Source of the DNA: Verrucomicrobiota bacterium
GTDB lineage: Bacteria; Verrucomicrobiota; Verrucomicrobiia; Limisphaerales; SIBE01
Assembly (NCBI GenBank): GCA_016190065.1
Contig: JACPRI010000421.1
Location: 1 to 41,020, forward strand
DNA: 41,020 bases
Reading direction: 5' to 3'
Shown here in pieces: positions 1 to 41,020 of this stretch. A program made the translations under genes and the position numbers. Within the stretch, counting starts at the first letter, position 1. The number at the start of each line of letters is the position of its first letter. The notes below the pieces were generated by a model, which saw nothing but the letters and a program-made list of their open reading frames with translations, did not search any database and was not told the origin of the DNA.

Positions 1-1152
1 CTTGGCGGCTGCGTAGGAACGGTAAGAGGCGATTGCGGAGTGCGGAGTGCGGAGTGCGGATGGGTCGGCTCCTTTCCACGCGTCGGGCGTATGGGCGGGC
101 CATTGATCCGGCGTGATCCGTTCGACCAATTTATGCTCCGGCGCCAGCACCATGTACGTCGCGCCGAACAGCGTATCCGGCCGAGTGGTGAAGACAGTGA
201 TCGAGTAATCAGTGTTCAGTAAATCAGTTGCCTTCACGGATGACTGATCACTGGTTACTGAATACTGATTACTGGCAACTGGAAACTTCACCTCCGCTCC
301 CTCAGAGCGCCCAATCCAATTCCGCTGCATTTCCTTGAGCGAATGGCTCCAGTCGATCGTGTCCAGGTCCTGCAACAAACGCTCCGCGTAGGCCGTGATG
401 CGGAGCATCCATTGGCGCATGGGCTTCCGAACCACGGGGAAGTCGCCGACTTCGCTTTTGCCGTCGATCACTTCCTCATTGGCCAGCACCGTGCCGAGTT
501 CTTCGCACCACCAGACGGGCATTTCCGCGACGTAGGCCAGGCGTTTCGAGTCGCGATACGCGCGCCGGGCTTCTTCGGTCTTGAGATCGGGAGGATACGG
601 CAGCGTCTCGATTGGCTCGGCTTTGTTCGTCGCCGGATTAAGCCAGGAATTGTAAATCTTCAAAAAAATCCACTGAGTCCACTTGAAGTAAGTCGGATCC
701 GTCGTGTCGATTTCGCGGCCCCAATCGTAGCTGAAGCCGAGCGATTGGATCTGGCGCTTGAACGTGGCGATGTTTTGCTCCGTGGTCTGGCGCGGGTGTT
801 GCCCGGTCCGGACCGCGTATTGTTCGGCCGGCAACCCGAACGCGTCCCAACCCATCGGATGGAGCACGTTGAAGCCGAGCGCGCGCCGGTAGCGGGCGAG
901 AATGTCCGTCGCAGTGTAGCCTTCGGGATGGCCGACGTGCAATCCAGCGCCGGAAGGATACGGGAACATGTCGAGGATGTAGAACTTGGGCAGCGTTTCC
1001 GGGCGGCTCCCGGAGTGCCGCTGGGCGAAGGGATGAACCGAAGGAATGGATTCACCGGGATTCCACGCCCGAAACGTTTCCTGCTCGTCCCAAATCTTCT
1101 GCCATTTCGGTTCGATCAACCGAAAGGGATATTGCTTCCGCTCACCGGACAT
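1..1152 (-). CDS. leuS: Leucyl-tRNA synthetase, N-terminal part (3' end outside window)
   Basis: Class I aminoacyl-tRNA synthetase that charges tRNA-Leu in the cytoplasm. The ORF track misses it because no stop falls inside the window. The minus-strand frame is open from ATG at 1152 to base 1. It reads [19 protein letters not shown], then [20 protein letters not shown], which carries the HIGH-type ATP motif HVGH, then the editing-domain entry [16 protein letters not shown]. About 384 of the usual 800-870 residues are present; the KMSKS part lies beyond the left edge. Two in-frame stretches do not belong to the family. About 25 residues between EVKFPV and ITVFTTRP are coded by CAGTnATCAGT repeats, and [12 protein letters not shown] near base 40-66 is coded by a CGGAGTG tandem repeat. 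The gene lies about 60 bases downstream of the REC-HDOD gene on the same strand. Family assignment is firm. Confidence 0.96.
34..61. repeat. GCGGAGT tandem repeat inside leuS
   Basis: Three to four units of GCGGAGT/GCGGAGTGCG lie in the leuS reading frame (minus strand CGCACTC units) and code for SALRTPHSA. The flanking protein is normal LeuS editing-domain sequence, so this is an in-frame low-complexity insertion. Confidence 0.8.
206..282. repeat. CAGTnATCAGT-type repeat inserted in frame in leuS
   Basis: About 75 bases are made of repeated units such as AATCAGT, ATTCAGT and GATCAGT. They have no stop in the leuS frame and code for roughly [20 protein letters not shown]. In other LeuS proteins the strand before [10 protein letters not shown] follows EVxFPV almost directly, so the stretch is an insertion. 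It looks like the kind of repeat normally found between genes. Confidence 0.85.
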
Positions 1153-1212
1153 AGGGCGTGAATGTTGCGGAAACCCGATGAGGAGGCAATGGAAGAATTC
1201 TGAATCGGTGAA

Positions 1213-2427
1213 TCAGATCGCCGGCGCTTCGTTGAGTTCGTCGCGCCAGCGGTCGAGAGCATCGGTTCGCCCGATTTTCGCGAGATAGAGGAGATCGATC
1301 TGAGGTGGAACGATTCCGCCATGAGTGGGCCGCTGCGTCTGGACTAACACATTCGCCGCGTGAACGGCGGTAAGCGCCGTGAAGGAAGCGCGTTCGCTCT
1401 TGGTGGGAAAGTGGTGAAAAGCCACGGCCTCGACCACCGGCGGCGGCAGGCCCCAGAGACCGAGCAGATATCCTCCGACGTCCGCGTGCTCGAAACCAAA
1501 GACTTCGCGCTCTTCCACGAGCCACTCCACCTGCTTGGCCTGGGCTTGGCGGCCAATTTCTTCGTATTGATCCGGGTAATTGCTCGCCAGGACGAGTTTG
1601 CCCACGTCGTGCAGCAGACCGGCGGCCATGGCGTCCTCGATCACCTGGCGCCCCGCCCTTTCGCTCTTGGCGATGGCTTTGGCTGCGCCGGCCGCGCGCG
1701 AACTATGCTGCCAGAGCGTTTCCAGCGAAAGCCCGCCGAGCTTGCGCGATTCAAATTGCCGGAAAATGCCCGCCGCCAGCACCAGGTGTTTGACCGTCTC
1801 GACGCCAATGAAACTGATCGCTTCGGCGATATTGGACGTGGGATGCGGCAGACCGAAGAAGGCCGAGTTGACAATTTTCAGAATCTGGGCCGTCATTCCG
1901 ATGTCCTGAGCAACGGTCTTCGCGATGTCATCGATCGAGCTGTCCTGCGATTGAAGCTTGCGAATCAACTCAAGATAGAGCGTCGGCATGCTCGGGATGC
2001 GCTCCATCTTGGAAATTTTTTCCCGGATGGCCGGGTTGGGCAGCAGCGAGCGGATCATCGCCGCGCGCTGGATCGTGGCCTTGAGCAGCTCGGTCGGGCA
2101 CGGTTTCGGCAGGAATTGATGAATCACCCCCACGCACTCCAGAATCGATCGCTGATCCGAATAGCTGGAGTAAATGATCCGCGCGCTCAACGGATAGCGT
2201 TCGCGCACCTCCGTGAGAAACTCGTTTCCCCTCATCCCTGGCATATTGAGATCGGAAACCACCACATCGAACGCAACGTGGGCCATCAATTCGAGTCCTT
2301 GCTCCGCGCTCCCGACAAATTCCATGTGCCAGTGTTCGCTCATGTCGGCGAGCAGACGGGGGAGAAGCTCGAGGAGGGCAGGCTCGTCATCGACAAACAG
2401 AACGGACAGTTTGCGCTGGTCTTCCAT
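1213..2427 (-). CDS. Response regulator with HDOD output domain
   Basis: A 404-residue cytoplasmic signalling protein. Residues 7-125 form a receiver domain. They show the acidic pair D13-D14, the phospho-acceptor D59 in VVVSDLNMPG, a switch residue near S87 and the conserved K108 in FLPKP. Residues about 140-340 form an HDOD domain, an HD-related fold that usually lacks hydrolase activity. It includes the entry motif IPSMPTLYLEL and the region GLLHDVGKLVLA, which keeps an HD pair. Proteins of this build commonly act in regulation of motility, stress or cell cycle, but the partner kinase is not in the window. The start at 2427 places the REC domain right at the N-terminus. The gene runs in the same direction as leuS, 60 bases upstream of it. 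Confidence 0.92.
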   Translation of the reverse strand: MEDQRKLSVLFVDDEPALLELLPRLLADMSEHWHMEFVGSAEQGLELMAHVAFDVVVSDLNMPGMRGNEFLTEVRERYPLSARIIYSSYSDQRSILECVGVIHQFLPKPCPTELLKATIQRAAMIRSLLPNPAIREKISKMERIPSMPTLYLELIRKLQSQDSSIDDIAKTVAQDIGMTAQILKIVNSAFFGLPHPTSNIAEAISFIGVETVKHLVLAAGIFRQFESRKLGGLSLETLWQHSSRAAGAAKAIAKSERAGRQVIEDAMAAGLLHDVGKLVLASNYPDQYEEIGRQAQAKQVEWLVEEREVFGFEHADVGGYLLGLWGLPPPVVEAVAFHHFPTKSERASFTALTAVHAANVLVQTQRPTHGGIVPPQIDLLYLAKIGRTDALDRWRDELNEAPAI

Positions 2428-2558
2428 AGATGAACCGACGAACCAAAGCGAAAGCGACTTCTAACGCTCGCGCCGACGATACACCGATCCCCCTAGGAGG
2501 CAAAAGGAAAAGCAGGAAAAATGGAAAATGGAAAAAATCTGGGCGCGACGGCAGCTTG

Positions 2559-3407
2559 CTATTTGTAGGAATTCCATGTTTCCAGGCGGGCGACCCACAT
2601 TCCCGGCTGTTTCGGCCGGCTATTGTAGTTGGCCGCGATCCAAACCTTCTGCTTGCGGAGTCGCTCTCCATGTCCGTCGTAAAAAGCCAGCGCAGCGCCT
2701 TCGTTGTGGCGGTAAAGCGTTGGCCCGCCGGTGCCGGCATCCTTGTAAGCCTGCACGCTGCCTTTCTGACGCAAGCGGTCCCAGCCCTTCGTGTAATCGG
2801 CACCCTTCCATTGCGACCACCAATCATGCCCATCGTGGAAGATCAGTTTCTGGGACGGTTCCTGAACGAGGCTCAACTTGTGGCCCGCGTGGTCCTTGCT
2901 GGCCAGCGCCCAGCTTCGTCCGTCCGAGGGATACCAATCTTCAAAGTTGTAGCTGTAGCTGGTGAGCGTGCCTCGGTTTTCTTTGTCGGAGAGTTTGGGA
3001 TTGTTGGCATAGGCGTAGAGGGCCGGGCGGAAGATGGCGGTGTCGCCCGGACAACGGTATTCGGTTGGCGTCTGCACGTTGGAATTGGCGCTCTTGCTGT
3101 AGCCAATAAGATCGCGGAAGGGCTGGTTGCCCATCCAAATCTGCGTGCTTCCGTCCTTTCGCAACTCGATCAGGGGCACGCTTTGGTCCTCATGATCCGT
3201 GGCGTAGATCGTGTTGGCGATGGCGAATTGCCGGAGATTGTTCAAGCATCCGGCAGCGTGGCTGGCCGACTTCGCCTTCGCGAGCGCCGGAAGGAGCATG
3301 GCGGCCAGAATGGCAATGATGGCGATGACGACGAGGAGCTCAATCAGCGTGAAGCCGGATTTCAAGGATTGCATCGAAGCTTGCTTGAGGGTGGGTCTGG
3401 TATTCAT
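2559..3407 (-). CDS. Prepilin-like pseudopilin with H-X9-DG motif
   Basis: A 282-residue secreted or surface protein of the type II secretion/pilin-like class. The N-terminus carries a prepilin peptidase site, [19 protein letters not shown], with the +5 Glu. It is followed by one hydrophobic helix and the family-typical LPALAKAKS. The C-terminus has [14 protein letters not shown], the H-X9-DG motif of 'prepilin-type processing-associated' proteins, which are greatly expanded in Verrucomicrobia and Planctomycetes. The exact role is unknown. Two starts are possible: ATG 3407 gives an 18-residue leader, while ATG 3374 gives a classic 7-residue leader. A good promoter ends only about 8 bases before 3407, so the internal start deserves testing. 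Confidence 0.9.
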
Positions 3408-3414
3408 GACTCCC

Positions 3415-3443
3415 AGTATAGCTGTTCACACGGGCCGATTCAA
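3415..3443 (-). promoter_or_regulatory. Sigma-70-like promoter for the pseudopilin
   Basis: On the minus strand TTGAAT, a 17-base spacer and TATACT lie just before the pseudopilin ATG at 3407. Transcription would begin at about 3408. That implies either a leaderless message from 3407 or use of the internal ATG at 3374. Confidence 0.5.
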
Positions 3444-3460
3444 CACCGGCCTATCGCTCA

Positions 3461-4126
3461 CTATCGCTCACCGAGCGCACGTCTTAATCCTCGCGCCGAT
3501 TCAGCCAGGGAGCAGCGCAAGTAAAGCGCTGACTCTTCCGGACGACGGCTCAGCGGTTCTTCGTCGCCGGGCTCGACCTTTACGGTCACGAACACCGGGC
3601 CGGGGTGGTGGAGGATTTCCGGCAAAGTTCTCTCGTATTCTTGACGGTCGTCGAAGGTTTCAGCGCGCCGGAAACCTGCGGACTTGGCCAAGCCCGAGAA
3701 ATCCACCGACCGTGCGCCGGGTATCGGCTGGTTTCCTGTGATCTCGTAGGAGTCGTTTTGAACAACGAATAGAATCAGATTCCTCGCTCCGGCGTTGACG
3801 ATGGTCACCAACGTCCCCAGCGTCATGAGCATCGAACCGTCCCCATTCAGGCAAATGACTCGGCGCTGCGGTTGAGCGAGCGCGAGGCCCAGCGCGAAGT
3901 CCGCGGCGTGGCCCATGGCGCTGTCGGCCGAGGCGAAGTCGAGCGGGTGATTCGAGAAGCGCGCCCACGGACGAACGATCCCCATGGTGGTGATTACGAC
4001 TTGGTCCGTACGCAGCCGCGCCAGTGGCTCCAGCAGTTCGCGCTTGGTCAGGAAGGTCACCTCTTGATGCGAGCGCTTACTCGACGAGGGAATTCCGGGG
4101 ACCCAGAATGATTTGTCCCTGGGCAT
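3461..4126 (-). CDS. TPP-dependent 2-oxoacid decarboxylase, C-terminal (TPP-binding) subunit
   Basis: 221 residues matching the pyrophosphate-binding half of the phosphonopyruvate/sulfopyruvate decarboxylase family. Visible marks are SADSAMGHAADFALGLALA and the TPP/Mg motif NGDGSMLMTLGTL, closed by QND about 27 residues later, followed by YEITGNQP. The gene needs a partner carrying the pyrimidine-binding half, and that partner is encoded at 5228-5767 upstream on the same strand. The two halves are normally adjacent or fused; here a DUF4058 gene lies between them. The start at 4126 is supported by AAGGTGGAG four bases upstream. It gives a 25-residue N-terminal extension before TKRELLEPLARL. 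The substrate cannot be read from the sequence; sulfopyruvate, phosphonopyruvate or another 2-oxoacid are all possible. Confidence 0.85.
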   Translation of the reverse strand: MPRDKSFWVPGIPSSSKRSHQEVTFLTKRELLEPLARLRTDQVVITTMGIVRPWARFSNHPLDFASADSAMGHAADFALGLALAQPQRRVICLNGDGSMLMTLGTLVTIVNAGARNLILFVVQNDSYEITGNQPIPGARSVDFSGLAKSAGFRRAETFDDRQEYERTLPEILHHPGPVFVTVKVEPGDEEPLSRRPEESALYLRCSLAESARGLRRALGER

Positions 4127-4236
4127 TCAACTCCACCTTATACGGCAAGTCCCGGAGGGAAGAATCGGTGCAGACGTCGGACCATTTCATGTCGGCTCAG
4201 ACCGTGACAACGACGCCAAAGACCGTCAACCCCGAA

Positions 4237-5046
4237 TCAAGAGGAAAGAACGCGCACTCCGGCCTTCTGCAAACATTCCCCAAGCCAGAGGTTCTCCGGC
4301 TCGCTCAACGGCGGCGGGGGTGGTGCCGGGGCGTAGTTGAGCAGCCGTTCGTAGCCGACCAGATCAAAGCAGCCCTTCACTGCCGCCTGCAAATCCAGCG
4401 GCACATCCGGATCCGGACGCAGCAATGGCACAGGCACCGTGGGCAGCCGATGCGCCAGGGCTACGGGCCAGACTTCCGTGCGCGGACGACGATTCGTGCG
4501 GCTCAAGAAAACGTAATAGGACGCGGGCGGCAACTTCCCCTGCAACGCCAGCCGCTCGCCCTGTCGCAACAAATCGATCTCCAGCAGATGTGTTTGAGTC
4601 CGCAAGATCTCCAGGCGGCGCTGGTTATATTCCTGCGCGCCAGCCCCGCACTTGTTGGCCGGCGACAGAATCTCGATCAGAGTGACCAGGCGGCGCTGTG
4701 CGACATCGCGAATCTCCACGCTGAGCTGCGGCACTTCCTCCATTACTGGACTGGCCAATTCGACGGCTGGTTCGGCGACCGATCCTCCACCGGCTCCCTC
4801 GCGTAAGACGTCCGGTTCCTGAGCGTGCACCACGTGGATGTCCGGATAAATGACCCGCGACGTGTCCAGACCAACGATTCCCAGGTCCGCGCCTTGTAGG
4901 ACATAGCGCTTAGCCAGCAACGCGACATATTTCGGTGCAAGCAGCGGAATAAGTTGCGCGCTGATCTGATGGATGAGGCGGCCGTGAAACTCCTGCCACA
5001 TCTCGCCTTCGAGATACGGGTCCATGCCTGGAAATGGAGAGGCCAT
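4237..5046 (-). CDS. DUF4058 family protein
   Basis: A 269-residue protein of unknown function. The N-terminus MASPFPGMDPYLEGEMWQEF followed by HGRLIHQISAQLIPLLAPKY is the recognisable signature of DUF4058, a family known from cyanobacteria, planctomycetes and related bacteria. Further features are a run of acidic and charged residues, LVTLIEILSPANK and a conserved RLEILRTQTHLLEIDLLR block that recalls PD-(D/E)xK-like folds; that resemblance is only an impression. There is no signal peptide or membrane helix. The gene lies between the two halves of a TPP-dependent decarboxylase and is preceded by a palindromic repeat at 5079-5161, so it may be a later insertion into that operon. Confidence 0.85.
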   Translation of the reverse strand: MASPFPGMDPYLEGEMWQEFHGRLIHQISAQLIPLLAPKYVALLAKRYVLQGADLGIVGLDTSRVIYPDIHVVHAQEPDVLREGAGGGSVAEPAVELASPVMEEVPQLSVEIRDVAQRRLVTLIEILSPANKCGAGAQEYNQRRLEILRTQTHLLEIDLLRQGERLALQGKLPPASYYVFLSRTNRRPRTEVWPVALAHRLPTVPVPLLRPDPDVPLDLQAAVKGCFDLVGYERLLNYAPAPPPPPLSEPENLWLGECLQKAGVRVLSS

Positions 5047-5078
5047 CCGTTTACAAGCTATCGTAAAAATTCATTGAT

Positions 5079-5161
5079 GGTAAGGACGGATTCCACTCCG
5101 TCCCTGACTCGTTAGCCCCTTCGAAGAGGACATCAGGGACGCGGTGGAACGCGTCCTTACC
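5079..5161. repeat. Imperfect inverted repeat between DUF4058 and the decarboxylase alpha gene
   Basis: The left arm GGTAAGGACGGATTCCACTC (5079-5107 in full) pairs with the right arm at 5133-5161, whose reverse complement starts GGTAAGGACGCGTTCCACCG. Arms are about 29 bases with about 4 mismatches; the loop is about 25 bases. The length and imperfection suggest a dispersed palindromic element rather than a simple terminator, though it could also fold in RNA. Confidence 0.8.
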
Positions 5162-5227
5162 AGACTCAGTGATGCGCCATGGCGCCAAGCTAACGCCGCA
5201 GGGTGTCAGCGTCAAAACCATTGAGGT

Positions 5228-5767
5228 TCACGTCGTGTCCCGCGTGATCAACACGGCCACGGGTTGTTCGAGGTTCTGTGCTTTGCGAAACGCTTCGGCA
5301 ATCCTGAGCACATCTGCGTCCGCGTGCAGGAAATCGTACGGGACGCCCCAGGCTTTCAAGGTCGGTTCAGTCAAAACGGCCACTGAATCCAGGCCAGCCT
5401 TACTGAGCAGCTCGGCATCCACGGTTTCGGGCGTAACTTTCAAGCCGCGGACCGCCAGCTTTGCGTAACCGCGATACGTGATGAGGCACAGCAACGGCAC
5501 GCGCATTCGCATGGCCGTGCCCCGGAGCGCATCTCCTGTTTCAAGCAAGCCGGTGTTCTGAATGAGAACCACCGGAACCTTGCCGCCCGTCCACAGCCCG
5601 GCCGCGATGGCGAAGGCTTCGCCCTCCCGTGTGACCAGGACCACTTGAATTCCTCCATCAGCCCAAAGCAAGTTCAGCAGCGCCTTCGACGAATTGTCCG
5701 GGACAGTGAGCACATGCGTCACGCCCAGTTTCTTCAGTTCGTCAAGAATTAGCCGCGCTTGAGCCAT
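5228..5767 (-). CDS. TPP-dependent 2-oxoacid decarboxylase, N-terminal (pyrimidine-binding) subunit
   Basis: 179 residues matching the N-terminal TPP-enzyme domain of the sulfopyruvate/phosphonopyruvate decarboxylase group. LKKLGVTHVLTVPDNSSK opens the domain. VTREGEAFAIAAGLW contains the conserved Glu that activates the thiazolium ylide. VVLIQNTGLLETGDALRG and MRVPLLCLITYRGY are typical of the family. It should form the active site together with the subunit at 3461-4126. It follows the Nramp-like transporter by 45 bases on the same strand, so transporter, alpha subunit, DUF4058 and beta subunit may share a message. The order suggests uptake and decarboxylation of one compound, but this is inference. 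Confidence 0.85.
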   Translation of the reverse strand: MAQARLILDELKKLGVTHVLTVPDNSSKALLNLLWADGGIQVVLVTREGEAFAIAAGLWTGGKVPVVLIQNTGLLETGDALRGTAMRMRVPLLCLITYRGYAKLAVRGLKVTPETVDAELLSKAGLDSVAVLTEPTLKAWGVPYDFLHADADVLRIAEAFRKAQNLEQPVAVLITRDTT

Positions 5768-5812
5768 GGCTTTGCCGTTTTCAGTGATTGCAGAAACTTC
5801 GGATGTTTCGAT

Positions 5813-7120
5813 TCAAGCGGCCTTCACAAGCTGCGCAATGGAGAGGATCGAGTTGACCGCCCCATAAATCGCCAGGGCAAACAACAGCGCCATCACGACG
5901 TTCTCCCACCAACGATTGCGATGTTCGAGCCCGATGTGACGCGCGCTGGCCGTGATCCACCACAAGCCGCCGGCGAGCACCGGGAGCAACACGACCTGGC
6001 CGCTGTTGGCCACCAGGGTTAAGGTGACAAAATCCGGCATCCCTGGGATCGTCCACACGAGAGGCGATGCCAGGCACCACACCACGATCCAGCGATACAG
6101 GGCATGCTGCCGGTAGTCGGCCGTGATCGGCCCCTGGCCCGCTTGCCAGCGCAACCAGGCGTGGCTGCCGAGATAAGCTAACCCGGCGGCGTGACCGAGG
6201 ATCGAGGTGTAAATCGCGGAAAAGATGCCCAGATAAAACAGCCAGCGCCCTCCTTCCCCCAGTACCGAACTCAACAATCGCGGCAGATCGTCTAATGCTT
6301 TGATCTGCTTGTCTGGGAAAAGCAATTCGGCGCCCAGCGTCCAGATGGCCAGGTTCAGCAGCATCATGACCGTCACCGCCAAGAGGAAGTCATAGAATTG
6401 CACCCGCCGGTATTGTGGTCCGCGCCATCCTTTGGCTTCGAGAAAGTAGGGATAAACCAGATTCATCAGAGAGCCGCCGATGGCGCCGATCATGGCCACA
6501 GAAACGAGAAGCGGATTGAATTTCCCGACCTGTCCGGGCATCTCTATTCGAGTCAGACCTTGCAGTACCCCCATGGGATTGAAGCCGACCCACACGGCGC
6601 AGCCAACAAACGAAATCGAGAGCAGCGCCAGGAAAACCTTGAAGGCCCATTCCAAGCGCTCGTACGACGGCCGGAAGATCAGAACCAGCGCGACCCCGTT
6701 GCAAACCAGGGCCCATTGCCAGGTCTCGCCGGCACGGAACAGATTGCGGCACGCCTCGCCCACACCCACGGTCATGTAGGATTCATAGACGTGACCCATG
6801 AGGATCGCGCCGACAAAAAGCGCCGGGGCATACCATGGATGCAGCCGGGCCAAACCGTCCAGGACGCCTTCGCCGTGTTGATTGCAGAGCTGGTAACGAG
6901 CAATGAGCGAGACGAAAACGAAGCGCATGAACACCGCCACCACCAGCACCCACATCAAGGAATAACCGTAATTGCTGCCCGCCACCCCCATATCGACGAT
7001 GTCTCCGGCGCCAAGCCACGTCAGCACGATCACGATGCCCGGCCCGAAAGAGCGCAGATACTCCATGAACGTGGTGGGGACTGGAGGCGCTGGAGATTGC
7101 GGAGAAGTTGTTTCGCTCAT
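5813..7120 (-). CDS. Nramp-related membrane transporter with altered metal site
   Basis: A 435-residue inner-membrane protein with about 11 hydrophobic helices. It has the Nramp-type opening SFGPGIVIVLTWLGAGDIVD, where FGPG at the start of helix 1 fits the family. However the metal-binding DPGN of helix 1 is replaced by GAGD, and the MPH of helix 6 is replaced by GSLMNLVYP in IGAIGGSLMNLVYPYFLEAK. Both changes remove known ligands for Mn/Fe, so the substrate is probably not a classical transition metal. The gene heads the minus-strand set with the TPP decarboxylase subunits, which may point to an organic or other cargo. The start at 7120 gives a short Pro-rich cytoplasmic tail before helix 1. 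Confidence 0.8.
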   Translation of the reverse strand: MSETTSPQSPAPPVPTTFMEYLRSFGPGIVIVLTWLGAGDIVDMGVAGSNYGYSLMWVLVVAVFMRFVFVSLIARYQLCNQHGEGVLDGLARLHPWYAPALFVGAILMGHVYESYMTVGVGEACRNLFRAGETWQWALVCNGVALVLIFRPSYERLEWAFKVFLALLSISFVGCAVWVGFNPMGVLQGLTRIEMPGQVGKFNPLLVSVAMIGAIGGSLMNLVYPYFLEAKGWRGPQYRRVQFYDFLLAVTVMMLLNLAIWTLGAELLFPDKQIKALDDLPRLLSSVLGEGGRWLFYLGIFSAIYTSILGHAAGLAYLGSHAWLRWQAGQGPITADYRQHALYRWIVVWCLASPLVWTIPGMPDFVTLTLVANSGQVVLLPVLAGGLWWITASARHIGLEHRNRWWENVVMALLFALAIYGAVNSILSIAQLVKAA

Positions 7121-7210
7121 TTCCTGTCCCGTGGCGGGACTCTACCAAGAGCTCGGTCCAGCAGCAAATTCAGAACGCCTCGCCCTCTGCACGCGTGACC
7201 AGAACATCCT

Positions 7211-9856
7211 TCATCGAACTCGTCCCGTGACCTTGAGCCGGTAAAACTTCTGTGGACTCCCTGAAATCGAATCGGTCACCGTGACATTCAGGGGCGCGAG
7301 TTTTGCGCTCACGTTTGTGAGGGTTGTCCAACTGGCCGCGACCAGAGAGTTGGAAAATTCCAGCGCGAGTTCGTAGGTCGCTTGAACGGTGAAGTTGAGG
7401 GTCACGTTATTGCCCACCAGATTGATCCGGTCGAGACGCGGCGGTTGCTCCGGAAGGGAGTTCACCGTGAGAACCGCCGCGTCGCTGGTCACCGAACCTG
7501 CCGGGTTGCTCACCACTGCGGAGTAGCTCCCGGCCTTGTCTGGCTGAACGTTCGTCAAAACCAAAGACGAACTGGTCGCGCCAGCCAAAGGATTGCCGTT
7601 GAATCGCCACTGATAAGTCAGCGGTTCGCTCCCGGTGGCGGAGACGGCTAAAGTCACCTGGGCGCCGGCATCGACGGTTTGAGTCTTGGGGTGCTGGGTG
7701 ATGGATGGGGGAACGACAGGACTGGGGACGGTGAGCGTAGCCACGGAGCTCGTGATTGAACCACTGGCATCGCTTACAACCACAGTGTAATTGCCGGCGT
7801 TACTCAACTGGACATTGTTCAGCGTGAATGTCGGATTCGTCGCACCGGTGATGTCAATGCCGTTGAATTTCCATTGGAACCGCAGGGCCCCGCCGCCCGT
7901 TGCTGCTGTTGTGAACGATGCGGTCCCTCCCACGGTGACCGTTTGGCTTTGAGGCTGCGCCGTGATGGAAAGAGGGAAATCGTCATTCAGAATCGTTCCC
8001 TTGGCTTCGCCGCGAGAGATCGAAGCATTCATTGGATTGGATAGCGTCACCGTGAAACTCTCGTCCGGTTCAATAGCCGCGTCGCCCATGACCTGAACCA
8101 GGATCGTCTTGGTCGTTTCTCCTGGATTGAAGGTCAACGTGCCGGAAACAGGCGCGTAATCGCTTCCGGGGATGGCCGTTTCGTTGATGGTGCCGAAGTC
8201 CACACGGACCGTCGCACCGCTCGCTACCGAGAGGCTGACGGTGAACACTGCATCCGTCGTTCCGCTGCCACCCTCAGTGACGCTGGCGTCCTGGATCGCT
8301 ATGTTTATGACTGGGGCGGGATCATCGTCGAGGATAGTTCCTTGTCCCCCGCTTCTGCCGATGAGGGCATTGGTGGGATTGCTCAGCCTGACTGAGAAGG
8401 TTTCATTGGGCTCGTTGAGATTGTCACCAATGAGCTGTACGGTGATTGCCTTGCTGGTCTCGCCAGGCTGGAAGGTCAATGTGCCTGATATTGAAACGTA
8501 GTCGTTCCCACCTGTAGCAGTGCCATCGATCGTCGCAAATGTTACCGAGACAACCTGGCTACTGGCCGCAGAAAGGGTGACGGTGAAAACAGCGTTGCCT
8601 GAATTGCTTTCGGTAATCGATACGTCGCTTATAGAAACGGAAGGTGGTGTGGGCTGATTGACCGTCAATGCAGCGGTTGAACTCGTCACCGAACCGGCCG
8701 CATTACTGACGACGACCGCATAGCTTCCCGCGTTGGCGGCCTGCACGTTGTTCAACGTCAGCGTCGGATTCGTCGCGCCGGCGAGATCGGTGTTATTGAA
8801 TTTCCACTGATAGCTCAACGGCTCTGTCCCCGTGGCCGTGACGGTAAACGTCACATTGGCTCCCGCTATCACGCTCTGGCTTTGAGGTTGAACCGTGATC
8901 GTCGGGGCGACAGTTGGATTGGTGACCGTGAGCGTGGCTGCCGAACTGGTCACGGAGCCACCCGCATTACTGACGGCGACCGTATAGCTTCCCGCGTTGG
9001 CGGCCTGCACGTTGTTCAACGTCAGCGTCGGATTGGTCGCGCCGGCCAAATCGGTGTTGTTGAATTTCCATTGATAGCTCAGAGGCTCGGTTCCCGTCGC
9101 TGTCACAGTGAATGTCGCCGAACCTCCGGCGACCACTGACTGGCTTTGCGGCTGACCCGTGATCGACGGCGGCGTGGCCTGGGCCGGCGCGGTGAACTGA
9201 ATGACCAAGGTCGGCCCGTTGCTCGCAGTTTCCCGCGACGCGAAGCGCCGGGCTGTGAGCGGCGTTCCTTCCGATTGGCTGATCAAGATCCAGCCGAAGT
9301 TGGAGGCCGGATTCGCAACCCAGGCTTGCACGTCGGCGACGAGGTCCGCCGTAGAAGCAAATGTGTAGGCATTCAGCCCGGAGATCAGCCGTGTCGCGCT
9401 GGCTTTGGCGGCGTAATCGCCGGGCGCGGCGGCGCCAGGCGCGCTCCAAGCGGTGTCAGGGAACACGCGCGCGTTCCAGGTCGATTCGCCCGCTGTCGCC
9501 GGGCTCCCGACTGTCCCGCCTTTGCTGCCTTCAGCCCAACTCTGCAAAACCCGGTGCAGTCCGAAAGTCGAAGGGACCGCGCCAGGCGGCGCTTTGCTGA
9601 CTCTGATCCTGAATTCTGCCGACGTAATCGTGGCGTTGGCGGGCACTTGGCCGGCCAAATCGAACCGGATCAAAGCGCGGCTCTTTGGACCGATCCGGAT
9701 TGTGCCCGACGCCAGATCCGTCGCGCCCAGGTTGTTGTCCGGGCCGTTTTCAAATAGCGAAGTATCGGCGGCGGGCTGCAGGGTCACCGTGGCGCCGAAG
9801 GCCAGCAGGGACGCGGCGTGAACAAGAATCGCCGTGAGCAGTGTTTTGGTGAGCAT
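7211..9856 (-). CDS. Secreted multi-domain protein: DNRLRE, Ig-like and Calx-beta repeats
   Basis: The ORF opens at 10078, but a signal peptide begins at internal methionines (MLTKTLLTAILVHAASLLAFGA). The ATG at 9856 has AGAGGA about 8 bases upstream, a better spacing than the ATG at 9862, giving about 881 residues. In order the protein has a DNRLRE-type domain (TVTLQPAADTSLFENGP), two nearly identical Ig-like domains (QPQSQSVVAGG... and QPQSQSVIAGA...), two Calx-beta domains (VSITESNSGNAVFTVTLS; ASVTEGGSGTTDAVFTV, each ending in GTILDDD/GTILNDD) and two more Ig-like domains. The C-terminal domain ends in GSPQKFYRLKV, common in Verrucomicrobia secreted proteins. No catalytic domain is visible. 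It is likely exported for adhesion or matrix binding. Confidence 0.88.
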   Translation of the reverse strand: MLTKTLLTAILVHAASLLAFGATVTLQPAADTSLFENGPDNNLGATDLASGTIRIGPKSRALIRFDLAGQVPANATITSAEFRIRVSKAPPGAVPSTFGLHRVLQSWAEGSKGGTVGSPATAGESTWNARVFPDTAWSAPGAAAPGDYAAKASATRLISGLNAYTFASTADLVADVQAWVANPASNFGWILISQSEGTPLTARRFASRETASNGPTLVIQFTAPAQATPPSITGQPQSQSVVAGGSATFTVTATGTEPLSYQWKFNNTDLAGATNPTLTLNNVQAANAGSYTVAVSNAGGSVTSSAATLTVTNPTVAPTITVQPQSQSVIAGANVTFTVTATGTEPLSYQWKFNNTDLAGATNPTLTLNNVQAANAGSYAVVVSNAAGSVTSSTAALTVNQPTPPSVSISDVSITESNSGNAVFTVTLSAASSQVVSVTFATIDGTATGGNDYVSISGTLTFQPGETSKAITVQLIGDNLNEPNETFSVRLSNPTNALIGRSGGQGTILDDDPAPVINIAIQDASVTEGGSGTTDAVFTVSLSVASGATVRVDFGTINETAIPGSDYAPVSGTLTFNPGETTKTILVQVMGDAAIEPDESFTVTLSNPMNASISRGEAKGTILNDDFPLSITAQPQSQTVTVGGTASFTTAATGGGALRFQWKFNGIDITGATNPTFTLNNVQLSNAGNYTVVVSDASGSITSSVATLTVPSPVVPPSITQHPKTQTVDAGAQVTLAVSATGSEPLTYQWRFNGNPLAGATSSSLVLTNVQPDKAGSYSAVVSNPAGSVTSDAAVLTVNSLPEQPPRLDRINLVGNNVTLNFTVQATYELALEFSNSLVAASWTTLTNVSAKLAPLNVTVTDSISGSPQKFYRLKVTGRVR
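8690..9169. repeat. Tandem duplication of an Ig-domain segment (264-base period)
   Basis: The segments around 8690-8905 and 8954-9169 are highly similar at DNA level; for example CTTCCCGCGTTGGCGGCCTG occurs at 8724 and 8988. The spacing of 264 bases equals 88 codons, one Ig-like module. This suggests recent duplication or gene conversion. Confidence 0.85.
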
Positions 9857-10353
9857 AGGCATTGTCCTCTGGGAACGCGCGGCTTCGGCCGGTGAACTCA
9901 CTCGAATCGCATCGCTTGAGTCCGCTTCCAGGCCGGTCTGCATCGCGGATACAATCATGGAAATTGCGCTCGTGCAAGCGGCGGAAACCTCTTTGTCTGT
10001 AAGGCAACTCTGCACTACGAATAATCTTGGGAAAAGCATTGGAACCACGGATTTCAGGGCATCCCTTTCCCTGGCCAACGCCTGGTTGTTGTCCGTTGGG
10101 TCCGAATTGGTTCATTCTCTGAGAGTCTTGGGAGTGCCGCCGGGTTCCAGGAAATTCATCCAAGTCATGCTCATGATTGGGCAAAAAATGCAAAGACCTG
10201 GGCAATTAACGGAGAGCAACCGCAGGTGATCCGCCTATAATAGCAAGCAGTAAGCCTTAACCCAAGCCTGCCCGCGAACTGAGGGAGGCCGGTTTCGGCA
10301 GCAAGGCTCTGGGAATTTGAGCGCCACGGCGAACCAATCCGAATTCAGCACTT
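9857..10353. other. Gene-free stretch between divergent genes
   Basis: No convincing coding region. It holds the in-frame upstream extension of the Ig/Calx-beta ORF (9857-10078), which lacks signal-peptide or domain character and probably is leader, and then the divergent region before the gene at 10354. I see no clear promoter or repeat. Confidence 0.5.
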
Positions 10354-10827
10354 ATGGAAACCGCACTTCAAACCATGATTCAGGCGTTGCGCGAGGAGAT
10401 CGCGCAGTATGGCGAATTGCTTTCCCTCCTCGAACAACAGCGCCGGTTGATCCTTGGCCGGTGTGCCGAAGGGCTCCTGGAGAATCTAACGTCAATCCAC
10501 GCGCAAGTGCCGTTGGTCGCCGCCGTTCGCAAACACCGGGAGAAATGCCGCCAGGAACTGGCTTCGGTTTCGGGGCAATCTGAGTCCGCGTCGTTTCGTG
10601 AGCTGTTCGCGCTGGTGCCGGCTCAGTATCGAGGGCTGCTGGAGGCGTTGGCAGACGAAATCAACGCTCTCCGCACGCGCACCCAACAGGAGCTGGAGCA
10701 AAACCACCGACTGATCAGGCGCTCGGTCGATTGCCTGCGGCAGATGATGACGCGCCTGGAATGCCGCTTGTCCCAAAGAGAACTGGGCACGGACCCTGAA
10801 CGGTCCCCAGTGCCGAACTTCTGTTGA
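10354..10827 (+). CDS. Small coiled-coil protein, FlgN-like
   Basis: 157 residues, almost wholly helical and charged: IQALREEIAQYGELLSLLEQ at the start, then a long region ending in RTRTQQELEQNHRLIRRSVD. The pattern of an early LL.LLEQQR, a middle section and a late helix resembles FlgN, the export chaperone for flagellar hook-associated proteins. No other flagellar gene is in the window, so the link rests on sequence pattern only. No signal peptide or membrane helix is seen. The protein could instead be an unrelated coiled-coil protein. Confidence 0.55.
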   Translation: METALQTMIQALREEIAQYGELLSLLEQQRRLILGRCAEGLLENLTSIHAQVPLVAAVRKHREKCRQELASVSGQSESASFRELFALVPAQYRGLLEALADEINALRTRTQQELEQNHRLIRRSVDCLRQMMTRLECRLSQRELGTDPERSPVPNFC

Positions 10828-10849
10828 ACTGAGCAATGCGGTGATCCTT

Positions 10850-10879
10850 CTCTTCTTCCTCTCCCTGCGAGGAACGAGT
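10850..10879 (+). repeat. Dispersed repeat, copy 1 of CTCTTCTTCCTCTCCC family
   Basis: 30 bases, CTCTTCTTCCTCTCCCTGCG then AGGAACGAGT. The reverse complement of 17838-17867 is identical except for one base. Similar sequence continues for about 20 bases on the downstream side in both copies. Confidence 0.85.
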
Positions 10880-10931
10880 CGGGAGGATTGAGGAGAGCCT
10901 CCACGCCAGTTTTGGCCTGCGTTGGGCCCAT

Positions 10932-10961
10932 GAACCCACCCCTTCCCCTCCCAGGAGGGGA
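10932..10961. repeat. GAACCCACC / CCTCCCAGGAGGG palindromic repeat
   Basis: GAACCCACC is followed by the near-perfect palindrome CCCCTCCCAGGAGGGGA. It shares both parts with the insertion inside nifJ at 21236-21328. Confidence 0.75.
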
Positions 10962-11211
10962 GCCACGTTTCGTGCGTCGATTGCAGTTGGACTAACCAGA
11001 ATCGCTTGTTCCCTATCCAAAGCGGCAACGCCGCAATCTCCGTCGCCCAGTCCAAAAATCGGTGTCCGCGTCAAAATAGGTGCAGCAATTGTCAAGAACG
11101 GTGCAGCCGTTTCCAGGATCGGCCTCTACGTTCCGACATGCGCTCGTCGAGTCGAAGACCAGTGTCTGCCCGTGATTCGAGCGTTGAGAGAACCGAAAGA
11201 GCGAAAAAATC

Positions 11212-12117
11212 ATGCATGCGAATCCCAACCATTCCATGAACCCTTGTCCGAATTCCTTCGCTGAATTCAGATTCCTGGCCACCGTCAACACCCTTCGCAA
11301 ATGTCCATTGTTCGCGGGTCTATCCGTCGAGACCCAGCGGGAGATTGCCCAGATCAGCCTCGTCAAATCGCTGACCAAAGGCGATTACCTGTTCCACGAG
11401 GGAGCGCCCGTGCACGGCTTTTATGTGGTGCAGAGCGGCGCCATCAAAGTTCACCGCGTCAATCTGAGCGGCAAAGAACAGGTCATTCACGTGTTCCGGG
11501 CCAATGAAGTCCTCGGGGAAGAGGCACTCCTTTCGGATTCCGGACACCTTGCCGATGCCAGCGCGGCGGAATCATCGCGGGTGTTGACGATCCGGAAACC
11601 GGAATTCCTCGCGTTGATGAAACGCCGACCGGAACTGGTCATCAGCGTGGTGAAATCCGTGGGCGATCAATTCCGGCTGTTGCTCGATTTGTTGGAGGAC
11701 TTGACGCTGAAGGACGTCCCGACGCGGCTGGCCAATTGGCTGATCCAACACTGTCCAAACCCGGACAGTCACGATCCCTGCACCATTGAGCTGCCCATGG
11801 CCAAGCGCCTGCTCGCTTCCGAACTCGGCACCGTCAGCGAAACGTTCTCGCGGACGTTGGCCCGATTTCGGGCCGAGAAACTGCTGACGATCGAAGGCCG
11901 GGTCGTGACTTTGCTTTGTCCGCAAAAACTGCTCCGGTTCGTGCGCGGCAGCTTTGGCCTGGATCGGTCCTCTGCCGAGGTCGTGCCCTGGAAAAACGCC
12001 GCGAGTTCGCCTCGTCCGGCCGATCTCCTTTCGCTGTCCAGCAACGGCACCCGGACCGCGGCCCGAAAGGCGAACGGTGCGGTTGCCGATTGGGCGATGG
12101 CCGCTTTGCCATCCTGA
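11212..12117 (+). CDS. Crp/Fnr family transcription regulator
   Basis: A 301-residue DNA-binding regulator. Residues about 26-145 form a cyclic-nucleotide-binding-like sensor domain: TLRKCPLFAGLSVETQREIA, then KGDYLFHEGAPVHGFYVVQS and ANEVLGEEALLSDSG. A long dimer helix (VGDQFRLLLDLLEDLTLKDV) leads to a winged helix with recognition region AKRLLASELGTVSETFSRTL. The Cys residues are not arranged as in Fnr [4Fe-4S] sensors, so a heme, NO or nucleotide signal is possible but not shown. About 60 low-complexity residues follow the winged helix, which is longer than usual. The gene lies 79 bases upstream of hemE on the same strand, so it likely controls heme synthesis. ATG 11236 is an alternative start. 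Confidence 0.93.
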   Translation: MHANPNHSMNPCPNSFAEFRFLATVNTLRKCPLFAGLSVETQREIAQISLVKSLTKGDYLFHEGAPVHGFYVVQSGAIKVHRVNLSGKEQVIHVFRANEVLGEEALLSDSGHLADASAAESSRVLTIRKPEFLALMKRRPELVISVVKSVGDQFRLLLDLLEDLTLKDVPTRLANWLIQHCPNPDSHDPCTIELPMAKRLLASELGTVSETFSRTLARFRAEKLLTIEGRVVTLLCPQKLLRFVRGSFGLDRSSAEVVPWKNAASSPRPADLLSLSSNGTRTAARKANGAVADWAMAALPS

Positions 12118-12196
12118 ACGCCCTAACCAAATCATGCGCAGTGAAAGCCAAGAAAGGGAGAGTGCGCCGACCGGAGATCGATCAGACTCAACATCG

Positions 12197-13327
12197 ATGA
12201 ACAACATCGATCTCCCCGCCCTCGCGGCGGTTGACAGCCATTCGGAAGAGTGCGCTGAGATTTGGAAGCGGTGCTTTTCCAGTCTGCACCTGACGCCTCG
12301 CCAGCGGTTCCTCAACGCTTGCCATGGTTACCCGGTGGATCGCACGCCGCTCTGGCTCATGCGCCAGGCGGGCCGCGTCTTGCCGGAATATCGCGCCTTG
12401 AAGGAGAAGCATTCCTTTCTCGACCTGGTGCAAACGCCCGAGCTCGCCGCTGAAGTCACCTTGCAGCCGATCCGCCGCTTTGGCTTCGATGCCGCCATCC
12501 TTTTCAGTGATATTCTCGTCGTCGCCGAAGCCATGGGACAAGCCTACCGCTTCCGCGATCAAGGCGGCATTGAAATGGCCTTCTCCATTCGTTCCGAATC
12601 CGACATCGATCGGCTGGAGCCTGGCGCCGTGGTCGAGCGCCTGCAATACGTCGCGCGAGCGATCCCGCTGATCCAGGCCGGACTGGGCGGTCAAACGGCT
12701 TTGCTCGGATTCGCCGGGTCGCCGTGGACGCTGGCCAATTTCATGTTGGAAGGCGGCAGCGCCAGAGAATGCACCAAAGCCAAGGCGTTGTTCTACTCCG
12801 ATCCCGCGCTGTTTTCGAGACTGCTGGAGAAACTCACGGTGGCCGTCACTCAGTTCCTCCAGTTGCAAATCGACGCCGGCGTGGACGGCGTCCAGATTTT
12901 CGACAGCCTGGGTGGGCTTCTGGCGGCGGAGACGTTTGGCTCGGCCTCCGCGCGATGGATCACAAAGATTATCGCCTCCTTGCCGAGCCAAATCCCGGTG
13001 ATCGTTTTTTCCAAGGGCACACACGGCAACTGGGACGTGCTGGCCCGGACTGGCGCGCAGGTGCTCAGCATCGATTGGACCGTCCGGTTGTCTGAGGCGC
13101 GCGCCCGTTTGCCCAAACGCATCGGTCTGCAAGGGAACCTGGACCCGTTCATTCTGACGACGCGGCCGGAGATCGTCGCCGCGGAAGCGCGCCGCATCCT
13201 GGACGAAATGCGGGAAGAGAACGGGTTCATTTTCAATCTGGGCCATGGCGTTCCTCCAAGCGCTCCGCTCGAGAATCTCGAAAGTCTGGTGGCCACGGTG
13301 CAGAATTTTCGGCCTGGATCACTATGA
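12197..13327 (+). CDS. hemE: Uroporphyrinogen decarboxylase
   Basis: Removes four acetate carboxyls from uroporphyrinogen III to give coproporphyrinogen III in heme synthesis. The family start TPRQRFLNACHGYPVDRTPL is followed by the signature WLMRQAGRVLPEYR. FSDILVVAEAMG and the C-terminal GHGVPPSAPLENLESLVATV are also typical. The ORF track begins at 11954 inside the regulator gene; ATG 12197 gives 376 residues, about 30 longer at the N-terminus than most relatives, and ATG 12134 is another option. The stop overlaps the hemN start by ATGA. Confidence 0.95.
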   Translation: MNNIDLPALAAVDSHSEECAEIWKRCFSSLHLTPRQRFLNACHGYPVDRTPLWLMRQAGRVLPEYRALKEKHSFLDLVQTPELAAEVTLQPIRRFGFDAAILFSDILVVAEAMGQAYRFRDQGGIEMAFSIRSESDIDRLEPGAVVERLQYVARAIPLIQAGLGGQTALLGFAGSPWTLANFMLEGGSARECTKAKALFYSDPALFSRLLEKLTVAVTQFLQLQIDAGVDGVQIFDSLGGLLAAETFGSASARWITKIIASLPSQIPVIVFSKGTHGNWDVLARTGAQVLSIDWTVRLSEARARLPKRIGLQGNLDPFILTTRPEIVAAEARRILDEMREENGFIFNLGHGVPPSAPLENLESLVATVQNFRPGSL

Positions 13328-14688
13328 ACGTCGATCTGGATCTCGTCCGGAAATATTCCGTTCCCGGACCGCGCTACACGTCGTATCCGCCGGCGACGCA
13401 GTTCAAGGATGTGCTTTCGAAGCCGGAATTGCTCGACCGGATTCGGCATTCCCAACGGAGCGCCGCCGATCTCTCGCTCTACTTTCATCTGCCGTTTTGC
13501 CGATCGCTGTGCTGGTTTTGCGGCTGCACCACGGTCATCACAACCGCGCAGAACAAAAGCGCCGTTTACCTGGAATACCTCCGAAAGGAACTGGATTTGA
13601 TCACCCCGTTGATCCAGCCGAAACGCCAGGTCGTGCAGCTTCATTTCGGAGGCGGGACTCCAACTTTCCTCCTGCCGGACGAAATCCGCGCGCTGGGTGG
13701 CCTGATTCATTCGCGGTTCAAGGTCGCCCGCGACGTCGAAGCCGGCGTCGAGATCGATCCCCGCACGGTCACGCCCGATCACCTGCAAGCCTTGCGCGAA
13801 GCCCGATTCAACCGTGTGTCGCTCGGCGTGCAGGACAACGACCCGGTCGTCCAGACGGCCGTTCACCGTATTCAACCCGCCGAACGGACGCGCCGGGTGG
13901 TGGGCTGGATTCGAGAGGCCGGGTTCGCCTCACTGAACATCGATTTGATTTACGGGTTGCCGTTTCAAACCGTGGAAAGCTTCGGAAAAACTTTGGACCA
14001 GATCATGGCGTTGGCGCCGGATCGGCTGGCGGTGTTCAGCTACGCGCACGTGCCTTGGATCAAGCCGGCCCAGCGCGTTTTCAAGGAAGGAAACCTTCCG
14101 ACGGCCGAAGTGAAGCTCCAACTCCTCAAGCTCAGCATCGAGAAGCTGACCGCGGCCGGATATGTGTACATCGGCATGGATCATTTCGCGCGCGCCGACG
14201 ACGAACTGGCCGTGGCCCAGCGCCAAAAGAAACTGCAGCGGAATTTCCAGGGCTACAGCACCCGGGCCGGAACCAACCTGTTTGCGTTCGGCCTGTCGTC
14301 CATTTCGCAGGCCGACGGCATTTACTGGCAAAACAAGAAGGACCTCCCCGGCTATTACGCGTCGCTGGATCAAAGCGATCTTCCCTTTGGAAAGAGCTAC
14401 TTCCTGAGCGAGGACGACAAGATCCGGCGCCAGACCATCATGAGGTTGATGTGCGATTTCGGGCTGGACTTCGCGGCGATGTCGCAGGCGCTGGGGATCG
14501 ATTTTCCGGAATATTTCGCCTCCGAACTGGCGTCGCTCAGCGACCTGGAAGCGGACGGCCTGGTGGAAACCACGGCGAGCCAGTTGTCGGTTACAACTCT
14601 GGGGCGGCTTTTGATCCGCAACCTCGCCATGCGCTTTGATGCGTATCTCCCCAAAGACCCCGAACGGCGTTTCTCAAAGACCATATGA
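13324..14688 (+). CDS. hemN: Oxygen-independent coproporphyrinogen III oxidase
   Basis: A radical SAM enzyme that turns coproporphyrinogen III into protoporphyrinogen IX without oxygen. It has 454 residues, like E. coli HemN. PGPRYTSYPPA near the start and the cluster HLPFCRSLCWFCGC (C59, C63, C66 and the fourth Cys C68) are the true HemN pattern, unlike HemW, which lacks the fourth Cys. HFGGGTPTFL is the SAM-binding GGGTP. The C-terminal HemN domain carries FQGYSTRAGTNLFAFGLSSI. It overlaps both neighbours by four bases (ATGA), so translation is probably coupled. Confidence 0.96.
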   Translation: MNVDLDLVRKYSVPGPRYTSYPPATQFKDVLSKPELLDRIRHSQRSAADLSLYFHLPFCRSLCWFCGCTTVITTAQNKSAVYLEYLRKELDLITPLIQPKRQVVQLHFGGGTPTFLLPDEIRALGGLIHSRFKVARDVEAGVEIDPRTVTPDHLQALREARFNRVSLGVQDNDPVVQTAVHRIQPAERTRRVVGWIREAGFASLNIDLIYGLPFQTVESFGKTLDQIMALAPDRLAVFSYAHVPWIKPAQRVFKEGNLPTAEVKLQLLKLSIEKLTAAGYVYIGMDHFARADDELAVAQRQKKLQRNFQGYSTRAGTNLFAFGLSSISQADGIYWQNKKDLPGYYASLDQSDLPFGKSYFLSEDDKIRRQTIMRLMCDFGLDFAAMSQALGIDFPEYFASELASLSDLEADGLVETTASQLSVTTLGRLLIRNLAMRFDAYLPKDPERRFSKTI

Positions 14689-16115
14689 AATCCCTCGCAA
14701 TCATCGGCGGCGGCATCACCGGTTTGACCGCCGCGTTCCGACTGGGACGAAAGAACATTCCTGTGACCCTTTACGAAGCGGGACCGCGCGTCGGCGGCGT
14801 CATCGCGACCGAGCGGCGCGACGGCTACCTGGCGGAGTCCGGGCCGAATTCGATTCTCGAGACGTCCCCGCTCATCACTTCCCTGGTCCGAGATCTGGGG
14901 GTTGAGGAGCGCCGCTTGAATCCAGCCCCCGAAGCGAAGAAACGTTACGTCGTCCGCAATGGCCGGCCCATTGCCTTGCCTCAGTCGCCGTTGGGCTTTT
15001 TCACCACGCCGCTCTTCTCGATCGGCGCAAAGCTGCGTCTGTTGGCCGAGCCGTTCGTCCGTCGCGCTCCCGAAGGGCGTGAAGAAACTATCGCCGAATT
15101 TGTCACCCGGAGAATCGGGAACGAATTTTTGGATTACGCGATCAATCCCTTTGTCGCCGGCGTGTACGCCGGCAACCCGGCCCGGCTTTCCGTGCGGCAT
15201 GCGTTCCCCAAACTCTACGCCCTGGAACAGAAATATGGCTCCTTGATTCTGGGCCAGTTTCTCGGCGCGCGCGAGCGCCGGCGGCGCGCGGAAGTTTCCA
15301 AGCAAGCGGCCAAAATGTTTTCCTTCGACGACGGCTTGCAGGTGCTCACGGACACGCTCAGCGGCCGACTGGCGGATCGCATCCGGTTCTCCACGCCCGT
15401 CGTTCGATTCCAACAGACGCGCGACGGCTGGAAGGTCACGCTCAAACGCGAAGGCCGCGAAGAAACACACGACCACGCTGCCGTCATTTTCACGGCGCCG
15501 GTCCATCGGTTGCCGGAGGTGCAATTGCAGTCCGAGCGGTATCTGAATTGGGCGCCGCTCTCGCAAATCAATTATCCGCCGGTGGCCAGCGTCGCGTTGG
15601 GATTCCGCCGCGGCGAGGTGGCTCATCCGCTGGACGGATTCGGCGTCCTCATCCCCGAAAAGGAACGATTCAACATTCTGGGAACGCTTTTCTCGTCGTC
15701 GCTGTTCCCGAATCGCGCTCCCGCCGGGCACGTCACCTTGACCAGCTTTTTGGGCGGCACCCGCCATCCGGAGCTGGCGTTGCGCGGCGCGGAGGAATTG
15801 GTGCAAATCACCCTCCAGGATTTGCGCGTTTTGTTGGGTGTCACGGGGCAGCCCACTTTTCAGCACATCGCCCTCTTCCCAAAAGCCATCCCACAATACG
15901 AAGTCGGCTACGGGCGGTTCGAGGAACTGATGCGGGAAGTCGAGGAGAAGGCTCCGGGCTTTTTCCTCGCCGGCAATTATCGCCGCGGCATTTCAATGGG
16001 CGATTCGATCGTTTCAGGCCATCACGTCGCCGAATCCGCCGAGCGCCATTGGACGGCAGCGCTGCCGAAGGAAGCGATTCGAGTCCCGAAATTCTCCGCG
16101 GAGCTCGCCGCATGA
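14685..16115 (+). CDS. hemY: Protoporphyrinogen oxidase (HemY type)
   Basis: An FAD enzyme that oxidises protoporphyrinogen IX to protoporphyrin IX, using oxygen in known members. It has 476 residues. The Rossmann motif IIGGGITGLTAAFRL starts at residue 6, followed by VTLYEAGPRVGGVIAT. DGYLAESGPNSI and the C-terminal FAD motif LAGNYRRGISMGDSIVSGHH are typical of HemY/PPOX. Standing next to the oxygen-independent HemN, it suggests that the pathway must work at changing oxygen levels, or that this enzyme can use another acceptor. It overlaps hemN and hemH by ATGA on both sides. Confidence 0.95.
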   Translation: MKSLAIIGGGITGLTAAFRLGRKNIPVTLYEAGPRVGGVIATERRDGYLAESGPNSILETSPLITSLVRDLGVEERRLNPAPEAKKRYVVRNGRPIALPQSPLGFFTTPLFSIGAKLRLLAEPFVRRAPEGREETIAEFVTRRIGNEFLDYAINPFVAGVYAGNPARLSVRHAFPKLYALEQKYGSLILGQFLGARERRRRAEVSKQAAKMFSFDDGLQVLTDTLSGRLADRIRFSTPVVRFQQTRDGWKVTLKREGREETHDHAAVIFTAPVHRLPEVQLQSERYLNWAPLSQINYPPVASVALGFRRGEVAHPLDGFGVLIPEKERFNILGTLFSSSLFPNRAPAGHVTLTSFLGGTRHPELALRGAEELVQITLQDLRVLLGVTGQPTFQHIALFPKAIPQYEVGYGRFEELMREVEEKAPGFFLAGNYRRGISMGDSIVSGHHVAESAERHWTAALPKEAIRVPKFSAELAA

Positions 16116-17176
16116 CGAGACAGGGAGTTTTGCTCATCAATCTCGGATCGCCGGATTCGCCCAGCGTCCGGGACGTGCGCCGCTATCTCCGGGAGTTTCT
16201 CATGGACGGCCGCGTGCTCGATGCGCCGTATCCGGTGCGGTTCTTCGTGGTGAACTGCTGCATCCTGCCCCGGCGCCCGAGAGCGTCTGCCGAAGCGTAT
16301 AAGAAGATTTGGGGGCCGAACGGCTCACCGCTGGTGGAAACGAGCCGGAAAGTGCAAGCCCAGTTGCAGGAGCGCGTCTCCGTGCCGGTCGAACTCGCGA
16401 TGCGCTACCAGAATCCGCCGGTCGATGGCGCGATCCACAACCTGCGCGCCCAGGGCGTTGAGGAGTTGCTGGTGATCCCGCTTTTCCCGCACTACGCCAT
16501 GTCCAGCTACGAAACGGCAGTGGAACAGGTGCGGGAAACGGTGAAACGATTGGCGCCGCAGATGGAATTGACCGTGGTGCCGCCTTATTATGACGCGCCC
16601 GAATACATCGAGGCTTTGGTCGCCAGCGCGGGCGCTTACCTGGAGCGCGGATACGATCATCTCTTGTTCAGCTTTCACGGATTGCCCGAGCGGCATCTGC
16701 GCAAATCCGATCCGACCGGCTGCCACTGCCTCAAGGCCACGAATTGCTGCGCTCTCCCAAGTCCCGCGCATCGGACGTGCTATCGGGCGCAGTGTCTGAA
16801 GACGGTCGCGGCGTTCACACCACGGGCTGGCGTCGCGAAGTACTCAATCGCGTTTCAATCCCGCCTGGGCAAGGAGCCCTGGCTTCAACCCTACGCCGAC
16901 CAGGAAATTGTCCGTTTGGCCCGGAGCGGCGTGCAGCGATTGCTCGTGATTTGTCCGGCGTTTGTCGCGGATTGCCTGGAAACCATCGAAGAGATGGGGA
17001 TGCGCGGCCGCGAACTTTTTCTGGAGGCCGGCGGCCGCGAATTCACGCTCATCCCGTGCTTGAACGAGCATCCGTTGTGGATCGAAGCGCTGGAACAAAT
17101 GGTTCGGCGGTTCGCGGACGCACCCTGCGAAGATGTTGAAGCGGGTCACCCGATTGAAGAACCGCTCAACTCATAA
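16112..17176 (+). CDS. hemH: Ferrochelatase with internal Cys-rich segment
   Basis: Inserts Fe2+ into protoporphyrin IX, the last step to protoheme. The ORF track starts inside hemY at 15548; ATG 16112 begins the family sequence GVLLINLGSPDSPSVRDVRR and overlaps the hemY stop, giving 354 residues. The catalytic His is H189 in FSFHGLPERH, and CPAFVADCLETIEE is the C-terminal block. Between them lies GCHCLKATNCC plus CYRAQC, with six Cys at 204, 206, 212, 213, 223 and 228. An internal Cys segment of this kind is reported to hold a [2Fe-2S] cluster in the Myxococcus-type ferrochelatases, so a cluster is likely here too. The direct protoheme route, rather than the coproheme route, is supported by the neighbours. 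Confidence 0.96.
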   Translation: MTRQGVLLINLGSPDSPSVRDVRRYLREFLMDGRVLDAPYPVRFFVVNCCILPRRPRASAEAYKKIWGPNGSPLVETSRKVQAQLQERVSVPVELAMRYQNPPVDGAIHNLRAQGVEELLVIPLFPHYAMSSYETAVEQVRETVKRLAPQMELTVVPPYYDAPEYIEALVASAGAYLERGYDHLLFSFHGLPERHLRKSDPTGCHCLKATNCCALPSPAHRTCYRAQCLKTVAAFTPRAGVAKYSIAFQSRLGKEPWLQPYADQEIVRLARSGVQRLLVICPAFVADCLETIEEMGMRGRELFLEAGGREFTLIPCLNEHPLWIEALEQMVRRFADAPCEDVEAGHPIEEPLNS

Positions 17177-17267
17177 GAATCAACCGAGTTCAAGCAGACA
17201 ATTCGGATCTCAACATAAGCAAACGAAGGAAACCAAGAACGGGACAGATCGCCTTCGTTCTCTTCGT

Positions 17268-17594
17268 TCACTGCCTGTTCAACTGAATCTTTACGGGTGA
17301 AGAAGTTGAAGAAGCCACTCGCTCGACCAAAATCCCCTCGGCCAGCTTGGCGCCAATCCCCATGCGGCAATTATCAATCTGGCAGATGACCCCTCCGCGC
17401 TGAGCCAGGAGTTGGAGCACTTGCTCTTCAAAGAAGCCAATTTCTCGCAAGCGCTGGGAAAGTTCGTCCGAAACGTTCAATCGTCTGATTCTCACCTTGG
17501 TTCCGGCCTGGATTTCCGTCAGTGGACACAGGGATTGATCTTCGCAGATTTCACAATCTCGATCGGCGCACGTGGGCGGAGCGAAAGCCTTCAT
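17268..17594 (-). CDS. FeoA-domain protein with N-terminal Cys cluster
   Basis: 108 residues. Residues about 24-95 form a FeoA (SH3-like) domain: PLTEIQAGTKVRIRRLNVSD, then QRLREIGFFEEQVLQLLAQ and GIGAKLAEGILVE. FeoA domains act with the ferrous-iron transporter FeoB or as part of DtxR-like regulators, but no feoB is in the window. The first 23 residues add CADRDCEICEDQSLC (C9, C14, C17, C23), which could bind iron, zinc or an Fe-S cluster; FeoA proteins usually lack this. The gene runs toward hemH from the opposite strand, separated from it by about 90 bases. A link to iron supply for ferrochelatase is inference. Confidence 0.82.
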   Translation of the reverse strand: MKAFAPPTCADRDCEICEDQSLCPLTEIQAGTKVRIRRLNVSDELSQRLREIGFFEEQVLQLLAQRGGVICQIDNCRMGIGAKLAEGILVERVASSTSSPVKIQLNRQ

Positions 17595-18077
17595 AAACTG
17601 TCTGATTCATACAGGCGAAGGAGCCCTCTCACTACACGCCCCTTGGTCAACACTGACCTTTTCTTGCTGCGCAATGGGAAATTTTCGAGGCGCAGTGCCG
17701 TGCTGCACTGCTCGAATCGGGCGGTGTCGCTGAAAATGTCGCTCGAATTGCTCCCTCTCTTCCCTGCGAAGGGAGGAGAGGGCCAGGGAGAGGAGGCTGT
17801 TTTTATTGGGTTTCCCCTCTCCTCAGAGTCTCTCCCCACTCGTTCCTCGCGGGGAGAGGAAGAAGAGCAGAGGCTCGTTTCACTCTTCATTTATGCGCAG
17901 TGGCAGCCCCCAGGTTGAGCTTCGCAAAATCAGGCCGCGCAAGAAACGGTGACTGCGCGCCAACCGGCGTGTGGCCACTTCATCGACGGAGGATCATTTT
18001 CTCCTTGAAATCCGAAATAGTGAAACGGGAGAGAAGTTGAATCTCTCTCGCCAGCGCGAACCAAGAAAGAAGCGATT
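17595..18077. other. Gene-free stretch rich in repeats
   Basis: No convincing gene between the divergent FeoA-like and CBM48 genes. It holds a small hairpin GCAGTGC/GCACTGC near 17693-17712 and a CT/GA-rich palindromic block from about 17752 to 17870, including the dispersed repeat at 17838-17867. No clear promoter was found. Confidence 0.6.
17838..17867 (-). repeat. Dispersed repeat, copy 2 of CTCTTCTTCCTCTCCC family
   Basis: The reverse complement differs from 10850-10879 by a single base. It sits within a longer block of GGAGAGG and CCTCTCC units that can pair with each other. Confidence 0.85.
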
Positions 18078-18317
18078 ATGAAAGCTGCACCAACCTGCGA
18101 GGTGAACCGCCTGTTCTCCTTCCACGCGCCCGAAGCGCAGAATGTCTTGCTCGTGGGTGATTTCACTCACTGGCAACAGAATCCGATCAGCCTCCTGAAA
18201 GGAGCGGACGGCGACTGGCACGCGACCGTGCCTTTGACGGAAGGCATCCACCGGTATCGGTTCCTGGTGGACGGCGAATGGCGAGATGACCCGGATTATG
18301 AGGTTCGAGTCCTGTAA
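18078..18317 (+). CDS. Stand-alone glycogen-binding domain (CBM48-like) protein
   Basis: 79 residues forming one carbohydrate-binding module of the AMPK-beta/isoamylase N-terminal type. VNRLFSFHAPEAQNVLLVGD is followed by FTHWQQNPISLLKGADGDWH and GIHRYRFLVDGEWRDDPDYE. The pattern of 'VxLVGDFxxW', 'G.W...VPL' and 'Y.F.VDGEW..DP' is characteristic. There is no catalytic domain, signal peptide or linker. Its stop lies 15 bases before the GltD-like gene, so the two are probably co-transcribed. It might sense glycogen or tether a partner to it; no function is shown. Confidence 0.85.
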   Translation: MKAAPTCEVNRLFSFHAPEAQNVLLVGDFTHWQQNPISLLKGADGDWHATVPLTEGIHRYRFLVDGEWRDDPDYEVRVL

Positions 18318-18331
18318 CTCATAAAGTCCCG

Positions 18332-19810
18332 GTGAACCTGAGCGCGCCAACCGGTCCTGCTTGGAGAGCCAAGCACGCCTGGCAAATGGTCCGTCGCGTC
18401 GCTCCGCCCAAGCGGTCCGCTCACGAGCGGATCGCCGATTTCCGCGAGATCGAGCTTCTCTTGGACGAGCGCACCGTGCGCGAACAGGCCAGCCGCTGCT
18501 TGCACTGCCCTGAACCGATGTGCCGGACGGGATGTCCCCTGGCCAACCGCATTCCCGAGTGGCTGGCGCTCGCCGCCGAAGGAAAATTCCTGGAGGCTTC
18601 CGCCCTCTCGAACCTCACCAGCAACATGCCGGAAATCTGCTCCCGGGTTTGTCCGCAAGAGAAGCTTTGCGAAGGCGCGTGCATTTTGAACGCGCGCTCG
18701 GATCCCGTCGCCATCGGCGCGGTGGAAAAATTCATCAATGAGTACGCGCTGGCTCGCGGGGAGATTCACGGCCAAACGGTCCAACGCAACGGAAGGCGCG
18801 TGGCCGTCGTCGGTTCGGGGCCAGGTGGATTGGCCTGCGCCGACGAACTGGCCAAGCTCGGTTACTCCGTCACCGTGTTCGAATCGCAAGGCGTGCCGGG
18901 CGGCTTGCTCATGACCGGCATTCCTTCGTTCAAGCTGGAAAGCGCCGTCGTCGAGCGGCGATTGGATGTCTTGCGGCAGCGTGGAATTGTATTCCGGTTG
19001 GGGATCACGATTGGCCGGGAGCTTTCCCTGGGCGAACTGCGCAAGCGCCATGATGCCATTTTCCTCGCGATCGGCGCGCAGGTGCCGAAGGTCCCGGAAG
19101 TCCCAGGCGTTGGATTGAAGGGAGTCGCGGATGCGTTGCCGTTTTTGGCCCAGACGAAAGTGGGCGCACTCGCAAAGGTACCCCCCATCGACGTGACGGG
19201 CAAAAGGGTCGCGGTCCTGGGCGGGGGCGACACCGCGATGGATTGCCTGCGCTCGGCCATCCGCCGCGGCGCGCGCGAGGCGGTCTGTCTTTACCGGCGC
19301 GATCTTGCGAACATGCCCGGCAGCCGCAAGGAATACTACCATGCCCTGGAAGAAGGCGCCCGGTTTCATTTCCTGACCAACCCCATTGCCATTGAAGGCA
19401 ACGCGAACGACGAAGTCACGCAGGTGCGTTGCGTTCGCATGGAACTGGGCGAACCCGATGCGAGCGGCCGGAGAAAACCGAAGACCGTGCCCGGGTCCGA
19501 ATTCGTGACGCCCGCGGACCTCGCGCTGATCGCGTATGGATTCGATCCTCCACCCACGCCCAGCGTGACTCCGCTTCTCAAGATCGCGACGAATGACTGG
19601 GGTGGAGTGATTGTCAATGCCGACCAGACGACGAGCGTGCCGGGAATCTTCGCCGGTGGCGATCTCGTGCGCGGTCCGAGCCTGGTGGTTCACGCGGTGC
19701 GAGACGGCCGGAACGCGGCGGCGGGGATCGACCGTTATTTGTCCGGCCAAAAGGGGGAAACGCTGGCTGAACACTCACCCGCCCTTCATCAACACGTGTC
19801 GGCGGCATGA
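18332..19810 (+). CDS. GltD-like NAD(P)-dependent FAD/Fe-S oxidoreductase
   Basis: 492 residues resembling the glutamate synthase small subunit and NfnB/SudA-type electron transfer subunits. The N-terminal domain carries two Cys sets (C56, C59, C64, C68 and C103, C107, C113, C117) expected to bind [4Fe-4S] clusters. VAVVGSGPGGLACADELAKL binds FAD, VAVLGGGDTAMDCLRSAIRR binds NAD(P), and GIFAGGDLVRGPSLVVHAV closes the FAD fold. No glutamate synthase large subunit is nearby. The next gene is a pyruvate:ferredoxin oxidoreductase, so moving electrons between ferredoxin and NAD(P)H is the more likely role. The start is GTG 18332, with ATG 18386 as an alternative. Confidence 0.88.
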   Translation: MNLSAPTGPAWRAKHAWQMVRRVAPPKRSAHERIADFREIELLLDERTVREQASRCLHCPEPMCRTGCPLANRIPEWLALAAEGKFLEASALSNLTSNMPEICSRVCPQEKLCEGACILNARSDPVAIGAVEKFINEYALARGEIHGQTVQRNGRRVAVVGSGPGGLACADELAKLGYSVTVFESQGVPGGLLMTGIPSFKLESAVVERRLDVLRQRGIVFRLGITIGRELSLGELRKRHDAIFLAIGAQVPKVPEVPGVGLKGVADALPFLAQTKVGALAKVPPIDVTGKRVAVLGGGDTAMDCLRSAIRRGAREAVCLYRRDLANMPGSRKEYYHALEEGARFHFLTNPIAIEGNANDEVTQVRCVRMELGEPDASGRRKPKTVPGSEFVTPADLALIAYGFDPPPTPSVTPLLKIATNDWGGVIVNADQTTSVPGIFAGGDLVRGPSLVVHAVRDGRNAAAGIDRYLSGQKGETLAEHSPALHQHVSAA

Positions 19811-20142
19811 CCGATTGTCCAGGTAACCGCGAATGGACGCGAATGCACGCGAATCTCGGCGCGAGCCAATTCGGATTCTGAATTAGCGGTGATTCGCGGT
19901 GATTCGCGGTTGCAAAGAAGAAAGGTTCCTTCGCAGTTTCAATCCTTTCCAGGACAGTGCGCTCCCACTCCAGTTTGGCTGGAGCAATTCGAGCGCAACA
20001 TTTGCCAAATAACGCGCAGCGCCTTCGGTTCGGCGGGCCGAGGGGGGCTTATCATTGATCAACAAAATTGGTAAAGCTCTGGTCAACTCCGGGTGAGCGT
20101 CCTGGGCGCGGGCGTGGAATCCTTGGTTAGCTCTGTTCCACC
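19811..20142. other. Gene-free stretch with a palindromic repeat upstream of nifJ
   Basis: Contains the GCGAAT inverted repeat at 19825-19911. A 67-codon minus-strand ORF (19883-20086) overlaps this repeat and has no recognisable domain. The remaining 55 bases lead to the nifJ ATG without a clear Shine-Dalgarno. Confidence 0.55.
19825..19911. repeat. AACCGCGAAT inverted repeat element
   Basis: 87 bases bounded by perfect 10-base inverted ends AACCGCGAAT and ATTCGCGGTT. The inside carries repeated units GGACGCGAAT / GCACGCGAAT on the left and GGTGATTCGC on the right. Elements with the same ends occur at 26596-26740, and a partial copy at 36973-37005. Confidence 0.85.
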
Positions 20143-23964
<3,822 letters not shown>

Positions 23965-24010
23965 CGTTTCAGCCCGACTATCCGAATCGCGGAGAATCTG
24001 CACACCGCGA

Positions 24011-24145
24011 TCCCCCTCACCCTGGCCCTCTCCTCAAGGAGAGGGAAACTGCTGGGCTGCGTCAGACCAATCCCAGACGAGCCTTCTTCTCCTATGCGGA
24101 GATCGTTTCTCCGTCTCCCTAAGGAAGAGGGCCGGGGTGAGGGGA
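24011..24145. repeat. CCCCTCACCC inverted repeat element between nifJ and the DHOD-like gene
   Basis: The ends are CCCCTCACCCTGGCCCTCTC on the left and, as reverse complement on the right, TCCCCTCACCCCGGCCCTCT. The inside has further CTCTCC/GGAGAGG units. The element is about 135 bases and lies between two genes that are probably co-transcribed, so it may fold in the message. It belongs to the same broad CT/GA-rich class as the repeats at 10850 and 17838. Confidence 0.82.
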
Positions 24146-24209
24146 GAGAAGGCATCGGCTCGAGCAGGTGCCTGCTTCCCGGATCTGGCTGATTAGTCCA
24201 CGCGAAAAC

Positions 24210-25202
24210 ATGAACCTCGCCACCACTTACCTGGGCCTGAACCTTCGCACGCCGCTTGTGGCCTCGGCGTCGCCGCTTTCGGAAAGCGTCGAGAACATCC
24301 AACGACTGGAGGACGCAGGCGCCGCCGCCGTCGTGCTGCATTCCCTGTTCGAGGAGCAAATCCGTTACGAGCGCTTTGAATTTCATCATTACATGACGTT
24401 CGGCGCGGAAAGTTACCCGGAAGCGCTCTCTTATTTTCCGCAGCCGGCGGAATTTCCCGTCGGACCGGAGGCCTACTTGCGGCATATCGCCAAGGCGAAG
24501 GAGTTGGTCCGCATTCCGATCATCGCGAGTCTGAACGGCTCCACGTTGGGCGGTTGGATCGATTTCGCCAGGCTGATGGAGCAGGCCGGCGCGGACGCGA
24601 TCGAGCTGAACATTTATAGCATCCCGACGGACCCGGATTTAAGCGCCGCTGAAATCGAGAAGACCTGCCTGGAAATCCTGGCCGCGGTGAAGTCCGTTGT
24701 GACCATCCCGGTGGCCGTCAAACTCGGCCCCTTCTTCACGAACTTCGCCCACGTCGCCAAACAACTCGATCAGGCGGGCGCGGACGGTTTGGTTCTGTTC
24801 AACCGCTTTTATCAGCCCGACATCGAACTGGAGACATTGGAAGTTGTCCCGAGCGTGCTCTTGAGCACCCCGATGGCCATGCGCTTGCCGCTCCGGTGGA
24901 TTGCAATTCTCTACGACCGCATCGGCGCCAGCCTGGCCGCGACCAGCGGAATTCATCGCGGCACCGACGCCTTGCGCATGCTCATGGCCGGCGCGGATGC
25001 CACCATGCTTTGCTCAGTGTTGCTCCGGCGGGGCATCGAGCATCTGGCCGTGGTCGAGAAGGAACTGACCGACTGGATGGAGGAGCACGAATACGAGTCC
25101 GTCGTTCAATTGCAGGGCAGCATGAGCCAGAAGAATTGTCCGGACCCAAGCGCCTTCGAGCGCGCCCAATACATGCGGGCGATTTCCGGCTACTGGCGCT
25201 AG
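24210..25202 (+). CDS. Dihydroorotate dehydrogenase-like flavoprotein
   Basis: 330 residues of the FMN-binding TIM-barrel class that includes PyrD and PreA. MNLATTYLGLNLRTPLVASA is the family start. ELVRIPIIASLNGSTLGGWI, GADAIELNIYSI, TIPVAVKLGPFFTNF and the phosphate-binding end SGIHRGTDALRMLMAGADAT fit an FMN barrel. Proteins of this branch are usually annotated only as 'dihydroorotate dehydrogenase-like'. The position after nifJ suggests a role in electron transfer rather than pyrimidine synthesis; this is inference. The ORF track starts at 24168, but ATG 24210 matches the family start. Confidence 0.88.
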   Translation: MNLATTYLGLNLRTPLVASASPLSESVENIQRLEDAGAAAVVLHSLFEEQIRYERFEFHHYMTFGAESYPEALSYFPQPAEFPVGPEAYLRHIAKAKELVRIPIIASLNGSTLGGWIDFARLMEQAGADAIELNIYSIPTDPDLSAAEIEKTCLEILAAVKSVVTIPVAVKLGPFFTNFAHVAKQLDQAGADGLVLFNRFYQPDIELETLEVVPSVLLSTPMAMRLPLRWIAILYDRIGASLAATSGIHRGTDALRMLMAGADATMLCSVLLRRGIEHLAVVEKELTDWMEEHEYESVVQLQGSMSQKNCPDPSAFERAQYMRAISGYWR

Positions 25203-25396
25203 CCAGCGTCAAGTGGCAGGCAACCGTGAAGACAGAAAGCGCTGCCTGCCGCATCGAAAGCCAATCGTTGATAACACAGCGCGGCGGGAATTCCGCGTGC
25301 CCGAAGCAACGCCGCTAGCAAATGACTCTTCGCGTAGCAAAAGCCCGCGCGATGCTCCAATACTTCGGAGGCAAGCGGTGAGTGGCTTTCACGATG
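25199..25396 (-). pseudogene. Remnant of a transglutaminase-like protein
   Basis: The minus frame is open from about 25396 to a stop at 25199 and has no start codon, so it is absent from the ORF track. It reads LASEVLEHRAGFCYAKSHLL, then AALLRARGIPAALCYQRLAF and FCLHG. This matches the core of transglutaminase-like proteins, with catalytic Cys in GFCYAKSHLLAALLRA and the His in LHG. The N-terminal part is missing beyond a TGA at 25397-25399. The C-terminal part with the catalytic Asp region is lost after HG. The stop overlaps the end of the DHOD-like gene. It is a broken fragment about 66 codons long. Confidence 0.75.
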
Positions 25397-25448
25397 TCAA
25401 TCGTTCCGAATCCTCAAGTCGGAAAAATGGCCCTCCGTCTCTCAACTC

Positions 25449-26531
25449 TCAACTTCCGCACTGCGCCTGGTGCCGCAGGGCGTGATCGACCAGCACCAGC
25501 GCCGTCATCGCTTCCACCATCGGAACGGCGCGAGGGAGTACGCACGGATCATGGCGCCCGCGTGCTTTCAGTGTCGTGTTCTGGAGTTTCACATCGACGG
25601 TTTCTTGCTCGTGCATCACCGTGGCCACGGGCTTGAAGGCGACTCGGAAGTAAATCGTTTGCCCGTTCGAGATGCCGCCTTGCACACCGCCGGAATGATT
25701 CGTCTTCGTATAAACCTTGCCGCCATCCGCGCGGAACGGATCGTTGTGCTGCGTCCCCGTCATCAGAATGCCGGCGAAACCGGAGCCGATGTCGAAACCT
25801 TTGGAGGCCGGCAAACTCAGCATCGCCTTGCCCAGATCCGCTTCGAGGCGGTCAAACACGGGTTCGCCCCAGCCTGGAGGCACCGCGCGCGCCACGCCTT
25901 CCACAATGCCTCCGACGCTGTCGCCCGCCTTCCGCATCTCTTCGATCAACTGGATCATTTGTGCCGCAGCGGCCTGGTCCGGACACCGCACGATGTTGCC
26001 TTCGATGTCCTTCGCCTGAACAGTTTCTGGATCGACTTCGGCGACGATGCGTTGGACTTGTTTGACATAGGCGATGATTTCCACTCCAAACCGCTGTCGC
26101 AAAACCTTCTTCGCGATGGCACCGGCCGCAACACGGCCAATCGTCTCTCGCGCGCTGGTGCGTCCGCCGCCGCGCCAATCGCGCGTACCGAATTTCGCGA
26201 AGTAAGTGTAGTCCGCGTGTGAGGGGCGAAACTTGGTTTCCATTTCCGCGTACGCTTCAGGGCGTGCGTCTTCATTCTTGACCCACATGGAAATCGGTGT
26301 GCCCAGCGTCTTGCCCTCGAAGACACCCGAAAGGATCTCGACCCGGTCGCTCTCCTTCCTTGGCGAGACGATCTTGGATTGTCCGGGCCGCCGACGATCC
26401 AAATCCGGCTGGATGTCCGCTTCGCTCAATTCGAGGCGCGGCGGGCATCCATCCACGATCACGCCCACGCCGCCGCCGTGGGATTCGCCCCACGTCGTGA
26501 GGCGGAAGATCTGGCCGAACGAATTTGCCAT
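25449..26531 (-). CDS. aroC: Chorismate synthase
   Basis: Converts 5-enolpyruvylshikimate-3-phosphate to chorismate with reduced FMN, the last step of the shikimate pathway. It has 360 residues, the usual length. The N-terminus [20 protein letters not shown] is the first family signature. [20 protein letters not shown] and [20 protein letters not shown] are the second. [16 protein letters not shown] and [20 protein letters not shown] follow, and [16 protein letters not shown] ends the core. All main blocks are intact. The gene stands alone on the minus strand between two gene fragments. Confidence 0.97.
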
Positions 26532-26595
26532 GCGCTGAGGTTGGGGGAAATTCGCCGCGAGGTCAACCGAGCCTTAGCCGATCCATCCATTCGGA

Positions 26596-26740
26596 AACCG
26601 CGAATGGACGCCAATGGACGCCAATCGAAAGGCGTGCGAAGCGGTGTAGAGGACCCCTTGGCAGTCATTATTCAGGGAGTCCTTTCTCACGCCGGGGAAT
26701 CCCTGGAAGGGCCATTCTTTATTCGCGTTTATTCGCGGTT
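26596..26740. repeat. AACCGCGAAT inverted repeat element, second copy
   Basis: 145 bases with perfect 10-base ends AACCGCGAAT and ATTCGCGGTT. Inner units are GGACGCCAAT on the left and TTTATTCGCG on the right. It has the same ends as 19825-19911 but a different middle. Confidence 0.85.
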
Positions 26741-26748
26741 GGACTGGA

Positions 26749-26847
26749 TTACGCGCTGAGGCGCGCGAGGAATTCTTTGGCGAGGTTGCTAAACGCTTCC
26801 GCGCCGGCGGCCGAAGAATCATAGAGGTTGATCGGCTTTGCGGACAT
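26749..26847 (-). pseudogene. Possible ParA/Soj C-terminal remnant
   Basis: The 32-codon frame begins MSAKPINLYDSSAAGAEAFS and continues NLAKEFLARLSA. It resembles the C-terminal tail of ParA/Soj ATPases (gKPI.lYD..s.GA.ay..LAkEfl). The upstream frame soon meets a stop and shows no Walker or other ParA sequence. It could instead be an unrelated small ORF; AGAGAAAGAG lies 5 bases before the ATG. Confidence 0.4.
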
Positions 26848-27015
26848 GGGCGCTCTTTCTCTATCGGAAACCGGGCGAACGGATCTTCACTGTGCTCACT
26901 CGCGCCGATGGTTTACCCGTTTTCCAAATGAAGGCAACAACGGATCGGACTTGCGACAAAGCTTTCTCTTTAGGACAGGCTCCAATTATGATGCCGGGGT
27001 GCAAACGCGACGTGC

Positions 27016-27681
27016 ATGAGAATCGGTCTGATCACGAGAAAGGAAACCTGGTGCTTAACCTGGCGTGGTTGGCTTGCTGGAATCTTGACCCTCGCCGCCT
27101 GCGCCGCATTGGGAGTCCAATTGATTTTTCCGTTCCTCGCGGTCAGTCACCCGATCGGTGGCGATCTGTTAGTTGTGGAAGGCTGGGTGCCAGACTATTC
27201 GCTCGCGGAGTTGCGCGCGGAGTTTGACCGGGGAGGATACAAACTTTTGGTCGTGACCGGGAATCCAATGCTGAAAGGCGAAGCGCTGAGCGAATACAAG
27301 AACTACGCCGACCTGACCAAAGCCATCCTCCTCAAACACGGCTGGCCGGAAGAGAAGTTGGTCGCCGTCCCCTGTCCCGAGGCCTTGAGGAACCGAACCT
27401 ACACCGCGGCGCGGGCCCTGAAGGATTGGATCGCCAAATCCGGAAAACCAATCCGCTCGCTCACCGTTTTCTCAAGAGGCCCGCACGCCCGCCGGACCTG
27501 GCTCCTGTACCGGCTTGCGCTCCACGGCCGCGCCGAGGTCGGGATCATTGCGAGCCAAGATTTGCGGTACGACGGCAACCGCTGGTGGACCACGAGCGAA
27601 GGCGTGCGCGACGTCATCGACGAAACCATTGCTTACCTCTACGCCCGGTTCCTCTTTCGCCCCGCGCAAACCAACGACTGA
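27016..27681 (+). CDS. YdcF/DUF218-like membrane-anchored protein
   Basis: 221 residues. One hydrophobic segment at about residues 18-40 (WLAGILTLAACAALGVQLIF) anchors the protein. The outer part follows the DUF218/YdcF plan: GGDLLVVEGWVPDYSLAEL, YKLLVVTGNPMLKGEA, LLKHGWPEEKLVAVPCPEAL then RNRTYTAARALKDWI, and SLTVFSRGPHARRTWLLYRL. Members such as SanA and ElyC affect the cell envelope, but most are unassigned. It stands alone on the plus strand. Confidence 0.72.
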   Translation: MRIGLITRKETWCLTWRGWLAGILTLAACAALGVQLIFPFLAVSHPIGGDLLVVEGWVPDYSLAELRAEFDRGGYKLLVVTGNPMLKGEALSEYKNYADLTKAILLKHGWPEEKLVAVPCPEALRNRTYTAARALKDWIAKSGKPIRSLTVFSRGPHARRTWLLYRLALHGRAEVGIIASQDLRYDGNRWWTTSEGVRDVIDETIAYLYARFLFRPAQTND

Positions 27682-27819
27682 TCAAAAGCGGGGATACGGA
27701 TGACAAGGCCGCTACCGAAAGCGAAGAGACACGAATTGACACGTTCCAAGGTAAGGGAAAATCCTGGCGGTTCGGATGAGACCATCGCGTCCGCCCAACA
27801 AGCTTTACGCTGTGATTCG

Positions 27820-28920
27820 TCAACGGGGATATGCGGCTGAGGTGGGGAAGAGGTGATCTTGCGGGACGATTTTCCTGGTCTTCTGCCGGCTACTCGACCA
27901 GAAGAATTTCACCGAGGCGGCGCCCAGATTGTTGTAGTATTCCAGTTTCAAATCCACTTTTTGTCCTGCCACCAGGGAGATCACTCCCCGCTTTTCAACC
28001 GGTCCGTCGTGTTCGGTCCAGTCATTGATGACGAGGCGACCATTGACCCAGAGTCGGACTCCATCTTCGGCCACGGTGCTGAAGGTGTGTTCCTCACTGA
28101 AGGCTGGCAGCACCTGACCGGTCCAGCGCACCGAGAACGTGCCCGGCCTGATGATTTCTGGCTTTGGGGTGGTTCCCCAGGTGAAATCGATGACGGCATT
28201 GGTTTCGGTCAGCCGCAGATTCGTCAGATCAATGTTATCGAAATACTCGGCCTTCAAGCCCCAACCTCGTCCGCTGGTACGGATGGTCACCGCGGCCTTG
28301 TCCGGCGTGCCGAGCTGGGCCGGGAGTTGATCCGGAGTAAACACGACGCCGGCTGGCAAGGGGAATTGCAGTTGGATCGAATCGGTCGTGATTGTCTGGG
28401 ACGGCGGCAACACCGTGAGGGCACCTCCCAGACGCAATTTCGCGTTGGCATTGCCGCGGTTTTGCAGTTTGCCACGAGTCGCAATTGGTCCGATTCCCAA
28501 CTGAATGTAAAACGTTTTGTCGGACTGGGCCTGAGCGCTGGGCAGGATCCGGATGGCAAACGACTTGTCCGTTTCTTCGCCTCCCACCCAGGTCAAGACG
28601 CCCTCGGTCTGAGAATAGTCTTGGCCGCTGAGCGCGGTGCCGTCGATGGTGTGGTAGCTGAGGGTCGTTCCTGCGCTCAGACCAGTTCCGGTGGACCGAG
28701 TGACGGTGACCGTGATCGCGCCCTGAGCCGCGTCCACGGAATAACTGGCGGCGTTAAATTGCACGGTGCTCATGGTCTGCGCTTGTAATGGCGACAGAAC
28801 TGGCTCGTAACACCCGAGCATCCAGATAACCAGGAGCGCCGGTCGAAAACGATGAAGCGGAACTGCCTGAAGGTCTGTCACCGGTTGCTGCTCCCAGTCC
28901 GGATGTTTTGGTTGAGGCAT
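27820..28920 (-). CDS. Secreted protein with Calx-beta-like and PA14 domains
   Basis: From ATG 28920 about 366 residues (the ORF opens at 28968). A hydrophobic stretch PALLVIWMLGCYEPV followed by PLQAQT suggests an unusual signal peptide with a long N-terminal region. Residues about 50-140 are Calx-beta-like (VQFNAASYSVDAAQGAITVT, LTWVGGEETDKSFAI). The C-terminal half is a PA14 domain: GLKAEYFDNIDLTNLRLTET, FSVRWTGQVLP, FSTVAEDGVRLWVNGRLVIN and VDLKLEYYNN. PA14 domains often bind carbohydrates or accompany glycosidases and adhesins. No enzyme domain is present. It diverges from trpS. Confidence 0.82.
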   Translation of the reverse strand: MPQPKHPDWEQQPVTDLQAVPLHRFRPALLVIWMLGCYEPVLSPLQAQTMSTVQFNAASYSVDAAQGAITVTVTRSTGTGLSAGTTLSYHTIDGTALSGQDYSQTEGVLTWVGGEETDKSFAIRILPSAQAQSDKTFYIQLGIGPIATRGKLQNRGNANAKLRLGGALTVLPPSQTITTDSIQLQFPLPAGVVFTPDQLPAQLGTPDKAAVTIRTSGRGWGLKAEYFDNIDLTNLRLTETNAVIDFTWGTTPKPEIIRPGTFSVRWTGQVLPAFSEEHTFSTVAEDGVRLWVNGRLVINDWTEHDGPVEKRGVISLVAGQKVDLKLEYYNNLGAASVKFFWSSSRQKTRKIVPQDHLFPTSAAYPR

Positions 28921-29104
28921 AGGCACGAGTGTCTGAATGGAAACCACGGTACAAAACGGACTGATCACCAGATCCTAAGCCTTGATTCTACTGTTGGCGC
29001 AGAATCGACGCAACGAGAAATCGGCACGCGACGTCAACGCCGTGTCTGGAGAGAAACCATTTCCTCCTTTGCTGAAACCCGGGTTCGCGGTTACTTTCCG
29101 CGCC

Positions 29105-30070
29105 ATGCGAATTTTATCGGGCATCCAGCCGTCCGGCGCGCTGCATCTTGGCAATTATTTCGGCATGATGAAACCCGCTGTCGAATTGCAGGACCAGGGC
29201 GAAGCTTACTACTTCATTGCCAATTACCACTCGATGACTTCGCTCTTCGACGCGGAGGAACGCAGGAAGAACACTCTCGACGTGGCGCTCGATTTTCTTG
29301 CCTGCGGACTGGACCGGAAGAAGTCGGTTTTTTTCCGGCAGTCCGACGTGCCCGAAGTCACGGAATTGACGTGGCTGCTGGGCACGGTGACGCCGATGGG
29401 CTTGCTGGAACGTTGCCACAGCTACAAAGACAAAATCGCCAAGGGCATCAGTCCAAGCCATGGCCTCTTCTCGTATCCGGTGCTCATGGCGTCCGACATC
29501 TTGATTTACGATTCGAATGTCGTGCCGGTGGGCAGGGATCAAAAGCAGCACGTCGAAGTCACGCGCGACATTGCGATCAAGTTCAACGAGCAATACGGCA
29601 CAACCTTCGTGATTCCCGAACCCCGCATCCGGGATGAGGTCGCGGTCGTGCCCGGAACCGACGGCCAGAAAATGAGCAAGAGCTACGGAAACACGATTGA
29701 GATTTTCGGCGAGGAAAAGGCCATTCGGAAAAAGATCATGAGCATCGTGATGGACAGTCGTCCCGTGACCGAGCCCAAACCGGACGCCGAAAAGAACCTC
29801 GCGATTCAATTGCTCAAACTGGTCGCGCCCGAACCGACGGCGAAAGAGATTGAGGAGCGCTTAAGGGCCGGCGGTTTCGGTTATGGCGATCTGAAAAAGA
29901 CGCTTTTCGAGCACTATTGGAATTACTTTGCGGCCGCGCGCGCGCGCCGCGCCGAGCTCCAGGCCAATTTGGATTACGTTCACCAGGTTTTGAGCGAGGG
30001 CGCTGCCAGAGCGAGATCGATGGCTCAAACTGTCCTAACGCGAGCGAAGCGGGCGAGCGGGCTGGATTGA
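29105..30070 (+). CDS. trpS: Tryptophanyl-tRNA synthetase
   Basis: Class I enzyme that charges tRNA-Trp. The ORF track starts at 28982, but ATG 29105 begins MRILSGIQPSGALHLGNYFG with the HIGH-type motif HLGN at residues 14-17, giving 321 residues, close to the usual 330. SDVPEVTELTWLLGTVTPMG, PVLMASDILIYDSNVVPVGR and DQKQHVEVTRDIA are typical of the active site. GTDGQKMSKSYGNTIEIF holds the KMSKS loop. The gene meets the hydrolase gene tail to tail with one base between the stops. Confidence 0.97.
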   Translation: MRILSGIQPSGALHLGNYFGMMKPAVELQDQGEAYYFIANYHSMTSLFDAEERRKNTLDVALDFLACGLDRKKSVFFRQSDVPEVTELTWLLGTVTPMGLLERCHSYKDKIAKGISPSHGLFSYPVLMASDILIYDSNVVPVGRDQKQHVEVTRDIAIKFNEQYGTTFVIPEPRIRDEVAVVPGTDGQKMSKSYGNTIEIFGEEKAIRKKIMSIVMDSRPVTEPKPDAEKNLAIQLLKLVAPEPTAKEIEERLRAGGFGYGDLKKTLFEHYWNYFAAARARRAELQANLDYVHQVLSEGAARARSMAQTVLTRAKRASGLD

Positions 30071-30071
30071 A

Positions 30072-30833
30072 TCAGCGCGAGTGCTTGAGGAACCACTCGT
30101 AGAGCTTCGGATTGTTGTAAGCTTCCGTCCAGGAGTCGTGACCCGCTTCGGGATAAACGGTGAGTTCGACTTCCTTGGCGCCGGCGCTTTTCAATGCGCT
30201 CACCATCCGCTCCGATTCCGACACTTTAACCAGTGTATCTTTGCCGCCGTGAAATGCCCAGACCGGAAGGGACCTTAGCGCCGGGGCTTTTGAACGGCTG
30301 GCCAGCAGGACGTCGATAATCTCCCCGCCGCCGCAGATCGGCGCGATGGCGGCGAATCGATCCGGATGCGAAATACCCAGACTCCACGTGCCATAGCCGC
30401 CCATGCTCAGGCCGGTCAGATAAACGCGCTTCGGATCGACTTTGTGTTTCTTCATGACTTCGTCCAGCAGCGCCAGTAACGCGTCATTCTCCCAGCGCTG
30501 ATTGGATGGACACTGAGGAGACACGAGGATGAAGGGGAAATCCGGTTTGTCTTTCACGATCTTCGGCGGACCGTGAAGGGTGACCTTGGCGATATTGGTC
30601 CCGCGCTCGCCGGCTCCGTGAAGGAACAGCATGAGCGGCCAGCGTTTGGTTCCCCTGGCCTGATAGTCTTTCGGCAGGAACAAAAGATAATTCAGCGCGA
30701 CTTTCTTTTTGACGGTGCGCTCGAACTTCAGCGCTTTCTGGTTCGTAATGGGCATATCGTCTTGGCTTCGCGTGGTGGAACTGGCCAGTCCGGACAGACA
30801 GACCAGGGCAAGCATCAATCTCGTTGTTTGCAT
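30072..30833 (-). CDS. Secreted alpha/beta hydrolase (esterase/PHB-depolymerase-like)
   Basis: From ATG 30833 the protein has 253 residues and a signal peptide, MQTTRLMLALVCLSGLASS. The fold follows the dienelactone hydrolase/prolyl oligopeptidase-like esterase plan. WPLMLFLHGAGERGTN contains the oxyanion-hole HG. YLTGLSMGGYGTW has nucleophile S143, WAFHGGKDTLV has D199 and PEAGHDSWTEAY has H232. The substrate is unknown; carbohydrate esters and polyesters are typical for such exported enzymes. It diverges from the HD-domain gene with a 131-base gap that may hold both promoters. Confidence 0.88.
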   Translation of the reverse strand: MQTTRLMLALVCLSGLASSTTRSQDDMPITNQKALKFERTVKKKVALNYLLFLPKDYQARGTKRWPLMLFLHGAGERGTNIAKVTLHGPPKIVKDKPDFPFILVSPQCPSNQRWENDALLALLDEVMKKHKVDPKRVYLTGLSMGGYGTWSLGISHPDRFAAIAPICGGGEIIDVLLASRSKAPALRSLPVWAFHGGKDTLVKVSESERMVSALKSAGAKEVELTVYPEAGHDSWTEAYNNPKLYEWFLKHSR

Positions 30834-30964
30834 GGCGGTTTGTGGGGGAGTTGATAAGGGAACCAACAACTATGTGGCAAGCGGCAAGTCTGCTGTTGAG
30901 ACTCGACAATCCGGCGGTCTGTCGCCCATCATACGCGCGCATCCTTCAACCGAAAGCCATTCTC

Positions 30965-31528
30965 ATGACGCGCGACGAAGCCTGGAATTTGCTGAACGAA
31001 TACACCAAATCCGAGTCTCTGCTCAAACACGCCCTCGCCGTCGAAGCGGCGATGCGGCATTACGCGGCGCATTTCGGCGAGAATACCGATCTCTGGGGAA
31101 TCACCGGATTGATCCACGATTTCGATTACGAGCGCTGGCCCAACCCACCCGAACACACGCGCGAAGGCGCTCGCATTCTTCGCGAGCGCGGTCTGGACGA
31201 AGAGATCGTCGGCGCGATTCTTTCGCACGCGGAATGGAACCAGGACCAGTACCCTCGCGACCGCCCAATCCGGAAAGCGCTGTTTGCCGTCGATGAATTG
31301 TGCGGATTCGTCACGGCCGTGGCTTACGTCCGCCCGGAAAAGCTCGCCGGGATGTCCGCCAGCAGCGTTCGGAAAAAGATGAAGCAAAAATCTTTCGCGG
31401 CTGCCGTGAAAAGGGAAGACATCGAAAGCGGCGCGGCTTTGCTCGGAATCGCGCTTGACGATCACATCAACCACGTCATTGCCGCGATGCAACGTGTCGC
31501 CGAGCAGCTTGGCTTTCCGGCCGTCTAG
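30965..31528 (+). CDS. HD-domain phosphohydrolase
   Basis: 187 residues from ATG 30965 (the ORF opens at 30824, outside the domain). The HD metal ligands are visible: H22 in LLKHALAVEAAM, H51-D52 in GLIHDFDYERWP, H64 in PPEHTREGA, H88 in AILSHAEWN and D110 in AVDELCGF. This H...HD...H...H...D order is that of small HDIG-type hydrolases acting on nucleotides or phosphate monoesters. The substrate is unknown. No signal peptide or extra domain is seen. Confidence 0.88.
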   Translation: MTRDEAWNLLNEYTKSESLLKHALAVEAAMRHYAAHFGENTDLWGITGLIHDFDYERWPNPPEHTREGARILRERGLDEEIVGAILSHAEWNQDQYPRDRPIRKALFAVDELCGFVTAVAYVRPEKLAGMSASSVRKKMKQKSFAAAVKREDIESGAALLGIALDDHINHVIAAMQRVAEQLGFPAV

Positions 31529-31887
31529 GCCGCAAGAGGTGCCTGGGGATCGTGAACTCTCTGGAGTGCGCCGCTGTTTCTATCGCCCCTTCCGGGGCTG
31601 AGGGCGCTGTCGCTCTGTTCCCACGGCTTGCGCCGTGCGCTACAGTCTTGCGCCACTCCGTGGCTGGTTTCGGAGTTCATTTTCAAAAGCTCCAAATGCC
31701 GAGTCCCAAGAAATTGAAAATCCACGATGCCAGGGAAGGCACTTGCTGCTTCCGTCGTCGAAGGCGACTGGTTTGCGGATTTTGCCTCCCCACCAGGTGT
31801 GCGAGCAAACGCACGCTTGTCCTCGGCGTTCCAATCGTGTATAGAGCCGTTGTTTCGTTCACCAAACGCACTACGAAAGGCAATCCT
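31529..31887. other. Gene-free leader region of the second pseudopilin
   Basis: The ORF track extends the pseudopilin back to 31552, but that part has no family sequence. It contains a GC-rich repeat-like stretch near 31585-31650 (CGCCCCTTCCGGGGC and CACGGCTTGCGCCGTG, both palindromic) and, closer to the gene, a promoter at 31817-31845. A Shine-Dalgarno-like AAAGG lies 8 bases before the ATG at 31888. Confidence 0.6.
31817..31845 (+). promoter_or_regulatory. Sigma-70-like promoter for the second pseudopilin
   Basis: TTGTCC, a 17-base spacer and TATAGA, about 42 bases before the ATG at 31888. Each box matches 4 of 6 consensus bases. Confidence 0.45.
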
Positions 31888-32778
31888 ATGTGGCTCGAAA
31901 GACCCAATTCCCAACAGCGGCGCTCCTATCCTACCTCTCGTCCCGAACATGGTTTCACCCTGATCGAACTTCTCGTCGTCATCGCCATCATCGCCATCCT
32001 GGCCGGGATGCTTCTTCCGGCGATGAGCAAAGCCAAAGCCAAAGGCCAGGGCATCGCCTGCATGAACAACACCAAGCAGTTGATGATGGGTTGGAAAATG
32101 TACGTGGACGATAACAACGATAAACTGCCGTTCGCGTATGCGCCCGAAGACAAGTCGAACCCCAATTATCCTTTCGCCTGGACCCACGGGATTCTCGACT
32201 GGTCCAACGGCAACTCCCAGAACTGGGATGTCGATAACACGCTGAAGAACGGCGCAATCTGGCCATACGTGGGAGGTTCGCTGTCGATTTACAAATGTCC
32301 CGCCGATAAATACACCGTCACACCGACGACCGGGCCTTTCAAAGCGCAAGCGGTCCAACGCTGCCGGAGCAATTCCATGAACTCCTGGATGGGCATGAAC
32401 CAGGGGGACTGGACCTGGTTCGGCGGGCCGGAATTCCGCAAGTACACCAAGATGTCCGACGTGGTTGATCCCGGTCCGAGCATGACGTGGGTTTTGGTTG
32501 ATGAACATCCGGACAGCATGAACGACGGTTTCTTCTGTGTGGACATGAACGGTTATCCCAACCCGGCCCAAGCCAAGCTCCCGGATATTCCGGCGAGCTA
32601 CCACAACGGCGCCTGCGGATTTGCTTTCGCGGACGGCCACTCGGAAATCAAGAAGTGGCGCGACAAACGCACGATGCCTCCGGTCAAGAAGGGAAGCCTC
32701 CCCGGCGCCAGTCACGGCAATCCGCCCAATCCAGACGTGCTCTGGCTCTACGAGCGGACCACGCGCAAATACAAATAA
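31888..32778 (+). CDS. Prepilin-like pseudopilin with H-X9-DG motif
   Basis: 296 residues from ATG 31888, chosen because AAAGG lies 8 bases before it and the leader MWLERPNSQQRRSYPTSRPE is basic and ends in [18 protein letters not shown]. The +5 Glu and LPAMSKAKAKGQGIACMNNT are standard for the class. The C-terminal motif is YHNGACGFAFADGHSE, an exact H-X9-DG. Several Trp, Asn and Asp-rich stretches such as WMGMNQGDWTWFGGPEF suggest a surface-exposed globular part. It is probably processed by a prepilin peptidase and exported; the actual role is unknown. A strong terminator follows 26 bases after the stop. Confidence 0.92.
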   Translation: MWLERPNSQQRRSYPTSRPEHGFTLIELLVVIAIIAILAGMLLPAMSKAKAKGQGIACMNNTKQLMMGWKMYVDDNNDKLPFAYAPEDKSNPNYPFAWTHGILDWSNGNSQNWDVDNTLKNGAIWPYVGGSLSIYKCPADKYTVTPTTGPFKAQAVQRCRSNSMNSWMGMNQGDWTWFGGPEFRKYTKMSDVVDPGPSMTWVLVDEHPDSMNDGFFCVDMNGYPNPAQAKLPDIPASYHNGACGFAFADGHSEIKKWRDKRTMPPVKKGSLPGASHGNPPNPDVLWLYERTTRKYK

Positions 32779-32803
32779 ATAAGGCGGATCGGAATCGACA
32801 AAG

Positions 32804-32831
32804 AAGAGGCCGGACCCGCGTCCGGCCTCTT
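32804..32831. terminator. Bidirectional hairpin terminator
   Basis: A perfect 12-base stem AAGAGGCCGGAC / GTCCGGCCTCTT with a 4-base loop CCGC lies between the convergent pseudopilin and LamG genes. T-richness after the stem is modest on the plus strand. Confidence 0.8.
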
Positions 32832-32847
32832 GGTGTGTTCGCTGACT

Positions 32848-35800
32848 CTAATTCTTGATTCGCCCGAAGAGAACCGCTGTCGGTGGTTTGAACGTGTATG
32901 GGCTCGCTGCTCCGGGCACGTCCTGCCACGGACCGGTCACGGTCACGGCCGACTGCAATGTGCCTCCTCCGGTCCATTCAATCGTAATGCTGCCATCAGC
33001 ATTCTTCGTGTATTTGGTGAATTTCGCCGCGGTCACCACGACCGGTTGGAGCTGATCGGGCGCGGTCCCTTGAGCGAGCTTGGCAACCTGTTCGGCCGTG
33101 AGCGCGCTTCCGAACACGGCAAAATCGTCGATCATACCGTGCAGGCTGTTGTTGCCGCCCGGTTCGGCCCCCATGACGAACTCGGTGAAGTCGGTCGGCA
33201 ACGGCGAAGTGTTTGTTCCTTCGAGGAACACTTTTCCGTCGATCCAGATTTGCTTCTTCGAGCTGTTTTTCACGAAGGCGAAGTGGTGCCAGGCGGTGAA
33301 ATCAAAAGCGGCATCGAACGTGTCGATGCTCGCGTTAATGCGCTGAGTCGCGGTGTCGCAACAACCCGCCGTGTCAAAATAGACATTATTGTTGCCCCAA
33401 GGAGTGTGCGCCTGGAAGCCGCGCTGGGTCCCTGAACTGGAAGGTGAGACCATCCAGAAGGCCGAGCTGTTGGCCACGTCCGCGAGCTTCACCCAAATCG
33501 AAACGCTCATACGGTCCGCCGCAGAGGCCGCGTTTAACCATACGGCGTTCGTGACGCGAACCAGTTGTTGCGCGCTGTCCGGGCCGAAATCCATGGCCCG
33601 ATCACTGCCCTGGCCCGATCGCCCGCCTCCAGCCGCCGTGAAGGCCGCGCCGTTCTCGAGTTTGCCTGAGAATTTGTGCAGCTTGTCCAGCGTCCGGTCG
33701 GCGACGCTCGCATCGTTGAAATCCCACCAGGCGATCAAATTCACTCCGCCCGGGGTGGCCGGCGTGCTTTTCGCATCGGCCGGGGAAGTTTCCAGCATGA
33801 CTTCGGCGCCATCGGCCACCAAATCGCCATCCGTATCCCTCAGCAACGGATGGGTGCCCGCGTCCGTTGCGCTGAGGAACCGGCCCGTGTTGGTTTCGGC
33901 GCCGTCTTTGAGTCCGTCGCCGTCAGTGTCTGCGTTCAATGGGTCGGTCCCGGTGTTAGTGGCGCTGACCCAAAGTCCCGAGCTGGTTTCCACGCCGTCT
34001 TTGAGACCATCGGCGTCCGTGTCTGCATTCTTCGGCTCGGTTCCCCGCTGATATTCCACCAGATTTGTCAAACCGTCTGCGTCGGCGTCGAGCGCGGCGT
34101 CCGCTTTGTCCTGTTTGTTGAGTCCTTTGCCATCCTCCCACGCATCGGGGATGCCATCGCCGTCCGTGTCCGCCTCCAGCGCGTTGGGGAGCGTCCCTTC
34201 GGCGAGCTTCAGAATGAGGGACGCGTCCAAAGCGCTGGCGAACACGGCAAAATCATCGATCATGCCGTGCAGGCTGTTGCTCAAATCACCCGCCGCGCCG
34301 ATGAAGAGCTCGGTGAAATCGGCCGGCAACCGGGACGTGTTTCTCCCTGACAAGAACAACTTGCCATCGATCCAGATTTCCTTGGTCGTGCCGTTCTTCA
34401 CGAAAGCGAAGTGGTGCCATTGCGAGAAGTCAAAATCCGGGTTGAAGGTGTCGATGCTGGCGTTGATGCGCTGGGTCGCCACGTCACAGCAGCCGGCGGT
34501 ATCGAAGTAAAGATTGCGGTTGCCCCAGGGAACGTGAGCTTGAAAACCGCGCGCCGTTCCGGAACTGGAAGGTGAATTCATCCAGAAAGAAGAAGTGTTG
34601 GCCACATCTGTCAACTGCTGCCAAAACGCAATCGTCATCTTATCACCCGCCGAGGCCACGTTGATCCATTGGGCGCCCGCAACGCGCACCAATTGCCGGG
34701 CGCTGTCCGGGCCGAAATCCATCGCGCGGTCGCCCGACCGTGCGGTCCGGCCCCCTTGGTCCGCAGAATAAACCGCTCCGTTCTCCAGCGTGCCGATGAG
34801 GCCGTGGATTTTGTCTGAGGTTTTTTCCGCCACGCTGGCATCGTTGAAATCCCAATACGCAAGCAGGTTCACGCTGCCCGGCTTGATGGGAACGCCACGC
34901 GTGTCGATTGGCGAACTCCCCAGAGTAACTTCCGCGCCGTCGGCGAATCCGTCTCCGTCAGAATCCTTCAAGACCGGATTGGTGCCCGTGTCGCTCGCGC
35001 TGGCGAATTTTCTCGTGTTCGTCTCGACGCCGTCTTTCAAGCCATCGGCGTCGGTGTCCGGAGTCAGCGGATCCGTGCCCGTGTTCGTGCCGCTGACCCA
35101 GACAAGGGTCCCGGTCTCGACGCCGTCCTTCAGAGTGTCGCCATCCGAGTCGGCGTTTTTCGGATCGGTGGCTCTTTGGTACTCTTGAAGATTGGTCAGG
35201 CCGTCGCTGTCCCGATCCAGAGCGGCGTCGGCCTTGTCCGATTTGGCGAACCCGTTGTCGTCTTCCCACCAGTCCGGGATGCCATCGCCATCGGCGTCTT
35301 TATCGAAGGCCACAGGCAGTGCGCCTTGGGCGAGCGTCGTGATGTGGGATTGATCCAGAGCGCTGGCGAAAACGGCAAAGTCATCGATCCATCCCCGGGT
35401 GTTGGCGCCGCCGTCGCCGGCCGCGCCAATGAGAATTTCCGAAAAGTCCGTCGGCAAGGGCGAGGTGTTTTCGCCTTCGAGAAACAGAGCGCCGTCGATC
35501 CAGATTTGTTTGGTGGACGCCTTTTTCACGAAGGCGAAGTGATGCCACTGCATGAAATCAAAGTTGGCGTCCAGGGTGTCGATGTTGGCGAAAATGCGCT
35601 GCGTGCCGCCGTCGCAGCAACCGGCCGTATCGAAGTAGATATTTCGGTTCCCATACGGAACGTGCGCCTGGAATCCGCGCAGGGTTCCGGAACTGGACGG
35701 CGAATTCATCCAGAACGCCGAGCTGTTGGCGGCGACGACGAGCTTTTGCCAGAAAGCAACCGTGACCTGATCTCCGGCGGCGGCCTTGTTGAACCAGCCG

Positions 35801-36111
35801 GCATTTGAAACGCGGACAAATCTTCGGGCGGCCGTGGTGCTGAGGTCCAGAGCGCGATCCCCGGCCTGGCTGGTCCGTCCGCCTTTGTCGGCCGAATAGT
35901 TCGCGCCGGTTTCCAGCGTGCCGACAAAACTGTGCAGTTTGTCCGGCGCTCTTTTCGCGGTGCTCGCGTCGTTGAAGTCCCAATACGCGACGAGTTTCGC
36001 GGCTCCGGCAGCCTGGCCGAATGCAGTCGCCTGAGTGAGAGTGAGGAGGGTTGCAAAAGTTGCTACGCAAATTGCGCGCGTAGCCCGTTGAGAATGGAAT
36101 TTGGCGTTCAT
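32848..36111 (-). CDS. Giant secreted protein with three LamG/TSP3 modules
   Basis: 1087 residues with a signal peptide (IC­VATFATLLTLTQATAFGQA region, residues about 13-33). Three copies of a LamG/concanavalin-like domain follow. Each starts LVAYWDFNDAS or a close variant, contains FWMNSPSSSGTLRGFQAHVP and YFDTAGCCD, and ends in DDFAVFASALD. The first two are each followed by calcium-binding thrombospondin type 3-like repeats (DADGDGIPDWWED, DSDGDTLKDGVETG, DTDADGLKDGVETN). The third is followed by a short C-terminal domain, ITIEWTGGGTLQSAVTVTGP, common in Verrucomicrobia. The LamG copies share the pair CC in AGCCD. The role is probably adhesion or polysaccharide binding at the cell surface. 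No catalytic domain is seen. Confidence 0.9.
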   Translation of the reverse strand: MNAKFHSQRATRAICVATFATLLTLTQATAFGQAAGAAKLVAYWDFNDASTAKRAPDKLHSFVGTLETGANYSADKGGRTSQAGDRALDLSTTAARRFVRVSNAGWFNKAAAGDQVTVAFWQKLVVAANSSAFWMNSPSSSGTLRGFQAHVPYGNRNIYFDTAGCCDGGTQRIFANIDTLDANFDFMQWHHFAFVKKASTKQIWIDGALFLEGENTSPLPTDFSEILIGAAGDGGANTRGWIDDFAVFASALDQSHITTLAQGALPVAFDKDADGDGIPDWWEDDNGFAKSDKADAALDRDSDGLTNLQEYQRATDPKNADSDGDTLKDGVETGTLVWVSGTNTGTDPLTPDTDADGLKDGVETNTRKFASASDTGTNPVLKDSDGDGFADGAEVTLGSSPIDTRGVPIKPGSVNLLAYWDFNDASVAEKTSDKIHGLIGTLENGAVYSADQGGRTARSGDRAMDFGPDSARQLVRVAGAQWINVASAGDKMTIAFWQQLTDVANTSSFWMNSPSSSGTARGFQAHVPWGNRNLYFDTAGCCDVATQRINASIDTFNPDFDFSQWHHFAFVKNGTTKEIWIDGKLFLSGRNTSRLPADFTELFIGAAGDLSNSLHGMIDDFAVFASALDASLILKLAEGTLPNALEADTDGDGIPDAWEDGKGLNKQDKADAALDADADGLTNLVEYQRGTEPKNADTDADGLKDGVETSSGLWVSATNTGTDPLNADTDGDGLKDGAETNTGRFLSATDAGTHPLLRDTDGDLVADGAEVMLETSPADAKSTPATPGGVNLIAWWDFNDASVADRTLDKLHKFSGKLENGAAFTAAGGGRSGQGSDRAMDFGPDSAQQLVRVTNAVWLNAASAADRMSVSIWVKLADVANSSAFWMVSPSSSGTQRGFQAHTPWGNNNVYFDTAGCCDTATQRINASIDTFDAAFDFTAWHHFAFVKNSSKKQIWIDGKVFLEGTNTSPLPTDFTEFVMGAEPGGNNSLHGMIDDFAVFGSALTAEQVAKLAQGTAPDQLQPVVVTAAKFTKYTKNADGSITIEWTGGGTLQSAVTVTGPWQDVPGAASPYTFKPPTAVLFGRIKN
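33100..36020. repeat. Triple in-gene repeat with 1128-base period
   Basis: The same sequence CGGCAAA(A/G)TC(A/G)TCGATC occurs at 33117, 34245 and 35373, exactly 1128 bases (376 codons) apart both times. Equal spacing means no net insertion or deletion between modules, pointing to fairly recent duplication or selection on module length. Limits given are approximate. Confidence 0.85.
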
Positions 36112-36220
36112 GGGAAACTGGTTCGCTTCTTCCTTACCGGCCGGAGGGGAGAAAGTAAATCCAAAACTCCCGAAAATGCCCCTAGAATGTCTGAAATCTC
36201 CAGGAATCGAAGGAATCTCG

Positions 36221-36955
36221 TTAAGGGAGATTCTCGTGCGCGGCGGCTCGGGGTTTCGGAACTCGGCAGGCGCCTCCTCGCCTGGCTAAAGCCCGAGCGC
36301 GATAAATCACAAAGCTCCAGATCAAAAGCACCAGAGCACTGGTAAGAACCGTGGCCTGGTACGCGAAGAGGAGGAAATCGTAGAGGCCGTGCAGACTCAT
36401 TGCCAACAGAATGCAGCCCGTCACCCACAGGACTCTTCTTGTCCCGCGCGGAACGCACAATCGAGCGTGTGCCATCCCGAATCCCCAGACGGCCCCGAAG
36501 AGCGTGTGGGTCAGAGGCAGAGTCGCCGTGCGAGCCAACTGTTCCCAGAGCGGCAAACCAGGCAGATGATAGAAGTTCTCCAAACTGGCGAAACCGAGCG
36601 AGACCGCCGCGGCATACACAAAGCCGTCGATCAATTCATCATACTCGGTCCAGCGAAAAATCACCAAAGACGCCACCAGAATCTTGGCGCCTTCTTCCAC
36701 CGGGCCGATGAGCATGAAGCAGAACCACGCCTTCCAGGCGCGGCTCCCGGTTTCCACGTCCGGCAATCCCATCCGTTCGGTCGCGGTGAAAAAAAGGAAG
36801 GCGAGCGTTCCCGCGACGATTCCGAGGAGAAAAGCGGACAGCAAGCGTTTGCGCGGCTCCGGATGCGCGCGGTCTTTGAGATCGACGTACTGCATCCAAA
36901 AGACGGCGCTGGCGAGCACCAAACCCAAGATCTGCCATGTGCCTTTGATCGGCAT
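36221..36955 (-). CDS. PrsW-like intramembrane metalloprotease
   Basis: 244 residues with about 7-8 hydrophobic segments. The PrsW family motifs are present: E87-E88 in IGPVEEGAKILVA, E126-N127 in GFASLENFYHLPG, H150 in LPLTHTLFGAVWGFG and H189 in MSLHGLYDFLLF. PrsW of Bacillus cleaves the anti-sigma factor RsiW; other members are less known. No sigma or anti-sigma gene is next to it. A broken DUF3999-like gene lies directly upstream on the same strand. The basic C-terminal tail ARRGGACRVPKPRAAAH is probably cytoplasmic. Confidence 0.85.
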   Translation of the reverse strand: MPIKGTWQILGLVLASAVFWMQYVDLKDRAHPEPRKRLLSAFLLGIVAGTLAFLFFTATERMGLPDVETGSRAWKAWFCFMLIGPVEEGAKILVASLVIFRWTEYDELIDGFVYAAAVSLGFASLENFYHLPGLPLWEQLARTATLPLTHTLFGAVWGFGMAHARLCVPRGTRRVLWVTGCILLAMSLHGLYDFLLFAYQATVLTSALVLLIWSFVIYRARALARRGGACRVPKPRAAAHENLP

Positions 36956-36964
36956 GCCTTCTCT

Positions 36965-37557
36965 TCAACTCCACCGCGAATTAGCGCGAATCCACGCGAA
37001 TGCGGTGCGCGCCATTGTGCGGCTCCAGTCAGCGCTCCCCAGTTCATGAGCCAGCCTGCCACCACGACCGTCAGGCACCTCTTCCCAAAGGCGAATGTGG
37101 CGTTGAAAGAGTCGCGTGCGGGCCTGGCACTCCAGACGCGTCACGGGGAGATTCGGCTGTGCCAAAGTCAGTTTCCAACGCGTCAGCCGCGGTTGCTTCG
37201 GGTCATTGGCTGCCGCAACACCCGGCGTGAGCGCGCGCATGATCGAGGTGCGCTGGATCAAATACGGCACTTGTTTGCCATCCCGCACGAGCCGCAAGTC
37301 GGCCAAATCGCTGCGGGCACGGGACAGCACCTCGAGGTCAAGGTCCAGTTGTTGCGGCCCGGGATTCGCCATCTTCACCGCCTTCCGGAACCGCCAGGCA
37401 CTCGTGTCGATGTCCGCTCCGAGGTCGGCGAGACCCGGCAAAGTTTCGGGTTTTGGACTCCGACGATGAGTTCGCGAGAGAGCACCTGGCGCTCAATTGG
37501 GAGCACGAAAACAATGATGATCAACCCCAGGAAGATCAGAATGACGATAGGCTCCAT
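36965..37557 (-). pseudogene. Broken DUF3999-like gene (frameshift and truncation)
   Basis: Two minus-strand frames overlap. The first starts at ATG 37557 with the membrane segment EPIVILIFLGLIIIVFVLPI. The second, 37441-36965, reads SAWRFRKAVKMANPG, then DLADLRLVRDGKQVPYLIQR and RWKLTLAQPNLPVTRLECQA. This resembles the N-terminal part of DUF3999 proteins, which are normally about 400 residues or more. The frame change lies near 37440-37470. The second frame ends after only about 158 codons, and its last residues (AFAWIRANSRWS) are coded by a GCGAAT-type repeat that supplies the stop. The DUF3999 assignment is tentative; a pair of separate small genes is the alternative. Confidence 0.5.
36973..37005. 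repeat. GCGAAT repeat, partial copy ending the DUF3999-like frame
   Basis: ACCGCGAATTAGCGCGAATC followed by CACGCGAATGCGG has the same units as the elements at 19825 and 26596, without a right half. It forms the 3' end of the broken gene. Confidence 0.75.
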
Positions 37558-37671
37558 GAGCGTTCTTCAACGAAAACTGCCGGACCCGTCTCGCGCGCAG
37601 GCTAGCACAGTGCCTTAATCCCAGGAGAGTTGGAGTGCCGAAGGGAGATCGTCCCAAAGGAGCGACTCCGC

Positions 37672-38640
37672 TCATTGCTCCGCAATGGCCTTGCTGACCC
37701 GGCTGGGCGGTTCGAGGTAACGGTAAGGGCTGCTGGGGTTGTCGTTGTCGTACGCGAAGGCATCGCGATGGCTCAGGAAGAATTTCACAGCTTCCACCGG
37801 GATCGCGAACCCCAGCCCTTCGCCAAACGTCATCTTCATATTCGTCACGCCCACGACCTCTCCGCGCATATTGAACAACGGGCCGCCACTGTTGCCGGGG
37901 TTGATCTGCGCGGTCGTCTGCAAATAAAGTTCTCCCTGCAATTGCCGCGTCTTGGTGCTTAAGATGCCTTCCGTCACTGTGCGCTCGAGGCCGAGCGGAC
38001 TGCCAATGGCGAAAACGCGGTCGCCCACCGACAGCGCATCCGAATCGCCCAGCGCGATGAACGAGAACTTTGGCGCGTCCTTCTCCTCGATCTTCAGCAA
38101 GGCCAGGTCCTCGAACTTGTTCATGGCGACAATGCGGACCTCCTTGTAGGTCTTGCGCTCGAATTGTCCGCTCTTCTGATGATAGACCTCCACCGAAATC
38201 TGGGTCTCGCTTTCGATGACGTGGAAATTCGTGATCAAATGGCCTTCCTCGTTCAGAATGAAACCGGAGCCCAGCCCGCCCGGCGTCCGGACTTGCACCA
38301 CGCTCTCCCCAAGTGCCTTGACCAATTCGCGCACGCTTCGCTCCTGCTTGTTAGCGCCCGCCGCGTGAAAAAGCGCCGACTTTGACTCGGTCGAGGAAGC
38401 TATGGCTTCAGTTTCGGAATCTTTCCCTGATTTCACCGCGTCGGACCGGGTGATGGCCACGATCTGATTGCGCGGCACGACGAGGACCGTGTAACCGATG
38501 TCCACCGCGACTTGGTCCGGTTTCTCAACCAGAATTCGGCCGTTGATAGCGGCTTGATCCTTGAGTTGAAGGACGTCCGCGCCCGCTGCAGAAAACTCCG
38601 CCAGCACCAGCGCGCCCAAGAGGATGACTCGATCGAACAT
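37672..38640 (-). CDS. Secreted trypsin-like (DegP/HtrA-type) serine protease without PDZ
   Basis: 322 residues with a short signal peptide (MFDRVILLGALVLAEFSAAG). Residues 20-70 form a small beta-rich domain (VLQLKDQAAINGRILVEKPD), like those that read 'target sites' in Verrucomicrobia secreted proteins. The S1C protease domain holds the triad H140 in LITNFHVIE, D178 in KFEDLALLKI and S251 in INPGNSGGPLFN. VGDRVFAIGSPLGLERTVTE is typical of HtrA. The PDZ domains of DegP are missing; the chain ends about 70 residues after the Ser. It probably acts in periplasmic protein quality control. It is divergent from ndk. Confidence 0.92.
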   Translation of the reverse strand: MFDRVILLGALVLAEFSAAGADVLQLKDQAAINGRILVEKPDQVAVDIGYTVLVVPRNQIVAITRSDAVKSGKDSETEAIASSTESKSALFHAAGANKQERSVRELVKALGESVVQVRTPGGLGSGFILNEEGHLITNFHVIESETQISVEVYHQKSGQFERKTYKEVRIVAMNKFEDLALLKIEEKDAPKFSFIALGDSDALSVGDRVFAIGSPLGLERTVTEGILSTKTRQLQGELYLQTTAQINPGNSGGPLFNMRGEVVGVTNMKMTFGEGLGFAIPVEAVKFFLSHRDAFAYDNDNPSSPYRYLEPPSRVSKAIAEQ

Positions 38641-38978
38641 GACGTAATCTTAATTGCCGGGGGTGCCATTGACAAGGTGCTAAACGCAGATCGAAGCTCG
38701 GTCCACCCGGATCGGGAGCGGCAAACATCGATCGCCGAACGTCGAACATCGAATCTCCAACATTGACTGAAGACTGGCTCGTTCGACGTTCATTTCCTCA
38801 ATCAGTTCAATCAGTTCGTTCATGAAGCCACTTGTTCTCGGCGAGGCTTTCTGATTTCATCCCAGGCAACCAGAGCTTAATCACACCGCCGGGACCGAAT
38901 CCCGGCGGTCGCACAGTGGACCCAGGCTAAGAACAATCGCGCGTCGCGGACCGCGCCCGAAGCCCTGACAGGATCTTT
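38641..38978. other. Gene-free divergent region between protease and ndk
   Basis: No gene seen. It contains short tandem units of the CGAACATCGA/CGAACGTCGA kind near 38725-38760, TCAATCAGTTC repeats near 38790-38820, and the hairpin at 38885-38909. Promoters for both genes should lie here, but I cannot assign boxes with confidence. Confidence 0.55.
38885..38909. other. Perfect 10-base hairpin upstream of ndk
   Basis: ACCGCCGGGA, loop CCGAA, TCCCGGCGGT. It ends 69 bases before the ndk ATG and has no T-run, so a leader structure or repeat is as likely as a terminator. Confidence 0.6.
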
Positions 38979-39428
38979 ATGGAGATGACCCTCGTGCTCT
39001 TGAAACCGGACTGCCACGAGAAACAACTCGTGGGCGAGGTCATCGGGCGTTTCGAACGGAGCGGCCTGCGAATTTGCGCCTGCAAGACGTTCCGGTTCAC
39101 TCCTGAACTCCTGCGCATCCACTACGCCCACGTGGTTCACCTGCCGGTTTATCCGCAGCTCGCCGCTTACATGCAATCGGCCCCTGTGATCGCTCTGGCT
39201 CTCCAGGGCGATCAATGCGTGGCGCGCGTCAGGGAAATGGTCGGTCCGACCGATTCAAGGAAGGCGCCCAAAGGAACGATCCGAGGCGATCTGGGCGAGG
39301 ACGGCATGCAGAACGTCGTCCACGCTTCTGACTCTGTTGCGAACGCCCAAATCGAGCTGCGGCGGTTTTTCCAAGGGGATGACCTTGTCGTGGATCGAAT
39401 GGCGTTTGCCCCGGCAAATCGACCTTAA
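38979..39428 (+). CDS. ndk: Nucleoside diphosphate kinase
   Basis: Transfers the gamma phosphate between nucleoside triphosphates and diphosphates through a phospho-His. It has 149 residues, the usual size. MEMTLVLLKPDCHEK is the family start, VGPTDSRKAPKGTIRGDLGE is the nucleotide-binding loop, and NVVHASDSVANAQIELRRFF holds catalytic H115. The family normally has IKPDAV/GTIRG in these places, so the enzyme looks intact. A second in-frame ATG at 38985 is an alternative start; AGGA before the first ATG slightly favours it. Confidence 0.95.
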   Translation: MEMTLVLLKPDCHEKQLVGEVIGRFERSGLRICACKTFRFTPELLRIHYAHVVHLPVYPQLAAYMQSAPVIALALQGDQCVARVREMVGPTDSRKAPKGTIRGDLGEDGMQNVVHASDSVANAQIELRRFFQGDDLVVDRMAFAPANRP

Positions 39429-39722
39429 AGCGGTGTCTGGCTGATCAGGAGGTAACAGAAACGGAGTGAAACGCGCTGCACAAAGAAATCATCCGCTGAG
39501 GAACGCACCTCGAGCGGGCGGAGGATGATCAGCGTCAGCCAGAGTTTCTCAGTCTCTGTTGTCTCCGTTTCCTCATGTTAGAAATCGAACGGTTGCGGCT
39601 CACCGTGTCTCCTTTCTTCTCGCCGGCTTCGAGCACTTCGTGGAATTCCTGTTTTCGCACCATCAGGCGAGGCAGGCAAAGATGCCTGCCCCTGAAGTTC
39701 GGACATACTTTGGCACGAGTCT
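39429..39722. other. Gene-free stretch with several inverted repeats
   Basis: No convincing gene. CTGGCTGATCA near 39436 pairs loosely with TGATCAGCGTCAGCCAG near 39526. AACAGAAACGGAG near 39456 pairs with CTCCGTTTCC near 39562. A clear hairpin lies at 39671-39690. A minus frame (39535-39720) is open but shows no known domain. Confidence 0.55.
39671..39690. terminator. Hairpin after the PQQ-propeller gene
   Basis: GGCAGGCA, loop AAGA, TGCCTGCC. It is a perfect 8-base stem about 32 bases past the stop of the minus-strand propeller gene. There is no T-run, so it may be a repeat rather than a true terminator. A looser GGCAGGCA...TGCCTGCC pair occurs near 25214-25246. Confidence 0.5.
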
Positions 39723-41020
39723 TCAGTTCTTCGAGCCGAGGCACCAGAGGTTCTTGTAAGTCCGAATAAAAATCTCGCCGTCCGAGGTCGCCAACGACGA
39801 CATGGCCGTCTCGCCCAACGGATTCGTGCTCAGCAATTCGAACTTTGGATTCGCCCGGAGCACAAAGGTGTCGCCGCCCTGATTGATCACGTAGAGCTTG
39901 CCTTCCGCCAGCACCATCGACGACCACGAGGTCGTTTTCGCGGCGGGCCCACGGAGACGTTCTTCCCAAACCAGCTTGCCGGTCTTCAACTCGAAGCACT
40001 CGGCAACACCCGGATCGTTGTGGATGTAAATGTGGCCGTCATGGATCACGCCCGATCCAATGCGTTGTTTGGTTCTTGGATGGTGCCACAGCCGATGCGT
40101 CTGGGTCACGTCCCCGCTCCCGCCAGGCCTGACGGCCAACGCGGAACCATTGAACCCGCCCATGCCGACGACCACGCCTTCGGCGAACAGAGGCGAGGTA
40201 TAGACCAGCGGATTCAAACCGCCGCAAGTCCAGAGTTCCCGGCCCGTTCCCGGATCAAACGCGCAGACGCGCTGGGGGAACGTCATGACCATTTCTTCGC
40301 GCCCATCCACATTGATCACAATCGGCGTGGTCCAGGATCCAATCCACGTGTTCCCGGTGTCTCCCGATTTTTTTTCGCCGGAGTGGCCGCCGGGTTCATC
40401 GACTTGCCAGACGGTTTCGCCGGTCCGTTTGTTGAGGGCGATCAGGAAAGTTCGTTCGCCAGGACCGAAATTCAGGACGCACAAATCGCCCTGGAGCATG
40501 GGCGAAGCCGCGTTGCCCCAGATGTGGGTTTGCTTGCCCAGATCGCGATGCCAGATTTCTTTGCCGTGGAGATCGTAACAATACAGCCCGGCGGAACCGA
40601 ATGAGGCGATCACGCGTTCACCATCCGTCACGGGCGAAGCGGAGCAGTCGGGATTCGTTTCGTGCGTGAGTTCTTTGTCGGGGTAAGTGGTGCCGGTTTG
40701 CCAGAGAAGCTTCCCCGCCCGGCGGTCGAAGCACATGAGGGTGCGGCGCCGCTCCTTCTCGATCGCCTGGGTGATGAAGACGCGGTCGCTCCACACAATG
40801 GGGGTTGAATTCCCTCGATCTGGCAAAGCCGCGTGCCAACGAACATTTTCCGTGGTGCTCCAACGGACGGGCAAATTCTTTTCCGTCGAAACGCCCGTGC
40901 CGTGCGGTCCGCGCCACGCGGGCCAGTTCCCGGCTTGAATAGACACGCTGCCAAGGAAGAGGGCGAGAACAACCCCCGATATCGCAGATGGGCGCGGATG
41001 AAGCGCAAAGGCAGCCTGGC
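39723..41020 (-). CDS. PQQ-like beta-propeller protein (5' end outside window)
   Basis: The ORF track starts at a GTG at 40946, but the frame stays open to the window edge. There it codes for a signal-peptide-like stretch SGVVLALFLGSVSIQA, so the true start is probably at or beyond base 41018. The mature part, GNWPAWRGPHGTGVSTEKN, is the common start of Verrucomicrobia/Planctomycetes PQQ-repeat proteins. Propeller blades are visible as CFDRRAGKLLWQTG, CYDLHGKEIWHRDL, ALNKRTGETVWQVD, AFDPGTGRELWTCG and ELKTGKLVWEERL. It is likely exported. It may be a BamB-like or sugar-related protein; no heme or dehydrogenase motif is seen, so enzymatic PQQ use is unlikely. Confidence 0.88.
   Translation of the reverse strand, partial: QAAFALHPRPSAISGVVLALFLGSVSIQAGNWPAWRGPHGTGVSTEKNLPVRWSTTENVRWHAALPDRGNSTPIVWSDRVFITQAIEKERRRTLMCFDRRAGKLLWQTGTTYPDKELTHETNPDCSASPVTDGERVIASFGSAGLYCYDLHGKEIWHRDLGKQTHIWGNAASPMLQGDLCVLNFGPGERTFLIALNKRTGETVWQVDEPGGHSGEKKSGDTGNTWIGSWTTPIVINVDGREEMVMTFPQRVCAFDPGTGRELWTCGGLNPLVYTSPLFAEGVVVGMGGFNGSALAVRPGGSGDVTQTHRLWHHPRTKQRIGSGVIHDGHIYIHNDPGVAECFELKTGKLVWEERLRGPAAKTTSWSSMVLAEGKLYVINQGGDTFVLRANPKFELLSTNPLGETAMSSLATSDGEIFIRTYKNLWCLGSKN

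Follow-up and report, generated by a model that had tools for sequence, protein, structure and literature searches.

An Nramp-fold transporter with altered motifs in TM1 and TM6

What does a transporter carry if it has the fold of an Nramp divalent metal transporter without the residues that bind the metal? This question is raised by a gene in a 41,020-nucleotide stretch of DNA from a Verrucomicrobiota bacterium, the whole of which we refer to as the window. An earlier note on this DNA had described the gene as Nramp-like, with GAGD instead of DPGN in helix 1 and no MPH in helix 6, and had proposed from these changes and from an adjacent TPP-dependent decarboxylase that its cargo may differ and may be an organic acid or another new substrate.

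The gene does occupy positions 5813..7120 of the window, runs from 7120 to 5813 as a minus-strand reading frame, and encodes a 435-amino acid protein that is Nramp-related (PF01566) by its reading frame, Pfam match, fold and phylogeny. The PF01566 match is above the cut-off (E=9.4e-30), and NCBIfam returned the general Nramp model. We built an AlphaFold2 (AF2) model using a 34-sequence alignment of the protein and its homologues (mean pLDDT 86.7, pTM 0.87). The top PDB matches to this model were all Nramps (BfraNramp, DraNramp and EleNRMT, the last, PDB 7qia, with a TM-score of 0.79 over the query), followed by a YcsG model in 16th place, whereas amino-acid APC transporters came in at rank 27 and beyond. 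The predicted structure is that of an Nramp fold, as the earlier note had supposed.

Alignment to DraNramp bore out both motif changes. In TM1, D56, P57, G58 and N59 of DraNramp correspond to G37, A38, G39 and D40, so that DPGN is replaced by GAGD (7001..7012, minus strand); in TM6, V229, M230, P231 and H232 correspond to G215, G216, S217 and L218, which places the unwound motif G215-G216-S217 at 6470..6478 (minus strand) and a leucine at the position of the histidine of MPH. In the proton path of TM3, E134 is replaced by M116, and D131 by E113 at a position that is variable within the clade. The structure prediction proposed as a check in the earlier note places breaks in helix 1 at residues 36-37 and in helix 6 at residues 215-217, exactly at the changed motifs. 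With the canonical metal and proton residues gone, the canonical transition metals are improbable cargoes, in keeping with the suggestion that the cargo may differ.

The replacement motifs of TM1 and TM6 are near-invariant across homologues from several phyla, with W-L-G-[AS]-G-D in TM1 and I-G-A-[IV]-G-G-[ST] in TM6 as the clade signature. Residues G37, G39, D40, G212, A213, G216, N220, Y223 and P224 do not vary across the 34 aligned sequences, so the motif change is neither chance nor a sequencing error. As dN/dS between the window gene and its nearest homologue is ~0.05, we conclude that the changed site is a fixed property of this family under strong purifying selection.

The window protein belongs to an almost unstudied branch of Nramp-related proteins

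To place the protein, we built a tree of 59 PF01566 proteins by maximum likelihood, with YcsG itself left out. The window protein is in a direct clade of 13 sequences (support 100/99) nested in a clade of 20 (100/98), and no characterised member was found in the latter. Canonical Nramps (100/100) and NRMTs (100/99) each form their own group, with the window protein outside both. The phylogeny thus sets it apart, and not in a clade already shown to move Mn, Fe or Mg with the same residues, which is the placement that the earlier note had named as contrary to its reading.

Canonical MntH/Nramp proteins resemble the window protein in overall fold but differ from it in the metal site and proton path, in clade and in the regulators nearby; of the canonical Nramp/SLC11 features it has the PF01566 fold, and DPGN, MPH, TM3 D131/E134 and the canonical grouping are absent. 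EleNRMT, which moves Mg and Mn through an altered site (PMC8806188, PMC12873925), likewise combines an Nramp fold with a changed site, but it keeps the TM1 aspartate (DAGG), has AP in TM6 and falls in a separate clade. The NRMT features, an aspartate in TM1 (DAGG or DDPSG-like) and [A/S]P in TM6, are absent from the window protein.

The closest described class is found among the Nramp-related proteins, which Ray, Berry and Gaudet 2026 (PMC12873925) present as paraphyletic and without DPGN/MPH or the proton path. In the same paper, these groups are called uncharacterised except for EleNRMT and MntG, a hypothesised Mn importer included in a group named 'G-motif 3'. We read 'G-motif' as denoting the glycine that replaces the TM1 aspartate. 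The window protein has this glycine and, like the G-motif proteins, has the PF01566 fold and lacks the DPGN and MPH motifs and the proton path. It is therefore a new member of a large, recognised but almost unstudied Nramp branch, and the G-motif class itself has already been described.

Published cargoes of Nramp-related proteins disagree. YcsG/MntG of B. subtilis (PMC10448178) and MumT (PMC5050338) were reported to raise cellular Mn, whereas PxpT of C. glutamicum, which is 50% identical to YcsG, is required for growth on 5-oxoproline in a complementable manner, with a metal role still possible (PMC13274462). PxpT and YcsG are likewise Nramp-family members from catabolic operons, and PxpT is needed for 5-oxoproline use, but they are very distant from the window protein. 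On a Lactiplantibacillus plantarum plasmid (L086 1942-3912), the gene right after pxpA encodes a very divergent member of the Nramp family, likely a PxpT homologue, with GPGF in TM1 where the window protein has GAGD. This homologue joined our tree on a long branch (length 3.06) at an uncertain position, and a PDB sequence search with it, aimed at YcsG, gave no match.

A scan for homologues in one genome per species returned 38 loci, chiefly from Verrucomicrobiota, Planctomycetota and Acidobacteriota, with some from Alphaproteobacteria, Bacillota and Actinomycetota. The gene is rare within its phylum; among 388 genomes sampled from the phylum, scores >300 bits were found only in the window's genome and for one match of 37% identity. 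In the direct clade, sequences from Verrucomicrobiota and Acidobacteriota are intermixed, a branching pattern that makes horizontal transfer likely. We looked for viral carriage and found none.

Metal-dependent regulators are associated with canonical loci

We compared the occurrence of DtxR/MntR-type regulator genes within ~4 kb of canonical and non-canonical PF01566 genes. Such a regulator was found at 8 of 16 canonical DPGN loci of the phylum and at none of the 64 non-canonical loci (16 from the same phylum, 35 from the homologue scan and 13 from plasmids). The difference is significant overall (Fisher P = 4e-7) and for the 16 versus 16 loci of the same phylum (P = 0.002), with the qualification that the DtxR queries were taken from canonical loci and could favour those somewhat, and that related loci are not independent. 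As the homologue-scan loci are mostly longer, a regulator was likelier to be seen in them.

The window's genome also encodes a canonical MntH with DPGN and MPH. PF01566 matches occur in this genome on contigs C96, C106, C379 and C445, and comprise the canonical MntH and several others, some of them truncated.

Association with the TPP decarboxylase is local and loose

Upstream of the transporter is a gene for an Ig/Calx-beta repeat protein (7211..10078, minus strand), identified by Pfam and by a sister locus (L099). The next gene downstream, after a gap of 45 bp, encodes the N-terminal (alpha) subunit of a TPP enzyme (5228..5767, minus strand); it is followed by a gene for a DUF4058 protein identified by Pfam (4237..5046, minus strand) and by one for the C-terminal (beta) subunit (3461..4126, minus strand), which is phosphonopyruvate/sulfopyruvate decarboxylase-like by profile matches and homologues. 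Judged from these homologues, the true start of beta is probably ~25 codons inside the reading frame. Alpha is related to the sulfopyruvate and phosphonopyruvate decarboxylases but falls under their cut-offs, and we rejected an assignment of alpha and beta to these enzymes proper, since the scores are far under the curated cut-offs (TIGR03845, 78.6 versus 147.95 bits; TIGR03846, 105.8 versus 221.5; TIGR03297, 112.1 versus 312.5).

The order transporter-alpha-beta was found in two genomes, the window's and one other, both of one genus. In G007, from the same genus, the genes for the Ig/Calx-beta protein, alpha, DUF4058, beta and pilin follow one another with no transporter; the Ig/Calx-beta homologue abuts alpha directly in this locus (L099, G007:C283), which equals the window locus except for the one gene that was either inserted or lost between the sister species. 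The transporter and alpha/beta are on separate contigs in G004, from another genus of the family, and G002 has the transporter without a close homologue of alpha or beta. The DUF4058 gene is present between alpha and beta in the window and in G007, and is absent from this position in G006 (L103) and G004 (L100). As the gene layouts of G007, G004 and G002 break the linkage, we rejected the decarboxylase as a conserved partner and consider the pair a local, loose association. The decarboxylase is therefore a weaker substrate clue than the earlier note had supposed, and in the window's genome the transporter may or may not carry the compound on which this neighbouring enzyme acts.

Among the genes of the window, no pxpABC was found beside the transporter; the sole full-length pxpA match of the genome is on another contig, with a partial match on a third. 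Elsewhere in the window (11954-17176, plus strand), reading frames that follow a Crp-type regulator were read by eye as a haem biosynthesis run, comprising uroporphyrinogen decarboxylase, a HemN-like protein, protoporphyrinogen oxidase and a ferrochelatase-like protein.

Organic-acid genes adjoin a sizeable minority of relatives

The gene-neighbour survey that the earlier note had called for gave a divided result, as the decarboxylase link was not kept and organic-acid enzymes did recur beside relatives, adjoining a sizeable minority of them by raw occurrence. Within the 20-sequence clade, homologues on plasmids of Mycobacterium dioxanotrophicus and Rhodococcus adjoin genes for an FAD-linked (glycolate-oxidase-like) oxidase, a CoA transferase and an FCD-type regulator, and the Rhodococcus plasmid, whose homologue is WP_206004770, also has further FAD/Fe-S oxidase genes and, further off, glyoxylate carboligase. 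The oxidase genes adjoining the homologues of an actinobacterial MAG and of Pseudonocardia dioxanivorans pPSED01 are from one blast cluster. On a Croceibacterium plasmid, the homologue (L069 7926-9290) lies between genes for a four-carbon acid sugar kinase and a pectate lyase in a pectin/acid-sugar locus, with PdxA and a dihydrodipicolinate-synthase-family gene close by. A 3-hydroxyisobutyrate-type dehydrogenase is also among the neighbours within this clade.

In the direct clade, adjoining genes encode HpcH/HpaI aldolase (L014, L015), a mandelate-racemase-type dehydratase (L019), a class-III aminotransferase (L016), a DAO oxidoreductase (L022) and MlrC (L021, L022). This clade also has unrelated neighbours (DUF1501, EamA, BNR and IPP transferase); many of its loci have no organic-acid gene, and the neighbours vary by locus. 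More distant Nramp-related members lie beside 3-oxoacid CoA-transferase and thiolase, beside a dihydrodipicolinate-synthase-family gene, and beside an acid-sugar kinase, an aldolase and a dehydrogenase. In a tally of neighbouring Pfam families at non-canonical versus canonical loci, none of the 25 families listed occurred more than 2 times at non-canonical loci, and for this comparison we relied on the DtxR count.

The window protein is probably an importer of a small organic anion

We propose that the window gene probably encodes an Nramp-fold (LeuT-fold) secondary importer of a small organic anion rather than of Mn or Fe. This proposal is based on the loss of the metal and proton residues, the invariance of the motifs that replace them, the separate clade, the lack of a metal regulator and the organic-acid neighbours, and on the requirement for PxpT, a distant PF01566-type relative, in growth on 5-oxoproline. 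The cargo could be a hydroxy-, keto- or sugar-acid, or a similar carboxylate. In amino-acid transporters of the APC superfamily, the G-X-G turn of TM1 exposes backbone amides for the carboxylate. By analogy, two turns, GAG in TM1 and GGS in TM6, may expose backbone amides that bind a carboxylate, the invariant Asp40 would bind the coupling cation or a proton, and the rocking-bundle cycle of Nramps would be retained. An organic-acid cargo is thus plausible from the neighbourhoods of relatives and from the PxpT precedent, though not as first argued from the decarboxylase. The distance of PxpT/YcsG, the Mn reports for YcsG/MntG and MumT and the variation among neighbours count against it. A search of the literature for Nramp-like carriers of sugar acids or lactate led to work on mouse Nramp1 rather than on a carrier of this type.

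The chief alternative is that a divalent cation (Mn, Mg, Ca or other) is still moved through a rebuilt site, for example one of Asp40, Asn220 and backbone carbonyls, with the organic-acid neighbours being enzymes that need this metal or being there by chance. The Nramp fold, the invariance of D40 and N220, the altered site of EleNRMT and the Mn phenotypes of YcsG/MntG and MumT are consistent with such a cargo. We nevertheless consider it unlikely, as no canonical or NRMT ligand is kept, none of the 64 loci has a nearby MntR/DtxR gene, a canonical MntH is already encoded in the genome, and several relatives adjoin substrate-specific catabolic enzymes. Import of a nitrogen-containing or other organic solute (an amino acid, lactam or phosphonate) in place of a simple carboxylate is less probable still. 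PxpT carries a lactam acid, Brevibacterium homologues have a phosphonate-binding protein, a DAO oxidoreductase and a GntR regulator nearby, and an amidase and RidA adjoin a more distant G-motif member, but the neighbours of the actinobacterial and Croceibacterium homologues, which belong to the same clade as the window protein, point to nitrogen-free acids. That the gene encodes a dead transporter, or is a relic that has persisted in the locus, as its absence from the same place in G007 might suggest, is very improbable given its full length and invariant site motifs and is already contradicted by its purifying selection.

Beyond small-anion import by the window protein, we suggest with more doubt that a large part of the Nramp-related half of PF01566 could be carboxylate importers with an APC-type GXG site, the window clade being one substrate branch. 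If true, the carrier would first have moved organic anions, and metal transport would have arisen from it later as a specialisation. This half of the family is currently annotated 'Nramp family divalent metal transporter', and calling such genes metal transporters is unsafe. Candidate substrates can be named and directly tested because clade homologues are in well-defined catabolic operons, of the glycolate-oxidase type on actinobacterial plasmids and of the pectin/acid-sugar type in Croceibacterium. On plasmids of ether/dioxane-degrading actinobacteria and relatives (L067, L068, L039, L040), the homologue occurs with an FAD-linked oxidase, and in 2 of these loci with a CoA transferase and FCD regulator; the homologue is thus a candidate for the uptake of glycolate or of hydroxyethoxyacetate. 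On a Deinococcus taeanensis plasmid (L088 3846-5783), a split TPP-enzyme pair is followed by PxpA in an acyl-CoA-type operon.
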